64,000 nt of DNA from Cytophagales bacterium (GTDB taxonomy: Bacteria; Bacteroidota; Bacteroidia; Cytophagales; Bernardetiaceae). The notes below the pieces were generated by a model. That model did no database searches. It was not told the DNA's origin and worked only from the letters and a program-made list of their open reading frames with translations. This document shows, in pieces, positions 1 through 64,000 of the stretch. The stretch spans positions 124,001 to 188,000 of the forward strand of contig JAAFJX010000002.1 in NCBI GenBank assembly GCA_013299045.1, written 5' to 3'. Made by a program: the position numbers and the translations under genes. Positions within the stretch are counted from its first letter, which is position 1, and each line of letters begins with the position of its first letter.

Positions 1-1502
1 AACTAAGCAGCCTTCTCCTGAACAACTTACTCATTACCAAATCCATGTTTTTCAATACCTCACAAAACATGAAGAGGCATATACAAAACACCAAAGACAA
101 CAAGCTACTCCAGCTTTATAACGACTGGTCTTTGGTACGCAAGCAACTTGCTAACGCCACACAAATGAGCAATGAGTATTTAAAAGCACAAAATATTAGT
201 TTTGACTCCCTTACAGAAACTGCAAATGCTTTAGAAAAGGAGCTCTCGCTCAAAACCTCCTTACAAATTGATAAAAAGAGAGTAGTGTGGCAGGACGTGC
301 AGCGCCAACTCAAAAAAAATGAAGCAGCGGTAGAAGTTATCAGAATTTGGTATCACAACAAATCTTATAAGGATTCTGTCATGTATTTGGCCTTTATTAC
401 TACACCAGAAACAAGCAGCTCCCCACTTTTTGTCCTGCTCCCAAACGGCAATTATCTTGAAAAAGAAGGTCTTAGCTTCTATCAAAATAGCATTCAGTAC
501 AGTCATTTGGATACCTTTTCTTACAACTCTTTTTGGAAGCCCATACAAGAAAGAATAGGAGCAGCCAAAACCGTTTATTTTTCTGGCGACGGAGTCTTTC
601 ATCAAATCAATCTGGCCACTCTTTATAACCCCCAACGCAAGCGTTATTTACACCAGAGCATCAAGATACAGCTTTTGAGCAGCACACGCGACCTTATGTT
701 GATACAAAACACTAAAAAACAAACAAAAAACTACAAGGATTATCAGATTCATCTCTTTGGCTATCCGAACTACGCACTCAAACAAGCCGCTATGCTATCC
801 GAACCTGAACTCAAAGGCGTACTGGAAGAACAACAAGAACAAAACATCAAGAAGCTGCGCTTTTTTAATTTAAGCATAGGCCAAGTTAAAGAACTGCCCG
901 CCACTAAAGTAGAAGTGGAACAAATTGTAAGTATGGCGCAAAGGCAAAATATAAAAACCCACATCTATTTGGGCAACAAGGCTACCGAAAGCTCACTCAA
1001 GGGTTTACAAAGCCCCAGCATTCTGCACATAGCCACGCATGGCTTTTTTATCAAAGAAGAAGATAACAACAGCAACCTGAGTATGGACAACGCCCTTACT
1101 CGCTCAGGGCTATTACTTGCAGGCGCGGAAGAGGGCATTACTTTGGCTGATAAGGGCGAAGAAAACGGCATACTTACCGCACAAGAAGCCTTTGGTCTGA
1201 ACTTGAATGATACGGACTTGGTCGTTTTATCGGCCTGTGAAACAGGGCTGGGTGATATACAAAACGGTGAGGGTGTAAATGGTTTACAACGCGCTTTTAT
1301 GCAAGCTGGCGCAAAATCAATCTTGATGAGCCTCTGGAAGGTGGACGACGATGCTACCCAAAAGTTAATGACTTTGTTCTATCAAAATTTACTAGAAAAA
1401 AAGCAAAGTAAAAGATTGGCTTTTGAAAACGCCCAAAGCAAGTTGCGTAAAACCTACCCAGAGCCTTACTATTGGGGTGCTTTTGTGTTATTGGGGGAAT
1501 AA
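1..1502 (+). CDS. TPR-CHAT protease-like protein, 3' part only
   Basis: The reading frame is open to the window edge, so the gene begins upstream. The first visible residues (LLITKSMFFNTSQNMKRHI) align with the linker before the CHAT domain of the next gene (GILFTKGIIFSSTQKMKNAI), so the ATG at 45 is internal and an upstream TPR region is expected. The rest is a CHAT (caspase-HetF-associated with TPR) domain. The His of ATHGFF (codon at 1038) and the Cys of SACETGLGD (codon at 1236) form the expected catalytic dyad. CHAT proteins are caspase-like cysteine proteases; the substrate here is unknown. It is paralogous to the 1648-4569 gene, and the last codons plus the 3' flank are identical in the two genes. 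Confident of the family, not of the role. Confidence 0.9.
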   Translation, partial: LSSLLLNNLLITKSMFFNTSQNMKRHIQNTKDNKLLQLYNDWSLVRKQLANATQMSNEYLKAQNISFDSLTETANALEKELSLKTSLQIDKKRVVWQDVQRQLKKNEAAVEVIRIWYHNKSYKDSVMYLAFITTPETSSSPLFVLLPNGNYLEKEGLSFYQNSIQYSHLDTFSYNSFWKPIQERIGAAKTVYFSGDGVFHQINLATLYNPQRKRYLHQSIKIQLLSSTRDLMLIQNTKKQTKNYKDYQIHLFGYPNYALKQAAMLSEPELKGVLEEQQEQNIKKLRFFNLSIGQVKELPATKVEVEQIVSMAQRQNIKTHIYLGNKATESSLKGLQSPSILHIATHGFFIKEEDNNSNLSMDNALTRSGLLLAGAEEGITLADKGEENGILTAQEAFGLNLNDTDLVVLSACETGLGDIQNGEGVNGLQRAFMQAGAKSILMSLWKVDDDATQKLMTLFYQNLLEKKQSKRLAFENAQSKLRKTYPEPYYWGAFVLLGE

Positions 1503-1574
1503 AACATGGCCAGTCATCTAGTATTCTAAACAGAAACAAGGCCTACTAAATTTTCAAGCTAGCGCGGATTCTTT
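1457..1574 (+). repeat. 118-bp perfect direct repeat, copy 1
   Basis: This stretch is base-for-base identical to 4524-4641 by eye. It covers the last 46 bases of the TPR-CHAT gene including the stop, and 72 non-coding bases. Because the non-coding part is conserved too, it indicates a recent tandem duplication or gene conversion rather than selection on protein. Confidence 0.93.
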
Positions 1575-1647
1575 TTTTAAAAGATAACGAATAAACAGCA
1601 TACTTCATAAATAAAACTCTCACTATCTCCACTTTCTCTAACTGTTT

Positions 1648-4569
1648 ATGTGCTCAGTACGTCTTTATCTTCTAATCTCTTTATTAGCGCTTTCAAGTTT
1701 CAGTACTCAAGCCCAAACTTGGCAGGTTTTAGACAGTCTAGGACAGGTGCTTATCAAGAAGCAAAAGTTCAAAGAGGCAGACTCTGTTCTGAAACTTGCT
1801 CTCAAAAAAATAGAGATACAGCACGGCAAAGATACTGCTTATAGCATTGTAGCTATTCGTTTAGGCAAACTTTATTATGGCAACCTGAGCCGCTACCAAG
1901 AAGCCATACCTATTTTGGAAGAGGCGCACAGGCTTTTAAGCCAACACAAAACGCAAAAAATCCTCCCTTATGCGTTGGCCTGCCACGAACTAGCCAATTT
2001 GTATTCAGAACTTGACCGCTTTGAAGAGGCCGAAAGATATTACACAGAATCCAAAGGCATCAGAGAACGTGTTTTGGGCAAAATGAGTGTTGAATACGCT
2101 ATTTCTTGTAATAATCTAGCCAATCTTTATATGGATTTAGGCAACCACATACAAGCCGAACAACTGCATGAAGAAGCCAGGTCTATCAGAGAGGCTGTTC
2201 TAGGTAAAAAACACGCACACTATGCCTCTTCTTGCAACAACTTGGCTCTGCTGAACCAAAAAATAGGTAAATACAATATTGCGGAGGCTTATTACATAGA
2301 AACCAGGCATATCAGAGAGGAGGTATATGGCAAAAAGCACCTGGAATATGCCGCCGCTTGCAGCAATTTGGCCAATTTGTATATGCAAGAAGGTATCTAT
2401 GAACGTGCTACAGCCTTGCATACCGAAGCCTTGCAGATTAAAGCAGACCTCTTAGGCGAAGATAATATGTCTTATGTGCGAACAGCTATAGGCTTGGCTA
2501 TAACTTACAGCCACACGGGAGATTATAGAAAAGCTGAAGATTGTATGATAAAATGTCAGAACATCATTGCACAAAAATTTGGTAAAGAACATCACGAATT
2601 TACTTCTGTTTGTACGAATTTGGCTAATAATTACTTTAGAGAGGGGAACTATGAAAAAGCCAAAGAACTCAGCCTTATGGCATTACAAACAACACAGAAA
2701 ATTTTAGGTAGGGAGCAGCTAGAAACAGCCCAACTGCTAGGCAACTTGTCATCTATGTATGCTAATCTCCATTTATTTGACAGCGCCATCATTTACGGAG
2801 AAGAGGCTAGGCAAATTAAAATAAAACTATTTGGTAATAAGCACATAAGCACCATTTTAGAGGGTATAAGTTTAGCCAATATTTATCAAAATACCAAGAA
2901 TCAAAAAATGGCACACAGCCTCTTTCAAGAGTCTTTTCAAAACCTAACCGAATACATTAGTAACATTTTTCCCAATCTATCCGAACAAGAAAAGCAAGCT
3001 TTCTGGCACTCTTTTCAATTTTTCTTACCCAGCTATACAGACCTTTGCTCTCAAGACGCTGGAAGTAATCCAGAATTAATGGCTTTTGTTTTTAATGGAA
3101 TACTCTTTACCAAAGGGATTATTTTTTCTTCTACCCAAAAAATGAAAAATGCCATTTTGCACAGCGGCGACACAGCACTCATCAATCAATTCAAAGATTG
3201 GAAAAAGAAAAGAGAGCTTCATACACATTTGCAGCAGCTTTCCCTAAACGAACAAAAACAACAAAACATAAACTTGGAAGAACTCAAAATACAAGTGAAT
3301 GATTTAGAAAAGGACTTGTCTCAAAAATCTACTAATTTTGGCGAGAACTTACAAACCCGAAGCTACAAATGGCAAGACGTTAAAGCAAAATTAGCTAAAA
3401 ATGAAGTTGTTGTGGAAGTCATCAAAACAGCTAGCAATTACATGGCACTCTTTGTTACGCCTAATACAGTTAGCGCGCCCAACTTCCTCACTTTCAGTAA
3501 TCCAGAACTCATGGAAACGGACTTGCTGAGTTATTACAAAAATTGCATTGAGTTCAAAGTTGATGATACAGTTTCGTATAGTGCTTTTTGGCAACCCATA
3601 GCTGAAAAAATTAAGACTTTGGGCATCAAGAAAAATGCAAAAATTTATTTTGCTCCCGACGGCGTTTTTCACCAGATTAGCCTCAATACCCTCAAAAACC
3701 CTAAGACAGGTTTGTTCCTTTTGGACGAATCTAAAATTCAGCTCATAGGCAGCAGCCGCGATGTCATTGAACTCAACAAAAAAAGCCGCGATTTGAGCAA
3801 AAACTATCAAAACTATCAGGCTCATCTGCTGGGTTATCCAGTTTACGGTATCAATAAGGCTGAAAAAGAACAAGAAAAAAAGCGCGACCGCTCCGCGGGT
3901 TTTTCCGGCATACAGTCTGCCGTGGGGGTTGCGGGTTCGGTGTCCATGCTGCCTGGCACCAAAAAAGAAGTAGAAAACGTGTTTGGCTTGTTCAATCAAA
4001 AAAAGCTAAAGGTAAACCTGCTGTTGGCCGAAAATGCCACCGAAGAGGCCGTTAAAAACCTCAAAAGCCCAACAGTCCTGCACGTAGCCACGCATGGCTT
4101 TTTTATCCCAGAAGTCAAAGATGCAGAAGTCAAAGATATACAAATGGCCATGAACAGAAACCTTTTGAAAAACCCTTTGATGCGCTCTGGTTTACTGCTG
4201 GCAGGCTGCCAAAAACCCAACCCAGAAGGTGAAGATGGCATTTTGACTGCCGAAGAAGTTATGAACTTAAACCTCGATGACACAGAACTGGTGGTCATGT
4301 CTGCCTGCGAAACAGGTTTGGGCGATATTGAAGCCGGTGAAGGCGTTTTCGGCCTACAGCGCGCCTTTCAGCAAGCTGGCGCAAAATCAATCTTGATGAG
4401 CCTCTGGAAGGTGGACGATGAGGCCACACAAACCTTGATGACGGAATTTTATACAGCTCTACTCAAAGGGCAAAGCAAGCGCCAAGCCTTCAAAACCGCC
4501 CAAATGACCCTCAAAAAACGTTTCCCAGAGCCTTACTATTGGGGTGCTTTTGTGTTATTGGGGGAATAA
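1648..4569 (+). CDS. Exported TPR-CHAT protease-like protein
   Basis: The protein has 973 residues. A signal peptide (hydrophobic core LYLLISLLALSSF, probable cut after STQAQ) places it outside the cytoplasm. Residues about 35-430 are tandem TPR units of the 42-residue type with recurring NLANLY and EAxxIRE patterns. A helical linker follows, then a CHAT domain over about the last 350 residues. Catalytic candidates are His816 (in VATHGFF) and Cys887 (in SACETGLGD). The family is caspase-like; in type III-E CRISPR a cytoplasmic TPR-CHAT is the partner of gRAMP, but nothing of that kind is nearby and the signal peptide argues against it. It lies about 145 bases after its paralogue, possibly in one transcript. 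The substrate is unknown. Confidence 0.92.
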   Translation: MCSVRLYLLISLLALSSFSTQAQTWQVLDSLGQVLIKKQKFKEADSVLKLALKKIEIQHGKDTAYSIVAIRLGKLYYGNLSRYQEAIPILEEAHRLLSQHKTQKILPYALACHELANLYSELDRFEEAERYYTESKGIRERVLGKMSVEYAISCNNLANLYMDLGNHIQAEQLHEEARSIREAVLGKKHAHYASSCNNLALLNQKIGKYNIAEAYYIETRHIREEVYGKKHLEYAAACSNLANLYMQEGIYERATALHTEALQIKADLLGEDNMSYVRTAIGLAITYSHTGDYRKAEDCMIKCQNIIAQKFGKEHHEFTSVCTNLANNYFREGNYEKAKELSLMALQTTQKILGREQLETAQLLGNLSSMYANLHLFDSAIIYGEEARQIKIKLFGNKHISTILEGISLANIYQNTKNQKMAHSLFQESFQNLTEYISNIFPNLSEQEKQAFWHSFQFFLPSYTDLCSQDAGSNPELMAFVFNGILFTKGIIFSSTQKMKNAILHSGDTALINQFKDWKKKRELHTHLQQLSLNEQKQQNINLEELKIQVNDLEKDLSQKSTNFGENLQTRSYKWQDVKAKLAKNEVVVEVIKTASNYMALFVTPNTVSAPNFLTFSNPELMETDLLSYYKNCIEFKVDDTVSYSAFWQPIAEKIKTLGIKKNAKIYFAPDGVFHQISLNTLKNPKTGLFLLDESKIQLIGSSRDVIELNKKSRDLSKNYQNYQAHLLGYPVYGINKAEKEQEKKRDRSAGFSGIQSAVGVAGSVSMLPGTKKEVENVFGLFNQKKLKVNLLLAENATEEAVKNLKSPTVLHVATHGFFIPEVKDAEVKDIQMAMNRNLLKNPLMRSGLLLAGCQKPNPEGEDGILTAEEVMNLNLDDTELVVMSACETGLGDIEAGEGVFGLQRAFQQAGAKSILMSLWKVDDEATQTLMTEFYTALLKGQSKRQAFKTAQMTLKKRFPEPYYWGAFVLLGE

Positions 4570-4641
4570 AACATGGCCAGTCATCTAGTATTCTAAACAG
4601 AAACAAGGCCTACTAAATTTTCAAGCTAGCGCGGATTCTTT
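4524..4641 (+). repeat. 118-bp perfect direct repeat, copy 2
   Basis: Second copy of the repeat at 1457-1574, offset by 3067 bases. It again spans the final CHAT codons, the stop and 72 bases of 3' flank. Identity stops at a T-run, where copy 1 continues TTTTAAAA and copy 2 continues with AATAAATG. Confidence 0.93.
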
Positions 4642-4701
4642 AATAAATGTAAGCTAAATTGAGAACTTAGATTCAACAAATAAATATCCATTCGTAGGCT
4701 G

Positions 4702-6684
4702 CTAGTCTTGTTCCGTTTCCTCCGAGCTCCAAATACAGGCCTCAATTCGTCTATTCAACTCGCGGCCATCTTTTTCATCATCATTAGAAAAAATAGGTGA
4801 GCGTCCTCCTTTGCCTATGGCCATAAAACGGTCTTCGTTTACTTGCTTTTTGTCTACAATATAGCGGACAACGGCTTGTGCCCTTTCCAAAGAGAGTCTT
4901 TCATTGGTTAATGAATCGCCTTGGTTATCTGTGTGTCCGATAATTTGTAGTTTTAACTCAGGATTTCTAATCATGGCAAGGTGTATTCTTTCCAGCTCTT
5001 CAAAAGAACTTGGCAGTAATTTGGCCGAACCAGATTCAAAACGAATTTGACGGAGCGTAAACACTTCTTTGTTGCCTAACTTACTGAAATCTATGGAGGT
5101 AGAATCAGGGTTTCGTCTTACAAAAAAGTTGTTGGTTAATTCTTGGCTTGTTTTAGCATAAATGAGCTTTGAATCTATATTTAGATATTGCTGATAGAGT
5201 ACCTTTTTATCCAAGAGTACTCTTATCTTGAGTTTTTTGGCAATAGGCAGCTCTAAGGAGTAGAAGCCTTTTTCATCAGTTTTGGCCTCTTTAACGAGCT
5301 TATCGCTCTCTGTTATCTGAATTAGGGCATCTTTAATTGGCGCATTGCTGTCTCTGTCCTTAATAACGCCCTTCACGTTGAGTTTGCTATACATATAAAC
5401 GCGATAGATGTCAAAACCTCCCATACCACCAGCACGGTCGCTGCTGAGATAAGAAATATTACTAGAGGTAGGCACAAAATAAACATCGTCTGCTACCGAG
5501 TTTATAGGATAAGGCATCAACTCTGGCGCGCTCCATGCCTTTTTCTCAGAGTTGTAGTCCGTGTAGTAAATATCGTATCCACCAAAGCCGCTCGGCCTTT
5601 GAGAACTAAAATACAGCCGTTTACCATCTTCGGATAGATAGGGCGATGTTTCATTGTACTCCGTATTAAGCACGTCTATTGGCTCTGCCCCACCCCACAC
5701 ATAGTTAAGTTTCAGTTCTGCTATAAATAAATCCATGTCGCCCTCACCAGCTTGGTCGGACGCAAAGACAATAGTTTTGCCATTTTTGGCTATATTGGCT
5801 GATACTTCTTTGGCAAGACGCTTGTTGATAACACGCTCAAAGCCTGTCCCTCCCATATCTTTCCATACTCCATCTTGTTTGTCCAGATAGCTTAAATTAC
5901 CTTCACGAGTTACTAACAAAGAAACATTGCGATTGTCATTTTCGTTTTCAATAACCTGCAATGAAACCTTGTTGAGTTCGTCCTCCTCGCCAGAAGGGTA
6001 AATCAGACTGGCCTTTCCCCATTCGCCCGCACGAACCATGCCTGCCACAAAAATTTGAATGTTATTGCTAGAGTCCTGGCTTAACTGCATAAACTTAGAA
6101 GGCTGCCTGTTAAAGAAGAGGTCTTTCCCTGTTTTGCCAATCGCACAAGAAAAATCCGAACTAGTCGTGTTGATATTCCCTTCTAGCCTTTCTACGGCCA
6201 TGTTGGCCTCTAAATTCATAGACCTGACCACACGATTATACTGCTCGTAAAGAACGTTAAGCGGGTCATCTACTTGGTTTCGTTTATTGTTTTTCAGTTC
6301 TATGGCCGCTTTATTAATCTGATAGTTCGCATCAGTCATATTTCCGCAGGCCATAAGCGCCTTGATGTAGCCTAGCTCCATGCGCTCGGAAGGCGGAATA
6401 TCGTTGTCAAATTGATTGGCCGCTTTGAAGTAAGCAAGTGCCTTCTCAAACTCGCTCATTTCTAAAAGTTTGAGAGCAATAAGGTACTTAAACAATCCAT
6501 TGGTAGGATAATACCTTTCGGCAGAGAGTAAGGTCTGATAAGCGGCTTTAACATCGACTAGGGTTTTGTTAGCGTTTTGGCGCTTATAAGTCGCTAGATA
6601 CTCCTCAGGACTCATTTGTGCATAACAAAACTCAGAGGAAAAGTTTAAACAGCATAAAAGGACGACTAGAAGCAATAGTTTCAT
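4702..6684 (-). CDS. TPR-PD40-carboxypeptidase-regulatory-OmpA envelope protein (PorE-like architecture)
   Basis: An ATG lies 33 bases upstream (6717), but the Met at 6684 begins a clean signal peptide (MKLLLLVVLLCCLNF, cut near CYAQ), so I use it (660 residues). Domains in order: N-terminal TPR-like helices (about 20-150), a PD40/WD40-like propeller with repeated LYFSSxRxxGxGGYDIY blades (about 260-430), a carboxypeptidase regulatory-like domain (about 435-510), and a C-terminal OmpA domain with FESGSAKL, IIGHTDNQGD and NERLSLERA, which binds peptidoglycan. This is the architecture of the type IX secretion protein PorE, but Bacteroidota carry many paralogues and no clear lipobox is visible, so the function is only suggested. 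Confidence 0.88.
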   Translation of the reverse strand: MKLLLLVVLLCCLNFSSEFCYAQMSPEEYLATYKRQNANKTLVDVKAAYQTLLSAERYYPTNGLFKYLIALKLLEMSEFEKALAYFKAANQFDNDIPPSERMELGYIKALMACGNMTDANYQINKAAIELKNNKRNQVDDPLNVLYEQYNRVVRSMNLEANMAVERLEGNINTTSSDFSCAIGKTGKDLFFNRQPSKFMQLSQDSSNNIQIFVAGMVRAGEWGKASLIYPSGEEDELNKVSLQVIENENDNRNVSLLVTREGNLSYLDKQDGVWKDMGGTGFERVINKRLAKEVSANIAKNGKTIVFASDQAGEGDMDLFIAELKLNYVWGGAEPIDVLNTEYNETSPYLSEDGKRLYFSSQRPSGFGGYDIYYTDYNSEKKAWSAPELMPYPINSVADDVYFVPTSSNISYLSSDRAGGMGGFDIYRVYMYSKLNVKGVIKDRDSNAPIKDALIQITESDKLVKEAKTDEKGFYSLELPIAKKLKIRVLLDKKVLYQQYLNIDSKLIYAKTSQELTNNFFVRRNPDSTSIDFSKLGNKEVFTLRQIRFESGSAKLLPSSFEELERIHLAMIRNPELKLQIIGHTDNQGDSLTNERLSLERAQAVVRYIVDKKQVNEDRFMAIGKGGRSPIFSNDDEKDGRELNRRIEACIWSSEETEQD

Positions 6685-6844
6685 TGTAGATGATGTTTGA
6701 GTAAATCTGCTTAGCACGATACTGCTTTTTTACACCATTATAACGCCAAAAATGCTAAATCTTACTTTTTTCACGCCTTCTTTTGTCTTAACGTTTATAT
6801 TTTTGAAAGAATGACCCACACCAATAACAAAGCCTAAAACAGCA

Positions 6845-6874
6845 AAGAGGCCATCTTTTGGGAGACAGCCTCTT
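6845..6874 (-). terminator. Probable rho-independent terminator
   Basis: A 7-base perfect stem (AAGAGGC/GCCTCTT) with a 16-base loop lies 30 bases beyond the stop of the 6904-7335 gene. On the minus strand it is followed by TTGCTGTTTT. It resembles the terminator at 11915-11953. Confidence 0.5.
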
Positions 6875-6903
6875 GAAGCAAAATAATAGACAAACCTGAT
6901 TGC

Positions 6904-7335
6904 TTATTTTCTAGCCAATTCAAAACGGTAGAGTGTGCGCAATTTTCCAGGAAGTGTTACATACGTTTCGGTTATCATCTTAGTAGCGTCAAGAATAATA
7001 ACAGTATGTGTACCAGACTTAGGAGCACCGCGGTCAAACGTAAGTTGGTTGTTGTTCACTGGCTCAAGTTCATATTTGCCACTATTAGCAGTGCTTAATG
7101 CCAAAGAAGGAGCACCATCAGGGTTCTTCACGTTGTAAGTACCATCTTCCTCAAAAGAAATTTCGTAGTTCTTATACATATCAGGCATGGACTCTTCGCT
7201 ACCAAAAGATGCCTTTGTTACCATCCAGTCACCAACAAGAAGACTAGGGCGTGGGCTTACAGAAGTGCCGCCACAAGCGGTCAGAAACGCGATAAACGCA
7301 GTAGCAATAAGAGAAAACAATATTTGACGTTTCAT
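6904..7335 (-). CDS. Small lipoprotein, lipocalin-like
   Basis: The protein has 143 residues with a lipoprotein signal peptide ending in the lipobox LTAC (Cys21). After a short linker, the mature part has the alternating strand pattern and early GDWMVTKASF motif of the small lipocalin-like lipoproteins (DUF4923/DUF5004 type) common in Bacteroidota, with later FEEDGTYNV and GKYEL strands. No ligand can be inferred. It is a single gene with a terminator-like hairpin behind it. Confidence 0.75.
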   Translation of the reverse strand: MKRQILFSLIATAFIAFLTACGGTSVSPRPSLLVGDWMVTKASFGSEESMPDMYKNYEISFEEDGTYNVKNPDGAPSLALSTANSGKYELEPVNNNQLTFDRGAPKSGTHTVIILDATKMITETYVTLPGKLRTLYRFELARK

Positions 7336-7431
7336 TTTAAAGTTTTTTTATTTTGAATGAATTAGAGAAGTTTAAAACATAAAAACGAATCAAAAGCCGA
7401 CCGATACAGCCGGCTTTTGACTGATAATAAT

Positions 7432-10400
7432 CTATTTTTGAACGCTTACCTTTTTCTGGATCACGCCCATATCTGTTACTACCTCTACGATGTAAAGGCC
7501 TGCAGATACATTGCCCAAATCAATTTCTGTTTGAACTATACCTGTAGTATTGTTGTAGCGTTGCTCAAATACAAGCTGACCGGCAGTGCTCAACACACGC
7601 ACTTGCGCGTAGCTAAACTTATCAGCCTGAATGTCCAACAAGAAGCGACCTGTATTTGGGTTAGGATAAACCTCAAAGCGAGTGGCATTCAAGCTATTTC
7701 CGCTAGCCAAAATAACAGATGGTCTAACAGATACGATGTTAGAAGCCTCGCCGCGTTTGAAAGACCTGCCATCTTTAAGAATAGGATAGATGCGGAAACC
7801 ATACACATTGCCATTTAGCAGACGTTCTACTGTGTAGTTAGTTTGCTCACGTGGCACTTTCGCTACCAAAAGAAGTGGGTTTGTTGTGTCGTAACCATAA
7901 ATTTCAAAGCCCGCTACATCATCTTGCTCCTTGAGTGGCGCGTTCCAGCTCAAATAAGCAGAACGATAGCCAGGCTCACCAGTAAGTGTTGCTACATAAG
8001 GCGGTATCTCATTGGCAGGAAGTGGGCAGATGGCATCAAATGGTGCACTGAATGCGGTCAGACCTGTAGGATAAATGTATTGAACACGATAGAAATAACG
8101 AACACCAATGACGATGTTGTCATCTACATAAGACTCAAACAAAGGAGCTGCATTGTCGCCAACTACAGCAAGAACTTCCCACGGGCCACTCGTAACATCA
8201 GTCGTACGTGTAATCATATAACCTGTGTTGAGAGTCGAGCTATCACCCCAAGTAACTAAAGTACTGGCACAAATACTGTTGCCCTCTGCATCTAAAGTAA
8301 AGTTAGGGAAAGCCTTGCCTGCAATAGGCTCATAGCCAGAGCCGCACATGGCTACGTTGTCCACCATCCAGTAGGTTGAAAAATTACCAGTGTAACGGAA
8401 ACGAGCCTTCAATCTACGAGTAGGAGTTAAGAAACCCGTTACATCAAAAGTGTGGTTAGAGAAAGCTGTTGCAGGCGGAGCGCCGCCAGTAAAATAAGCC
8501 GCAGAGTTCATCGTGATAACGCCAGCAGGGGGGGCCACAAGTGGGTTACCAACTGCTATCAAATTCCAAGAAGCGCCGTTATTATTGCTAAACTCCACAA
8601 AAACACGGTCACCAAAAGTTGTGTTCAAGTTCTGTGAAAAAGAGAAATTAACCGCTTCGTATTCTACAGGAATATCTATTTGAGGTGTTTCAAGGGCTAC
8701 GTTTTCAGCACCGCTAGCACCACCACTAAGCGCATCGCTATCAAAAATAGCAATAGGGTTCGTCATGATTGGCGGAATGATACGGCCTGCTGGGTTGTTA
8801 AAACGCCAAGTGTCAAATGCAGGGTTACCCAAAATGATGTTGTTTACCCAGCCTGTTGGCGGAGTAGCACCCGTAGCGCCAGTAAAGCGTTCATCCAATC
8901 TACAGCCAAGGAATACGGGAGGTGGAGCAAACTTGTGTTGAACAACAGCTATCAACTCGTTATTGATAGGCTCTATGTCGCCAGGCGTATTTGCCGTAAT
9001 TTTGAAGGTATAATTACCTGGTATAGACATAGAAACAAGTGAAGAAAACACAAAGTTGAAGCTAGAACCCGGTGCTAAAGCAGGTGAAAAGGTAGGGGTT
9101 TCAGTCGCTACTTGTACACCAAGCGGGCCAGTAACTTCATAGCTAATGGTGTAGTTAGTAATAGGACCACCGCCAGTGTTAGCCAACACAACCGTTACTG
9201 TTTGTGGCAGCAACATATTGGTAGCAGACACAGGAGTTGCAAGGCTTTCTACCGAAATATCTTTCAAAACAGCAGTTGCAATTTCTACTTTATCCACGCC
9301 AACTCCTTCATCGGTTACAGCTGCATCAGACTGAAAGCGGTATCTGAAACGCACCCTATCAGCACCAATAGCGCTAATAATGTTATCTAATGGGCGCATA
9401 GAGCGTATCCACTTCGTAGAGTTGCCGTCCCAAAAGTCTTCTGCTTCGTTTGTGTACCAGTTTACGCCGTCGCCAAATGTACCAAGCTTCTGCCAGCCAA
9501 AACCAGGCGAGGCATCAACTGCGGAGGTGCCAGTGTTGGGATAGTTTAAAAGGAACTCAATAAACATACCGTCCAAATTGCTCTCTGTCTTAAAAATATT
9601 CATAAAAGACAAGGCAGGAATATTAGGCGAAGCGAGCGTTGGTGATGACAGGTCAAATACAGGCGTGTACATAAATGCGTCTTCGTTGTTCACGTAGTTG
9701 GCAGCTAAGTCTGTAACTGCGCAGCGCGTTCCTTCAAATGGGTCGCTTATCACAGTTTTAGACGGGTTGCCACGCTGCCATGCCGTTGTTAATGCCTGAA
9801 CAGGTATATATGGCGAAGTGGCAGTTTCAAAGCCTTCCGCATAAGGAGCAGTGTTTGTAACAGTAACCAAGAAAAGGCGCTCACGATTAATGTTTGCAAT
9901 ATCATTGGCTGGTACTACGTCATCTGGTGCGTTCAGGTCAATACTAATTCGGTACAAACCAGGCTGCGAGAGGTCTAGTGTAGTGCCTAAAATTGGAAGA
10001 GTAGCTGTAGTACCGCAGTTTACAACACCAGTAGCAATGCCTGCCGAGGTAAGAGTAGCGCCTGCACCAGCAATAGTAATAGGGCCTGTAACCGTTACAC
10101 TAACTGGGACGTTGGAAAGAAGAGAACCGCCCAAATTTTGTATTTGTGCGCTAAGTGGCTCAGCAGCACCTAAAACAAAAGAGGTTGGTGCCATTGTGAT
10201 ACCTACTGCACGAGCATCTACTTGTCCAGCAACAAGTTCAAAGTTATCAAAGCCGAAGCCTTTAAAAGCATCGCCAGCAGTTCCTTCAAGGTGTACTCTT
10301 ATACGAAAGCGCACTTGCGTAACAGCTGGTGTAAATATGGCGCAAGGCAGTTGGAAAGAACGCTTTGTCCAGAGTTCTGAACCAGCCACACCGGCTACGT

Positions 10401-10917
10401 CTGACCAGCAGTCTTGGCCAGCAAAAGTACCACCGCTATAGTTGGACTGATACCAATTAGCGCCTGCACCAATAGCTCCAAGCAAGTTCCACGTGGCTCC
10501 GCCATCAATAGAAAACTGCCACTGCGCACCGTCAATAGCCGAGCCAGATAAGGAAGCCTCAAACTGATGCCAGCCATCAAAGCGAATAGCTGGTGCGGCT
10601 GTGGCCGTCATGGCAGCAATGTTGTAGTTAGGTGATGTCAGCTCGTAAGCATCGTCGCCATTGGCTGCAGTATTGTCCGAATAGTTGCCTACCAAGCGAG
10701 TAGCCCATGTACGTGTGCCTCCGGCAGGAACGCCCATGACGGCAGGAATGCCTAGTTGAAAGTCTTGAACAGCCTCAATGGACGGCACCCATTGTTCAAC
10801 GCTCGGGAAGGTCTCAAAGTCAAACGAATAGCCAGATGCTGGAACTACCACTTGCGCATAAGACCCCGTTACACTGAACAAAAGGAAAAATAAAAGCGCA
10901 ATCCTTTTCATATTCAT
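7432..10917 (-). CDS. Type IX secretion substrate, large surface/secreted protein
   Basis: The protein has 1161 residues and a signal peptide (MKRIALLFFLLFSVTGSYAQ). The start is the Met at 10917 or the one six bases later at 10911. The body has repeated beta-sandwich segments in which a MAM/jellyroll-like unit (FDGWHQF..., WQFSIDGGATWN..., RFRIRVHLEG) alternates with CARDB-like segments (VVLANTGGGPITNY). A fibronectin type III-like domain lies near residues 960-1060. The last 80 residues form a type A T9SS sorting domain (FEVYPNPNTGRF, LSTAGQLV, SAGLYIVEV, KKVSV), which directs export through the type IX pathway and anchoring or release at the surface. No catalytic motif was seen. It has a long unusual leader (see 10918-11424). 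Confidence 0.9.
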   Translation of the reverse strand: MNMKRIALLFFLLFSVTGSYAQVVVPASGYSFDFETFPSVEQWVPSIEAVQDFQLGIPAVMGVPAGGTRTWATRLVGNYSDNTAANGDDAYELTSPNYNIAAMTATAAPAIRFDGWHQFEASLSGSAIDGAQWQFSIDGGATWNLLGAIGAGANWYQSNYSGGTFAGQDCWSDVAGVAGSELWTKRSFQLPCAIFTPAVTQVRFRIRVHLEGTAGDAFKGFGFDNFELVAGQVDARAVGITMAPTSFVLGAAEPLSAQIQNLGGSLLSNVPVSVTVTGPITIAGAGATLTSAGIATGVVNCGTTATLPILGTTLDLSQPGLYRISIDLNAPDDVVPANDIANINRERLFLVTVTNTAPYAEGFETATSPYIPVQALTTAWQRGNPSKTVISDPFEGTRCAVTDLAANYVNNEDAFMYTPVFDLSSPTLASPNIPALSFMNIFKTESNLDGMFIEFLLNYPNTGTSAVDASPGFGWQKLGTFGDGVNWYTNEAEDFWDGNSTKWIRSMRPLDNIISAIGADRVRFRYRFQSDAAVTDEGVGVDKVEIATAVLKDISVESLATPVSATNMLLPQTVTVVLANTGGGPITNYTISYEVTGPLGVQVATETPTFSPALAPGSSFNFVFSSLVSMSIPGNYTFKITANTPGDIEPINNELIAVVQHKFAPPPVFLGCRLDERFTGATGATPPTGWVNNIILGNPAFDTWRFNNPAGRIIPPIMTNPIAIFDSDALSGGASGAENVALETPQIDIPVEYEAVNFSFSQNLNTTFGDRVFVEFSNNNGASWNLIAVGNPLVAPPAGVITMNSAAYFTGGAPPATAFSNHTFDVTGFLTPTRRLKARFRYTGNFSTYWMVDNVAMCGSGYEPIAGKAFPNFTLDAEGNSICASTLVTWGDSSTLNTGYMITRTTDVTSGPWEVLAVVGDNAAPLFESYVDDNIVIGVRYFYRVQYIYPTGLTAFSAPFDAICPLPANEIPPYVATLTGEPGYRSAYLSWNAPLKEQDDVAGFEIYGYDTTNPLLLVAKVPREQTNYTVERLLNGNVYGFRIYPILKDGRSFKRGEASNIVSVRPSVILASGNSLNATRFEVYPNPNTGRFLLDIQADKFSYAQVRVLSTAGQLVFEQRYNNTTGIVQTEIDLGNVSAGLYIVEVVTDMGVIQKKVSVQK

Positions 10918-11424
10918 TTTATAGGGTTGTAAATTAATTAAAATTGGGTTATAATGTTTTTTTGAAAAAAGAACTCAAGCTACCTAAGCGGCCCAATGTA
11001 AACACATTGCTGAAAGGTCAAGTTCGGTACGGGGCGCGTGTCTTTTACGACAGCTCGCAACGTGCGTGTTCCTAGGAGGACTCATAACAGTTCGGGGTTT
11101 GTGATGTTGTAGCAATACATTTTCATAAGTGGTGTTAAACAGTTGTTTGTAGCTGCTTAAAGAGCAAAATAGGTCTATCTTATTAAAAGAACAACACTTA
11201 CTCTACTCTTAGGTAGTTAAGAACACTTTTCAAAACGCAAAGCTAAGAAAAGAGAACCATTGAATAAAACCTTTTGATTAGTTTTTTTTTTAAAACAAGA
11301 AAATTTTATGCTTTTGAAATTTTATTTGTTAATATGTTTGGATTTGATTAAGCCTAGTTCTATTTTTATGCCGTTTTTATTCCTATACATAAAATTTCGT
11401 TTTCATTAACATTCACTAGTCCTT
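10918..11424. other. Divergent intergenic region with a GC-rich, possibly structured block
   Basis: These 507 bases separate the T9SS substrate (leftward) from a lipoprotein (rightward). Bases about 10971-11100 are visibly richer in G and C than the AT-rich remainder. They contain small inverted repeats: AATGT/ACATT at about 10995-11008 and TGTC/GACA around TTTTAC at about 11039-11052. GAACT (10971) and AGTTC (about 11031) could close a larger stem. It could be the structured 5' leader of the minus-strand gene or a small RNA; I match it to no known riboswitch. The remainder holds the promoter candidate at 11312-11340. Confidence 0.4.
11312..11340 (+). promoter_or_regulatory. Candidate Bacteroidota promoter for the 11425 lipoprotein
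   Basis: TTTTG at 11312-11316 is followed after 16 bases by TATGTTTG (11333-11340), which fits the Bacteroidota -7 consensus TAnnTTTG. The spacing is slightly short. The leader to the ATG would be about 80 bases. Confidence 0.4.
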
Positions 11425-11844
11425 ATGAAAAATTTACGTCTCTTCTCATTCTTGATGGTTATGATGGCTGTTGTTGCTATCTCTGGCTGTTTTCTTCCTG
11501 GCGACGATATCCTCCCAAGAACGCGCGTTAGAGCAACGCACTCTGAGTTGGTCGGTAGCTGGGAATGCTACGCGATTGGCGAAGGCCCACGTTCTCCTGT
11601 GCGTCCGTTCAAGGGCGTTACTCTGGACGTATATCGCGACGGTAGCCTTGTGATTCACCGCTGGGGTCAAGAATTCCCAGGTACTTGGACGCTCAACGCT
11701 GAAGGTTCACGCGTTGATTTCCACTTGAACATTGCTGACGAGAAAGGTATTCCTTTCCCTCCAACCCTGAGCATTGCTAACCTCACTGCTACTGAACTCT
11801 GGTTAGAAACTGCTGCCCGTCATCACAGACTTAGAAGAATCTAA
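11425..11844 (+). CDS. Small lipoprotein
   Basis: The protein has 139 residues. The signal peptide MKNLRLFSFLMVMMAVVA ends in the lipobox ISGC, so it should be lipidated at Cys22. The mature part has a GSWECYAIGEG start, a DVYRDGSLVIHRWG strand pair and a GTWTLNAEGSRVDFHLN segment, the layout of small lipocalin-like domains that follow 'weight of deviation' patterns in Bacteroidota lipoproteins. Codon use looks more GC-rich than in the neighbours, with many CGC/CGT Arg codons. The function is unknown. A strong terminator follows at 11915. Confidence 0.75.
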   Translation: MKNLRLFSFLMVMMAVVAISGCFLPGDDILPRTRVRATHSELVGSWECYAIGEGPRSPVRPFKGVTLDVYRDGSLVIHRWGQEFPGTWTLNAEGSRVDFHLNIADEKGIPFPPTLSIANLTATELWLETAARHHRLRRI

Positions 11845-11914
11845 GCGCATTATTTTATATAGTGTGCCTAGAATTATCTAAATATTGAGCATATATTTTG
11901 AATAGCTCCCCGTC

Positions 11915-11953
11915 AAAGAGACTGTCCCGAAAAGACGGTCTCTTTGCTTTTGC
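11915..11953 (+). terminator. Rho-independent terminator
   Basis: A 12-base stem (AAAGAGACTGTC / GACGGTCTCTTT, one G-T pair) with a CCGAAAA loop is followed by a T-rich tract. It lies 70 bases after the 11425-11844 gene. The rest of the 306-base gap before 12151 holds only the promoter at 12115-12146. Confidence 0.8.
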
Positions 11954-12114
11954 ATATTTTTTTTTAAACCAATAGCGCTTAAAACCGTTAATAAGACAAT
12001 GAAAAAATATTGTGAGTTCTGAATGAGGTCTGTCTATGATTTTCAGCAGCCTATGGGTTCTTTACTTTTATGGCTGTTATTCCTAGCTAGTTTTCAATAA
12101 ATTATGCAACTGAC

Positions 12115-12146
12115 TTTGGTATAGTGCCTCCCACTAAGTAGTTTTG
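12115..12146 (+). promoter_or_regulatory. Candidate promoter almost touching the J-protein start
   Basis: TTTG (12115-12118), 20 bases, then TAGTTTTG (12139-12146): a full match to the Bacteroidota promoter pattern. The -7 box ends only 4 bases before the ATG at 12151, so transcription would start at or very near the initiation codon. Confidence 0.55.
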
Positions 12147-12150
12147 CGCC

Positions 12151-13443
12151 ATGAGTGTTACTTTCTATAAAATATTAGAGTTAAAAGATTTTGCGTCTGT
12201 GCCCGAAGTAAAAAAGGCTTTCAAGCGCTTATCGTTGAAGTATCACCCAGACCGTAACCCAAACGACAAGAGTGCCGAAGAGAAATTTAAGCAAATTAAT
12301 GAGGCTTATAAGGTGCTCTCAAACGAGGAGAGCAAGGCCAACTATGATGCCAGGCTTAATTCTTTGACTACCGCTTTTGTAGATTATTATACACAACAAA
12401 CCAGGAATTATAAAAACTACCAAGAAGAACAAAAAAGACGCGCGGAGATACTCCGAAAAGCAGAAAAAGAGCGCTTTGAAAACGCGAAGTTCAACATACA
12501 AGTTTCCTTGCTCTGTTTTGTTGGTTTTATGTACCTTTTTATTTTGGTAGGCTCTACCTATGATTTCGTAAGCCGCCTTTACTATTACAAGGCGTATTGT
12601 TTAGAGAAAAAAAATGCAGATGAGAAAGCATGGAAGGCTCTTAACTGGGCGCTTAGTTATGACAACAGTTATGCCGAAGCCCATGTTTTGATTGCTAAAA
12701 TTGCGGTAAAGCGGCCATATATCGGTAGCAATGTGCGCACCAATTTGCAAGCAGCTTTGGACTTAGGCACGCCCAACTATTTAAGATGCATCGAGATGCG
12801 GCTTTATACACACGCCAAAGACGAAAACTACAAAAAGCTGCTACAAGACTATGAGAATCTGATTTACCTCACTCCACAGCCAGAAGCTAAAGCCCTTGCT
12901 ATTTTAGATACGCTTTGGGCAACCATGAACAGCTATGAAGCTGTAGGCAATATGGCAGATATTTGTAGCGGAGCAATGCCACAGAAAGTAGAACCTTATT
13001 TGATAGGTAGTGTGGCTTACTCATTAGCAGGAAATAAAAAGAAAGCTGAGGACAGACTCAAAGCATACAAAAAGTTTGGTGCGGTCAATTATAAGCAACT
13101 CAATGGTTTGATGCAAAATACTTATTACAGCAAAGGACAAGTGGCGCTTTCTATTTTATTGGCCAATTTGTTGTTAGAAAAGCCTAACCCTTTCCGTGCT
13201 CAAGCGTTGTGTGTACGTGCACACGCCAATAGCCAAGATAACAACCACGAAGCGGCCTTAACGGATTATGATACGGTCATCAAGGAAAACCCTAGCACAG
13301 ACTCGCTCTATTATTTCAGGGCAGTATCTTATTTGACTTTAGGAAAAGCAGATTCAGCCTGCTTAGACTGGAACAGAGCCTTAGCCAGAGGCTACAAGGG
13401 CAGGAATGCTACCTTAGAATTTTTCTGTTCGCCCGCACCTTAG
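12151..13443 (+). CDS. Membrane-anchored J-domain protein with TPR repeats
   Basis: The protein has 430 residues. Residues 1-70 are a J-domain with the HPD motif (KYHPDRNPND), which stimulates the ATPase of DnaK-type chaperones. A charged helical stretch (about 85-115) leads to one transmembrane segment (about 117-137). Then come TPR-like helical pairs (about 145-425), the last with the clear pattern DYDTVIKENPSTDSLYYFRA. There is no Gly/Phe region or zinc domain, so it is not DnaJ itself. With a single membrane span the J-domain and the TPRs should face opposite sides. Because the J-domain starts at residue 3, the ATG at 12151 must be the true start. Confidence 0.88.
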   Translation: MSVTFYKILELKDFASVPEVKKAFKRLSLKYHPDRNPNDKSAEEKFKQINEAYKVLSNEESKANYDARLNSLTTAFVDYYTQQTRNYKNYQEEQKRRAEILRKAEKERFENAKFNIQVSLLCFVGFMYLFILVGSTYDFVSRLYYYKAYCLEKKNADEKAWKALNWALSYDNSYAEAHVLIAKIAVKRPYIGSNVRTNLQAALDLGTPNYLRCIEMRLYTHAKDENYKKLLQDYENLIYLTPQPEAKALAILDTLWATMNSYEAVGNMADICSGAMPQKVEPYLIGSVAYSLAGNKKKAEDRLKAYKKFGAVNYKQLNGLMQNTYYSKGQVALSILLANLLLEKPNPFRAQALCVRAHANSQDNNHEAALTDYDTVIKENPSTDSLYYFRAVSYLTLGKADSACLDWNRALARGYKGRNATLEFFCSPAP

Positions 13444-13478
13444 TCTGTGTGATGAGAGCGGCTCATCAAAGACCTAGC

Positions 13479-14675
13479 TCAATCGCTCTTTGATACGTTG
13501 GGCAGTTGTAGCCTAAAAGTTGTATTGACGTTGGCCTCAGAACTGAGCACAAAAATTTGACCTTTGTGATATTCTTGCACGATTCGGCGCACAAGCGTAA
13601 GCCCCAGCCCCCAGCCGCGTTTTTTGGTAGTATAGCCCGCATGAAAGACTTTTTCAAAATTCTGCTGACTGATGCCTTTGCCTGTGTCGGAAATATCTAT
13701 ACGAATAAACTTGCCCTCTGGGGCCATGCGCAGCTCTATGCGGAGCTGGCCGGCACCGCTCATGGCATCAACCGCATTTTTTACCAAATTTTCAATTACC
13801 CATTCAAAAAGTGGTTTGTTGAGAGATATGCAGTGTTTTTCGTCTAAGTCCACCTCCAAACTGATGTTCACTTTTTGTGAAAGCCTTTTACTTAAATAGG
13901 CCAGCGTTTGGCGGAAAATTTGCACTAAGTCTTCATTTTTAAAAACAGGCTGTGAGCCAATAAGAGAAAAACGCTCCGTAATGGTTTGTAAACGCTTGAG
14001 GTCGTCTGCCATTTCGTTAGTAACCTCGGGGTCGGTATGACCTTCAGCGCGTAAATATTCTATCCATGCCAATAAGCCTGAAATAGGTGTTCCTAATTGA
14101 TGGGCTGTTTCTTTGGCCAAGCCTGCCCAAATTCGGTTCTGCTCGGAGCGTTTATCTGTATTAAAAACCATGTAGGCCAGCAGCATAAAAATAGCAATAA
14201 CTGATAGCTGAATGTAAGGAAAATACAAAAGACCTCTGATAAGCGCTGAGTCCTCGTAATAAATGCGTTGCTGCAAGCCTTCTACCAACTCAAACTGTAT
14301 AGGCTCTTTGCTGTCTTTCATAATTGCGACACGCTTTTTAAGATAGGCTGTTGTATCAGAAGCATTTTTACAATGCGCCATATCAATATTTCGGCTTTCT
14401 AGAGGTTCGTCGCTTGAGTCGGTCAGAATAACAGGAATAGAGTTGTTTGGGCTTATCAATTCTTTGAGCAAGAAATTAAGATTACTGGCATCTGAAGAGG
14501 TGGCCACATACTGCAAGGCTTTGGCAAAGAGGTCTATTTGTGCGTGCTCGCGTTGCGCTAGTTCGCTCACTAGGCGCTGTGTGTAGTAGAGCGACATGAG
14601 GCCAATGAAAACGGCCAGCGCCAAAATGCCCATTCTGATTCTTGCCCTGTTCTCAAAAAAGCCCTTGCTTGTCAT
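13479..14675 (-). CDS. Sensor histidine kinase
   Basis: The protein has 398 residues. Two membrane spans (about 14-32 and 142-163) enclose a periplasmic sensor region of about 105 residues with no recognised domain. The cytoplasmic part has the phosphoacceptor motif AHQLGTP (His192) and an HATPase domain with N box ENLVKNAVDAM, G1 DTGKGI and G2 GWGLGLTLV. This makes it a complete kinase of the HQLGTP type, frequent in Bacteroidota. It starts 3 bases after the stop of the upstream ABC ATPase gene, so the two are probably cotranscribed. No response regulator is adjacent. A short hairpin without a T-run lies in the 35-base gap to the convergent J-protein gene. Confidence 0.92.
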   Translation of the reverse strand: MTSKGFFENRARIRMGILALAVFIGLMSLYYTQRLVSELAQREHAQIDLFAKALQYVATSSDASNLNFLLKELISPNNSIPVILTDSSDEPLESRNIDMAHCKNASDTTAYLKKRVAIMKDSKEPIQFELVEGLQQRIYYEDSALIRGLLYFPYIQLSVIAIFMLLAYMVFNTDKRSEQNRIWAGLAKETAHQLGTPISGLLAWIEYLRAEGHTDPEVTNEMADDLKRLQTITERFSLIGSQPVFKNEDLVQIFRQTLAYLSKRLSQKVNISLEVDLDEKHCISLNKPLFEWVIENLVKNAVDAMSGAGQLRIELRMAPEGKFIRIDISDTGKGISQQNFEKVFHAGYTTKKRGWGLGLTLVRRIVQEYHKGQIFVLSSEANVNTTFRLQLPNVSKSD

Positions 14676-14678
14676 GCG

Positions 14679-15956
14679 CTAATCCTTAAATTCCCATGCG
14701 AGTTGTGGGCGAATAATACCAGGCAACAGCCCTACATAGTCAAAATTGCGGGTATTGAAGTCCTCTATAACATCAAAAATAAGGGACTCTGGTACGTGAA
14801 AATGTACCTTTTCGGTGCTGATAGACGTAGCAGCTACTCCAATCATATAAACACCCTCGTTGAAGGTGTAGGCAGGAATCCAAACAATGGCCGTATAACG
14901 ACCTCGTTCTTTACGCACCATCTCGCGCCTGCATACACTCACGAATGCGTACTCACCATTTGCAGTCATGACCTTGACGTTAGGAGTGGGCTGTACGCCT
15001 TCTTTGAGTATTTCGTAAACAAATTCTACTCCTATGGGTTCATTGATTTGCGCGTGTACGGCATCTTTTCCGGCTTTATCCACCAAACGCAAAGACCAAA
15101 GCCTGACGCTGTCATCGCCTGGTGCGTTGCTGTCAGTATAGACTAACTTGGTCGTATTGGAATTGTCCACACGCATATACTCGCCAATGATTTTATTAAC
15201 GTCATCGTCTTTCATCAAACGGCCATTTTTGAGGTAAATGCCGCGTGTGCAGAGGGAACTCACAGCACTCATGTTATGGCTCACGAAAAGAACTGTTCGG
15301 CCTTCTCTGGACACATCGCGCATTTTGCCGAGGCATTTTTTTTGAAATTCTACATCGCCCACTGCCAGTACTTCGTCCACAATTAAAATTTCGGGGTCTA
15401 AATGTGCTGCCACTGCAAAGCCCAAACGAACAATCATGCCCGAAGAGTAGCGCTTGACGGGTGTGTCCAAATATCTTTCTACGCCAGCAAAATCTACAAT
15501 TTCTTCTAGCTTCTGGGTTATCTCGTGGCGCTTCATGCCCAAAATAGAGCCATTTAAGTAAATATTGTCTAAGCCAGAAAGTTCGGTATGAAAACCCGTA
15601 CCAACCTCCAACAAACTGCCCAAGCGCCCGCGTATGCGAATAGTACCAGCACTGGGGGCCGTAATTTTAGACAAAATTTTGAGCATGGTGGATTTCCCAG
15701 AGCCGTTTTTGCCGATAAGCCCCAATACGTCGCCTTGGCGTACTTCAAAAGAAATATCCTTGAGCGCCCACACGTAAGCACCATCAAGTGAAGGCCCCGA
15801 AAGCGCATTATCAGTATCTATGGGCTGGTTAGGCGGAGTCTTGCCCCAAAGCGAGAACCACCAGTTTACGAGGTCGTCGCGGAGTGTGCCCGAGCCTATG
15901 CTGCCTAGCCTGAACTGCTTGGATAAATTTTCTACGCTAATGACAACTTTTTCCAT
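14679..15956 (-). CDS. Polysaccharide/teichoic-acid-type ABC exporter ATPase (Wzt-like)
   Basis: The protein has 425 residues. The ATPase half has Walker A GKNGSGKST, signature YSSGM, Walker B EILIVDEVLAVGD and the switch His in VLFVSHN. The insertion after SVENLSKQFRLGS and the 170-residue C-terminal beta domain (from about 255) are typical of Wzt-type ATPases, where the C-terminal domain recognises the glycan. The family energises export of O-antigen or other surface polysaccharide with a Wzm-type permease. No permease is in the window next to it. The downstream histidine kinase begins 3 bases on. Confidence 0.9.
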   Translation of the reverse strand: MEKVVISVENLSKQFRLGSIGSGTLRDDLVNWWFSLWGKTPPNQPIDTDNALSGPSLDGAYVWALKDISFEVRQGDVLGLIGKNGSGKSTMLKILSKITAPSAGTIRIRGRLGSLLEVGTGFHTELSGLDNIYLNGSILGMKRHEITQKLEEIVDFAGVERYLDTPVKRYSSGMIVRLGFAVAAHLDPEILIVDEVLAVGDVEFQKKCLGKMRDVSREGRTVLFVSHNMSAVSSLCTRGIYLKNGRLMKDDDVNKIIGEYMRVDNSNTTKLVYTDSNAPGDDSVRLWSLRLVDKAGKDAVHAQINEPIGVEFVYEILKEGVQPTPNVKVMTANGEYAFVSVCRREMVRKERGRYTAIVWIPAYTFNEGVYMIGVAATSISTEKVHFHVPESLIFDVIEDFNTRNFDYVGLLPGIIRPQLAWEFKD

Positions 15957-16192
15957 TCTTTTTTTAATTGTATATCAAGCACTTCGCATGAGTAAAAGCC
16001 CTCAGTATGCTTAGCAAGCCTCAAAGTTCACAAATATTTCTTTACGATTGTAAATTTGAAAGAAAAAATTGGATACGGCGCTTCAAAAACATTGCAAACT
16101 CATGCCAAGCGTTTGCTTACAGAGCAGTTTGAGGGGGGCTGTTTCTGTACTAAGCGGCTAAAAGAGAAAATACTGAAGGTTTTTATGCAAGG

Positions 16193-16960
16193 TTATTCTG
16201 CCTTCTTTTTACTGACAAATTCAGTAAAACTTCTGGCGGCGTTCGTGAAGTCCGACGGTACAAGCACAATAGTTGTGGTGTTGTTGTCAATACCAATTTC
16301 AGATAGCATTTGCATTCTACGTAACTCGAGCGCTACTGGGCTGCCCTCCATTTCTTTTGCGCCCTGTGTCAATTTTATAGAGGCTTCCAGCTCGGCTTCG
16401 GCTTTTACAATTCTTGCTCGTTTTTCTCTCATGGCTTCGGCTTCTCGCGCCATTGCCCTTTGCATAGCCTCCGGAATTTCCACATCTTTCATTTCCACCA
16501 TTTCTATCTTGATGCCCCAAGGTTCTGTTGTGGTATCTACAATTTTCTGTAAAGTGGAGTTGATTTGCTCACGTTCTCTCAAAACTTCATCAAGCGTGTG
16601 TTGGCCTACAATGTTGCGCAGCGCCGTAACAGAGAATTGATAAACTGCTTTGTTATAATCAGCCACTTTTATAATTGCATTTTCAGGATTGGTTATTCTG
16701 AACCACAGAACAGCATTGACCTTTATCGTAACGCTATCTTTTGTTATGGTTTCCTGTTGTTCTAAATCCACAGTTCTGGTTCTCATATCCACTTTTTCTT
16801 GCCTATCAATCAAGGGAATAATCCAATATAAACCTGGCCCTTTGATAGACCTAAAGCGACCAAGCCTGAAAACAACACCGCGCTGGTATTCTTGGGCAAT
16901 ACGAAAGCCAGCAAGAAGTATTGCCGCAATGACGCAAATTATTGGTAGAAGCGCGCTCAT
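16193..16960 (-). CDS. Slipin (SPFH/stomatin family) membrane protein
   Basis: The protein has 255 residues. An N-terminal membrane segment (LLPIICVIAAILLAGF) is followed by the SPFH domain, with characteristic RGVVFRLGRF, GPGLYWIIPLID and VDMRTRTVDL strands. A helical, Ala/Glu-rich region (about 165-205) includes AEAMREKRARIVKAEAE. Slipins oligomerise in membranes and are often paired with an NfeD protease partner, but no NfeD gene lies beside this one. A good promoter match precedes it (17042-17071), leaving a leader of about 75 bases. The 236 bases downstream are empty. Confidence 0.93.
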   Translation of the reverse strand: MSALLPIICVIAAILLAGFRIAQEYQRGVVFRLGRFRSIKGPGLYWIIPLIDRQEKVDMRTRTVDLEQQETITKDSVTIKVNAVLWFRITNPENAIIKVADYNKAVYQFSVTALRNIVGQHTLDEVLREREQINSTLQKIVDTTTEPWGIKIEMVEMKDVEIPEAMQRAMAREAEAMREKRARIVKAEAELEASIKLTQGAKEMEGSPVALELRRMQMLSEIGIDNNTTTIVLVPSDFTNAARSFTEFVSKKKAE

Positions 16961-17041
16961 AAAGTGTATTTAGGAACTCAAAAAAAACTGCTAAACTGAT
17001 AATCTGAAGAAACTAAGTTGTTGCTTCAGAGAAGTAGAACG

Positions 17042-17071
17042 CAAAGATATAAAATAGCTTCGCTTTACAAA
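17042..17071 (-). promoter_or_regulatory. Promoter candidate for slipin
   Basis: On the minus strand, TTTG (17071-17068), 18 bases, then TATCTTTG (17049-17042). This is an exact match to the Bacteroidota -33/-7 pattern, about 80 bases before the ATG. It shares the 374-base divergent gap with the promoter at 17232. Confidence 0.6.
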
Positions 17072-17231
17072 CTAGCCCACGCATGGCTGATGGTGTAAAG
17101 AAAGCCCTTCACTGCCAGATTGACAATAACAAAATAGCGGCAAAAACCAGTACAAATGATTGCAAACAGTCTTATTGACCATCAAACTGCCTATAACTTT
17201 AGGCAAAAACAAAATAAAAATTTATTTTTGT

Positions 17232-17262
17232 TTTGCAAATTAAAATAGGAGCTTTACTTTTG
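17232..17262 (+). promoter_or_regulatory. Promoter candidate for the POT transporter
   Basis: TTTG (17232-17235), 19 bases, TACTTTTG (17255-17262). This is an exact consensus match, 72 bases before the ATG at 17335. Confidence 0.6.
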
Positions 17263-17334
17263 GCCGTTATTTTATCTTTTTCTGAAGCGTATCCGTATCC
17301 ATAATTTGCTTCTTTCAACTGAGGTTATAATTTT

Positions 17335-18732
17335 ATGAGCACTATCAATATAGACAAGGCCAGCAGCCAAAAGCACCCCAAGGGGCTCTACTTATTATTT
17401 GCCACCGAACTTTGGGAACGCTTCAGTTACTATGGTATGCGCGGGCTTCTGACGCTTTTTTTGACCAAAACCGCTATGGAAGGTGGTTTGGGTTTTGAAG
17501 CCAAAGATGCTGTTATGATATATGGCTATTTTACAGGTTTTGTCTATTTTACCCCCATTATTGGTGGCGCTATTGCAGACCGTTATATTGGGCAGCGTCT
17601 TGCTATTTTGATAGGCGGTATTCTCATGATGCTGGCTCAGTTCAGTTTGGCTTATGGTGCGTATGTAGGCCCCGAGCAGTTGATTTTTACATGGGTAGGG
17701 CTTTTACTTCTGATAATAGGCAATGGCTTCTTCAAGCCCAATATTTCAACTATTGTTGGCAATCTTTATGAACAGGGCAGCCCTTTGCGTGATGCTGGTT
17801 TTACCATTTTTTATATGGGCATTAACGTGGGTGCGTTTTTTGCTCCACTTGTTTGTGGTTATTTTGCAGAGAATCTGTTCGCTACATTTAACCCTGATGG
17901 CTCTGTGGCAAGGTATGCCTTCCAGTATGGGTTCTTGGCTGCCGGTATAGGTATGTTACTTGGTCAAATCATGTTTAATATCCTTGCACCTAAGTATTTA
18001 GGCGACCTCGGCAAAGCACCTACATCAACAAAAACCGAAAGTGGTGTTAAGGAAGCAGACCAACCTCTCAGCAAAGCAGAAGTAGACCGTATGTCTGTCA
18101 TTTTCGTGATTACCATCTTCGTAACCTTCTTCTGGGCTGGTTTTGAGCAGGCGGGTAGCTCTCTGACACTTTATACAGACAAATTCATAGACCGCGAAAT
18201 ATTTGGCTTTCTGATTCCTACATCATGGTTTCAGTCCGTTAATCCTCTCTTTATTGTTCTCTGTGCACCAATTTTATCGAGCCTATGGATAAGTTTAGCC
18301 AAACAGAATAAGGATTTAAGCATTCCGGTCAAGATGGGCTTCGGTATGATTCTACTCGGCTTTGGTTACTTTTTTATGGTAGGTGCGGTGCTGGAGCGTG
18401 GTGATGCGGGAGATGACGAAAACGTCAAAGCAGCCTTAATTTGGCTGATAGCGACTTACTTTTTCCATACTATTGGTGAGCTTTGCCTATCGCCTATTGG
18501 CCTTTCTATGATTACACGCTTAGCCCCTGTTAAATTCGCCTCCATGCTCATGGGCGTTTGGTTCTTGTCGCCATTTGTAGCGCAAATTGCGGGCGGTTAT
18601 ATTGCTGCTTATGTAGAAGAACTTGGAGCCATGACCGTTTTTAATGTCATTGCTGTTTTCGTTATTGTGGCTGGCCTCATGCTATTCCTAATCTCGCGTA
18701 AGCTCATTACCATGATGCACGGCAGAGGTTGA
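17335..18732 (+). CDS. POT/PTR family proton-dependent peptide transporter
   Basis: The protein has 465 residues with about 13-14 hydrophobic segments. The ExxER signature (ELWERFSYYGMRG) is in the first helix and the POT signature in GYFTGFVYFTPIIGGAIADR. Other family landmarks are NGFFKPNISTIVGNLY and the FFHTIGELCLSPIGLS segment in the C-terminal half. These inner-membrane carriers import di- and tripeptides with protons. It is a single gene with its own promoter and a terminator 34 bases after the stop. Confidence 0.95.
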   Translation: MSTINIDKASSQKHPKGLYLLFATELWERFSYYGMRGLLTLFLTKTAMEGGLGFEAKDAVMIYGYFTGFVYFTPIIGGAIADRYIGQRLAILIGGILMMLAQFSLAYGAYVGPEQLIFTWVGLLLLIIGNGFFKPNISTIVGNLYEQGSPLRDAGFTIFYMGINVGAFFAPLVCGYFAENLFATFNPDGSVARYAFQYGFLAAGIGMLLGQIMFNILAPKYLGDLGKAPTSTKTESGVKEADQPLSKAEVDRMSVIFVITIFVTFFWAGFEQAGSSLTLYTDKFIDREIFGFLIPTSWFQSVNPLFIVLCAPILSSLWISLAKQNKDLSIPVKMGFGMILLGFGYFFMVGAVLERGDAGDDENVKAALIWLIATYFFHTIGELCLSPIGLSMITRLAPVKFASMLMGVWFLSPFVAQIAGGYIAAYVEELGAMTVFNVIAVFVIVAGLMLFLISRKLITMMHGRG

Positions 18733-18765
18733 TTGGACTAAGCTAACACTCAAAAATAAAAAAAG

Positions 18766-18797
18766 AGCTGCTCATACGTTATTGGCAGCTTTTTTTG
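18766..18797 (+). terminator. Rho-independent terminator after the peptide transporter
   Basis: AGCTGC and GCAGCT arms (18766-18771, 18785-18790) with a 13-base loop, followed by TTTTTTT. Confidence 0.85.
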
Positions 18798-18950
18798 TGT
18801 AAAATGAGAAAAAAAAACGGTCTATTGGGCTATGGCTGTGCTTTTGTTTGTGTAATATTGTTTGCTAAAATTTGCATTTGCAATACACAAAACATTACTT
18901 TGTGTTTTAAGGAATACGTTTTCAGAGAATTTATTAAAACTCAAAAGGCT

Positions 18951-20138
18951 ATGGTGAGAATGAAGGAACACAATTTTGCAGGCCAGCGTGCTTTGGTACG
19001 TGTAGATTTCAACGTGCCGTTGAATGCTAACAATGACATCATGGACGATACACGGCTGCAAGCGTCTTTGCCTACCTTGCGAAAGATTCTGAAAGACGGA
19101 GGCTCACTTGTTATTATGTCTCACCTTGGCAGACCTAAAACTGGCCCCGAAGAAAAATTCTCTTTGAAGCACCTAATGCCTTACTTAAATAAAGCCCTCG
19201 CAACAACAGTGTTATTTTCTGATGATTGCATTGGGCATGATGCGCAGGAACTCACGGAAGAGCTCAAGCCAGGGCAGGTTGTTTTGTTAGAAAACGTGCG
19301 TTTTTATAAAGAAGAAACCAAAGGCGATTTAGACTTTGCGCGCCAGCTGTCTTTGCACGGAGACGTGTACGTAAACGACGCATTCGGAACAGCACACCGC
19401 GCTCATGCCTCTACAACGCAAGTAGCCACTTTTTTTGAGGAGCGCGTAGCTGGTTTTTTGATGCAGTCGGAGCTAGAAAATGCTGCTAAGGTCTTAGATG
19501 CACCCACTCAGCCTTTTTTGGCTATTATGGGCGGAGCTAAAATTTCGGACAAAATTCAGGTAATTGAGAACTTATTGCCCAAAGTTAATACCCTCATTAT
19601 TGGTGGTGCAATGACTTATACCTTTTTAAAGGCCAATGGCATGAATGTAGGGAAGTCTTTGGTAGAAGATGATAAACTGGATTTAGCGCTGCGTTTACAA
19701 CAAAAAGCGATAGATTTGGGCGTAAAACTTCTGCTCCCGCTGGACTCCGTTGTCGCTGAAACATTTAACAAAGACAGCCCCTCTAAAATTGTTACCAACC
19801 CCAACATACCTGCCAGCATGATGGGCTTGGATATAGGGCCACTGTCGGTGGCTCTTTTCCGCGATGCCATTCTCAAGGCTAAAACCATTCTCTGGAACGG
19901 GCCAATGGGTGTTTTTGAGATGCCCGCATTTGCAAAAGGCACAGAAGGAGTGGGATTAGCCATTGCCGAAGCCACTGAAAAAGGCGCTTATTCTCTTATT
20001 GGTGGTGGCGATTCTGCCTCAGCCGTCAATAATATGAAAATCGGGCATCGTGTTTCTTATATTTCTACGGGTGGTGGCGCACTTTTGGAGTACATTGAAG
20101 GTAAAATTCTGCCTGGAGTAGCGGCTTTACGTGTTTAA
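18951..20138 (+). CDS. pgk: Phosphoglycerate kinase
   Basis: The enzyme interconverts 1,3-bisphosphoglycerate plus ADP and 3-phosphoglycerate plus ATP in glycolysis. The signature RALVRVDFNVPLN is at the N-terminus. Substrate-site SHLGRP, MGGAKISDKI and GGGDSASA near the C-terminus (nucleotide-binding Gly loop) are all intact. The frame is open back to 18795, but the extra residues do not look like PGK, and starting at 18951 (395 residues) gives the usual spacing to the NFAG segment; 18960 is also possible. The gene follows the transporter terminator, so it needs its own promoter in the 150 bases before it, but I see no clean match. Confidence 0.95.
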   Translation: MVRMKEHNFAGQRALVRVDFNVPLNANNDIMDDTRLQASLPTLRKILKDGGSLVIMSHLGRPKTGPEEKFSLKHLMPYLNKALATTVLFSDDCIGHDAQELTEELKPGQVVLLENVRFYKEETKGDLDFARQLSLHGDVYVNDAFGTAHRAHASTTQVATFFEERVAGFLMQSELENAAKVLDAPTQPFLAIMGGAKISDKIQVIENLLPKVNTLIIGGAMTYTFLKANGMNVGKSLVEDDKLDLALRLQQKAIDLGVKLLLPLDSVVAETFNKDSPSKIVTNPNIPASMMGLDIGPLSVALFRDAILKAKTILWNGPMGVFEMPAFAKGTEGVGLAIAEATEKGAYSLIGGGDSASAVNNMKIGHRVSYISTGGGALLEYIEGKILPGVAALRV

Positions 20139-20212
20139 ATTCTTTGATAAAAATTGTTAAAATACCTTGCTAGCACACTTAAGGCGTGTTTGGTGCGTTC
20201 TTGGTAAAAAAG

Positions 20213-21001
20213 ATGCAAGACGAAAAACCCATAGACAGTCAGGAACTAGAAACCGACTCTTTTGATGATATTGTTTTCAAATATCGTTTTAAGGGTTACG
20301 GAGCGTATGATTTGCGGCGGCGCTACAAGAGGCACTTGCTGTTGGCTTTGTTGATTGGCGCGTTTATGGTAAGTCTGTTCTTGGGTATTGTTTTCTGGCG
20401 TATGCACAGCAAGGAAGACCTAATCAATTTGGACGACGTGATGATTGAAGTGGATATTTTTGACGCAAGTAAGATTTCTACACTTGAAACACCACCAGAA
20501 CAGCCACCTCCCTCGGCTGAAATACCTCCTTCTAACCCTACTATTCTGCCCGATTCTGGCGAACCTACGCTTGCCGAAACGGAAACTAACGACCCCAAAA
20601 ATAGCACCAACTCAGATACCGTTGTTACTTCTAAAAATATTGAAAAACAGATAGATAACAATACGAATACAAACACCTCCAATAACCCCGATAACACCAA
20701 CACAACAGTTTCTACGGACGGTAGCCGTGTAGGTGGTATAGAGGAGTTTAAAAAGTGGGTGAACCAAAACGTTACTTACCCACAAGAAGCCATTGCTGCG
20801 CAAAAAGAAGGACGAATTTTTGTAGAATTTTGGGTGAACGAAGACGGCAGTATTTCTGATGTCAAAATCCTGAAAGGCTTTGCTTTTGGTATGGACAAAG
20901 CTGCTGTTGAGGTAGTTATGCGTGCGCCTAAGTGGAAACCACAGCCCACTCGCAAGCGCCTGACCGTACCAGTAGAATTTCGTTTGGCGAATTTGAAATA
21001 A
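20213..21001 (+). CDS. Energy transducer TonB
   Basis: The protein has 262 residues. I use the ATG at 20213 rather than the in-frame GTG at 20186. A cytoplasmic N-terminus of about 40 residues precedes one membrane span (HLLLALLIGAFMVSLFLGIVFW). Next is a periplasmic Pro/Thr/Asn-rich spacer (EQPPPSAEIPPS, then a TNTNTS tract). The C-terminal TonB domain (about 175-262) shows VTYPQEAIAAQKEGRIFVEFWVN-type strands and the closing WKPQPTRKRLTVPVEF. TonB transmits proton-motive force to outer-membrane receptors. No ExbB/ExbD is adjacent. The next gene starts 4 bases later. Confidence 0.92.
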   Translation: MQDEKPIDSQELETDSFDDIVFKYRFKGYGAYDLRRRYKRHLLLALLIGAFMVSLFLGIVFWRMHSKEDLINLDDVMIEVDIFDASKISTLETPPEQPPPSAEIPPSNPTILPDSGEPTLAETETNDPKNSTNSDTVVTSKNIEKQIDNNTNTNTSNNPDNTNTTVSTDGSRVGGIEEFKKWVNQNVTYPQEAIAAQKEGRIFVEFWVNEDGSISDVKILKGFAFGMDKAAVEVVMRAPKWKPQPTRKRLTVPVEFRLANLK

Positions 21002-21005
21002 GCCT

Positions 21006-22064
21006 ATGCTGAACTTTTGGCTACAAGACCTGCGCAATGCCTTGCAGCACAGCAAAAGACTCCATTCATTTGACTACTGGCGCAGTTTTGCCGTACTGAC
21101 TGTAGTGGTAGGGCATTTTGGCGACCCGCACCTCATGCGCGGAAGCACGATGGACTTGGCCTATTTGATGTCTGGTGCGCTTGTAAGCCACGATATGCTT
21201 TTGGCTATCCAAAAAAATCCTGATGGTAAACTGTCTTGGCTTACATTCTATTGGCGGCGCGCTTTCAAAATACTGCCATCTTACTGGTGTTTTCTCGCTC
21301 TGGGTAGCCTCTGGCTTTATTTTTTTGTCAAACCTTTTGCGCCGCAGCACCTGATTGCCTGGCATGAATGGCCTCAATATTTGCTATTTTGGCGGAACTA
21401 TGCGGCTCCGCCCGCACGCTTACCCTTTGAGCATTTATGGTCTTTGTGTGTGGAAGAACATTGCTACTGGCTTCTGCCTTTCATCTTGTGGGGTTTCAAG
21501 CGCTTGTCAAGACCAGCTGCAGATGGTGTTTATTATTTGCTCATTTGGATTTTTCTAATAATCTTGTTAAGAGCTTTGTGCAATATCTATGGTATAGCAG
21601 AGTGGCAAAACTATACACACAATCGCTTAGATGCCTTTCTTTGGGGCGTTTTATTGGCCGTCTTACAAGTCTATCATGCGTCCAAATTAAAACTATTCTT
21701 AGATAAGCGGCGCTACTTTTTCATTGGCTTAGCGCTGATAGGTGTGGCGCTTTTTGCCCAACCAGACTTCGATGAGCATGGTGCAATTTTACGCACAGTA
21801 GCGCCTGTTGCATGGTTCTTGGTTATCATTGGCTCATATAACTTTTCTTGGAAACCCTTTTACATTTTGCGCGTTGCAGCTTATTACAGTTACAATATTT
21901 ATCTCTGGCATTATCTTTTTTTACCGTGGATAATTTATCATTACGGCCAAACAACACTGGGCTTTGGTATTTATCTGGCGCTCACCTTGCTGTCTGGTTG
22001 GCTTTTTACAAGTACAATAGACCAACCCTTTTTGAAATTGCGCCGTCAAGTACTTAAAAAATAA
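21006..22064 (+). CDS. Acyltransferase 3 family membrane protein (OafA-like)
   Basis: The protein has 352 residues with about ten hydrophobic segments. The family motif FDYWRSFAVLTVVVGHFGD carries the essential His near the N-terminus, and RAFKILPSYW and PFEHLWSLCVEEHCYWLLP match the second and third conserved blocks (SLxxExxFY type). These enzymes transfer acyl groups to sugars or peptides of the cell surface; the substrate cannot be told. It starts 4 bases after tonB, suggesting one transcript. Confidence 0.92.
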   Translation: MLNFWLQDLRNALQHSKRLHSFDYWRSFAVLTVVVGHFGDPHLMRGSTMDLAYLMSGALVSHDMLLAIQKNPDGKLSWLTFYWRRAFKILPSYWCFLALGSLWLYFFVKPFAPQHLIAWHEWPQYLLFWRNYAAPPARLPFEHLWSLCVEEHCYWLLPFILWGFKRLSRPAADGVYYLLIWIFLIILLRALCNIYGIAEWQNYTHNRLDAFLWGVLLAVLQVYHASKLKLFLDKRRYFFIGLALIGVALFAQPDFDEHGAILRTVAPVAWFLVIIGSYNFSWKPFYILRVAAYYSYNIYLWHYLFLPWIIYHYGQTTLGFGIYLALTLLSGWLFTSTIDQPFLKLRRQVLKK

Positions 22065-22184
22065 ATTCTTGCACCTAAATTCTTTTGTAGGCTTATCGTT
22101 CACGGATTCTCCCACAGGCTAAAGCGCAAAAAAATGATATTTTTATAAGGAAAAACAATTCTTTTTATAAATTTGGGCTTAAAT

Positions 22185-22212
22185 TTTGTTATGTTTGATG
22201 CTAGTAGTTTTG
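22185..22212 (+). promoter_or_regulatory. Promoter candidate for the 7TM-PP2C gene
   Basis: TTTG (22185-22188), 16 bases, TAGTTTTG (22205-22212). The -7 box is perfect but the spacing is short. Confidence 0.4.
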
Positions 22213-22294
22213 TGTTTCGTATAAAGTCTATTGTATAAATTCTATTTACTTCTATAAAATGCTGTCTTTTAGCTTTTTATAGATTTTGGTGGAT

Positions 22295-25030
22295 ATGCTT
22301 GAGTTAAAAAAATTAGATTGGTATTCTTGGACTAGGCGCTGCTTAATGGCATTCTGCGTGGCTTTTGGCCTTTCAGAAAATGCTGCTTCGCAGGGTGCTT
22401 TCTTGATATTGGATACCACTCAGCACGTCCGGCTCTATGACTTTGCAGAGTATTGTACTGCGCCTACGGAAGGGAAGAGAATTGACGAAATTACAAAATT
22501 GCCTTTTGTACCTTTTTCTACAGACTTCAAACCGCTTGCAGCAGATACACATTGGCTGCGTTTCTCGCTAAAGAACTCTCATCCTCAGTCTATTTATATG
22601 CTTCTGAGCATAGACCACTGGGATTTTGCTACTATTTATCACGAACAAGGTGAAAACCTCTGGGCAAGCAAAGAATCTGGCGTACTAATGCCATATTGGC
22701 AGCGCCCAATACAAACAGGACATATTCCCTACCTGCAAATCGCGATTAGGCCAATCAGCGAACAGACCTATTATGTAAAACTTGTCAATAAGTCTAACTT
22801 CCATAAAACTAATCAACTTGTTTTTAAGAGCTTAGAGGGTTTAAGTTTACGAAATTTTGAGTCTGTCCGTCAAGACTATGAAGAAAGACGTTTTTGGCAA
22901 GGCATTTACATAGGGGCTATGCTGCTCATGACTTTTTATAATTTGAGCCTCTTTGTTTTTGTACGGGACAAAAGCTACTTGTACTATTCACTCTTTATCT
23001 TCTTTGATGTCTTTGCGAATGCCATACTAGAAGGTTTTGGTTTAGAGTATATTTGGCCGTCTTTTCCTGTTCTCAATCTATACAGCGCGTATCCAATCTA
23101 TTCATTTTCTTGGCTGTTTTTTGATATATTTATCATCCACTTCCTAAATATCCGACAAACAGCCGCAAACTGGGCTTTTAAGGCCATTGTAGGGCTGGCT
23201 GCTGCCAAGATGCTGTTTGTGGTATTGGCAATGTTTGATGTTTGGTGGCTTTCTTATCATTTGGGCATGGTGGTGCTTTCTGTTATTGCTATTCTGATAG
23301 CCAATATCTCAGCCATGCGTAATAAGTATCGCCCAGCCCGCTTTTTGTTTTTGGCGAATATCTTTTTCTTATTTGGCTTTTTGGTGCAAACTTTGGCTGC
23401 TCAGGTGGTTATCCCTCAAAATATTTATACGCTGAATGCCACACAGTTCGGCGACGTGTTGCAAATTTTACTTTTCTCTTTGGCCTTGGCAGACCGCATC
23501 AACTCTATGCGCGACGAATTAGAAGAACAGCATATAGAGCAAGAACGACTCAAGTACACCCAAGAAATGGAGCGTAAGCGTATAGCAGAAGAGCAAAAAG
23601 TGCAGTTAGAGCTAGAAGTAAAGCGCAGAACGCACGAAATTGAAGCCATTAATGATGAACTTTCAGACCAAAAAGCCGAACTAGAGCGCAGCCAGACCGA
23701 AATCAAGCAGGCTTTCAACGATATTATGGTCATTAGCGAAGTAGGCAAGGACATTACTTCTGAACTAGGCATCAAATCTATCGTTACACGGGTTTATGAG
23801 CACATTAGCAAACTCATGGACGCAGACGTATTTGCGATAGGTATGTATGATTCTGAAAAACAAGAGCTTGAATTTGAAGAGTATCTCATAAAGGGAGTAC
23901 CACAGCCCAAAGTTACACTTTCTATTGACGAAGAAGACCGTATCTCGCTATGGTGTTTGACAAACAAAAAGCCCTTGTTTATCAACGATTTTGACCTGGA
24001 GTACTCCATGTACTTAAAAACCAAACGGCCAAGCAAAATTGTGGAGTCTAGGCAGTCTTTGCTTTATTTTCCGCTTGAAACTGAACATGGCGTTATTGGA
24101 GTACTGACTGTTCAGAGTATGCGCAAGAATGCCTACAACCAAAAACACTTCAAAATCTTAGAATCTCTGGCGGCCTATATTGCTATTGCTCTAGACAACA
24201 CCGCGGCTTATTTACAAATAGATGAAGACCGTAAAGAAATTGAACTCAAAAACCGACAAATAACAGCCAGTTTACGCTACGCCAGCGATATTCAAGAAAT
24301 TTTGCTGCCAAGCGAAGAAGTTTTTGTCAAGTTTTTTAAGGAGTCTTTTATCATTTATAAACCCAAAGACATCGTTTCGGGCGATTTTTATTGGATTCGT
24401 GAGTTTCAGAATAAAGTTTTTCTTGGAGTTGGCGATTGCACAGGGCACGGCGTTCCTGGTGCATTTATGACCATGCTCGGCATCAGTTTGCTAGACCAAA
24501 TTGTATTGGACTTTGGTTATTCCAACGACCTAGTAGGCATACTCACCAGCTTAAACACCAATATACAAAAGTTGCTCAAGCAAGATGCACAAGAGAACAG
24601 CGACGGAATGGATTTAGCTCTTTGTATCATAGCCTCAGACCGCAACGATTCGCAAAAGAAAAATATTGTTTATGCTGGTGCAAAACGCAATTTATACTAT
24701 TTCCGCGACTCTAAAGCCCAACTTTTTGAGTTAAAAGGCGCTAAAAAATCAATTGGTGGCTCGCCCAAAAAACGCTCTAATCTAGAATTTTTGCAAGAGG
24801 AGCTCATATTGAGTGTGGGCAATGAACTCTATTTTACAACTGATGGCTATGCAGACCAAGCCTCTGAAACACGAGAAAAAATTGGTTCAACTCGCCTCAA
24901 AGAAGCACTTGCGCTTAATGCAAACGCCGATATGGCTTTTCAGAAGGACTATCTTTTAGATATGCTCGCTAAGCACCAGGGCGAAGCAGAGCAGCGCGAC
25001 GATATAACCATCATTGGTTTGCGCCTCTAG
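22295..25030 (+). CDS. 7TMR-DISM receptor with GAF and SpoIIE/PP2C phosphatase domains
   Basis: The protein has 911 residues from the ATG at 22295; a TTG nine bases earlier is less likely. Domains in order: signal sequence, extracellular 7TMR-DISMED2 sugar-binding-like domain (about 35-190, with HWLRFSLKN), seven membrane helices (about 200-385), a coiled coil rich in Glu/Lys/Arg (about 405-470), a GAF domain (about 475-630), and a SpoIIE-type PP2C phosphatase. The phosphatase has metal-site motifs SGDFYW, GDCTGHGVPGA and, near the end, RDDITIIGLRL. Such proteins dephosphorylate anti-anti-sigma or similar Ser/Thr-phosphorylated partners in response to an outside signal. No partner-switch gene is next to it. 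Confidence 0.92.
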   Translation: MLELKKLDWYSWTRRCLMAFCVAFGLSENAASQGAFLILDTTQHVRLYDFAEYCTAPTEGKRIDEITKLPFVPFSTDFKPLAADTHWLRFSLKNSHPQSIYMLLSIDHWDFATIYHEQGENLWASKESGVLMPYWQRPIQTGHIPYLQIAIRPISEQTYYVKLVNKSNFHKTNQLVFKSLEGLSLRNFESVRQDYEERRFWQGIYIGAMLLMTFYNLSLFVFVRDKSYLYYSLFIFFDVFANAILEGFGLEYIWPSFPVLNLYSAYPIYSFSWLFFDIFIIHFLNIRQTAANWAFKAIVGLAAAKMLFVVLAMFDVWWLSYHLGMVVLSVIAILIANISAMRNKYRPARFLFLANIFFLFGFLVQTLAAQVVIPQNIYTLNATQFGDVLQILLFSLALADRINSMRDELEEQHIEQERLKYTQEMERKRIAEEQKVQLELEVKRRTHEIEAINDELSDQKAELERSQTEIKQAFNDIMVISEVGKDITSELGIKSIVTRVYEHISKLMDADVFAIGMYDSEKQELEFEEYLIKGVPQPKVTLSIDEEDRISLWCLTNKKPLFINDFDLEYSMYLKTKRPSKIVESRQSLLYFPLETEHGVIGVLTVQSMRKNAYNQKHFKILESLAAYIAIALDNTAAYLQIDEDRKEIELKNRQITASLRYASDIQEILLPSEEVFVKFFKESFIIYKPKDIVSGDFYWIREFQNKVFLGVGDCTGHGVPGAFMTMLGISLLDQIVLDFGYSNDLVGILTSLNTNIQKLLKQDAQENSDGMDLALCIIASDRNDSQKKNIVYAGAKRNLYYFRDSKAQLFELKGAKKSIGGSPKKRSNLEFLQEELILSVGNELYFTTDGYADQASETREKIGSTRLKEALALNANADMAFQKDYLLDMLAKHQGEAEQRDDITIIGLRL

Positions 25031-25209
25031 AAAGCTGAGGCTGATTCTTAGCCAGCCTCAAAAAAAGCATGATAAGCAAACGGAAATGTTCTTTTTTTGT
25101 GAATTTAATACTTTTTTGACTACATTTCGGATACTATTTTACACAAAACACACAGGCTCATTTCCTCAAAAGATTTTTCAAAAATTTACTATTAAAGCGC
25201 CAATTTCAG

Positions 25210-26799
25210 ATGAAAAAAATTATCGGTTTAATTACGCTCAGCTTTTTGCTAGTCCAGCTAGGCTTTGCGCAGCAAAATTCTAAATACTGGATTTTTTTGA
25301 AGGACAAGCCCACAACTGATTACGATTACCGAAATCATCTATCAGAGCGTGCTATCCAAAACCGTATTTTGCTGCAAATCCCACTCATTCAATATACGGA
25401 TATGCCACTTAACTCCAGCTATACCAAACAAATTGCAGATATTGAGGGTATTAGCATAAAAAACTACTCAAAGTGGCTGAATGCAATAGCCGTAGAAACA
25501 ACACAGGACGCTCTGAAAGAAGCGATGGCCTTGCCTTTTGTGGAAGGCTACAAACGCATTCAAGGTTTGCGGTGCGCGAGTGTGGACAAGGCCGTTACTC
25601 AAGACCTAGCTGAACGGCGAAAAGGCAATGAGTATAGTCTCCCCCTTGTACAAATGGGTATTGAAGACATGAATAATGCTAAGTTGAACGGCGAAGGTAT
25701 TATTCTGGGAGTTATTGATGCAGGTTTTCATAACGCACATAATCACCGTAATTTAAAGCATTTGTTTGAGTCCAAAAGCATTTTAGATACACGCGACTTC
25801 GTTAATCCTCAACGCAGCAAAGACGTGTTTTTTAGCGAAGCTGAAACCAATGATGACGACCATGGCACAAATGTTTTGGAAATGATAGCTGGCACACGCC
25901 TCAAGAATGAAGCCATCAGTCAGCAAGGTTTTGCGCACAAGGCAAAATTTTATTTGGCAAGAACTGACCACGGAGCAGAAGAAAAAAGGAGGGAAGAAGA
26001 CAACTGGCTTCGGGCTATAGAATGGATGGATAGCCTAGGTATAAGGCTCATTAATAGCTCTTTGGGCTATGCCACAGGTTTTGATGATGCAGATGAAAAC
26101 TACAAAACTAGCCAGATAGACGGCAAAACAGCCATTACAACCAAAGCGGCCAACATTGCGTTTACCGAAAAAGGTATTTTGCTTGTATCTTCTGCTGGTA
26201 ATGAGGGAGATGACCCGAACTGGCGCATTTTGTCCTCGCCTTCCGATGCCTTAAACGCCCTTTCTATTGGCGCTATCGCGGATATTCATGCCAAGCAAAG
26301 CTATAGCAGCGTGGGCCCTGAATCGCTTGGCTACATGAAGCCTAACGTGTCGTGCTTTTCGGCTACGGGTACGTCTTTTTCAGCACCTGCTGTGGCAGGT
26401 TTTGCGGCCTGCTTACTTCAAAAAAAGCCAGATGCCACTAACAAAGAGCTTTTTGAGGTGATAGAAAAATCTGCCAGTTTGTATCCTTATGGCAACAACT
26501 ATATTGGTTATGGTGTGCCTATCGCAAAAAAAGCAATAGCACTTCTTGAAAACAACAACAGAGAGTTAGAAACTTATAGCAAGCAGCAGAGGGTGTCTAA
26601 GAGCGGAAGAGTAACACTTAAAGTCAAGGCGGCTTATAATTCAGATATTGTTGTTTTTCATAAAAAAGATAAAATTTTTGTCATAAAGCAAGAGTCTTAT
26701 CAAATGAAAAAGGACAAAGCAATTATTGAAAAATACGAAGATGCAGCCTTTTCTACGGTTATCATCAATAACAGCGTCATTGAGATAGAGTGGAAGTAA
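25210..26799 (+). CDS. Secreted subtilisin-like serine protease (S8)
   Basis: The protein has 529 residues with a signal peptide (MKKIIGLITLSFLLVQLGFAQ). The catalytic triad is intact: Asp170 (GVIDAGFHN), His218 (DDDHGTNVLE) and Ser389 (GTSFSAPAVAG), with the oxyanion Asn in SSAGNEGDD. Residues about 25-130 look like an inhibitor-type propeptide (YWIFLKDKP, then LNAIAVE). The C-terminus after about 450 is a short beta-rich tail without a T9SS sorting signature that I can recognise, so the final location (periplasm or outside) is open. A terminator follows 20 bases after the stop. Confidence 0.93.
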   Translation: MKKIIGLITLSFLLVQLGFAQQNSKYWIFLKDKPTTDYDYRNHLSERAIQNRILLQIPLIQYTDMPLNSSYTKQIADIEGISIKNYSKWLNAIAVETTQDALKEAMALPFVEGYKRIQGLRCASVDKAVTQDLAERRKGNEYSLPLVQMGIEDMNNAKLNGEGIILGVIDAGFHNAHNHRNLKHLFESKSILDTRDFVNPQRSKDVFFSEAETNDDDHGTNVLEMIAGTRLKNEAISQQGFAHKAKFYLARTDHGAEEKRREEDNWLRAIEWMDSLGIRLINSSLGYATGFDDADENYKTSQIDGKTAITTKAANIAFTEKGILLVSSAGNEGDDPNWRILSSPSDALNALSIGAIADIHAKQSYSSVGPESLGYMKPNVSCFSATGTSFSAPAVAGFAACLLQKKPDATNKELFEVIEKSASLYPYGNNYIGYGVPIAKKAIALLENNNRELETYSKQQRVSKSGRVTLKVKAAYNSDIVVFHKKDKIFVIKQESYQMKKDKAIIEKYEDAAFSTVIINNSVIEIEWK

Positions 26800-26820
26800 A
26801 ACGCAGGCATACTTAATAAA

Positions 26821-26857
26821 AAAAACACGCCAGTTTAGTCCTTGCGTGTTTTTTTAT
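26821..26857 (+). terminator. Rho-independent terminator
   Basis: AAAAACACGC and GCGTGTTTTT arms with a 13-base loop and flanking A- and T-runs, so it could act in both directions. It lies just after the subtilase stop. Confidence 0.85.
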
Positions 26858-26999
26858 TTTGCCGTTATTCCTTCATAGCAAAGCCCCTATGATAAAGCAG
26901 CAAAAGAAAGCCTGTTTTGAGCTTTATCTTGCTCTTTTATTACACAAACCTTTAGAACTTTACTCGCCTTATGAGAGAGCACGAGTCAAGGATGATTTA

Positions 27000-27465
27000 G
27001 TCTTCCCTTAAAAAACATATAAAGTATTTATTGTCAGTAAATTAAACAAGAATTCCATCTTTAAAATCTCTTAGTTTTTAGCCTATTTTGTTAAATAACT
27101 GGTAAAACCTCAAGGGCTTCTTACGGCCTGCCATGCCTCGCATCAGACAAAAGCGAATGGCTCAAATGTCAGAGGGTGAGATTTTCTGTGCAACTCTGTT
27201 TTGTAAGAGAGTGAATCAAAGAAAAAGTCATTCGCTGTTTTAGATGAAAAAAGCCTATTTTTTTCATCTAAATTGGCCTTTTGCGAGGCTTGATTTTTTT
27301 GCTATGCCCTACGGTCGGAACTTTCAGCTCGCGCTTCAGTTCTGCATCAAGGCAAAAAGTAGAGAAGAGAAGTCTATCAAAGGCCGTCAAGGTGTTCCCA
27401 AAATAGGCAAGCTATCCTCCTTAAATTTAGTTTACATCTATTGAATGTACTTTTTAAGGGACTAC
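27000..27465. mobile_element. Non-coding MITE-like element, copy A (466 bp)
   Basis: The ends are inverted repeats: the left end reads GTCTTCCCTTAAAAA and the right end reads GTAGTCCCTTAAAAA on the other strand. The flanks GATTTA (26994-26999) and TATTTA (27466-27471) match at 5 of 6 bases, like a decayed 6-base target duplication. Inside is a hairpin with 14-base arms (27238-27272, TTTAGATGAAAAAA and its complement). It shares long stretches with copies B and C. The longest reading frame is a short repeat-derived one that is not conserved, so I see no transposase. It lies between the convergent subtilase and DUF5606 genes. Confidence 0.8.
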
Positions 27466-27562
27466 TATTTAGCCCCCAAAATAGCTTTAGATGTTCCTTA
27501 AATTCCATAGATAAAAGCCACACTTTAAGTGCCGCTTTTACGCTTATTTCTGTTTGAAAGAT

Positions 27563-28138
27563 TTAGCTTTTTTTCTTGCTTACTTTTTTGGGAGGTGCTT
27601 CTTCCTTTTTAACTTCAATGTTGGCCTTTTCTTCTGTAACGCTCTCTTTTTTCTTTTTGCTAGATGTTTTTTTGGCGCTCTCGGTGCTTACAGTATCTGT
27701 AGTTTTTACCTCCTCCACTAAAGCCTCTTCCGTTTTAGGTTCTTCTGCTTTTTTGACCAAGGCACTAGGGGCGTGTGCGGCGAGCAGTTCATACCAACTG
27801 ATGAGTTTTTTCATATCAGATGGATACACTTTGTTACGGTCGTACTCTGGTAGCACATCGGCCAGCATAGCAGCAAGCGCTTCAGGAGTTTTTTCAATGC
27901 TCAGTTTTAGGCCATGCTTCTCATGGATTCTATGAAAGACCTCGCCCAGCAGAACAGTACCATCTGCAGTATTGGTATAGATAGAAATTTCTTGAAGAAC
28001 CGATATCTTTTGGTTGCTTGTAGCGGCAAACTTGGCTGTTCCGCCAATTTGTTCTACAACAACACCGTTACGGGTGGTTTTCAATACGCGGTAGAGGCCC
28101 GGTTTACCTGAAATGGCTGCAATTTCTTTGAGTTGCAT
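27563..28138 (-). CDS. DUF5606 domain protein
   Basis: The protein has 191 residues. The N-terminal 120 residues fit DUF5606, a Bacteroidota family (starting LKEIAAISGKPGLYRVLK, then QKISVLQEISIYT and VLPEYDRNKVYPSDMKKLISWY). The tail from about 125 is a charged Lys/Glu/Ser-rich region (KKTSSKKKK, KKVSKKKS), likely disordered and possibly nucleic-acid binding. The function is unknown. It starts 3 bases after engB, consistent with a shared transcript; I recall this pairing from related genomes but cannot verify it here. Confidence 0.85.
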   Translation of the reverse strand: MQLKEIAAISGKPGLYRVLKTTRNGVVVEQIGGTAKFAATSNQKISVLQEISIYTNTADGTVLLGEVFHRIHEKHGLKLSIEKTPEALAAMLADVLPEYDRNKVYPSDMKKLISWYELLAAHAPSALVKKAEEPKTEEALVEEVKTTDTVSTESAKKTSSKKKKESVTEEKANIEVKKEEAPPKKVSKKKS

Positions 28139-28141
28139 AAA

Positions 28142-28792
28142 TCAAACGTTTTTGTTGTGTGATTTTTGGAATGAATGGGTACTATGATGTGGTTTTTTGA
28201 AATGCGCGTGTAAACTATCAATATAGGTTAAAATCTCGTCCTTACCCGTCATTTTTTCGGCAGACGTAATAAAGCAAGGTGGGCACTCGGCCCAAGCGCC
28301 CATCATAAACTGCGTGTAAGCATCTACTTTGAGCTGGGCAGCGGTTTTTGAAAGTTTATCTGCTTTGGTAAAGACCATGGCAAAAGGCAAGCCTCTTAGA
28401 CCCAGTTCAGTCATAAAATGTACATCGTTGTCTTGAGGCTCATGCCTGATATCTATTAAGACAAAGGTGGTGATAAGATTAGGTCTGTTTTGCAGATAGT
28501 CGTCAATCATGCTTTGAAATTCCTGACGCTGAGACTTTCCCACACGCGCCCAACCATAGCCAGGCAAATCAACCATAAACCATGCGTCATTTATCAAAAA
28601 ATGATTGATAACACGGGTTTTACCTGGCATAGAAGAAGTACTGGCCAAATGTCTTTGGTTGCAAAGCATATTGATAAGCGAGGATTTTCCTACGTTTGAG
28701 CGCCCAATAAACGCATACTCTGGCCGCTCAGGAGGCGGACATTTGCGCCAGTCTGTTTGGCTGGTTATATGCTTAGCTTGGGTAATTTTCAT
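28142..28792 (-). CDS. engB: Ribosome biogenesis GTPase EngB (YihA/YsxC)
   Basis: The protein has 216 residues from the Met at 28792. The frame is open to 28903, but the extra 37 residues do not match the family, and MKITQAKHITSQTDW is a typical EngB start. GTPase motifs are G1 GRSNVGKSS, G2-region SSMPGKTR, G3 DLPGYG and G4 TKADK, with G5 TSAEK. EngB assists assembly of the large ribosomal subunit. It is the upstream gene of a two-gene operon with DUF5606. Confidence 0.93.
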   Translation of the reverse strand: MKITQAKHITSQTDWRKCPPPERPEYAFIGRSNVGKSSLINMLCNQRHLASTSSMPGKTRVINHFLINDAWFMVDLPGYGWARVGKSQRQEFQSMIDDYLQNRPNLITTFVLIDIRHEPQDNDVHFMTELGLRGLPFAMVFTKADKLSKTAAQLKVDAYTQFMMGAWAECPPCFITSAEKMTGKDEILTYIDSLHAHFKKPHHSTHSFQKSHNKNV

Positions 28793-28957
28793 GGCTTCAA
28801 ACGAAGTTTGGCTCGCTAGGTTTAAAATTATGCAGCAAATGGTCTTTTGAGCCGCTTTGGTTTTTAAGATTGCAAAGGTCTGTAATTCACTACACAATAG
28901 CAAATTATAAGACCTTTTTTAATGATTGTACCTAAAAAAAATACCACAAACAGCCAA

Positions 28958-30079
28958 CTACCGCCCAATAAATGCGTTGATTTTTATCCATAAGTCGTTG
29001 TGATAGATAATTGGTACGCTAGAAGCTCCGCTTGGATTATCGCCCATTCTAACCACAATCATATTCAAAGAAGGTATCACATCTAACATTTGGCCGTTTT
29101 TACCGAGTGCACAAAAGGCATCGGCTGGTGCATTCGTAGCCAAGCTGCTTTTAAATACGACCTGAGTGCCAGGCGACATAAGCGAGGCCTTACCATTCAG
29201 CCACCATAAATAACCATAAGAAAGATTTAGATTCTGAGAAGTGTTTATCATGTCGGTATAAAACTTACTGTCGGCCATAACTGTTTTATCTTCCCATTTG
29301 CCTTTGTTCAGCATGAGCAAACCAAAACGTGCCATGGAGCGTGGAGTGCTGTAATAGATATGATTGTAGCCGCTGTAGTTCCAAAAACCGTCCATGCCAA
29401 TGATGTTTTTGAGCCGAGAGTTGAAGTAATCATCAAAGTTCATTTTGGTAGCTTTGCTGATTACTTGGTCTAACATAGTGTAAGGCGCATTGTGGTAAGA
29501 CCAACGTTTGCCTGGCTCTGCCAAAAAATTAAGGCATTCGGGCATGGTGCAGTCCAAATCTTTGCTGTCATCTAAGCCTGTTGTCATAGTCAAATGATGT
29601 TTGATGGTAATATTTCCTTCCTGCGTTTTGCTTAAAGAAGACCAGCCTTCGCCCAAATATTTTTGGCTGGATTCTTCTATACTCAAAAATTTTTCCTCTT
29701 GTGCTTTGCCTATCAAAAAAGAGGTAAGTGTTTTGCCAGCTGATGCCCAATACCAAAAACTACTAACCGTAAAGGGTTTAGTGCCTAATATCTCTTTGCC
29801 AAAATACGCTTCATGGGCTATTTTGCCATCTTTGAGAATGATGAAGGCGCGAGTCCCGCCTGCTTCCAAAAAAGCGTTGAGGTCTGTAAGCGCCGCTTTA
29901 TTGTAGTTAAGACTATCGATGTTGGCCTTATCCCATTCTGCACCGCTCAGAGGCGGAAAATACGGCTTGGGGTTTAGAATAGGCTCTTCGGGCGTAGAGG
30001 CCGAGTCTTTACAGCCCATTAAGATAGCCAGACAAGCGATAGACCAAAAGAGTAGATGTGCATGAATACGTAGTTGCAT
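28958..30079 (-). CDS. Serine hydrolase lipoprotein (class C beta-lactamase fold)
   Basis: The protein has 373 residues with a lipoprotein signal peptide ending LMGC (Cys23). The active-site SxxK is in WASAGKTLTS and the YxN tyrosine motif in YHNAPYTMLDQ. The third motif is near FCALGKNGQML, where the usual HxG is replaced by a different Gly segment. Other landmarks are HLTMTTGLDD and YGYLWWLNG, common to the beta-lactamase-related esterase/peptidase family. The likely role is envelope-bound hydrolase; resistance to beta-lactams should not be assumed. Confidence 0.88.
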   Translation of the reverse strand: MQLRIHAHLLFWSIACLAILMGCKDSASTPEEPILNPKPYFPPLSGAEWDKANIDSLNYNKAALTDLNAFLEAGGTRAFIILKDGKIAHEAYFGKEILGTKPFTVSSFWYWASAGKTLTSFLIGKAQEEKFLSIEESSQKYLGEGWSSLSKTQEGNITIKHHLTMTTGLDDSKDLDCTMPECLNFLAEPGKRWSYHNAPYTMLDQVISKATKMNFDDYFNSRLKNIIGMDGFWNYSGYNHIYYSTPRSMARFGLLMLNKGKWEDKTVMADSKFYTDMINTSQNLNLSYGYLWWLNGKASLMSPGTQVVFKSSLATNAPADAFCALGKNGQMLDVIPSLNMIVVRMGDNPSGASSVPIIYHNDLWIKINAFIGR

Positions 30080-30258
30080 AAAATTTTGTTTGAAGTGCGT
30101 TTATTAGATACATTTTTTTTACTTGGGTTTAAATTTACTCTTCCTTCTGGTGTTGTTGTGTGAGATATAGAAGCTATCATAATACCCAAACTCTGAAAAA
30201 ATAGATGCCATATAGATATTGAAAATACTTTTGTTTATATCAACACACACCTTAAATG

Positions 30259-30365
30259 CTCGTCCCTTAAAAAAAATATATATAGTAGCCCCTTAGAATG
30301 TATCTAAAGTATTTTTTATCAGGGAATTAAACAAGAATTTCATCTTCAATTTTGCAGACTCTTAG
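30259..30365 (+). repeat. Decayed left end of the MITE-like element
   Basis: CTCGTCCCTTAAAA at about 30259 and, 30 bases on, TAGTAGCCCCTTAGAATGTA, then TATCTAAAGTATTTTTTATC, AATTAAACAAGAATTTCATC and CTCTTAG. These match the left 75 bases of copies A-C, with the outermost end apparently present twice. No right end is found, so it is a remnant. It occupies most of the useful sequence in the 416-base gap before the helicase gene; nothing else is recognised there. Confidence 0.7.
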
Positions 30366-30495
30366 TGCAAACGTTGAATACATCATACTATTTTCAAAAA
30401 AAACATAGCCAAATCAAAATTAAACGTACTTTTGTCTGGCTGTCCTTGTGGCATTCGTTTGAGCTTTCTTATCACCCCCCAAAATCGTCTGTAAC

Positions 30496-33400
30496 GTGCA
30501 AAAAGTGCTGCGCCTCTACCAAAAACGCCTCACCAATCTTTCCGCGAATAACCGCTCTCTGCTGCTTTTGCGCTTGCTTGCAGGCCAGTATGTGGACATA
30601 CACGAGGCTGATTTTTTACTCAAAAACTCCTCTTTTTACATCATTAAGCAGCTTTTGGCTCAAGTCAGTAAAATTCCGCTCTGTGCCGAATTGGATAGCC
30701 GCCACAAGCCTTCAAATCTTTTTAGCCAAAAGTTAAAACACCTCCACCGAACGGATTTACACGTTGCCGAAGAGTGCGGTGCGCAGGATATGCACTTGGG
30801 CTTTCCTTTTGTTGAGGGCAAACTATTGGACGATACGCCTATTCGCTGCCCGCTTTTGCTCTTTCCTGTCCAGCTCCAGAAGCAAGAAAATATGTGGTTT
30901 TTGAAGCCCAGAGCCGACCAGCCTCTTACTTTCAACAAAGACTTTCTGCTCGCCTACGCTCATTTTAATAAAGTAAAAATTAGCGAGGAGCTTCAGGATA
31001 CTGATTTTGAAGAACTCAGCAAAGATAGCATCAAGTTCCTGACCGAACTCTACCAGTTGCTCACAAACAGCACCCTAGAGCTAGATTTCAACCCCGAAAC
31101 TTTTACCGAGCGCTTGGAGTCTTTTTTGCCACACTCACGCGCAGCTTGGCAACAAAGCCAACAACAAGGCCGCCTAAAACTTGTTCCTCAGGCTGTTTTA
31201 GGGCTTTTTCCACAGGCTGGCTCCTATCTGTCCCCCGATTACGATTTTCTCCTCCAGCACACCGAAAGCCCAGATATTGCCCAATTTTTTGCGCATTTGC
31301 GGCAGGAGCCTCAGCCCGTGCGCGAAGAGCAGATTCACGGTATTTTTGCTCAAGATGCGTCCCAAGAGGCTGTTATGCGGGCAGTACGCGGAGGTGCGTC
31401 CGTGGTGGTACAGGGGCCTCCCGGCACTGGCAAATCTCAAGTGATTAGTAACCTCATAGCTGATGCCCTCGCACGTAATCAGCGCGTGCTGGTGGTATGC
31501 CAAAAAAAGGCTGCCCTTGATGTAGTTTTTGAGCGCCTCAAAAGCAAGGGCCTTGAGCGCTTCATGGCTTTAGTACACGACTTTAGGCATGACCGCAAAG
31601 ATGTATTGGCCAAAATTGTAACGCAAATTGATGCCCTAGACGACTACACCCAAGAAAATAACGCCCTGGACACCGTTTTTCTGGAGCGCGAATACAAGCA
31701 AGCCTGCCGCACCATAGACAGACTTTCCGAAGACCTCGAAGCATTCAAAAAAGCACTTTTTGACAACAAAGCCTGCGGTTTAGCACCCAAAGACCTTTAT
31801 CTCACTTCCGAGCAACAAACAGCACATATTTCACTCGATGCGCACTTCAAAAAATTTCATTTTGCGTCTTATAATAATTTTTTGCAGACGCTAAAGCGCT
31901 TTGTGCAATATGCTCAAAAGTTGGATTTAGAGGGTTATTTGTGGCGAAACAGAAAAAGTTTTGCCAACTACCAACTAGCTGATTGGCCTAATATCTTGAG
32001 CACTCTAGCCGATGTCCCGTCTTTCAAAAAGCGTATTTCTGAAAGTATAGGCACACTTTTGGGCTTACACGCATTGCCCTATCCCAACTGCGAGGCGCTC
32101 TGGCTTTTGCAGCCCGAAGCTGAAACTTTGCGCACTTACATACAAGATGAACGCACTTTTGCGTTTCTGAAAACTGCTTTTCCCTACGAATCTGCCCAAA
32201 TTACTTGGCTGGAGGAAAAGGAGAAGGCCATTACTGAAGGCTTGGCAGGCGTAGGGCCAGAAGTTCATTTGGCTTTACCAGACCTCAACGCCGTAGAAGA
32301 AGCCGTAAAAGCCTATAAATCTGCTCAAAGCCAAACTTTTAGCCGTTTGTATTGGCAACTGTTTTCGCCCACACAAAAGAAATTGGTAGAAGAAAGCCTG
32401 CTCCGAAACAATTTGACAGCCACCACCGAATCTTTTGATATACTCCTCTTAATGATTCAAAACCGTCGCACACTTGAGCGCGAAGTGCAAGAGTTGCGCC
32501 AAGCGGAATGGCTGACGGACGTGCCGCACGATTTGCGCAAAGACCTCTTTGTTACATGGTTTCAAAAGTATAAAACAGCCCTGCAAGCCAAGTTTTTGCT
32601 TCAGAAGCTCCTCAAATTAGTGCCTACTGACCTCAACATTCCAGACCGTTTGCACAAACCGTTTTTAGAACTAATAGACAAGCTCTATGCGCATTTGGCA
32701 GAACTGCCCCAAAAGCATCTGGCATGGAAAAATTGGTTGTTGGAATCACAAATTCGGGCTATTTTGAATGACACCCACAAAGTTGAAGAGCTAAGTGCAG
32801 TGCTCCAAAAAGATTTTGATTTGCTCTGCGAGTTTGACCGCCTCAAAGCTCAAATACCAGGCTTTGAGTTAGAAGTCATAACTTTGCTTAACAAGCACTT
32901 GGGTCTGTATGATGCCGATAAAATGTGCGCCCTTTTTGACAATAGCCTGCGCTTGGCCTGGTTGAATGAACTGGAACTGCAAAACCCTGTTTTAAGGACA
33001 GTTTCTGCTCTGCAACACAGCCAAGATGTGGAGCAGCTAGACGCTTCAACGACTCAAAAGCACCAACTGAACACGCAATATATGCTGCTGAAGGCCAAAG
33101 AAAGAACTTACAGGAACGTACAGTACAACCGCCAAAAAAACCGCAGCACTTATAAAGACTTGGAGCATCAAAGCAAAAAAAAACGTGGAGTATGGCCTTT
33201 GCGCAAAGTTATCAGCACTTTTCAGTCCGAACTCTTTGACTTGATTCCTTGCTGGTTGGCCTCTCCAGAGTCCAGCTCTGCCCTTTTTGATATGACCACC
33301 CACTTTGACTTGGTCATTTTTGATGAGGCTTCACAATGCTTTGCAGAACGCGGTATTCCCGCAATTTTCAGAGCCAAGCAAGTGGTTATTGCGGGTGATG

Positions 33401-34485
33401 ACAAGCAACTGCGTCCTTCAGACCTCTATACGCACCGGTGGGACGATAGCGAAGCCCTCGAAGAGGCCAGCGTCAGCGAACAAACTGTTCTCGAAGTAGA
33501 GTCCCTTCTAGACTTAGGCAAGCAATTTTTACCGGAATACACGCTGCTGGGGCACTATCGCAGCAAGGCCACCGCCCTCATTGCTTTTTCTAATGCGCAT
33601 TTTTATCAGAATAGACTCAGGGTTATTCCGCATATCAGCACACTTGAGCCACAACAGGCTGCCATTCGCTACATCAAGGTAGAAGGCACAAGCCACAAAA
33701 GCGAAAACCAAGAAGAGGCGATGGAGGTGCTGAGGCTAGTTAAATCCTTGATTTATAGCGGCAAAAAAGATATTGGCATTATTACTTTTAACTATAAGCA
33801 GCAAGAATTGATTGCAGACTTACTAGACCTGACCGAAATGGCACTGCCCCCTCAGCTTTTTGTCAAAAACATAGAAAACGTACAAGGAGATGAGCGCGAC
33901 ATCATTATTTTTTCGGTGGGTTATGCGCCAACTGAAAAAGGCCGTTTTGAGGCTAAATTTGGCTCATTAAACCTTGAAGGCGGCGAAAATAGACTGAACG
34001 TGGCCATATCCAGAGCCAAAGAACAAATCTACGTAGTGAGCAGCATTTGGCCACATGAGTTGCAAGTAGAACAAACGCTTAACCATGGCCCCAAGCTCTT
34101 GAAAGCCTATTTACAGTACGCCCATGCGGTGTCGGAAGGGGAGCGCAACTTTGGAGCACCCAGCAATAACAATCAACCCAGCACGAGTCTGTTTTTATGG
34201 CAAAAAATTCAGGCTGCCTGGCAAAATAGCCATTTTGAATTACTGCAGCAATGGCCTTTTGCAGACCTCACGCTACAAGCCGAGCAGCAAAAGCCAGTGG
34301 GCTTGATTCTGACGGACGATGCGCTTTACTACAAGAGCTTATCGGCCAAAGATGCACACGTTTATATTCCTGCCTTGCTACGCGAAAAGGGCTGGCCGCT
34401 CCAAGTAGCGCATAGCCGCAATTTTTGGCTGAATGCCCAAGAAGAACTCAATAATCTGAAAGTTTGGGCGAGTTCTTTAAGCTGA
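30496..34485 (+). CDS. Large SF1 (Upf1/Dna2-like) helicase with degenerate Vsr-like C-terminus
   Basis: The protein has 1329 residues; the start is GTG, with no in-frame ATG between it and an upstream stop. The N-terminal region (RLYQKRLTNLSANNRSLLLLR) resembles DUF4011-type helicase proteins. Walker A is GPPGTGKS (Lys313) and motif II is VIFDEAS (Asp943, Glu944), about 630 residues apart, with a long helical insertion between. Late motifs are VQGDERDIIIFSVGYAP and LNVAISRAKEQIYVV. Residues about 1250-1320 align in pattern with the Vsr/MTES_1575 nuclease domain, but the usual GIECDG reads GLILTDD, so a catalytic Glu is missing. The DUF4011-helicase-Vsr layout is that reported for the phage-defence protein Hhe; defence function here is inference. 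Confidence 0.85.
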   Translation: MQKVLRLYQKRLTNLSANNRSLLLLRLLAGQYVDIHEADFLLKNSSFYIIKQLLAQVSKIPLCAELDSRHKPSNLFSQKLKHLHRTDLHVAEECGAQDMHLGFPFVEGKLLDDTPIRCPLLLFPVQLQKQENMWFLKPRADQPLTFNKDFLLAYAHFNKVKISEELQDTDFEELSKDSIKFLTELYQLLTNSTLELDFNPETFTERLESFLPHSRAAWQQSQQQGRLKLVPQAVLGLFPQAGSYLSPDYDFLLQHTESPDIAQFFAHLRQEPQPVREEQIHGIFAQDASQEAVMRAVRGGASVVVQGPPGTGKSQVISNLIADALARNQRVLVVCQKKAALDVVFERLKSKGLERFMALVHDFRHDRKDVLAKIVTQIDALDDYTQENNALDTVFLEREYKQACRTIDRLSEDLEAFKKALFDNKACGLAPKDLYLTSEQQTAHISLDAHFKKFHFASYNNFLQTLKRFVQYAQKLDLEGYLWRNRKSFANYQLADWPNILSTLADVPSFKKRISESIGTLLGLHALPYPNCEALWLLQPEAETLRTYIQDERTFAFLKTAFPYESAQITWLEEKEKAITEGLAGVGPEVHLALPDLNAVEEAVKAYKSAQSQTFSRLYWQLFSPTQKKLVEESLLRNNLTATTESFDILLLMIQNRRTLEREVQELRQAEWLTDVPHDLRKDLFVTWFQKYKTALQAKFLLQKLLKLVPTDLNIPDRLHKPFLELIDKLYAHLAELPQKHLAWKNWLLESQIRAILNDTHKVEELSAVLQKDFDLLCEFDRLKAQIPGFELEVITLLNKHLGLYDADKMCALFDNSLRLAWLNELELQNPVLRTVSALQHSQDVEQLDASTTQKHQLNTQYMLLKAKERTYRNVQYNRQKNRSTYKDLEHQSKKKRGVWPLRKVISTFQSELFDLIPCWLASPESSSALFDMTTHFDLVIFDEASQCFAERGIPAIFRAKQVVIAGDDKQLRPSDLYTHRWDDSEALEEASVSEQTVLEVESLLDLGKQFLPEYTLLGHYRSKATALIAFSNAHFYQNRLRVIPHISTLEPQQAAIRYIKVEGTSHKSENQEEAMEVLRLVKSLIYSGKKDIGIITFNYKQQELIADLLDLTEMALPPQLFVKNIENVQGDERDIIIFSVGYAPTEKGRFEAKFGSLNLEGGENRLNVAISRAKEQIYVVSSIWPHELQVEQTLNHGPKLLKAYLQYAHAVSEGERNFGAPSNNNQPSTSLFLWQKIQAAWQNSHFELLQQWPFADLTLQAEQQKPVGLILTDDALYYKSLSAKDAHVYIPALLREKGWPLQVAHSRNFWLNAQEELNNLKVWASSLS

Positions 34486-34537
34486 GGAGGCGCAGAAGTT
34501 CATGTTTTCGTAAAACGAGATACAAGCCAACCCTTGC

Positions 34538-35425
34538 TTATTGAGAAACAGGAGTAGTAACACGTGTTATCTGATAGAAATACACGTCCTCAAGGTCTGG
34601 CTCGGCTTGCTCAAAACCGTCCTGTGGGTTTTCGGCAGATTGAATGCGTAGCTCTGGCTTACCAGCAATCATTTTTTCAGATAAAATATGGTACTTTTGG
34701 CGATAGTCTACCAGTTCATTCTTCTCTACGCGCTTACGCCAAACTAAGTTTTTGAGGTCGTCAATGGCCTTGAGGGGGTGGCAGTTCAACAGAACTTCGC
34801 CCTTGTTAATGATGGCCATATCCGTACAAAGCTCCTTGACATCGTCCACAATGTGCGTAGAAAGTATGACAACTGTATTTTCGCCAATTTCGCTCAACAA
34901 GTTATGGAAGCGGTTGCGTTCGGCAGGGTCTAAACCAGCAGTAGGTTCATCAACAATAATGAGCTTAGGCTGCGCCAGAAGTGCCTGCGCAATACCAAAA
35001 CGCTGTTTCATTCCGCCCGAATAGCCACCCAAATTCTTTTTGCGGGCATTGTAGAGATTTGTTTTATGCAAAAGCGCCCTAACCAATTCTTGGCGCTCCT
35101 TGCTATTAGTAATGCCTTTGAGCACCGCCAAATGGTCTAATAAGGTTTCGGCATCAACTTTTGGATAAACCCCAAACTCTTGCGGCAGATAGCCAAGCGT
35201 TTTGCGCAATTCGTCCTTTTGCGCACGAATATCTATGTCGCCAAATTGTAGTGAACCACTATCAGGCTCTTGCAGCGTGGCAATGGTTCGCATAAGGCTG
35301 GATTTGCCCGCACCGTTTGGCCCCAAAAGCCCAAACATTCCTTTGGAAATAGTCAGGCTAATGCCTTTGAGTGCTTGTACGCCGTTGGCGTAGGTTTTGG
35401 TTACGTCTTTGAGTATGAGTTGCAT
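34538..35425 (-). CDS. ABC transporter ATP-binding protein (ABC-2 exporter type)
   Basis: The protein has 295 residues with Walker A GPNGAGKSS, Q-loop YLPQEFG, signature GGYSGGMKQR, Walker B LIIVDEPTAGLD and H-loop STHIV. Overall similarity is to the ATPases of ABC-2 type exporters that pump drugs, lipids or metals. No permease gene is next to it on either side, so the partner must be elsewhere. The C-terminal 80 residues after the ATPase core have no recognised motif. It converges with the helicase gene across a 52-base gap without an obvious terminator. Confidence 0.92.
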   Translation of the reverse strand: MQLILKDVTKTYANGVQALKGISLTISKGMFGLLGPNGAGKSSLMRTIATLQEPDSGSLQFGDIDIRAQKDELRKTLGYLPQEFGVYPKVDAETLLDHLAVLKGITNSKERQELVRALLHKTNLYNARKKNLGGYSGGMKQRFGIAQALLAQPKLIIVDEPTAGLDPAERNRFHNLLSEIGENTVVILSTHIVDDVKELCTDMAIINKGEVLLNCHPLKAIDDLKNLVWRKRVEKNELVDYRQKYHILSEKMIAGKPELRIQSAENPQDGFEQAEPDLEDVYFYQITRVTTPVSQ

Positions 35426-35741
35426 AACAACAATTATGTGCGCTTAGGCTAATAAAGATTCAAAGAATGAGTGGTAAGGGGCTACTTAGACGGCAAAGAT
35501 ACAATTTTTTTAGTATCAGGAGCTATCTCCTGAAAAGAAAATAGGCGAAGCGTATTGTTCTCTCAGAAATATCCATTATTTTTTATCTAATTTGGGTTAG
35601 ACGGCCAGGCTCTCCTAAAAAAATCCTCGTAAATCGCTCCATTCATTGAAGCGTTTGTCATATATTTGACGTAATGATTTCAATGGCTGCCGTCAATGCG
35701 TTTGATGGTGGCTTTAACTTACAAAAAACAAGCCTCAGCAA
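35426..35741. other. Divergent gap with two possible -7 boxes
   Basis: On the minus strand, TATCTTTG at 35501-35494 is a possible -7 box for the ABC ATPase. On the plus strand, TATATTTG at 35661-35668 is one for the sigma factor gene. Neither has a well-spaced upstream TTTG. Nothing else was seen in these 316 bases. Confidence 0.35.
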
Positions 35742-36323
35742 GTGCCTAGTGCGCCCTCGGACATAGAAAAAGAGCTTGTGGCAGCCTGTTTGCGCCAAGA
35801 GCCGAAAGCCCAAGAAATGCTTTACAGGCAGTTCTATGGCTACGCCATGTCCGTTGCTATGCGCTACACTCGCCACCGCGAAGATGCCAAGGACGTGCTG
35901 AACGAAGGTTTTTTTAAAGTATTTGAGAACTTAAACCAATTTGACAAAAGCAAATCTCTGAAAGCATGGATTGCGCGAATCATTACCAATCAGTCCATAG
36001 ATTTTTATAGAAGCAACCTCAAAAATAGCATGGTGAGCCACCCCGAACACCTAGAAAATATGGACGTGGCGCACAACCAAAGTCCAGCAGACAAACTCTA
36101 TGCCCAAGATATTTTTGAGGCTGTCCAGAAGCTGCCCGACGCACAAAGACTCGTCTTTAACCTTTATGAGGTGGACGGTCTTTCGCACGAAGAGGTAGGA
36201 GAACATCTGGGTATCAGCGTCAGTACCTCAAGAGCCACTCTGCACCGCGCCAAACAAAGACTAAAACTTTTACTCCAATACGCCACAAGTGAAGCCAAAA
36301 AGGAACATGAATCTAAATCCTGA
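35742..36323 (+). CDS. ECF RNA polymerase sigma factor (sigma-70 family)
   Basis: The protein has 193 residues from a GTG start; the frame closes upstream without an ATG. Region 2 is LYRQFYGYAMSVAMRYTRHR with the EDAKDVLNEGFFKVFENL segment that binds core polymerase and the -10 region. Region 4 is LPDAQRLVFNLYEVDGLSHEE followed by the helix-turn-helix VGEHLGISVSTSRATLHRAK. ECF factors are normally held by an anti-sigma encoded next door; here the next gene overlaps by 17 bases and has one membrane span, fitting that role. Confidence 0.93.
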   Translation: MPSAPSDIEKELVAACLRQEPKAQEMLYRQFYGYAMSVAMRYTRHREDAKDVLNEGFFKVFENLNQFDKSKSLKAWIARIITNQSIDFYRSNLKNSMVSHPEHLENMDVAHNQSPADKLYAQDIFEAVQKLPDAQRLVFNLYEVDGLSHEEVGEHLGISVSTSRATLHRAKQRLKLLLQYATSEAKKEHESKS

Positions 36324-37581
36324 AGACAAATTTTTCAAAGAAATCAAGCACACACTACGCAGCCACGAGTTTGACTATGAACCAACCCATTGGACGGAAC
36401 TCTCTGCACGCCTCAGCCAAAAGCCTGCCAATAGGCTTGGGGGAGCGCTTTTTTATAACTTTATAGGCGTTTGTATGGCTTCTCTTATTGTGTGGGCATT
36501 CTGGCAGCAAAACACACCGGCAGAAGTACAATCTTTGGTGAAGCAAGAGGTTTTAGAGCAAAAGGCTCAGTCTCATCAATCGCCAACTGCCAGCATAGCT
36601 GAGACGATGCAAAATATTTTGCAAAATGCGGCTAAAACGCAGCTAAAATGCAAAACGCCAAGGGCTTCTACACGTACTGATGCGCCTATATTGGCGCAAG
36701 CCAATCAAACGAAAGTAAACAGTCCTATAACTTCATTCGGTAGCACAATAACTGCTAAAGACAGGCCAAAAGATGAAAAAATGGGTGTTATTCTGAAAAA
36801 TGAGTTTTTGGTCAATAAAAAAGACGCAGTGATAAGCAACGCTAACAAAAATATACTTGTTAATCGCTTAAAAGACGATAATCCTCCAGGAATGATTCTT
36901 TTAGAGTCTATGTCTTTTTTGCCGCTAGCTACCAAACCTGTTTCGGAAAAACTAAGAGCCTTGCCAACCCACGAGCCTCATAACAACACTAAAAAACAGG
37001 CTAAAAAACTCGGAATAGGGCTTTTTACAGAAACAGCATTGACACAAAATACATTGCCTAAATATTATTTGCAGCCCTCCTATAACGTCCAACTGGGTGC
37101 TGGCGCGGGTGCAAACTTGCAATACAGCCTCTGGGTATTCAGCCCTAAGTCTGACCTCAAAGCAAACTTTGGCTTGACCTACTCCTACACACGCACCAAA
37201 CACGAAGCGCTTTATGTGCCCCGAAAGATTGTAAGGCGTACTGAACTGAATGCGCATTGGCTAAAAATCCCTCTGGGTATTTCATGGAGTTATGGTCATT
37301 TTGGTATAGGTAGCAGTGCTGCCTATCAACTGCCTATTGCACAGTCGGGCAATTACTGGTCTGCTTCGGCCCTTAGCGAAGGCGGAGAGGTATTTCTGAA
37401 CCGTCAAATGGCTTTTGACAAAGGCTTTTGGTCTATTGAGGGGCTGGCTTCTTACCAAATAAGCTCAAAATGGGCCTTGCAGGTTTATTACGACCTTGCC
37501 CTCAATGATGCAGAAATAGATGCAGCTACTTACTGGCGTATCAACAATACAGGACTTCGTTTGCTGTATCAGGTGCGCTAA
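36307..37581 (+). CDS. Membrane protein with anti-sigma-like N-terminus and beta-barrel-like C-terminus
   Basis: The protein has 424 residues. I choose the ATG at 36307 over the GTG at 36289. The start overlaps the sigma-factor gene, implying translational coupling. Residues 1-46 are cytoplasmic and contain YEPTHWTELSARL, as in Bacteroidota ECF partner proteins. One membrane span follows (47-66). A low-complexity linker of about 180 residues then leads to a C-terminal section (about 245-424) of alternating strands with aromatic ends (NLQYSLWVFSP, NFGLTYSYTRTKH, WLKIPLGISWSYG, YQVR end) like an outer-membrane barrel. Anti-sigma function is inferred from position and topology; no zinc motif is present. 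Confidence 0.75.
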   Translation: MNLNPEDKFFKEIKHTLRSHEFDYEPTHWTELSARLSQKPANRLGGALFYNFIGVCMASLIVWAFWQQNTPAEVQSLVKQEVLEQKAQSHQSPTASIAETMQNILQNAAKTQLKCKTPRASTRTDAPILAQANQTKVNSPITSFGSTITAKDRPKDEKMGVILKNEFLVNKKDAVISNANKNILVNRLKDDNPPGMILLESMSFLPLATKPVSEKLRALPTHEPHNNTKKQAKKLGIGLFTETALTQNTLPKYYLQPSYNVQLGAGAGANLQYSLWVFSPKSDLKANFGLTYSYTRTKHEALYVPRKIVRRTELNAHWLKIPLGISWSYGHFGIGSSAAYQLPIAQSGNYWSASALSEGGEVFLNRQMAFDKGFWSIEGLASYQISSKWALQVYYDLALNDAEIDAATYWRINNTGLRLLYQVR

Positions 37582-37832
37582 AATGTAAAAATTTAGACTG
37601 CAAAATGCCCACAAGCAGAGCATCCTACAATCGCTTTGGCTTTCTCTTATCGTTCTATCTTTTGAACACATGGTGAACTCAACCAATAAATATAATGCGT
37701 AAAAATATCTGATAACAGTTGAAAAGTTTGTAATCTTTTTGGTACTTGTATCGTCTTCTGAGTACAGAATGTTTGATAACCTCTGCCAACTAGTTTTCTT
37801 TAAACACTATGTACACCCCAAAAGACTCAAAT

Positions 37833-38241
37833 ATGAAACAACTTTCTTTACTGATGATTTTAGCGCTTTTAATAGGACTAACGGCCTGCCAAGACGAGGC
37901 AACAAGAAAGCGCACTCTCTACGGGCAATGCCCTCATTAACTTTGTCAATAAGACTGGCTATGAAATGGAAAACATTACAGCAGACGGAAAGGTGATTGG
38001 AAATATCCCTAGAAATGGTCAGAGTGGTTAGGTGGGATTTCAAAGATTTGTTACCGACTCAGGTTATCCTCATTGCAACTTTAAGGGCAAACACCAAGGG
38101 ACTGATTTACTTAGCATCTCTGTATTTAATTGGTGTGGAACTGAGCGAAGATACATACAGCATGGCAGCTACACCATAGAAGTTACAGTTACCCCAGAGT
38201 ATGAAGGCAAAAAGTACTTTCATCTTACCTTCATAAAATAA
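37833..38241 (+). pseudogene. Broken small lipoprotein gene
   Basis: An ATG at 37833 opens a lipoprotein signal peptide (MKQLSLLMILALLIGLTAC, lipobox LTAC). The frame then runs into a stop after about 35 codons. The +1 frame carries on with coherent sequence (from about 37910: STGNALINFVNKTGYEME, then KVIGNIPRNGQSG), is cut by an in-frame TAG at 38029-38031, and continues (VGFQRFVTDSGYPHCNFKG to the end TVTPEYEGKKYFHLTFIK). One frameshift plus one nonsense codon therefore separate three pieces of what was one lipoprotein of about 135 residues. Sequencing error could explain one lesion, hardly both. The 251 bases before it are empty. Confidence 0.75.
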
Positions 38242-38256
38242 ATCCAGATTACCCAC

Positions 38257-38307
38257 AAAAAAAAAAGCCCTAAAAGTTCGTCTATAAACTCTTAGGGCTT
38301 TTTTTTA
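38257..38307. terminator. Bidirectional terminator
   Basis: AAAAAAAAGCCCTAA and TTAGGGCTTTTTTTT arms with an 18-base loop. It serves the convergent broken lipoprotein gene and amino acid permease. Confidence 0.88.
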
Positions 38308-38327
38308 AATTGATAGTCGTTCAAATC

Positions 38328-39791
38328 TTAGGCAGAAGTTTTATCCTTTTTATTCAAGTTGCTGTTTCTCTGACCATAAACGAAATACACCAAAACCCCA
38401 ATAGCGAGCCAGCTTACAGCCAAAAGTTGCGCCAAATGACTCAGTTTGTAAATCAAGAAGAGGTTTGTGCCTATACCCAAAACAGCAACAACTGGCAACG
38501 CCGGTACTTTGAAGCCTCGCTCCAAATTAGGCTCACGGCGGCGCAAAAGCCAAACCGCTCCGCAAACCATCGCAAAGGCAAAGAGTGTTCCGAAGCTAGT
38601 CATGTCGCCCAGAACCGTAATTGGCGTAAATGCAGCCACCAAGGATACCACAAAACCAACAAGGATAGTGCTCTTGTGTGGCGTTTTGAAGTCTGGGTGT
38701 ATCGCTTTGAAAAACTCTGGCAGGAGGCCGTCCTTGGCCATGCCCAAAAACACACGGGTTTGGCCAAGCATCATCACAAGCATAACAGAAATAAGACCTG
38801 TTGTTGCTGCTGCTGTAATAATAAACACTGCCCAAGGCATACCGGCTTTTTCAAACGCTGCAGCCACAGGTGCTTTGAGCGCATCACCTACAATGTCTTG
38901 GTAGTTAATCATACCTGTAAGAACGAGAGAAACAGCAATATAGAGTACAGTACAAATGAGAAGCGAGGTAATGATAGCAAAAGGCATATCGCGCTTAGGG
39001 TTAATGGCTTCTCCTGCTTGCGTAGAAACGGCATCAAAGCCAATGTAGGCAAAGAAAATAGCCGCCGCGCCGCCAAAAATACCACCGACACCATAAGCGG
39101 CGTGTGGCTTACCGTCTTCGCCCGGAATCTCAACTGCCTCGGGAATAAAAGGCACCCAGTTGGCAGCATCTACTGCAAAAGCACCGACTATTATCACAAA
39201 CAACACCGCACATACTTTTATAACAACAATCAAATTATTTGCGCCAGCAGCTTCTTTTATCCCTTTAACAAGAATAGCCGTAACTACCCAAACAATTAAA
39301 AATGCGGGCAAGTTCATAGCAAAGCCCTCGCCTGTATAAGTGAAAGCATCGGAGGTCAGCGCTTTGGGTAGCTCCATGCCAAAAAGTTTTAGGAGCTTAT
39401 TAAAGTAGCCAGACCAACTCACAGCCACCGTCATAGCCCCCATAGCATATTCCAAGATAAGCCCCCAGCCAATGAGCCAAGCAAAGAGCTCGCCCACCGT
39501 ACCATAGGCATAGGCATAAGCCGAGCCTTCTACGGGCAGCATGGAGGCAAATTCAGCATAGCACAAGGCCGCAAAAATACAGGCAATGCCCGCCACAACG
39601 AATGAAAGCGCCAAAGCTGGGCCAGCGTGGTAGTGTGCAGCCGTACCTGTCAGTACGAATATGCCGCCACCAATGATAGCGCCAATGCCAATGGCCGTTA
39701 AGCTCCATTTTCCTAAAACACGCTGCAACGTGCTTTTTTTCATGTCTTCTTCAAAAGCGCTGATAGGCTTTTTTCTCCAAATAAGGCTCAT
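38328..39791 (-). CDS. APC-family amino acid permease (cationic amino acid transporter type)
   Basis: The protein has 487 residues with about 12-14 membrane helices. The APC hallmark IGIGAIIGGGIFVLTG is in helix 1, and FVVAGIACIFAALCYAEFASMLPVEGSAYAYAY-type sequence lies in helices 2-3. GFDAVSTQAGEAINPKRDMP is the conserved loop of the CAT/YfnA branch. It probably imports an amino acid at the inner membrane; specificity is unknown. It is a single gene with a bidirectional terminator just downstream. Confidence 0.93.
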   Translation of the reverse strand: MSLIWRKKPISAFEEDMKKSTLQRVLGKWSLTAIGIGAIIGGGIFVLTGTAAHYHAGPALALSFVVAGIACIFAALCYAEFASMLPVEGSAYAYAYGTVGELFAWLIGWGLILEYAMGAMTVAVSWSGYFNKLLKLFGMELPKALTSDAFTYTGEGFAMNLPAFLIVWVVTAILVKGIKEAAGANNLIVVIKVCAVLFVIIVGAFAVDAANWVPFIPEAVEIPGEDGKPHAAYGVGGIFGGAAAIFFAYIGFDAVSTQAGEAINPKRDMPFAIITSLLICTVLYIAVSLVLTGMINYQDIVGDALKAPVAAAFEKAGMPWAVFIITAAATTGLISVMLVMMLGQTRVFLGMAKDGLLPEFFKAIHPDFKTPHKSTILVGFVVSLVAAFTPITVLGDMTSFGTLFAFAMVCGAVWLLRRREPNLERGFKVPALPVVAVLGIGTNLFLIYKLSHLAQLLAVSWLAIGVLVYFVYGQRNSNLNKKDKTSA

Positions 39792-40093
39792 AAAATAGGG
39801 AATCTTTTAGTTTAAAAAGGACAAGCAGCAAGCATTTGCTACGCCAAAAGCCTAGTGTTTTAGTACTTTTGGGCACAAGTCAAGTTTTTTGTGTATAAAT
39901 TATATTTAATAGCCCAAACTTAACAGTTAATTTATTTGAAACTAACATTTTTGATTTTTTTTTCAAAATTATGCAACCTTTTTTTACGGCGCTGCATCTA
40001 GCTACCAACAAACACACAGGGCGCTGCCCCTACTATTTAACTTTGTTAGAATCCTTATCTCATTTTATTCACTTTACCAAAACACACAAAAAC
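39792..40093. other. Divergent gap between permease and GIN-domain genes
   Basis: TACTTTTG at 39864-39871 (plus) fits a -7 box for the GIN gene, with TTTG 25 bases upstream, longer than usual. TAAGTTTG on the minus strand (39922-39915) could serve the permease. No RNA or repeat was seen. Confidence 0.3.
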
Positions 40094-40816
40094 ATGGTTT
40101 ACTTCATTCAAAAATTGGGCTTGGCAATGCTTATGCTGGCCGTAAGTACATTAACTGCCTTTGCGCAAAAAGACGTTAAAAGCGAAGACCGCAACATTAC
40201 TGGCTTCAGTGGTGTGCAGGCCGGCGGTATTTTCCGCGTCTATTTGAAAGCCTCTGGCCAAGAGTCGGTGCGTATTGAAACCGAAGGGAATATTGAAACT
40301 TCAGAAATAGAAACTGAGGTGCGCGGTGGCATATTGCACTTAGGGCTTAAATCAGGCAGATACGAATGGAAAAATGGCAACAAAACCGAAATCCGCGTTT
40401 ACGTCAATTACAAGGAAATGAACAGTATTGATGTATCGGGTGCTGCTTTTCTAAAAAGCGAAAGCCCTATCCAAACAAGCCGCCTCATCTTGCAGTTAAG
40501 TGGCGCAAGCAAAGCCTGTTTGGATATACAGTGTGATAAATTGGACGCAGAGCTTTCGGGTGCAAGCAACTTCATTGTAGCGGGTAGAGCCACCGAAAGC
40601 CGCCTGAATGCGAGCGGTGCGTCTGATTTTGAAGGCGACGACCTTGTTACTGACGAACTCAAGTTTGTTGCTAGCGGCGCTTCAAAAATCAATATCAAAG
40701 CAGAAAAAAGCCTTTCGGGGAGTGCAAGCGGTGCAAGTAAGGTCATTTATAGCGGTTCTGCCTCTCAGCGCAGCATCAGTACTTCGGGCGCTGCCAAAGT
40801 AAGCGGCAGAAACTGA
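40094..40816 (+). CDS. Head GIN domain (DUF2807) exported protein
   Basis: The protein has 240 residues from the Met at 40094, which begins a signal peptide (FIQKLGLAMLMLAVSTLTAFAQ). The frame is open further upstream, but those 41 residues look non-coding. The mature protein is a right-handed beta-helix-like GIN domain. It opens with RNITGFSGVQAGGIFRVYLK, then repeats short strand-turn units ending in SGA/SGAS (LSGASKACL, LSGASNFIV, ASGASDFEG, ASGASKI, SGASKV, TSGAAKV). It is probably periplasmic or outer-membrane associated; the role is unknown. A strong terminator follows. Confidence 0.9.
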   Translation: MVYFIQKLGLAMLMLAVSTLTAFAQKDVKSEDRNITGFSGVQAGGIFRVYLKASGQESVRIETEGNIETSEIETEVRGGILHLGLKSGRYEWKNGNKTEIRVYVNYKEMNSIDVSGAAFLKSESPIQTSRLILQLSGASKACLDIQCDKLDAELSGASNFIVAGRATESRLNASGASDFEGDDLVTDELKFVASGASKINIKAEKSLSGSASGASKVIYSGSASQRSISTSGAAKVSGRN

Positions 40817-40843
40817 TTCTTTGGCACCAGAGCGCTAACCACT

Positions 40844-40887
40844 TAAAATCGCTAGGAGTTTTTTGTAAACTCTTGGCGATTTTTGTT
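40844..40887 (+). terminator. Rho-independent terminator
   Basis: A 17-base stem (two G-T pairs) around a TTTGT loop, arms 40844-40860 and 40866-40882, followed by T-rich sequence. Confidence 0.85.
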
Positions 40888-40976
40888 TTTAGGTAAAGTG
40901 AGCGATTCTTATGAAATTTTATTGTTATTTTGCCATTCCGATTTTGTTTGAATGATACCAAGATGACAACAAAAAA

Positions 40977-41615
40977 ATGCACCCTTTACAAAAACTCATA
41001 GAGAGATACCGACTTGTTTTGGCCTCAAAATCGCCGCGCCGCCACGAAATCCTGGGCAAGCTAGACCTCCCCTTTGAAGTGCGTGTAGAGCGGGAAATAG
41101 AGGAGGACTATCCACACTTTGCTCCCCACGAAATGCACAAAATCAGCGCATATCTGGCAGACAAAAAGAACAGGGCGCTCAGGCCTCAGCAAGCGAATAA
41201 CGAGATTTTTATAACAGCAGATACCGTTGTCATTCATAACGGCAAGCACCTAGAAAAACCCCAAAGCCCTCAAGAAGCCCAACAAATGCTGACTAGCCTA
41301 CAAGGCAGCCGCCATGCGGTTTATACAGGTGTGGCTGTTTGGGTAAATGACGGCCTCCAAGAACCTTATTATCAAGACAATGTACTGACTTGGGTAGATA
41401 TGCTGCCCATGAGCGATACTGAAATTGCTTATTACGTAGAGCGCTATAAACCCTTTGATAAAGCGGGGGCTTATGGCGTGCAAGAGTGGTTTGGTGCAGC
41501 GGCTATCAAGCACTTGGACGGCTGCCACTACAACGTGATGGGTCTGCCGATTGCAAATTTGTATGAAATTTTTAGGCGCATCAATAGTTCACTGTGCAAC
41601 CAAAACGAAGGCTAA
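40977..41615 (+). CDS. maf: Maf family nucleotide pyrophosphatase
   Basis: The protein has 212 residues. The Maf signature is VLASKSPRRHEILGKL near the N-terminus, followed by ITADTVVIHNGKHLEKPQS (catalytic Asp region), QGSRHAVYTGVAVW and FDKAGAYGVQEWFG. Maf proteins hydrolyse non-canonical or dTTP/UTP nucleotides and were first linked to septum inhibition. Maf is intact here, but downstream there is a 1009-base repeat-filled gap. Start at the ATG at 40977. Confidence 0.93.
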   Translation: MHPLQKLIERYRLVLASKSPRRHEILGKLDLPFEVRVEREIEEDYPHFAPHEMHKISAYLADKKNRALRPQQANNEIFITADTVVIHNGKHLEKPQSPQEAQQMLTSLQGSRHAVYTGVAVWVNDGLQEPYYQDNVLTWVDMLPMSDTEIAYYVERYKPFDKAGAYGVQEWFGAAAIKHLDGCHYNVMGLPIANLYEIFRRINSSLCNQNEG

Positions 41616-41921
41616 AGCCACACGCATTCAGTCTTTGTACCGCACTTTACAACTTTACATGAGTTTCTTTTATTAAAAGTAAAAAAAAAATCATTGTTAA
41701 TTAAAACCGTGCTTTCCGCAGAGTTGCGGGGGTTTTTGAACGAAATTAACCTCTTAAATTAACCCCTCTTGAGTCGTAAAAAAGCCCTTTTTGAGTTTTT
41801 TAAGTTCTAATTGCCCTCTTTTCACTTTTGTAGAGGCCATCTTCTCGCGTTTTCAAATAACTTTTTGTCAAATTCATGACATCTGACTTTTTGACTAATG
41901 ATTGTTTTTGTACAATTTATT

Positions 41922-42004
41922 GGGTGTTCCCGCTTCGCGGTCGTTCGTCTTTGGGCTTCGCTTCGCTTCGGTGCTACGCACTAAACCCGCCGCCTCACTA
42001 ACGC
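41922..42004 (+). repeat. GC-rich core of the N-type repeat, copy 1
   Basis: It starts GGGTGTTCCCGCTTCGCGG and ends CTCACTAACGC. Compared with copy 2 (47254-47332) it has one extra CTTCGC unit. The form GGGCGTTCCC ... CTAACGC resembles dispersed GC-rich repeats that I recall from Bacteroidota intergenic DNA; this is memory, not a search. Confidence 0.6.
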
Positions 42005-42032
42005 AAATACAGGCCAATAGACGTACTAGATA

Positions 42033-42462
42033 GTCTTCCCTTAAAATATATCTAAGGTATTTATTATCAGTAAATTAAACAAGAATTTTATCTTTAAAAT
42101 CTCTTAGTTTTTAGCCTATTTTGTCAAAAAACTGGTAAAACCTCAAGAGCTTCTTACGGCCTGCCATGCCTCGCATCAGACAAAAGAGAATGGCTCAAAT
42201 GTCAGAGGGTGAGATTTTCTGTGCAACTCTGTTTTGCAAGAGAATGAATCAAAGAAAAAGCCATTCGCTGGTTTAGATGAAAAAAGTTGCTTTTTTCATC
42301 TAAATTGGCCTTTTGCGAGGCTTGATTTTTTTGCTACTTTTTGCATCAAGGCAAAAAGTAGAGAGAAAATGCCACCCAAAATCATGAGGGTGTTCCTAAA
42401 GCAGATAAATCATATCAATCAATTGATGTGCTTGTTCTTATGCAGACTTTTTAAGCGACGAC
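42033..42462. mobile_element. Non-coding MITE-like element, copy B (430 bp), nested
   Basis: Left end GTCTTCCCTTAAAA; right end, on the other strand, GTCGTCGCTTAAAA. It is flanked on both sides by TAGATA (42027-42032 and 42463-42468). Removing the element and one TAGATA restores GTAC-TAGATA-ACAAAA, matching the uninterrupted N-type repeat at about 47350. Inside are a perfect 15-base hairpin around TTG (42272-42304) and an 11-base one, CTACTTTTTGC/GCAAAAAGTAG (about 42334-42361). There is no transposase. Confidence 0.85.
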
Positions 42463-42624
42463 TAGATAACAAAAAAAAGATAAAACGTCAAAGCCGCTTG
42501 ATACCTTTTGTCCTATTTTGCCTTAGCCCTAGAATAGCCGTAGTTGGCCGTACTTTAAAAGTAAAGTCCCTATCTTAGAAAAATACAATTATTCGCTTTC
42601 TAAAAATTACATCTCTCAGAGAAG

Positions 42625-43914
42625 TTAATTGAGAGGTTCTCTTTTATCTTTACCGTCCAGATACCAGATAGTTTGTAACAAAAAAACCCAAACAAAAGGC
42701 CAGTATAGTACTTTGTAACGCATCAGTGTGCCCCAGTTTGGGGTAGATAAGCCCGTTAGCAAAGCCATACCACAAACATAAACCAGAACTACTGCCCAAA
42801 AAGCGTTGTTTTGCTGCCAAAAGCCATTTTTGTTCTGGTCTTTGCTAAAAAAATACAGATAAAAAGAGCCAGCCACCCAAACCGATACACCGAGTGCCAA
42901 AATGTTCTCGCAGGCTGCTAAGTACTGCTTTATGTGCTGCGCCTCCCACGGTAAAGGTGCAAAGCAAGATGACCACAGCAAAGTGAGTGTGTTCAAGAAC
43001 CAATTTTCAGAAAATCTATCAAAATGAAGCAGTGTAATCCCCTCTAGCGAAGAGTTAGCCAGCATCACTTCGCGGTTGCGGTCTAGCGCATACAAAAAAG
43101 CGTCCGTTGGCATTGTATAGAAAACAACAACAAGCGCTGCAATACCTACCAGAACAAAAGCACCAAGCACATAGCGCACCCGAAAAAACTTAAAAAACAA
43201 GACCAAAGAACCATGCAAGACGACACTCACTACCACAAACAAAGCCACGGGGTATTTTACCCGCCAGAGCAGATACCAAACCAAGGCGGCCAGCAATCCA
43301 TAACAATAGCTATACGGTTTTTGGGTCTTAAACAGAGGCCATAAAAAGAACAACAAGCCCAAACAGAACACACAAGCACTTTCTTTGCTGATGCCTGAAG
43401 CCCAAAAGAGTGCAGATGGCAGATACAAGAACACACCTAGCCAAATTCTAAGTTCTGTTTTTGAATAGCGTGCACAGTTTTTGGACACCTGCCATAAGCC
43501 CCAAAAAGCAGCCAGAGATAACCAAAATGCCGTAAGGGCGTAAGATTTCGCATTAAGCAAAGCCAGTACACTCAGCAATTTGATAAAAAAATAGGCGCGT
43601 GGGTCATGCTGACTCAAAGCAGCTGTCCACTGCGCATACACCTTAGCCGAAGGTTCCAGCAAAATATTCAGATACAAGTTGGTATCTTGCAGTGCCAAAT
43701 CAGCCAAAATACAAGCGCTAGCAAAGAGATTGAGGGTGTCGCCGCCAGTTTCTACGTGTTGATAGTAAAGCCCAAGCAACTGCCCCGCTATTAATTTCAA
43801 AACAAGCCCCACTTGGAGCCAAAGACCATTTTGCTCTTTCTGAAAATGCCGCCAAAGCCATACGAACACCATCAAAAAAAACAATGCGTTCAAAAAAGCG
43901 AGCAGCTGGGGCAT
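42625..43914 (-). CDS. Multi-pass membrane protein of unknown function
   Basis: The protein has 429 residues from the Met at 43914. The frame is open further upstream, but only by running into the DUF2480 gene. There are about 10-11 hydrophobic segments. The motif SALFWASGISKESA in a loop after helix 5 resembles the SG-x-x-KE motif of EpsG/Wzy-like polysaccharide polymerase families, and a GGDTLNLF loop follows helix 2, so an envelope-glycan role is possible but unproven. The last codons (PLN and the TAA stop) lie in the inverted end of the N-type repeat, so the native C-terminus may have been replaced. Confidence 0.7.
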   Translation of the reverse strand: MPQLLAFLNALFFLMVFVWLWRHFQKEQNGLWLQVGLVLKLIAGQLLGLYYQHVETGGDTLNLFASACILADLALQDTNLYLNILLEPSAKVYAQWTAALSQHDPRAYFFIKLLSVLALLNAKSYALTAFWLSLAAFWGLWQVSKNCARYSKTELRIWLGVFLYLPSALFWASGISKESACVFCLGLLFFLWPLFKTQKPYSYCYGLLAALVWYLLWRVKYPVALFVVVSVVLHGSLVLFFKFFRVRYVLGAFVLVGIAALVVVFYTMPTDAFLYALDRNREVMLANSSLEGITLLHFDRFSENWFLNTLTLLWSSCFAPLPWEAQHIKQYLAACENILALGVSVWVAGSFYLYFFSKDQNKNGFWQQNNAFWAVVLVYVCGMALLTGLSTPNWGTLMRYKVLYWPFVWVFLLQTIWYLDGKDKREPLN

Positions 43915-43936
43915 AAAAAGGCTAGGAAACCAAGCG

Positions 43937-44494
43937 CTACACTTGGTCAGTAGATGCGGCGCTGCTTTTTTTGAACACAGGCACACTGCTGCAAGCCTCA
44001 CCAAACATGACCAGTTTGGCAATGGGTGCAAGCCTGACGCTGGCCTCTACGTAAGCCCAATGCGGTACCGGAAACTTACCGCAGCCTTTAACGACCACTT
44101 TTTTATCTTTAAACTGCTCCCAATCTATGGCAGCAAGCGCCTCATGATAAAGGTGGCTTTCTAGTTCGGTGAGTGTGCCAAAAAAAATGCGTTTGGCTAT
44201 GTTGTGCAAGTAGCTGCCAGCCACCATAAATGCCCACATGGGTATAATGGCATCAGTGCTGCAATGTACGCACACGTATTTGTTGCGGTACTGCTCCCAG
44301 TTGTGGGTTCGTATGTATTCTCTAAAATCTTTTTCGCGCAGAATAAGTTCCTGAAAAAGAAAGGGTTTAAGGTCTAGTGTAGCGCGTTCGCCGAGCTGGT
44401 AATATTCTTCCAAATCAAAGGTTATCATGCTACTTTGCGCAACGCGATTTGTTATATTGCTCCTTTCGTCGGCCTTAGTCATGGTTTTTATCAT
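43937..44494 (-). CDS. DUF2480 family protein
   Basis: The protein has 185 residues. It matches the Bacteroidota family DUF2480 by the ordered motifs NRVAQSSMITFDLEEYY, FLFQELILREKDFREYI, CSTDAIIPMWAFM, VKGCGKFPVPHWAYVEA and the end PKLVMFGE-like APIAKLVMFGEACSSVPVFK. It is cytoplasmic. The Cys residues in VCVHCST, VKGCGK and GEACSS might bind metal. The function is unknown. It is followed after 22 bases by the membrane protein gene, probably one transcript. Confidence 0.88.
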   Translation of the reverse strand: MIKTMTKADERSNITNRVAQSSMITFDLEEYYQLGERATLDLKPFLFQELILREKDFREYIRTHNWEQYRNKYVCVHCSTDAIIPMWAFMVAGSYLHNIAKRIFFGTLTELESHLYHEALAAIDWEQFKDKKVVVKGCGKFPVPHWAYVEASVRLAPIAKLVMFGEACSSVPVFKKSSAASTDQV

Positions 44495-44588
44495 ATTGGT
44501 AAAGTATGTTTAGAACGGTTCTTATTTTTTAAAAGTTGTTGCTTTTGTCTATACAACTGCTTCAACCTCCATAAACCGCTTAACAAGG

Positions 44589-44657
44589 AAAATGTTTAAT
44601 CCATAAAAAAGGCCGCTCATCGTTATATGGCAGCCTTTTTTATGGATTAAACATTTT
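44589..44657 (-). terminator. Very long perfect hairpin terminator after icd
   Basis: The arms 44589-44613 and 44633-44657 are perfectly complementary over 25 bases, with a 19-base loop and internal A6/T6 tracts. It lies 8 bases beyond the icd stop. It may also form transcripts' ends in the other direction. Confidence 0.85.
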
Positions 44658-44664
44658 CTAAAAA

Positions 44665-45933
44665 CTAGCCCAAATTTTTGACAATTTCTTTGGCAAACTC
44701 CGAGCATTTTACTTCCGTTGCACCGTCCATTAAGCGGGCAAAGTCATAAGTAACGCGCTTAGAGTCAATTGCTTTTTCAAGGCCTCTTTGTATCATATCA
44801 GCGGCTTCCTGCCAGCCCATGTACTCAAGCATCATGACAGCCGAAAGCACCACCGAGCTAGGATTTACTTTATCCAAACCAGCGTATTTAGGGGCTGTGC
44901 CGTGTGTAGCTTCAAAAATAGCGTGGCCAGTCATGTAGTTGATATTTGCGCCAGGCGCAATGCCAATACCGCCCACAATGGCAGCAAGTGCGTCTGAAAT
45001 ATAATCTCCGTTTAGGTTCATGCAAGCAATTACGTCGTAGTCTTCGGGGCGTAGTAGAATTTGCTGCAAAAAAGCATCGGCAATGGCATCTTTAATAATC
45101 ATTTTACCGGCAGCAATGGCATCTTTTTGTGCTTTTTCGGCCGCGTCTTTGCCTTCGGCAGCTGCTATGCGGTCGTATTGCGCCCATGTAAACACCTGCG
45201 TACTGTATTTGCGTTCTGCCAGCTCATAGCCCCATTTTTTGAAGCCACCAGAGGTAAACTTCATAATATTGCCTTTGTGAACAATGGTCAGGGATTTGCG
45301 TTTATGTTTGAGCGCAAAGTCAATGGCAGAGTCCACGAGACGTTCGCTGCCCTCTCTGGAGACAGGCTTAATGCCTATGGCAGACGTTTCGGGAAAACGG
45401 ATTTTCTTGACTCCCATCTCGTTTATCAGAAAGTTGAGCACTTTTTTAACGTCTGGGGTGCCTTCTTCCCACTCAATGCCCGCATAAACGTCTTCTGTAT
45501 TTTCACGAAAAACTATCATATCGCAGCGCTCTGGGTGCTTTACGGGCGAAGGTACTCCTTTGAACCAGCGTACTGGGCGCACGCAGGCGTAAAGGTCAAG
45601 CGTTTGGCGCAACGCCACGTTCAGGGAACGTATGCCGCCCCCAACAGGCGTAGTGAGGGGGCCTTTGATACCTACAAAATACTCTGTGAATGCAGCCAGG
45701 GTTTCGTCTGGCAGCCAAGTACCGAGCGCTTTAAAGGACTTTTCGCCCGCTAAAACCTCTTTCCAAACAATTTTCTTTTTGCCGTTATAGGCTTTTTCCA
45801 CTGCCGAGTCAATAACATAACGCGAAGCTGCCCAAATATCTGGCCCAGTGCCGTCGCCTTCAATGAATGGAACAATGGGAGAGTCTGGAACATTGAGTTT
45901 TCCACCAACGAAGGTAATTTTTTCACCGCTCAT
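44665..45933 (-). CDS. icd: NADP-dependent isocitrate dehydrogenase
   Basis: The protein has 422 residues, similar in length and motifs to the E. coli Icd branch. It oxidatively decarboxylates isocitrate to 2-oxoglutarate in the TCA cycle. Seen: [14 protein letters not shown]-like start ([14 protein letters not shown]), the substrate loop [13 protein letters not shown] with the regulatory Ser of SLN, the [13 protein letters not shown] motif, the [13 protein letters not shown] metal/substrate segment, and the cofactor region [19 protein letters not shown]. The ATG at 45933 is preceded by a good promoter (46001-46031), and a long terminator follows. Confidence 0.96.
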
Positions 45934-46365
45934 AAAACTGAATTAATTGAAAATAAGAAATAACTTGGAAATGCCTTTTGATTACAAAAATTATGAGTTG
46001 CAAAGTTAGAAAAGCAAATATAAATTCACAACTTTTTGAAAGCATTTACTCAACTAAGAGCATATTAGAGCCAATAGACCTTTGGCAAAAGCCACCTTTC
46101 GCTAATTCTATGAGAACTGATGTCAGGCTTCAAGAAAAAATGTTATCTATTTGCTGATGCTCGCTTACATATAAAATGACTTTGCAAGCGTCCCTACGAA
46201 GCAATTTTGCCAGATGACTTGTTTCATTCCTCGTCCTTGTCCGAAAAGCGTCATTTACAAAGTTAAAGCAACGATTGGCAAACAAGGAAGTTTTTTGATT
46301 AGCACAAGGCTATGGAATCACGTTATTTGAGTATTCTTAGTTTAACTAAAACTCATGTATAAGAT
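45934..46365. other. Divergent gap, little content beyond the icd promoter
   Basis: Apart from the icd promoter at 46001-46031, these 432 bases show no open frame of note, no RNA and no strong hairpin. No convincing promoter for the 46366 gene was found. Confidence 0.4.
46001..46031 (-). promoter_or_regulatory. Promoter candidate for icd
   Basis: On the minus strand, TTG (46031-46029), 20 bases, TAACTTTG (46008-46001). This leaves a leader of about 60 bases to the ATG. Confidence 0.55.
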
Positions 46366-46875
46366 ATGTTAGTATCAATTTTAAGAACAAGCAAGGCACT
46401 ACTCTTTGCAGTTGTGTTGTTTTTTATAAATGCCCAGGCTTATGCGCAGTATAGCATGGACGACCTCAATACACGCGCACAGCCTGTTCAGAACACAAAC
46501 GAAATGATGGCAAACAAAACATGGATAGTCAAACAGATTCTATTTGTCCCAGCCACCGAAGACCCCACCATGGCCCCATCAATACAAGCAGCAGAAAAAG
46601 AGATAAATGTATTTAAAAATTCTGAATGGCAGTTTGGTCCTCAAGATATAGAAGGGCCTCTCCCAACTGGCCAGTACACAATGACGCTGGCTAATGGTAG
46701 CGAAAAGTCTAATGTCTATTTGAGCTATCCGGGAGCTAATAATTTTGTCATTAAAGAGCCTATAGATATAGAAGGAACGCAATGGTCTGGCTTTTTGTTC
46801 AGCATAGACGGCAATCCAATTCTTATCTTTCCGTATAATATGTATTGCTCGGTGGGTTTTGTTTTCGGAAAATAA
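46366..46875 (+). CDS. Small secreted protein, unknown
   Basis: The protein has 169 residues. A signal peptide (SKALLFAVVLFFINAQAYAQ) is followed by a mature part of about 140 residues. The mature part has a MANKTWIVKQILFVPA segment and strand-like stretches (SEWQFGPQDIEG, YTMTLANGSEKSNVYLSY, WSGFLFSIDGNPILIF), suggesting a lipocalin-like barrel without a lipid anchor. No recognised family or catalytic residue. Its 3' side is bounded by the largest MITE-like element. Confidence 0.7.
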   Translation: MLVSILRTSKALLFAVVLFFINAQAYAQYSMDDLNTRAQPVQNTNEMMANKTWIVKQILFVPATEDPTMAPSIQAAEKEINVFKNSEWQFGPQDIEGPLPTGQYTMTLANGSEKSNVYLSYPGANNFVIKEPIDIEGTQWSGFLFSIDGNPILIFPYNMYCSVGFVFGK

Positions 46876-47077
46876 GGCCGTTTCTCTATGAACCAAGATG
46901 GAGGTACTTGACACAAACAAAGGGTGCGGCATGATACAAAACGTATGTAGTCGTCCCTTAAAATACATCTAATATATTTTTTTATCAGTAAATTAAACAA
47001 GTATTTCATCTTTAAAATCTCTTAGTCATTTATTAAAACCGTTCTTTCCGCAGAGTTGCGGGGGTTCTTAACGAAAG

Positions 47078-47576
47078 CAAGCTCTTAAATTAACCTCTCT
47101 TGAGTCGTCAAAAAGCCCTTTTTGAGTTTTTTAAGTTCTAATTGCCCTCTTTTCACTTTTGTAGAGGCCATTTTCTCGCGTTTTCAAATAACTTTTTATC
47201 AAATTACTTACATCTGACTTTTTGACGTATTGTTGTTTTTGTACAATTCTATTGGGGCGTTCCCGCTTCGCGGTCGTTCGTCTTTGGGCTTCGCTTCGGT
47301 GCTACGCACTAAACCCGCCGCCTCTCTAACGCAAATACAGGCCAATAGACGTACTCAATAACAAAAAAAAAAGATAAAGCGGCAAACCCGCTTGATGCCT
47401 AAAAATTGCTTTTGTCCTATTTTGCCTCAGCCATAGCATAGCCGTATCATAGCCGTATGATAGCCGTATCATAGCCGTAGTTGGCCGTACTTTAAAAGTA
47501 AAGCCTCTATCTTGGAAAAGTACAATTATTCGCTTTCCAAAACGTACATCTCTCAGAGAGGCTAATTAAGAGCTTG
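47078..47576. mobile_element. N-type repeat element inside copy C
   Basis: Inverted ends: left CAAGCTCTTAAATTAACCTC and right, on the other strand, CAAGCTCTTAATTAGCCTC. It matches the interrupted element at 41750-42636 for most of its length, and both copies also share about 45 bases to the left. It contains the GC-rich core (47254-47332) and an expanded 11-base tandem repeat. Confidence 0.65.
47437..47480 (+). repeat. Four tandem 11-bp units (CATAGCCGTAT)
   Basis: The units begin at 47437, 47448, 47459 and 47470 with consensus CATAGCCGTAT (one C to G change in unit 3, last base G in unit 4). The other N-type copy has a single degenerate unit at the same place. Confidence 0.9.
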
Positions 47577-47876
47577 TTTTGCAAGAGATTGAATCAGCGA
47601 AAAAGCCATTGGCCTTTTGCGAGGCTTGATTTTTTTGCTATGCCCTACGGTTTGCTATGCCCTACGCTCGGAACTTTCAGTTCGCACTTCAGTTCGGCAT
47701 CAAGACAAAAAGTAGAGAAGAGAAGTCTATCAAAAGCCGTCAAGGTGTTCCCAAAATAGGCAAGCTATTCTCCTTAAATCTAGCTTACATCTATTGAATG
47801 TCCTTTTTAAGGGACGACTATGTATCCATGGCCAAGGTGATGGCCACACAAGCCCATAACCATAAAACAACAGACC

Positions 47877-49406
47877 CTAGTTTTTCTTACGCTTATAGGT
47901 AGCTCTTTTCTTACCATTTTTGAAGTTTTTGCCGCCTACAAGTTTGCCACGTCGGTAGGTTTCGCGGCGCATAAGGACTTCGTTCTCGTCGTAGTAGCTC
48001 CATTTGCCAAACTTGTAGTTTCTATAAAAAAGACCTTCGGAAGCTACTTTGCCGTTTTTGTGGTAGAAAACGCCATCACCCCACTTCATGTCCAGTTTAT
48101 ATGTAATTTTGCTCACTATATTTTGTTCGCGGTCGTATTCCTTGACAAGGCCTTTCTTTTTACCGAAGGCGTATTCTTCGCGTGTCTGAATTTTGCCGTC
48201 GTTGTAATAAGTATTGCGTTCACCGTGTAGTTTATCGTTGTCGTAATGCTCTTTGATTAGAGGTTCGCCGTTAGCGTAATAGTGATTCCAATCTCCTACA
48301 CGCGCCTCTCCCAAATAGGCCGACTCTAGTTTTTTGTTGCCATTTTCATAGTAGGTATGAATGGTTTTCTTGCCCTCTTCACCTCTAAAATTCACTTTCT
48401 CTTTTGTTTTACCATTGGCATAATAAGCCACCGAAGCATCTGCTGCACCTTTGTTATAATCAATTTCAAATTTGAGCTTGCTGTTGTCATAATAGCTATA
48501 ACTTTTGCCGTGCATAACGCCGTCGCGGTAGTGGCCTTCTTGCGTGAGTACGCCCATTCTGTTGTAACGCTTAAAGTAACCATGCCTCAAACCGAATAAA
48601 TTAGATGTTTCAAATTCAAGCTGGCCGTTATCATGGTAGAGCTTGAGGTCTCCGTAAAGTTCGCCATTTTTGTAGTTGGATTCGGTCTGAATAACCCCCG
48701 ACTGATAGTAGGTACGTTCTATGCCATGTTGCACATTGCGCTCAAAAGTACTTTCTCGTTTAAGGCTTCCAGCAGGATAAAACTCTTTCATGATGCCATT
48801 GAGCAAGCCTGTATCAAAACAAGCCAAACTTTTGATGAGGCCGTTGTCAAAATAAGTTTTGAAGGTATCTTGGAGCTTGTCGTCGCGATACTGCCCTTTC
48901 TGAATCATTGCTCCTTTTTCATTATAAGCCAGCACTTCACCTTGTTTGAGATTGTTGATGCAATGATAAACCACCTTGACAGTTCCAGACGGATAATACT
49001 CTGTAAACTTTCCTACTTTTTTTCCGTCCTGATAGCTGCCTTCTAGCTTGAGGCTACCGTTAGGATGATATTCGCGGGCTGTGCCAATGATACTTCCTTT
49101 TTTAAAGTCGCATTTGTATTTAAGCTGCTTAGTAACGTAGTAGCTAGCGTAAGGGCCGTCAATCATGGCGCTATCGTTACCCAAAATATAAAACTCCTCT
49201 TTGAGAATAGGCTCATCAGCATCATAATAGAGCTTAATGGGGCGACGCGTGAGTTGGCTCGTGTCGTTCTGCCCCAGTGTTTGAACAGCCGACCATAGCA
49301 AGAAAACAATGACCAAAGACATTTTAGGCAAAGCCTCGAGAGCGTTTATGACTTGGTGGCAGGCTTGATGGTTGCGGACGGTTTTTTCAAAACAGCTGTT
49401 CATCAT
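47877..49406 (-). CDS. Exported MORN-like repeat protein
   Basis: The protein has 509 residues. Starts at 49406 or 49403 leave a long N-region before the hydrophobic stretch (MSLVIVFLLWSAVQTLGQ, whose own Met is at 49322), so the true start is uncertain. From about residue 80 to 490 there are roughly seventeen repeats of 22-24 residues with the pattern Y-x-x-G-x-x-K-x-E-x-x-Y-x-x-G, for example YHPNGSLKLEGSYQDGKKVG. This is the MORN-variant (YwqK-type) repeat common in Bacteroidota exported proteins. It forms an elongated beta structure; binding partner unknown. The C-terminus is strongly basic (KKRATYKRKKN). Confidence 0.85.
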   Translation of the reverse strand: MMNSCFEKTVRNHQACHQVINALEALPKMSLVIVFLLWSAVQTLGQNDTSQLTRRPIKLYYDADEPILKEEFYILGNDSAMIDGPYASYYVTKQLKYKCDFKKGSIIGTAREYHPNGSLKLEGSYQDGKKVGKFTEYYPSGTVKVVYHCINNLKQGEVLAYNEKGAMIQKGQYRDDKLQDTFKTYFDNGLIKSLACFDTGLLNGIMKEFYPAGSLKRESTFERNVQHGIERTYYQSGVIQTESNYKNGELYGDLKLYHDNGQLEFETSNLFGLRHGYFKRYNRMGVLTQEGHYRDGVMHGKSYSYYDNSKLKFEIDYNKGAADASVAYYANGKTKEKVNFRGEEGKKTIHTYYENGNKKLESAYLGEARVGDWNHYYANGEPLIKEHYDNDKLHGERNTYYNDGKIQTREEYAFGKKKGLVKEYDREQNIVSKITYKLDMKWGDGVFYHKNGKVASEGLFYRNYKFGKWSYYDENEVLMRRETYRRGKLVGGKNFKNGKKRATYKRKKN

Positions 49407-49595
49407 GGGGTTACAATTTAGGTAGAATTATGATTGAGATAGGCCATAAAGAGGTAGTGTATCAAAAAAACGGAATAGACCTTCAAATATTTTGCACCCA
49501 AGCGGCAAAAGAGTAAATAAATTGTACTAATTTCCTAATAAAATGTTAAATTAGGACAAATAAGCATTTTTAATAGTATTTTACCAAGAAATGCT

Positions 49596-50918
49596 TTATT
49601 TTGACTTGGATAATTTGTAGGCATCGTCTAGTGCTTTGTGTAGCAAACGGCCTTGCAGTTGATAGCCTCTGTCTGTAAGATGTATAAGGTCTTTCTGTGC
49701 AAGTCCTTGCTTGACCCAGCGCTTCACCGTACCTAAGCCACCCATAACCGTATAAAAATCCCAGAAGGCTACGCGCATTTCGCGGCTGACTTCTTCTAGT
49801 TTTTCTACTACCTCTTGCGTATTTTTGTTGGGTTTTTGCCCCATATAGTAGCTGTCGTTAGGTGAGGTTAGCAAGATGCTTACTTTGGGCATAATTTGAC
49901 GAATTTTATTAATCATGTATTTGAGATTGGCTTTGTAGAGAGCTGCATCAAATTTAGCTACATTCGCATCATTCGTTCCGAGCGATATAATAATAAGATT
50001 CGGCGCGATGCTCCTGACGTGTTTATCAAAGTCTTCGCAACGAAAATAAGTATTGACCTCAGCTCCATTAAGCCCAGTAGCATTATAAACGATACCTGCT
50101 TTGTTGTTTTCCAACAAAATGCCCTGCATAAGGAAACGATTTTGGCGTTTGTCAGTCTTCTTTAAACCTATATCCAAGCTGGTTTGAGGTGATTTAAGGT
50201 CAAAAGCCATATACCCATACGGACTGGCGTAAGCCGACTCAATCAAATCGGTTTGATTGGGCAGCGTAACTTCGTAATTTTGCGGGTCTTCAATCGGGTA
50301 AAAAATACGGACGTGCGAAAAACTCGGCGCTTGATAGCCATTATAGGGCACTAATTTGAGCGATATTTCAGAATTAACCTCCATTGTAATTGCATTGAGG
50401 CCAGAAAGCCCCCAGCGGCTAAAAGCATTTTTGCTGATGCTGCGCTTGGGCTCCCAGTTGCCTTTGGTGCTCACTTGGTAGTTGAACGGATTATTGGTTT
50501 TGGCTGCAGCATAAGGGAACACAAAGCCACGCCCCCCATTCCCAAAGCGCGGGTCTGCCTGCAAGCGTTTGCGGACTTCACCCGAAAAAAAATCGGCTTG
50601 TATGTGGGAGTCGCCTATGTGCAAGATGCGCACTTTGCGGTCTTTTTTGTTTTCCAGTAAGCCGAGTTGTTCAAAGAAGTTTTTCAGTGCGCTGCCCTCG
50701 TGTTGAATGACGTTTGCGGAATAATCTATGGCGGCAGTTGAGTAAATGGGGTCTGAATAGCCTTCTGGGTCTGTGGCCACCATAGAACTAACCCAACTAG
50801 GCTGCGCTACAAAAACGGGCTTGGGCGTATGCTGACACCAAAAAAACGATAAAGGAAAATAAAGCCAGTACCAGTAGGGTGTGCAGTACGCTCGCAGAGA
50901 GTTAAAAAAAGAACGCAT
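49596..50918 (-). CDS. SGNH/GDSL-type hydrolase
   Basis: The protein has 440 residues. The N-terminus has one hydrophobic segment (about 14-30), so it is exported or anchored. The SGNH domain has block I ILHIGDSHIQ (Ser nucleophile), the Gly/Asn blocks in LIIISLGTNDAN and, near the end, the DxxH pair in KDLIHLTDRGY (Asp/His). An inserted beta domain (about 150-265) separates blocks I and III. Such enzymes remove acetyl groups from cell-wall or extracellular glycans; the substrate is not known. A promoter match lies at 50969-51000. Confidence 0.9.
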   Translation of the reverse strand: MRSFFNSLRAYCTPYWYWLYFPLSFFWCQHTPKPVFVAQPSWVSSMVATDPEGYSDPIYSTAAIDYSANVIQHEGSALKNFFEQLGLLENKKDRKVRILHIGDSHIQADFFSGEVRKRLQADPRFGNGGRGFVFPYAAAKTNNPFNYQVSTKGNWEPKRSISKNAFSRWGLSGLNAITMEVNSEISLKLVPYNGYQAPSFSHVRIFYPIEDPQNYEVTLPNQTDLIESAYASPYGYMAFDLKSPQTSLDIGLKKTDKRQNRFLMQGILLENNKAGIVYNATGLNGAEVNTYFRCEDFDKHVRSIAPNLIIISLGTNDANVAKFDAALYKANLKYMINKIRQIMPKVSILLTSPNDSYYMGQKPNKNTQEVVEKLEEVSREMRVAFWDFYTVMGGLGTVKRWVKQGLAQKDLIHLTDRGYQLQGRLLHKALDDAYKLSKSK

Positions 50919-50968
50919 TGGTCAATAGTTGATGAAGTGATACACTTTAGCGAACAAAGACGGTGCTG

Positions 50969-51000
50969 CAAATATAGAGAGAGGCCAATTCTTCTACAAA
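50969..51000 (-). promoter_or_regulatory. Promoter candidate for the SGNH hydrolase
   Basis: On the minus strand, TTTG (51000-50997), 20 bases, TATATTTG (50976-50969), an exact pattern match 50 bases before the ATG. Confidence 0.6.
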
Positions 51001-51100
51001 CAGGCTCTAAGAGGCCACAAAGACCTCTTTTTTTTAGTTTAGTTACTACAATAGAACTCAGGCTGAGCGCCCTGCTTGTTTAGTCTTTGGTGCAGAATAG

Positions 51101-51170
51101 AAAAAACTAGCTCTTGGGCCATCATTAAAAACTCAGGGTTATAATGCTTAGAAGCCAAAGAGCTAGTTTT
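51101..51170 (-). terminator. Terminator after the alpha/beta hydrolase
   Basis: Arms AAAACTAGCTCTT (51103-51115) and AAGAGCTAGTTTT (51158-51170), extended by GG/CC, with a loop of about 36 bases. On the minus strand it ends in a T-run at 51106-51101. It lies 53 bases past the hydrolase stop. Confidence 0.65.
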
Positions 51171-51222
51171 CTTTTTACAAACTACTGACAACAACAAGTG
51201 GCCTATTAGTGGCCGCATCTAC

Positions 51223-52146
51223 TCATGATTTGAGAGCTGGCTGGCGCACATCAAGGGCATTTCTACTAGCATTTTCTTTGGGCGTAACATCAGCTACACT
51301 GTTGTTGTTCGCACTTTGTGAATGCGCATCAGAGGCAGTAGGAACAGCCTCTTGTTCTTTCGGCACAGAGGGTAGGTCTGGCACATCAGCCAACCATTCG
51401 GCCAAAGCACGAATGAGCTGGTTGTGTCCGCAGTCTAGTTCTAAACTTTCTACCTGCATACCTCTTAGGTTCAGCTCGCGTGATGCCTCGTGAAAGCAAC
51501 TAGGCGTAAAAATAAAGTCATCTTTACCAGCTACAAGCATGAGAGGAACATCGCTCAAACGCGCCCATATAGCGCCACGCGAAGAGAACTTTCTGCAAAA
51601 CTGCCATGCCTGATAAACACGCTGAAGCGCTTTTTTATCTTTGGAATAAAGACGCACAACACGTGCCATGCCGCTGCTTATACCCCGTATTGCTAGCAGG
51701 CGATTAGCCCACCACACCAGTTTTTCGGGTTTATCCAAAAAGTAACGGAATATGCCGCGTCCTGGCCATCTGGTAGCTAAGGAGTACCAATAGTTTCTAA
51801 TAACGCCAAGAGGGGCCAATAGCCAGAGCCTGTCCACACGCTCATTAAGCGCCGAAGCAGCCTCGAGCGCCAAACGTGTGCCTAGCGAAAAGCCCAACAT
51901 CTCAAACTTATTAATTTTATGAGCATCTAAGAACGCTTTAAAAGCTGTGAGCCAGTCTTCTGCACTAAGAGAAGTGTCATGAGAACTGTCTGTAACTTTG
52001 TCGTCCCAATCAATAAAATAGACGGTGTAATCTGGGAGCTCATCTACCCAGTCTTCTAGCTCGTCTGCCTCTTGTGCGAAGCCAACGAACGCGACCATAA
52101 TTTTCTGGCCGCTGCCGATAACGGTATGTTTGTGAAACGAATCCAC
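51223..52146 (-). CDS. Alpha/beta hydrolase
   Basis: The protein has 307 residues. The nucleophile elbow is GFSLG (Ser), with the Asp in VAGKDDFIF and the His in LDCGHNQLI, giving a full triad. There is no signal peptide, so it is cytoplasmic. The start MDSFHKHTVIGSG fits the fold, with the first strand in IMVAFVGFAQE. The last 55 residues are a low-complexity tail rich in Ala, Ser, Pro and Asn beyond the catalytic domain. Substrate unknown. A good terminator follows. Confidence 0.88.
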   Translation of the reverse strand: MDSFHKHTVIGSGQKIMVAFVGFAQEADELEDWVDELPDYTVYFIDWDDKVTDSSHDTSLSAEDWLTAFKAFLDAHKINKFEMLGFSLGTRLALEAASALNERVDRLWLLAPLGVIRNYWYSLATRWPGRGIFRYFLDKPEKLVWWANRLLAIRGISSGMARVVRLYSKDKKALQRVYQAWQFCRKFSSRGAIWARLSDVPLMLVAGKDDFIFTPSCFHEASRELNLRGMQVESLELDCGHNQLIRALAEWLADVPDLPSVPKEQEAVPTASDAHSQSANNNSVADVTPKENASRNALDVRQPALKS

Positions 52147-52236
52147 TGTTTTTAGTTAAAAATTAATAGCAAAGTTCTGAATTTAAACAATTCCTTTTAT
52201 TTTTGTGCCTATTAATTTTAAAATAATTCTTTCATT

Positions 52237-53097
52237 ATGAAATTTGTATTGTATTTATTCCTATCTTTAGCGCCTTTGAATCTAGTTTTTGCGCAGTCTG
52301 ATACAACTTATTGGACTAAATCCTTTCAAACGGGGCTTAATTTGAATCAGGCTGCTTTCAGCGACAACTGGAAGGCTGGTGGCGTGAACTCACTCGCTGT
52401 CGGTTTTTTTACAAAAGGCAAGGCCAACTATCTGCGCGGTAAAATGAGCTGGGACAACGAAGGTATTTTGGAATACGGTATGTTGCGCACCAAAGGAACT
52501 GGTTTTCGTAAAACTGCCGACCGTATTTATCTGGACTCTAAATTTGGTTACAAGCTGAACAAAGTTCTTAATTTTTATGCGTCTTTGAACTTTCTTTCTC
52601 AGTTTGACAACGGTTTTAAGTACGTTAAAACTGCTACTAATTTAGACTCTGCCATTGTTGTTTCACGTCTTTTTGCGCCCGCTTTTTTTACGCAATCTGT
52701 TGGTTTAGAGTACAAGCCTGTTCCTTACTTCTTTGCAAGGCTTGGCTTAGGAACGCTCCGCCAAACCATCGTTACGGATAAAGAGCTTTATTTGACAGAG
52801 CCTAAGAATTATGGTGTAAAGCAAGGCGAAACTTTTAGAAACGAGATGGCCTGCCAGCTCCTCTGCGGCTTTGATAAGAACATTGCCAAAAATATTAATC
52901 TCAAAGCCTCTTACTTGTTGTTTGCTAACTATGAAAACTTGGCTGCGATGGATAACCGTTTGGATTTGGTCGTTTCGGCGAAGGTGAATAAGTACATCAA
53001 CACCACGCTCACGGCTGTTATGCTGTATGACCAAGACCAGGATTTTAAGGTGCAATACTCACAAGTGTTGGCGCTTGGTATTTTGGTATCACTTTAA
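52237..53097 (+). CDS. DUF3078 outer-membrane-type protein
   Basis: The protein has 286 residues with a signal peptide (FVLYLFLSLAPLNLVFAQ). The mature sequence opens with the DUF3078 motif WTKSFQTGLNLNQAAFSDNW, followed by a WKAGGVNSLAVG strand, then alternating amphipathic strands to the end (DFKVQYSQVLALGILVSL) typical of an outer-membrane beta-barrel. This family is confined to Bacteroidota and has no assigned function. It converges with the 53102 gene, with only 4 bases between the stop codons. Confidence 0.88.
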   Translation: MKFVLYLFLSLAPLNLVFAQSDTTYWTKSFQTGLNLNQAAFSDNWKAGGVNSLAVGFFTKGKANYLRGKMSWDNEGILEYGMLRTKGTGFRKTADRIYLDSKFGYKLNKVLNFYASLNFLSQFDNGFKYVKTATNLDSAIVVSRLFAPAFFTQSVGLEYKPVPYFFARLGLGTLRQTIVTDKELYLTEPKNYGVKQGETFRNEMACQLLCGFDKNIAKNINLKASYLLFANYENLAAMDNRLDLVVSAKVNKYINTTLTAVMLYDQDQDFKVQYSQVLALGILVSL

Positions 53098-53101
53098 AGA
53101 T

Positions 53102-53644
53102 TTACTTCTTTCTAAAGCCCTTTGGTATTGTCCAGAAGTACTTTTTGAGCAAATCTTGTTTGCTGATTTGTATGGCCCAAAAACCACGCATTTGGGCAGA
53201 ATCATCAGCTACGAGAGGAAAAGTATAAAGCAAGAGCAAGTCAGTACTCTTGAGTTTTTGTAGGTTTTCAGAAGCTGTTTCCTGTCTAAAATCAATGGTT
53301 TTGTAGGCCTCCCAAAGGGCTTTTTCTTCGGGGAGCATGGCTTGGCTGTAGGCTGCCCAGAAAAAAACCTTTGCGGCAGTTTTAAATAGCGTATCGGTGT
53401 TTTGATAGGCTATTGCTCCGTTCTGAGGGTTTTTGAACTTCTTTTCAATATCTTCCTGAAGCAAGATACCCTCTTTTAGAGCCGCCTCCATGATTTCGGG
53501 CTCAGTAATTCTCTTTAACTTTCGGTACTGTATATCCCTAGCCACGGACTTGGTGTCTAACCCTTCGGGTGGCTGCGGCATACAGGTCTGCAAGGCCATT
53601 AGAGTAGCCAGCAAAACGATAAGATTTTTTTTATATTGACTCAT
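53102..53644 (-). CDS. Putative lipoprotein, unknown
   Basis: The protein has 180 residues. The N-terminus KKNLIVLLATLMALQTC reads as a lipoprotein signal with a weak lipobox (LQTC). The rest is helical and charged, with LKRITEPEIMEAALKEGILL and a later LLLLYTFPLVADDS segment resembling a haem- or ligand-binding helix pair of a DUF3365-like protein, but I cannot assign it. Its ATG overlaps the dtd stop by four bases (ATGA), so it is translationally coupled to dtd. Confidence 0.7.
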   Translation of the reverse strand: MSQYKKNLIVLLATLMALQTCMPQPPEGLDTKSVARDIQYRKLKRITEPEIMEAALKEGILLQEDIEKKFKNPQNGAIAYQNTDTLFKTAAKVFFWAAYSQAMLPEEKALWEAYKTIDFRQETASENLQKLKSTDLLLLYTFPLVADDSAQMRGFWAIQISKQDLLKKYFWTIPKGFRKK

Positions 53645-54084
53645 TTGCTTTTGAGGATAATCGTTACGGGGCCGTCGTTGATAAGGCTAATGCGCATATC
53701 TGCACCAAAGATGCCAGTAGGAATTTGAAAGCCCATTTTTTGGCTGAGTAATGCTGCTGTTTTTTCGTAGAGCAGTATGGCTTTTTCGGGTCGTGCTGCC
53801 TCAATGAAAGAGGGTCTGTGGCCTTTATGTGTATCTGCAATGAGTGTAAATTGGCTGACCAAAAGAATATTCCCTTGAATATCCTGAACGGGCTTATTCA
53901 TTTTGCCGTGCTCGTCTGCAAAAATACGTATTTGTGCAATTTTATGGGCAATATAAATGGCATCTTGCTCTTCATCAGTATTTTGTACACCTAAAAGCAC
54001 CAAAAGGCCGCGTTGAATTTGTGAATGTGTTTGTCCCTCAATTTCTACCGAAGCCCCCAAAACGCGCTGCACCACTGCGACCAT
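53641..54084 (-). CDS. dtd: D-aminoacyl-tRNA deacylase
   Basis: The protein has 147 residues, the standard length. Dtd hydrolyses D-amino acids from mischarged tRNA. The catalytic SQFTL motif (VSQFTLIAD) and the cross-dimer NxGPVT motif (NDGPVTIIL) are intact, as is the N-terminal VVQRV. It lies between a response regulator gene (4 bases upstream) and the coupled lipoprotein gene, an unusual operon for a housekeeping proofreading enzyme. Confidence 0.95.
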   Translation of the reverse strand: MVAVVQRVLGASVEIEGQTHSQIQRGLLVLLGVQNTDEEQDAIYIAHKIAQIRIFADEHGKMNKPVQDIQGNILLVSQFTLIADTHKGHRPSFIEAARPEKAILLYEKTAALLSQKMGFQIPTGIFGADMRISLINDGPVTIILKSK

Positions 54085-54088
54085 TTTT

Positions 54089-54484
54089 TTAGATGATTTT
54101 TTTTTGAAGTTCGGCTAGGCTTTCTTCACTGAGTGGTTTAGTAATAAATTTAATGACGAATTTATTATCTAGCATTCTATCAATGTCCCTTTTGGTGTCT
54201 GAACTAGAAAGTACTGCAATTTGGCACTTTTCGTGAATGACAGATGATAATTGTTCATACTCATACAAAAACACAAAACCATTAACTATGGGCATATTAA
54301 TATCCAAGAATATGAGACTAGGAATGTTTGCAGGATTGTTGGCGTGCTCGGCCAAATATTCTAGCGCACTTTTTCCAGACCTTTTTACTTCTACTCTTTC
54401 GGCAAACTCGGCCAATTCTATGATGCGTTTGCTGATAAAATTATCAGTATCATTATCATCAACTAGCATGACTAAATCTAACAT
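54089..54484 (-). CDS. Single-domain response regulator
   Basis: The protein has 131 residues: a receiver domain only. Acidic pair DD in MLVDDND, phosphoacceptor Asp61 in LIFLDINMP, Thr/Ser switch in AVLSSSDT, and Lys in FITKPL are present. There is no output domain, so it probably acts by protein contact or as a phosphate carrier. It is the first gene of the operon with dtd. The upstream neighbour on the same strand (54636) is a PAS/DHp protein that could be its partner; 151 bases separate them. Confidence 0.92.
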   Translation of the reverse strand: MLDLVMLVDDNDTDNFISKRIIELAEFAERVEVKRSGKSALEYLAEHANNPANIPSLIFLDINMPIVNGFVFLYEYEQLSSVIHEKCQIAVLSSSDTKRDIDRMLDNKFVIKFITKPLSEESLAELQKKII

Positions 54485-54635
54485 AATCTATTAATTTTTA
54501 GGTAGTTTTAGGTCAACTACAAACTAGTTTTTCCAGACAAAAGACTATATATTACGCACAATAATACACATTTTTGCTATTGAATACAAAAAAAACAAAG
54601 AAATGTTTTGATAAAAATAGATGATAGCCTTAGAG

Positions 54636-55358
54636 TTAGCTTGCTTTACCCGCTTGATTGAGTACGAGGCTAATTTGGTGAATAACCTCGTCCAATCGTT
54701 CTAACAAGTTAAATATTTCTTGAATAAAGAGCTTTTCGTCTTCCTTGGAAAGCCTATTTTCTTTTATGAGTGCCCCAATGCCCATAATTGTAGCCACTTT
54801 TGAACGTAACTGATGTGATACTAGATAATTAAGAACAGCTTTGCGGCGGTCTTCGTTATCTTTGATGTGTAGAAGTTCATGTTCTGCATAAATTCTACTC
54901 GTTATGTCCCGCACAATACGCAAGACGGTAGCTCTGTTGTAGCGTACTGCTATAGATTCATAATAGCGGATTTTGTCATTCGGAAAAACTAAACTGTACG
55001 CTACCTTCTGGCTACGTCCTGTATCAAGAGCTATTTTATTAATGCTAAGAATTTTATGTATGATTTCGGCGGGCATTCCCGACTCTTGAATGGTTGAGCC
55101 AATGATTTTGTTTTCATCAATAAACGTTTTGCCATCACCCTTTTTATAGTACAGATACTCGCCAGCCTCATTCATTAGAAAGAGAATATCAGGAATACTC
55201 TGAAGCACTTCATTTCGCGCTAAGTCAAGAATAGCGTCCAGTTCTTCATCGGTATTCAGTAATTGTCCACCGTTTATGAGCATTTTAAAAAACCGCATTT
55301 TATAGATTGATACAAATAGCCAGGCAATATAGATAAAAGAAGTTATAGGCAAACGCAT
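54636..55358 (-). CDS. PAS plus histidine-kinase DHp-like protein lacking an ATPase domain
   Basis: The protein has 240 residues from the first Met; a Met at 55298 is an alternative. A short hydrophobic start (ITSFIYIAWLFVSIY) precedes a PAS domain (about 45-155, with PDILFLMNEAGEYLYYK and RIVRDITSRIYAE at its exit). A helical hairpin then carries the H-box-like VSHQLRSKVATIMGIG. The protein ends after the second helix (about 240), so there is no HATPase domain. Kinases with SHQLR boxes normally continue with one. It could be a truncated kinase or a phosphotransfer/scaffold protein. Confidence 0.8.
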   Translation of the reverse strand: MRLPITSFIYIAWLFVSIYKMRFFKMLINGGQLLNTDEELDAILDLARNEVLQSIPDILFLMNEAGEYLYYKKGDGKTFIDENKIIGSTIQESGMPAEIIHKILSINKIALDTGRSQKVAYSLVFPNDKIRYYESIAVRYNRATVLRIVRDITSRIYAEHELLHIKDNEDRRKAVLNYLVSHQLRSKVATIMGIGALIKENRLSKEDEKLFIQEIFNLLERLDEVIHQISLVLNQAGKAS

Positions 55359-55420
55359 TTTTTCGTTAAAAAAAGCGAGCCCATCTTTATCTTAATTTTC
55401 CAAAAGCCTTTGCTAGTTCT

Positions 55421-57028
55421 TCAGAACAAATCGCTTATATTGGCATAAAACTCACGCACTTCGCTCTTGAGCAAATCCCAATCATATTTGTAGTGATACT
55501 TATTGCGAATTTCCATGACGGCTTCTTTGTAGGAAGGGCTAGCGTCTATACCAGATAGGGCTTCTTCTAAAACAGCCGAATCGCCACCAAAAAGCTCTTT
55601 CACGAATATGTGCTTGTTCTCGGTATTGAGAGATTCGCGTATGCTTCGGCGCGGTGCAATCACTCTTACAGGCTCTGCATTAGCCTTGGCTTCGGTAATT
55701 TCTGGCTCAGCTTTGCTTTCTATAACAGCAGCAACTTGCTCTGGCGTGGTGCTAGCGATAGCAATTTCCTTATTGTCCTCTTCCGCACTGATAGCTTTAG
55801 CGCTCTCCTGAGGGGCAGCTGAGTCGTTGGTAACGGTTTCTTTTTTTGTTTCAACTTCTGTCTCTGCTATAACAGCAGCAACTTGCTCTGGCGTGGTGCT
55901 AGCGATAGCAATTTCCTTATTGTCCTCTTCCGCACTGATAGCTTTAGCGCTCTCCTGAGGGGCAGCTGAGTCGTTGGTAACGGTTTCTTTTTTTGTTTCA
56001 ACTTCTGTCTCTGCTATAACAGCAGCAACTTGCTCTGGCGTGGTGCTAGCGATAGCAATTTCCTTGTTGTCCTCTTCCGCACTGATAGCTTTAGCGCTCT
56101 CCTGAGGGGCAGCTGAGTCGTTGGCGCTTTCGGAACTTTTTACGCTTTCAGGAACTTCGTCGCTGATAGAGCTTTCTTTTTTAGAATCTTCTTGATTTTT
56201 CTGTTCTACTTTTACTTCATTTTTCTCAACTTCGGCCATATAAGTTTGCTCTGCCGAATAAAGTGTTTGGTCTGCTATGGCAGTCAAATCATGAGGGCTA
56301 GCTTGGTTCACCTCTTTTTTTTCTTTATCGGCAACGGGCGGCACATAAGGCGGAACAGTTGGCGTAGTGAGGCTATCCACAGGCTTAGGACTTTCTTTCT
56401 TGATGAAATCTTGTATTTTAAACGCCAATATTTGGTTAAAATACCTTAGAATAGGCTTGGGGTCGTCGAAGTCCGATACATCATCCATAGCCTGTATGAC
56501 GAGGTCGCGGGCTTGTTGTGCACCAATCATTTGGTTGCTGGCAGCCGCTTTGAACTTCGTGTAGATGTTGTCGCGCAGGAGGCCGTGTATGCGGATATAG
56601 CGGCAAATGGCTAAGAAATCGCGCTGTAAATGAATATTTGCACCAAAGCGTTCAAATTCTTTATCAAAGAAGGTGTAGGGTGCAAGCGTTAGTTTAAGGG
56701 TATCCAGGACAGCCTCAGCCAACAAAGGCTCAAAATAAGTCCTTCTTATTTGAATATGGTGCGAAAGCACATTGTTGAGATAAGCAAAAGCCTCTTGAAC
56801 ATCTGGTGCGGAATAGTCAAAGTAAGGACTTTGCAGATGCTCGCCCTCTTCTAACCAACGCTGGAAAAGCAACTTCACTAAGAAATAATTAACTTGCTTA
56901 ATATCTGAAAAATGCAACAGATGCTTGCCCTGAATAGTGGGGACTTTATCAAAAAAAGAATCGCAGAGTTCTTGAGAAACGCGCTCACTGTATTCCTTGA
57001 GGGCTATCTGATTCAACTTACTTGCCAT
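55421..57028 (-). CDS. Protein with a large internal 49-residue tandem repeat, unknown function
   Basis: The protein has 535 residues with no signal peptide. Residues 1-190 are helical and look like a conserved domain (FDKVPTIQGKHLLHFSDIK, then YFDYSAPDVQEAFAYLNNV). Residues about 300-440 carry nearly three copies of a 49-residue acidic repeat (NDSAAPQESAKAISAEEDNK ... EQVAAVI). The last 70 residues are again conserved-looking (IFVKELFGGDSAVLEEAL, YDWDLLKSEVREFYANI). The middle is likely a disordered acidic linker between two folded ends. No family recognised. Downstream of it on the same strand is the PAS/DHp gene (62 bases). Confidence 0.8.
   Translation of the reverse strand: MASKLNQIALKEYSERVSQELCDSFFDKVPTIQGKHLLHFSDIKQVNYFLVKLLFQRWLEEGEHLQSPYFDYSAPDVQEAFAYLNNVLSHHIQIRRTYFEPLLAEAVLDTLKLTLAPYTFFDKEFERFGANIHLQRDFLAICRYIRIHGLLRDNIYTKFKAAASNQMIGAQQARDLVIQAMDDVSDFDDPKPILRYFNQILAFKIQDFIKKESPKPVDSLTTPTVPPYVPPVADKEKKEVNQASPHDLTAIADQTLYSAEQTYMAEVEKNEVKVEQKNQEDSKKESSISDEVPESVKSSESANDSAAPQESAKAISAEEDNKEIAIASTTPEQVAAVIAETEVETKKETVTNDSAAPQESAKAISAEEDNKEIAIASTTPEQVAAVIAETEVETKKETVTNDSAAPQESAKAISAEEDNKEIAIASTTPEQVAAVIESKAEPEITEAKANAEPVRVIAPRRSIRESLNTENKHIFVKELFGGDSAVLEEALSGIDASPSYKEAVMEIRNKYHYKYDWDLLKSEVREFYANISDLF
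55721..56124 (-). repeat. 147-bp tandem repeat, about 2.7 copies, inside a coding region
   Basis: TATAACAGCAGCAACTTGCT occurs at 55721, 55868 and 56015, exactly 147 bases apart, and the units are nearly identical by eye (one difference noted: CTTATT versus CTTGTT). The period is 49 codons, so the frame is kept. Confidence 0.95.
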
Positions 57029-57259
57029 TTCGCAAACGAGGGGGTATCAATGAAGTTCTATTGCTTAATACTAAAGATTGTGCCGTTTAGCTCACTGACG
57101 CTATATATTCTTACGTTTTTAAACTTAGAGGCCATGCAATTTTGCGGTTAATTTTCACAAAAAAAAATAATTCGTTGGAATATTCTAAAAAAAAGCGCAA
57201 AAACGAGACTTTCAAGCCAATAATTTTGCAAAAATAGGAGTTACCATAAACGCCACAAC

Positions 57260-57289
57260 AAAAAAACCGCTTTTAAAAGCGGTTTTTTT
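57260..57289 (-). terminator. Perfect 30-bp palindromic terminator
   Basis: The 15-base arms are exact complements, centred between 57274 and 57275, and end in A7/T7. It lies directly behind the tRNA-Ser gene and can act in either direction. The small remainder of this gap is empty. Confidence 0.9.
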
Positions 57290-57299
57290 GTTGATTCAG

Positions 57300-57384
57300 C
57301 GGAGAAAGAGGGATTCGAACCCCCGGTCCTTTAACAGACAACGGTTTTCAAGACCGCCGCAATCGACCACTCTGCCATTTCTCC
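57300..57384 (-). tRNA. tRNA-Ser (anticodon TGA)
   Basis: On the minus strand the 85-base gene starts GGAGAAATGGCAGAGTGG and ends TTTCTCCG, with a 7-base acceptor stem closed by the discriminator G. The anticodon stem-loop is GCGGT-CTTGAAA-ACCGT, giving TGA. A long variable arm (about TTGTCTGTTAAAGGACC) follows, and the T loop contains GGTTCGAATCC. CCA is not encoded. All of this is diagnostic of a serine tRNA. Confidence 0.97.
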
Positions 57385-57516
57385 GCTGCAAAGGTGCTAC
57401 TTTTTTTTAGAAATACAAAATTTGCACCCTAATTTTTATACTTTTTTTGTAAATGGGGGTCTTGTAAAGCACTATACAGCTTAAAAAGAGAGTTTTATGC
57501 AACCAAAAGACTTGGG

Positions 57517-59235
57517 CTATTTCTGAAAAAGCTCATAAAGCGGTAAGCCTATTGCTGAAGATGGCTGTTGTAAATGTAGCCAAGCAGCCAGAGTAGGTAC
57601 AATATCCAGAATACTCACTTTACGAACAGAGCTGCCCTTCTTGACTCCGCGCCCATACCAAAGCAAAGGTACTTGGCAGTCGTAAACATAGCCCGTACTG
57701 TGCGTAGTGCCTTCCAGAGGCCCCATAAACCAACCAGGATACATGAACAAAAGTAAATCTGCGGAACGTTCTATATGAAAACCACGCTGTGCTTTCACAT
57801 AAAGTTCATCGGTTAAGTTCCGCGTTTGCAGTTCATCAGCAGTTATAGCGTCAAGAACTCCTTGCCTTGTTTCCATTAAGCTGGCTGCTTTTTGGCGCAC
57901 TTCGGCTAAGCTGAGTCCTTTTTTGAGTACAGCGCGGCGGTTCAAATAAATGGCTTCGCTTTCTTGTTGGACAACCCATTTTTCTACACCATACATTTTA
58001 GAGAGGCAGGAGTCCAAATAAGCACTAACTTCCTGGTAACTAGTCGCTTTTGTGTTCAAATGAAACACTTCATTGGCCAAAGATGGAATATCGGCTGCGC
58101 CATGGTCGGCGGTCAGGAAGAGAATGTAATTATTGCTGCCCACCTGCTTGTCTAAGGACTCCATAAGCTGCTGAATGTTTTTATCCAAACGTATGTAGCA
58201 ATCTTCTAGCTCGAGCGAACGCAGGCCAAAGTTATGCCCAATAAGGTCTGGACTAGAATAACTCACCGTCAAGAAGTCTGTTTCGGTATCTAGCCCCAAG
58301 CCATGCGCCCAAATAGCAGCCTGTGCAAATTGCGTGAGGTAGTCGTTCGCAAAAGGCGTGAAACTGAACCAATAAGCACGTTTTTTGGGGTCTTTGATGT
58401 TCTCAAAACGGTGTGGAAAAGAGGTGGAGTCGCGTTCAAATGTAGGTGCTTCGTATTTGTTATGGTCTGGCAGATAGTTTTGATAGAGGCGTTGCGGGAG
58501 GTAGAGATTCCAAGCGCTGGCCATGTAGGAATCTGGGGTATAGCGCCTGTTAAAGTTTTGTACCCAGGCAGGCAAGCTGTCTTGGTAGTAGCTAGAACTT
58601 ATCATTTTACCTTTTGCGAAATCGTACCAGTAAGCCGCATCTGCCATGTGCCCTGAGGGTAAAATTGCACCTCGGTCTTTATGAGATACGCCTACAATCT
58701 TGCTGCGCGGCGAGGCTATTTTGAGCTCGTCGGTTATGGTGGTGGCTAGTAGGTTTTTGGGAGAACGAAGGCCATACTTGGTATCTGTGCCTAACCCAAG
58801 CACGCTGCTATCGCCCACACAATAACTTTCTTTGCCTATGCTGTAGTTGTGCCAATCATTGCCCACGATACCATGATAGGCTGGTGTTGAACCAGTAAAA
58901 ATGCTGGCGTGTCCTGGCCCTGTTACTGTAGGAACGTAGTCGTAGTGTGTATTTTCAAAGCTATAGCCTTTTTCTAAAAGTTTACGGAAACCACCTTTTC
59001 CCATTTTGGGTAGGTAGCGATACAGCAAATCATAGCGCATTTGGTCTATGACCACCGCAACAACAAGTTTAGGTTTAGTGATATTGCCCTTTTGTGCGTA
59101 GGCAAGGTTTGTTGAGGCAAGTATCCAAAAAAGTGAGAAAAAAATTTGATAAAAAACAGCAGCACCAATAATTTTTGAGGCTCTTGCGGCGGATAAGTTT
59201 AATTTTAATATGGTCATACTTGAGATGTGTTTCAT
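57517..59235 (-). CDS. PafA-like alkaline phosphatase family protein
   Basis: The protein has about 572 residues. A first Met at 59247 overlaps a perfect -7 box (TATCTTTG, minus strand 59252-59245), so I prefer the Met at 59235; 59217 is also possible. A signal peptide ends STNLAYAQ. The alkaline-phosphatase fold shows VVIDQMRYDLL (metal Asp), the Thr nucleophile in PTVTGPGHASIFTG, SSPDLIGHNFG and LTADHGAADIPS, all expected metal or nucleophile sites of type I phosphodiesterase/PafA enzymes. It probably releases phosphate from monoesters in the periplasm or outside the cell. Confidence 0.9.
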   Translation of the reverse strand: MKHISSMTILKLNLSAARASKIIGAAVFYQIFFSLFWILASTNLAYAQKGNITKPKLVVAVVIDQMRYDLLYRYLPKMGKGGFRKLLEKGYSFENTHYDYVPTVTGPGHASIFTGSTPAYHGIVGNDWHNYSIGKESYCVGDSSVLGLGTDTKYGLRSPKNLLATTITDELKIASPRSKIVGVSHKDRGAILPSGHMADAAYWYDFAKGKMISSSYYQDSLPAWVQNFNRRYTPDSYMASAWNLYLPQRLYQNYLPDHNKYEAPTFERDSTSFPHRFENIKDPKKRAYWFSFTPFANDYLTQFAQAAIWAHGLGLDTETDFLTVSYSSPDLIGHNFGLRSLELEDCYIRLDKNIQQLMESLDKQVGSNNYILFLTADHGAADIPSLANEVFHLNTKATSYQEVSAYLDSCLSKMYGVEKWVVQQESEAIYLNRRAVLKKGLSLAEVRQKAASLMETRQGVLDAITADELQTRNLTDELYVKAQRGFHIERSADLLLFMYPGWFMGPLEGTTHSTGYVYDCQVPLLWYGRGVKKGSSVRKVSILDIVPTLAAWLHLQQPSSAIGLPLYELFQK

Positions 59236-59315
59236 TAGCGAGCGCAAAGATAAGCAGAAGCCTCTTTGATTCCGTTTATAGATAGATTAAGTTTTGTTTG
59301 CTAAATAAAACAAAA

Positions 59316-59346
59316 TAGCCGTACCTTATTGATTTAGTACGGCTAT
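59316..59346 (-). terminator. Rho-independent terminator
   Basis: Arms TAGCCGTAC and GTACGGCTA around a 12-base loop. On the minus strand it is followed by TTTTGTTTT. It lies 28 bases beyond the PepSY-like lipoprotein stop. Confidence 0.8.
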
Positions 59347-59373
59347 TCGTATTGAATTTAGTTGGGGCAAAAA

Positions 59374-59910
59374 CTATTTAATAACAACTTCTTTGCCTTT
59401 GGGGTCAAAACGAACAAGTGAAGTATCTTTACCTTTAACAATTTGGTACTCAAAAAGTTTGTCATATTTCGGAAGTGAGAGTTCTTCAACACCTACCACC
59501 GTAGCGGCTTTGTGTTTGCTCTTTTTGAAGCCATTTGCCACTTCAGCAGGCACTGCACTTATTTCTATTTTGGAGTCTGTTTCGCGCCAAACGCCAGTAG
59601 AATCAAATTCTGCTTCGTAGCTGCGGCTGTCCATTGTAAAGTTCACTTCATAAACGCCGTTGCTTTCAGCTTCCCAGTCAGTAGATTCTGTTGCGTTAGG
59701 AAACTTGGCTTTGAAAGCCGCTTTGACGGCTTCAGGAACTTCTATGCCAGCAGATTGTGCGAGAGTATCAGGTGCAGGAGTAGCTACAGAGGTTGTATCA
59801 GTAGCCAAAGAGTCTTGGCCTGTTGTATCTTCTTTCTTGCTTCCGCAAGACGATGCTGCCAAAGTCAAAACAAACACAGAACCTAAAACGAGTAAGAAAT
59901 TCTTGAACAT
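59374..59910 (-). CDS. PepSY-like lipoprotein
   Basis: The protein has 178 residues. The lipobox is ASSC in LTLAASSCGSKK. A Thr/Asp/Pro-rich linker (about 25-58) precedes a PepSY-like (DUF2874) domain with VPEAVKAAFKAKFPNATESTDW and WRETDSKIEISAVPAEV followed by YDKLFEYQIVKG, the two-unit layout of these domains. Role unknown; the family is usually exported and thought to act as an inhibitor or chaperone-like domain. A terminator follows. Confidence 0.85.
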   Translation of the reverse strand: MFKNFLLVLGSVFVLTLAASSCGSKKEDTTGQDSLATDTTSVATPAPDTLAQSAGIEVPEAVKAAFKAKFPNATESTDWEAESNGVYEVNFTMDSRSYEAEFDSTGVWRETDSKIEISAVPAEVANGFKKSKHKAATVVGVEELSLPKYDKLFEYQIVKGKDTSLVRFDPKGKEVVIK

Positions 59911-60269
59911 GGTATTTTAGCAAATTTTTAGTGATGAATAAACGAAAACATATAAGTTTGAGCTGCAAAGTAAAGCATTTAATTTAAAGGATACAAATAC
60001 CTCATTATTAAGTCTATAAAGCTCTATCACTTTGTTAGGCGTTTTGTTATTATACTTTATGCTTTTGGTACTCCTTGTTTCAATATCTGCTTTAATTAGT
60101 GCCAAAGTCATACTTTTGCCAAATAAAATTTTTTTTGGTGTTGTAACTTCCTATGTTTTTCAGCATTAAATTTTATCACTAGAGTTGGCGTGTAGTCTAA
60201 AAAATACTACCTTTGCGATAGTGTGTTTGAGCGCATAGAGTTATTGATTTGTAGTTGAATTTTAAATGT
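59911..60269. other. Divergent gap before the arginase-family gene
   Basis: These 359 bases contain a promoter match for the plus-strand gene (60185-60215) and otherwise only AT-rich sequence. I see no RNA, repeat or small gene. Confidence 0.4.
60185..60215 (+). promoter_or_regulatory. Promoter candidate for the arginase-family gene
   Basis: TTG (60185-60187), 20 bases, TACCTTTG (60208-60215), 54 bases before the ATG at 60270. Confidence 0.55.
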
Positions 60270-61259
60270 ATGTCAAGAATTAACTTTATTGAAGTCAGGT
60301 CTGAACTTGGTGCTGGTACACGCGGTTCTGGCTTGGGGGTAGAGGCCCTGAAAGTCGCTTGTTTGCAAAAGCACTTTGATTTTTGGAATCAGTATCAAAC
60401 CTATATAAAGGCCGTTCAGGACAGTAATGGTGCGCTTTTTCAAAAAAATGACTTCAAGTTTGCTAAGTATATTTCCTACATTTATAGCCATCTTCAGCAC
60501 GTTAGTCTAGCCCTTAATCATTCATTAATAGTCCATAAGAAACTTCCAATAGTCCTTGCAGCAGACCACTCCTCCGCTTATGGTACTATAGCAGGCGTAA
60601 AAAGTGCCTACCCACAGAAGCGCTTGGGTGTTGTTTGGATTGACGCACACGCGGACTTACATTCGCCTTTTTCTACCCCTTCGGGCAATATGCACGGTAT
60701 GCCGCTCGCTATGGCCATGCAGGTTAGTCATAGAGAAAGTGCCGTTAATATCCCTCAGCAAGACGAGGAGCATTACTGGAATGCTATCTTGGATATTGGT
60801 ACACATTTACCTAAAATACTTCCACAAGACCTTATTTTCGTTAGTTTGCGTTCTACGGAAGAACCCGAAGACCGCTACATTAACGAACAAAAAATTAGAA
60901 ATATTAGTACGGAGGAGGTGCGAAGGCACGGTGTAGAGGCTGCCTTAACCTCCATTAAAGAGCAACTCAAGGATTGCGACATTGTTTATGTTTCTTTTGA
61001 TGTGGATAGCATAGACCCTATTTTTTCACGCGGAACAGGAACGCCAGAGGCGGGTGGCCTAACGCCTCAAGAGGCAGTAGCTCTTAATGAAGGCTTGGCT
61101 AGCTGGGATAAGCTAGTAGCCTGGGAAGTAGCCGAAATCAATCCTCTTCTGGATACTGAAAATCAGATGGCTCTTTATGCTGCAGACGTTGTGTTGGCAG
61201 TCGTTCAAGCAGCTGAGTTACGTTTAGAGCAGGCACAGCTAGCTACCGAGCGTGTATAG
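60270..61259 (+). CDS. Arginase/agmatinase/formimidoylglutamase family enzyme
   Basis: The protein has 329 residues. I use the ATG at 60270; an in-frame TTG lies five codons earlier. The two-manganese ureohydrolase site is complete: AADHSSAYG, DAHADLHSP and SFDVDSIDP, with the later GTPEAGGLTPQE and WEVAEINPLLD loops. The family splits guanidino compounds (arginine, agmatine) or formimidoylglutamate. The substrate cannot be decided from motifs alone, and no His- or Arg-degradation gene is adjacent. Confidence 0.9.
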   Translation: MSRINFIEVRSELGAGTRGSGLGVEALKVACLQKHFDFWNQYQTYIKAVQDSNGALFQKNDFKFAKYISYIYSHLQHVSLALNHSLIVHKKLPIVLAADHSSAYGTIAGVKSAYPQKRLGVVWIDAHADLHSPFSTPSGNMHGMPLAMAMQVSHRESAVNIPQQDEEHYWNAILDIGTHLPKILPQDLIFVSLRSTEEPEDRYINEQKIRNISTEEVRRHGVEAALTSIKEQLKDCDIVYVSFDVDSIDPIFSRGTGTPEAGGLTPQEAVALNEGLASWDKLVAWEVAEINPLLDTENQMALYAADVVLAVVQAAELRLEQAQLATERV

Positions 61260-61281
61260 AAACTTGTTTCAGTATTTTTGA

Positions 61282-61313
61282 TTTGAAGATTGTGTGTTTT
61301 TGCCTTATCTTTG
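61282..61313 (+). promoter_or_regulatory. Promoter candidate for the lipoprotein-RNase H operon
   Basis: TTTG (61282-61285), 20 bases, TATCTTTG (61306-61313), an exact match, 35 bases before the ATG at 61348. Confidence 0.6.
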
Positions 61314-61347
61314 CCGCACCTCAAATAAACTGCTTTTTACTTTTGTC

Positions 61348-62019
61348 ATGAAAATATACTTTTATCAGCTTGCATTTGCGCTAGCTAGCTTGTTGTTAGG
61401 TGGTTGCAGAAATGAAGGCTCTGCCTTAGTGAAGGCACCGCACCCCGACTCCCTTAAAAATGCTGTTGTTTATAAAAAAATGGACAACTTTTTTTTGAAT
61501 AAAAATTTTCAAAAAGTAGCCTATAAATTCCCGCTGCTGCGGCTGCCGCTTAATGAAACAGACTTAGCCTCTAGCTTTGATACTGAAGCCCAAGAGCTGC
61601 AAGTGTTAGATGATACAGACCTTGCGTTTTTGTTCGGAAAACACAACAACAATGCGGCAACAGAACAACTCAGTGTAGACGATTTGCCCACTTATTTCGC
61701 TGTTGGGCGTTTGCATACCACCAAATGGGTAGGGCTGATTTATAGAAAAAATTTGGCTGATAATGAAGTATTTGGGTTGGCTACCTACGACAGCTCAGGC
61801 CAAAAGCTATCTGATTTTCCGCTTTTGGGGAGGCAAATAGAAAGCACCTACTCTGAAACGAAGCAAGAGATGGATATTGATACGAGTTGCCGCATCACTA
61901 TTTTTACCGAAAAAAGCAATTATGAACCTGAGACTCAGGCTTCAAAAACAGTTAATTCAGTAGAAAATTATTTTATAGATAAAAAAGGGGTTGTGCAAAT
62001 TGTGGCACAAAATAAATGA
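61348..62019 (+). CDS. Lipoprotein, unknown
   Basis: The protein has 223 residues from the ATG at 61348, because upstream codons overlap the promoter. The signal peptide FYQLAFALASLLLGGC has the lipobox LGGC. The mature protein has few landmarks: an early YKKMDNFFLNKNFQKV helix, a strand-rich middle (YFAVGRLHTTKWVGLIYRK, VFGLATYDSSGQKLSDFPL) and an acidic tail. No family assigned. Its stop overlaps the next ATG by four bases, coupling it to the RNase H gene. Confidence 0.75.
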   Translation: MKIYFYQLAFALASLLLGGCRNEGSALVKAPHPDSLKNAVVYKKMDNFFLNKNFQKVAYKFPLLRLPLNETDLASSFDTEAQELQVLDDTDLAFLFGKHNNNAATEQLSVDDLPTYFAVGRLHTTKWVGLIYRKNLADNEVFGLATYDSSGQKLSDFPLLGRQIESTYSETKQEMDIDTSCRITIFTEKSNYEPETQASKTVNSVENYFIDKKGVVQIVAQNK

Positions 62020-62636
62020 GCAAGAAAAGTAAATTTTACGTGGTTTGGAATGGCCGAAAAAAAGGGGTGTTCTATAGCTGGGAAGATTGCGCCGAGCAGG
62101 TTAAAGGCTTTATTGGTGCCTCATACAAATCCTATGAGAGTGAGGGAGAAGCTATTGAGGCATTTGAGCAAGGTGCGGCTAAAAACGTTGCTGAGCATCG
62201 CAAAGATACGAGCGCTCATCATGACACCCCCATCTGGGAGAGTTTAGCGGTTGATGCAGCTTGCTCAGGGAATCCTGGCCCGTTAGAGTACCGCGGCGTG
62301 TGGACTAAAACCCAAAAGGAAATCTTTCACAGCAAATTATACCCGCTCGGAACGGTTAATATGGGCGAGTTTTTGGCTATTGTTCATGCGCTTGCGCTAT
62401 GCAAACAAAAAAATGTTACTTTGCCTATTTATACGGATTCTGTTACGGCGCTGGCCTGGGTACGCAACAAACGCATCAAAACCAACATGGAGCGAACTAG
62501 CCACACCCACGACCTTTTTGAACATTTAGATAAAGCCCTTCTTTGGCTACAGAATAATACCTATCAAAATGTTCTGTTGAAATGGCAAACAGAAAAGTGG
62601 GGCGAGATACCCGCTGACTTTGGTAGAAAATCTTAA
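62016..62636 (+). CDS. rnhA: Ribonuclease H family protein with N-terminal hybrid-binding domain
   Basis: The protein has 206 residues. Residues 1-50 are the Cauli_VI/RNase H hybrid-binding domain (KFYVVWNGRKKGVFYSWEDC, then KSYESEGEAIEAF). After a linker, the RNase H domain carries its acidic residues in VDAACSGNPG (Asp), MGEFLAIVHAL (Glu), YTDSVTALAW (Asp) and a late Asp in IPADFGRK. It cleaves RNA in RNA-DNA hybrids. This branch is usually called viroplasmin-type RNase H in Bacteroidota. It is coupled to the preceding lipoprotein by an ATGA overlap. Confidence 0.92.
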   Translation: MSKKSKFYVVWNGRKKGVFYSWEDCAEQVKGFIGASYKSYESEGEAIEAFEQGAAKNVAEHRKDTSAHHDTPIWESLAVDAACSGNPGPLEYRGVWTKTQKEIFHSKLYPLGTVNMGEFLAIVHALALCKQKNVTLPIYTDSVTALAWVRNKRIKTNMERTSHTHDLFEHLDKALLWLQNNTYQNVLLKWQTEKWGEIPADFGRKS

Positions 62637-62654
62637 TAAAAAAGCGTAATTTTG
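62619..62654 (+). promoter_or_regulatory. Possible promoter for the DUF4271 gene
   Basis: TTTG (62619-62622), 24 bases, TAATTTTG (62647-62654). The spacing is long. If real, the TTG start codons at 62652/62655 overlap the -7 box or start point, which favours the GTG at 62676. Confidence 0.35.
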
Positions 62655-62675
62655 TTGTTTCAAAACCTAAAGGTC

Positions 62676-63884
62676 GTGTTACGCTCTCTACAAAAAATTG
62701 TTCTTCTTTTTTACCTTTTGGTGTTTGGTTTCTCTCAGGCCAATGCACAGGGGCCACCCCCTTCCGAGCGCCTAGAGGTACTATCCTCGGACTGGCTGGT
62801 GTATGATAGCCGCGCCGCGCTTTATGTACCTTTTGTGGCTGATTATCATACCCAATCAAAAGCTATTTACCTTAAAATCAATAACAAACGATTAAATCCA
62901 GGTTATCTGTGTTTTAAGCCCAAACAAAAGGCTTCTTTATACATCAAGCAACATTTTATTCGGTATTGTAATGCTCGCGAGTGGCAGAATATACGTCTAG
63001 ACAGCCTCTATGCGCTTGAAAAAGACAAATCCATTGAGCTTACACTTTTTTTTGGCGACGAGCCAAGTGGTCGTATCAAAGCCCCAACTACCTATATTTT
63101 AGCCAAACCCTTTAGAGAATCCGAAGCCCCAGTAACCACCACACCCAACACACTCGTTTTGAACGAACAAACAGAAGAGGAAGAGAGCATTTATAAAAAA
63201 GTTTTGAATCGGGCATCGGAGGTAGACCATTATATTATGGCCTTTGCCCTTGTTAGTTTGCTCATTATTAGCTCTGGGCTTAATAAACTACACCCTGTTT
63301 TCAGTACTCTTGCTATGAGGCAGATTGTCAGCGCCCTCAATGCGCCCAAGTCTGTTACTAAGCGGCTAGACGCTGCTCTGGTATTTGCTTACACTATTTT
63401 TTATGCGCTTCTAACTGCCCTTTTCTTACTGACCTTGCAACGTTATGGCGCTTTTTTTCAAAAATTCCCTCTTTCTAATACCGCATTGAGCAAATTGTTT
63501 ATGAACAGCGCCCTCATCATTGCGGCTTGCTGCGTGGGTGTTTTGCTAAAATATTTATTTATACGCTTTTTTGCTTATCTTTTTTTCAATAGGTCTCAGC
63601 TCGGCGACCTACACTTTTGGGAGTATATACATATTTCTTTATTGTTTATGAATGTAGCCACTGTTTGTTTGTTTCTCTATCTGACCTTAGTCCGCTTTCT
63701 ACCAGCTAATACCACCAATTTTATTCTTTATGTAGTGGGCACGCTTTTTGTTGTTAGGCTAATAATTTTAGGGTATAGATTAATTCCTGACCTTAAAGGG
63801 CATAAATTGTATTTATTTTCGTACCTTTGCAGCACCGAAATTTTGCCTACACTTGCGGTAGTAGGTTTTTTGGTCATTGTTTAA
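62676..63884 (+). CDS. DUF4271 membrane protein
   Basis: The protein has about 402 residues from a GTG at 62676; TTG at 62652 or 62655 are alternatives and no ATG is available. A signal peptide (KIVLLFYLLVFGFSQANAQ) precedes an extracytoplasmic region of about 150 residues, then six or so membrane helices. The end carries the DUF4271 pattern HFWEYIHISLLFMN and LYLFSYLCSTEILPTLAVVG. Function unknown. The next gene, 30 bases on, looks like hemD, a neighbourhood I recall for DUF4271 in Bacteroidota. Confidence 0.85.
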   Translation: MLRSLQKIVLLFYLLVFGFSQANAQGPPPSERLEVLSSDWLVYDSRAALYVPFVADYHTQSKAIYLKINNKRLNPGYLCFKPKQKASLYIKQHFIRYCNAREWQNIRLDSLYALEKDKSIELTLFFGDEPSGRIKAPTTYILAKPFRESEAPVTTTPNTLVLNEQTEEEESIYKKVLNRASEVDHYIMAFALVSLLIISSGLNKLHPVFSTLAMRQIVSALNAPKSVTKRLDAALVFAYTIFYALLTALFLLTLQRYGAFFQKFPLSNTALSKLFMNSALIIAACCVGVLLKYLFIRFFAYLFFNRSQLGDLHFWEYIHISLLFMNVATVCLFLYLTLVRFLPANTTNFILYVVGTLFVVRLIILGYRLIPDLKGHKLYLFSYLCSTEILPTLAVVGFLVIV

Positions 63885-63914
63885 TAGCCTCTTGTTTTAT
63901 TTAATCGGTAAGTT

Positions 63915-64000
63915 ATGACTGACCCCAAAAGCGCAAAAATTGTTACAGAAGATGTTCTTAAACCTGTAAGTAGCATTTTGGTTACACAAGCCCGACCCGA
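63915..64000 (+). CDS. hemD: Probable uroporphyrinogen-III synthase, 5' end only
   Basis: Only 28 codons are visible (MTDPKSAKIVTEDVL, then VSSILVTQARPE) before the window ends. The segment SILVTQARPE resembles the start of Bacteroidota HemD proteins (ILVSQPKPE type), which close the tetrapyrrole ring in haem and sirohaem synthesis. The position directly after DUF4271 supports this, but the fragment is too short to be sure. Confidence 0.55.
   Translation, partial: MTDPKSAKIVTEDVLKPVSSILVTQARP

What the first reader, a model, noticed from the sequence alone, without database searches (positions are those of the whole stretch)
30496..34485. DUF4011-helicase-Vsr architecture (Hhe-like) with a decayed nuclease domain
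The domain order matches the single-protein defence system Hhe (DUF4011-helicase-Vsr). The Walker motifs are intact, but the nuclease segment reads GLILTDD where active relatives have GIECDG, so the Glu is absent. It is also preceded by a MITE remnant. It may be a defence helicase that lost its nuclease or uses a partner nuclease.
Basis: partly seen in the sequence, partly recalled or inferred. Interest (0 to 1): 0.55.

Follow-up and report, generated by a model that had tools for sequence, protein, structure and literature searches.

The report
Resident helicase with altered nuclease domain
This gene encodes a large DNA/RNA helicase that most sampled families of one bacterial order carry as an ordinary resident gene; its nuclease-like tail has lost the usual cutting residues but keeps a different, tightly conserved set, so it looks re-purposed and not simply decaying.

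Summary
Window 30496-34485 encodes 1329 aa: DUF4011, an intact UPF1/SMUBP2-like SF1 helicase, and a tail modelled as a Vsr-type nuclease fold. The catalytic Glu is absent. But the tail is not simply decaying: Asp-Asp is in 90 of 90 and Thr-Asp-Asp in 89 of 90 distinct complete order domains, and dN/dS there is 0.04-0.18 in the 8 of 14 close pairs with usable dS. It is not Hhe or ProA by curated cut-offs (299 vs 2000; 500 vs 1500 bits). It behaves as a resident Cytophagales gene: 137 of 138 sampled genomes in 12 families (182 of 291 order-wide), stable neighbours within four genera, a tree largely matching RpoB, few defence neighbours. Bacillota relatives keep the Glu, so the change probably arose in this lineage; Glu was also lost elsewhere in the superfamily. 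Two genera show that the acids are not all needed: g34 lost Asp1257, g46 lost Thr-Asp-Asp. Best reading: a domesticated nuclease-helicase whose Vsr-like domain now binds nucleic acid without canonical cleavage. Function (upkeep or standing defence) is untested. The 'MITE remnant' is a genome-wide repeat.

The parts
30272..30349 (.). copy of a dispersed short repeat (MITE-like remnant) upstream of the gene; not part of the system
   Evidence: 40 matches besides itself in own genome (190 candidates, 40 scored); further copies at window 27005-27064, 42027-42097, 46938-47015
30496..34485 (+). whole gene, 1329 aa, GTG start
   Evidence: many order orthologues align from residue 1-5 to about 1313-1327
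30679..30939 (+). DUF4011 domain (residues 62-148) inside a conserved N-terminal region (1-285)
   Evidence: AF2 model pLDDT 87.0, no PDB match of note (best Z 2.6)
31411..31437 (+). Walker A QGPPGTGKS (residues 306-314)
   Evidence: G307 P308 P309 G310 G312 K313 S314 invariant in 23 rows
33322..33333 (+). Walker B DEAS (residues 943-946)
   Evidence: D943 E944 S946 invariant in 23 rows
34183..34482 (+). Vsr/MTES_1575-like C-terminal domain (about residues 1230-1329)
34264..34266 (+). Asp1257, at the place of the first catalytic Asp (Vsr Asp51)
   Evidence: D in 62 of 68 order rows; Ala in five genomes of genus g34 and Thr in G076, read directly; role of Vsr Asp51 from PMC11879112
34312..34320 (+). 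Thr1273-Asp1274-Asp1275 replacing Cys-Asp-Gly of ECDG; residue 1272 is Leu where relatives have Glu
34348..34350 (+). Lys1285: K in 65 of 68 order rows (R in 2, one gap); outside rows 10 R, 3 N, 1 K of 17

Best explanation
The gene is the Cytophagales member of the DUF4011 helicase-nuclease superfamily (that of Hhe, ProA and PDC-S37) and is inherited as a resident gene. Mechanism proposed: the two RecA-like halves hydrolyse ATP and move along single-stranded nucleic acid as in UPF1/SMUBP2; the DUF4011 region and the long helical insert position or regulate the substrate; the C-terminal Vsr-like domain no longer cuts by the canonical chemistry but acts as a nucleic-acid-binding or regulatory module, carried by conserved Thr1273-Asp1274-Asp1275, Lys1285, Trp1300 and Ser1307-Arg1308. 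Shown here: superfamily relationship, intact ATPase motifs, fold by prediction, loss of the canonical residues, conservation of the replacement motif, purifying selection, resident inheritance. Inferred: translocation, binding without cleavage, and the cellular role (nucleic-acid upkeep or a standing guard against foreign DNA).
For: Distribution: orthologue-level matches (E<=1e-60) in 182 of 291 order genomes: 137 of 138 in 12 families, 36 of 45 in f10, 9 of 45 in f12, 0 of 63 in eight families (my tally). In 377 further phylum genomes the best match is one 207.9-bit piece, in a ProA-type protein. Neighbours on at least one side are shared in each of 4 genera, 21 genomes. Gene tree vs RpoB, 28 genomes: 11 of 25 splits shared (500 label shuffles: mean 0.29, maximum 3); 1 of 14 strong helicase splits conflicts. 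Order clade monophyletic, support 1.0. DD 90/90, TDD 89/90, Glu 0/90. dN/dS of the domain 0.04-0.18 in 8 of 14 pairs, the other six having dS above 2 or saturated. Vsr-like fold. The acids are dispensable in places: Thr-Asp-Asp is gone in 5 of 5 genomes of genus g46 while the helicase and the Lys remain, and Asp1257 is Ala in five genomes of genus g34. Precedent for a Vsr-like domain whose authors infer binding without cleavage: FASTKD4 (PMC11879112, passages).
Against: The near-invariance of Thr-Asp-Asp with Lys1285 is also what a metal-binding active site would look like, so catalysis is not excluded. Gene and RpoB distances correlate only modestly (Pearson 0.38, Spearman 0.28), so some transfer is possible, and 109 of 291 order genomes lack the gene, many but not all of them small, so it is not essential to the order. 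The domain evolves faster than the N-terminus (32% vs 52% mean column identity). There are no expression, ATPase, binding or nuclease data.
Confidence: 0.5

Rival explanations
1. The C-terminal domain is still a nuclease with a rewired site: Asp1257 and Asp1274-Asp1275 bind metal and Lys1285, on the next helix, replaces the usual third residue.
For: T1273, D1274, D1275 and K1285 stand out in a domain with 32% mean column identity; active Vsr also lacks the Glu (Phe62); by secondary structure they lie at the ends of the second and third strands and the start of the next helix of the model.
Against: Asp1257 is Ala in genus g34 and Thr in G076; the place of Vsr His69 is H in only 16 of 68 order rows; genus g46 lost Thr-Asp-Asp; no distances were measured in the model.
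Confidence: 0.16
2. It is a resident (core) anti-phage protein: a ProA/Hhe-type defence helicase fixed in the order, acting alone.
For: Best curated relatives are named anti-phage (PDC-S37 473.9 bits; ProA 500.1 bits). Glu-less domains also occur in proteins that pass the ProA cut-off (L146-L150), so Glu loss does not bar that filing.
Against: Below both NCBIfam cut-offs. Among 119 neighbours of 20 order loci 25 PADLOC models matched, against 168 models among 112 neighbours of 20 other DUF4011 loci, type I R-M and HerA models included (these count models, not genes). Stable locus within genera and mostly vertical tree. None of this excludes a core defence role.
Confidence: 0.2
3. A decaying nuclease on its way out.
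For: Canonical residues gone; domain evolves faster than the N-terminus; Thr-Asp-Asp lost in genus g46 and Asp1257 in genus g34.
Against: DD in 90/90 and TDD in 89/90 distinct order domains outside g46, dN/dS 0.04-0.18 in usable pairs; the change is shared by the whole order clade.
Confidence: 0.06
4. The helicase works with a separate partner nuclease.
For: Helicase-nuclease pairs such as Hachiman exist (PMC12278908, start of abstract in a search listing).
Against: No nuclease family among nine flanking window proteins scanned (one had no family); the only gene cluster present in all 21 loci compared is the gene itself, the next being in 5 of 21. A partner encoded elsewhere was not looked for.
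Confidence: 0.06

Closest known systems
ProA (NCBIfam NF058533) / PDC-S37 (PADLOC) anti-phage proteins
   Same: DUF4011-helicase-Vsr-like order; best whole-protein scores (500.1 and 473.9 bits); some proteins over the ProA cut-off also lack the Glu
   Different: 1329 aa against a 1903-position model, score a third of the cut-off; resident and near-universal in 12 families; TDD motif
Hhe (NCBIfam NF042953, PADLOC PDLC02194)
   Same: domain order
   Different: 298.7 vs cut-off 2000 bits; model of 1797 positions; few defence neighbours
Short DUF4011 helicases of Bacillota (e.g. L212 Cytobacillus gottheilii, L217 Bacillus sp., L228 Fredinandcohnia)
   Same: match the query from residue 1-2 to 1318-1321; 1261-1282 aa open frames
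   Different: these three keep IECDGAMYHSS and a following RD; Clostridia relatives such as L218 and L222 keep the Glu in another form (IETD)
MTES_1575 (Vsr-type REase domain named in PMC3710099, passages read)
   Same: SF1 helicase with a Vsr-type REase domain
   Different: about 2000-aa protein with transglutaminase, HEPN and winged-helix parts; canonical motif in Pfam relatives
Core DUF4011 gene flanking defence hotspot cDHS1 of Pseudomonas aeruginosa (PMC10250203, passages read)
   Same: a DUF4011 gene found in every isolate as a flanking core gene
   Different: only a marker there; its sequence was not compared here
Vsr and I-Bth0305I (3r3p)
   Same: predicted fold of the C-terminal domain; Asp at the Asp51 place; no Glu in E. 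coli Vsr either
   Different: Vsr His64 and mostly His69 not kept
FASTKD4 RAP domain (PMC11879112, passages read)
   Same: Vsr-like fold that its authors infer to bind without cleaving
   Different: eukaryotic mitochondrial RNA protein; no helicase part was mentioned in the passages
SMUBP2/UPF1 helicases
   Same: helicase core (4b3g E 1.8e-13)
   Different: matched only over the helicase part of this protein

Membership tests
Hhe (NF042953) | whole-protein score at or above 2000 bits | tested here: not met
   298.7 bits
Hhe (NF042953) | DUF4011 + SF1 helicase + Vsr-like C-terminus in that order | tested here: met
   Pfam; fold by prediction
Hhe (NF042953) | anti-phage activity | not testable with these tools
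   none
ProA (NF058533) | whole-protein score at or above 1500 bits | tested here: not met
   500.1 bits
PDC-S37 (PADLOC candidate) | match to PDLC05009 | tested here: inconclusive
   473.9 bits over 275-1322; PADLOC's threshold is not shown by the tool; three proteins over the ProA cut-off score 1132-1230
REase_MTES_1575 (PF18741) | Pfam gathering score 38.2 | tested here: not met
   18.1 bits for the C-terminus alone
REase_MTES_1575 (PF18741) | E-x-D-G catalytic motif (motif recalled, and seen in outside relatives) | tested here: not met
   L-T-D-D here; Glu in 0 of 90 order domains
Vsr-like nuclease fold | predicted core matching a solved Vsr-like domain | tested here: met
   pLDDT 89.5, 3r3p_A Z 9.9 over 91 residues; Foldseek alone not significant
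Vsr active site | Asp51 paired with His69 | tested here: not met
   Asp present here, but the His place is Tyr (His in 16 of 68 order rows); pairing from PMC11879112
SF1 UPF1-like helicase | intact Walker A, DEA(A/S) box and motif VI Arg (motif names recalled) | tested here: met
   G310 K313 S314, D943 E944, R1173 invariant in 23 rows; AAA_11/AAA_12 above cut-off

The most novel reading that the evidence does not exclude
An immune-type nuclease-helicase was domesticated early in the Cytophagales into a resident nucleic-acid surveillance machine whose Vsr-like domain has a new Thr-Asp-Asp...Lys metal site with a chemistry unlike that of its defence relatives; the same catalytic Glu was dropped independently in at least one, probably two, other DUF4011 lineages.
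Probability: 0.12. Interest if true: 0.65.

Novelty: new variant of a known kind. Interest (0 to 1): 0.42.

Why it matters
Defence-finding profiles score this gene against Hhe, ProA and PDC-S37, and a reader will list it as an immune system, yet it is inherited like an ordinary resident gene across most sampled families of an order. It offers a case of an immune-type enzyme becoming resident, with a swap of catalytic residues that marks one clade, and it shows that loss of the catalytic Glu in this domain recurs, even among proteins that pass the ProA cut-off. These points can be tested directly in laboratory Cytophagales.

Tried and rejected
A first gene-tree comparison used a wrong open frame for one genome and gave a false long branch and Pearson 0.05; corrected, the one cited. 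Profile comparison with E. coli Vsr was not significant (hhalign probability 0.3%). Sequence search of the PDB with the domain profile gave nothing (best E 0.21). The DUF4011 model found no PDB fold of note (best Z 2.6, Foldseek best E 0.95); this does not show a new fold. The I-Bth0305I structure paper was not held.

Rows dropped or corrected; two of 29 outside rows (L162, L164) were not classified by the motif pattern, and L077 was misread by it (IECDGAKY); of 114 candidate loci 113 gave a domain, 91 distinct; L211 gave none (its tail is the g46 type) and L024 ends at a contig edge, leaving 90; L009 and L030 were caught at a wrong upstream place and are read as TDD from the alignment (L009 through L049, same gene); three loci (L189, L201, L209) are named only as Bacteroidetes MAGs; the five g46 genomes are not in that count; seven of 17 outside rows have a gap at the first Asp column; neighbours within three open frames, called by script, proteins over 1500 aa left out. 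The holder threshold E<=1e-60 was chosen after seeing a gap between 7.2e-50 and 6.6e-61 in the order; it is not a perfect divider, as one ProA-type protein outside reaches 5.9e-62; G126, just over it, was checked by its tail (115 bits).
Full report
What is there. The window (C9:124001-188000 of a 4.06-Mb draft genome) carries one open frame at 30496-34485 (+), GTG start, 1329 aa. Pfam finds DUF4011 (residues 62-148), the two halves of an SF1 helicase (AAA_11, AAA_12, above cut-off) and only a sub-threshold MTES_1575 nuclease hit at the C-terminus (18.1 bits against 38.2 when scanned alone). The helicase core is nearest to SMUBP2/UPF1 among solved structures by sequence (E 1.8e-13). Walker A, the DEAS box and Arg1173 (motif VI by recall) are invariant in 23 aligned orthologues.

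Filing. The best curated relatives are PDC-S37 (473.9 bits) and Hhe (208.4) in PADLOC, ProA (500.1, cut-off 1500) and Hhe (298.7, cut-off 2000) in NCBIfam. It belongs to their superfamily but fails both NCBIfam cut-offs. For comparison, five proteins of 1897-1980 aa from the same phylum (four from the same class) score 1971-2224 for ProA.

The nuclease-like tail. AlphaFold2 on residues 1185-1329 with 44 orthologues gives mean pLDDT 89.5. VIA-align ranks the Vsr-like homing endonuclease I-Bth0305I first (3r3p_A, Z 9.9, rmsd 2.8, 91 of 97 residues), then a mitoribosomal protein (Z 7.3), which I take from recall to be of RAP type, then nucleases such as a VRR_NUC domain (6.3), BpuSI (5.8) and Hjc (5.5). 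The tool notes a typical best Z of 7-8 for models without a clear match, and Foldseek's own E-values are not significant (best 0.13), so the fold call rests on the aligner, the residual Pfam similarity and the aligned relatives.

The residues. Against relatives with (I/V)ECDG this protein has ILTDD: Glu to Leu1272, Cys to Thr1273, Asp kept (1274), Gly to Asp1275. In 68 distinct order rows aligned by script (one row gapped from there on), Asp1274 and Asp1275 are in 67, Trp1300 in 67, Thr1273 in 66, Ser1307 in 66, Lys1285 in 65, Arg1308 in 65 and Asp1257 in 62. In a wider set of 90 complete distinct order domains, Asp-Asp is in 90, Thr-Asp-Asp in 89 and Glu in none. Nei-Gojobori dN/dS of the domain is 0.04-0.18 in the 8 of 14 pairs with dS below 1.3; in the other six dS was above 2 or saturated. 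This is conservation. E. coli Vsr reads IFTHG there (Phe62-Thr63-His64), so lack of Glu does not by itself mean inactive; but the His69 that pairs with Asp51 in Vsr (PMC11879112, passages) is mostly not kept either.

Exceptions that speak against an essential active site. In genus g46 of family f8 (five of five genomes) the helicase is there but the tail is shortened and Thr-Asp-Asp is gone, while the Lys of the next helix stays in all five and Ser-Arg clearly in one. A named MAG (L211) has the same tail type. In genus g34 (five genomes fetched) Asp1257 is Ala, and in G076 it is Thr, with Thr-Asp-Asp kept.

Inheritance. Named relatives show the order to be Cytophagales. Of 291 order genomes 182 have an orthologue-level match (E<=1e-60): 137 of 138 in 12 families, 36 of 45 in f10, 9 of 45 in f12, 0 of 63 in eight families, of which f7 and f21 have small genomes (my tally from the tables, the 137 by subtraction). 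In the phylum sample of 392 genomes, 15 are from the order sample; in the other 377 the best match is one piece of 207.9 bits, in a protein that passes the ProA cut-off. In a phylum sample of 296 the tail profile scores 92-162 bits in ten order orthologues and at most 51 elsewhere; two divergent order orthologues score 64.5 and 70.4, and Bacillota relatives reach 75, so the profile alone does not divide them.

Within four genera (21 genomes) at least one flank is shared by all members. Between families no other gene cluster is in more than 5 of 21 loci, and the same-genus genome G121 has other neighbours within 8 kb, so the place moves over long times. Gene and RpoB trees for 28 genomes share 11 of 25 splits (500 shuffles: mean 0.29, maximum 3), one of 14 strong helicase splits conflicts, and distances correlate at 0.38 (Pearson; 0 of 2000 permutations as high). 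This is mainly vertical descent with room for some transfer.

Context. Proteins near it here are a subtilase, a DUF5606 protein, a GTPase (EngB-like by recall), a beta-lactamase-family hydrolase, an ABC ATPase, a sigma factor, an amino-acid permease and a SpoIIE-type signalling protein; one has no Pfam family. Among 119 neighbours of 20 order loci 25 PADLOC models matched: 13 DpdF models in one protein, RtcR, DndA, SspA, PsyrT, mad2/mad3 (mad3 in three proteins), a Cas3-like, PD-Lambda-2_B and BrxHI; I take several of these to be RecQ, SufS and sigma54-activator proteins, which is inference. Among 112 neighbours of 20 other DUF4011 loci (Hhe/ProA-type and shorter) 168 models matched, with type I R-M genes and HerA among the 25 shown. 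These count models, not genes. Some order genomes carry a second, long copy as well (G091, open frame 1869 aa; G043, 1618 aa), so the resident gene is not simply an allele of it.

Origin. In a 56-protein helicase tree the 27 order proteins are monophyletic (support 1.0). Bacillota relatives that match end to end, such as L212, L217 and L228, keep IECDGAMYHSS. Of 29 outside rows 20 keep the Glu (L077 read), 7 lack it and 2 were unclassified. The Glu-less ones form two groups (L146-L150, support 0.997, nested with Glu-bearing ProA proteins at 0.999; L151-L152, 1.0). The node that sets L151-L152 apart from the order clade has support 0.74 only, so with the Glu ancestral there were at least two losses, three on the best tree.

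Reading. The most likely account is domestication of an immune-type nuclease-helicase into a resident helicase whose Vsr-like domain binds rather than cuts, as its authors infer for FASTKD4 (PMC11879112, passages). A rewired nuclease and a core anti-phage role remain open. A DUF4011 gene is likewise core in P. aeruginosa (PMC10250203, passages).

Noticed in passing
window 27005-27064, 30272-30349, 42027-42097, 46938-47015: Copies of a dispersed repeat of about 60-78 bp, at least 40 further copies genome-wide at 79-88% identity; a MITE-like family of this genome.
   Followed up: partly
L146-L150 (proteins of 1897-1980 aa): Proteins passing the curated ProA anti-phage cut-off that lack the catalytic Glu (ILLDS, IVIDG, ILVDS, ILTDG, IICDG), nested with Glu-bearing ProA proteins.
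   Followed up: partly
L151, L152, L244, L248, L265: Further long DUF4011-type helicases with hydrophobic residues at the Glu place (IMIDD, IMVDD, ILIDK, ILVDT), in several phyla by record title.
   Followed up: no
L272, L274-L277 (genus g46 of family f8): Orthologues with the helicase but a shortened C-terminal domain without Thr-Asp-Asp.
   Followed up: partly
L092-L096 (genus g34 of family f18): Asp1257 replaced by Ala (PFSALTV) while Thr-Asp-Asp is kept.
   Followed up: partly
L036:12231-14417, L047:1288-3474, L052:2541-4718: A RecQ-like helicase gene lies within about 7 kb of the orthologue in three loci of three families, directly beside it only in L036.
   Followed up: partly
window 30496-31350: The DUF4011 N-terminal region is predicted with good confidence (pLDDT 87) but found no solved fold of note; 13 invariant residues in 44 rows.
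   Followed up: partly
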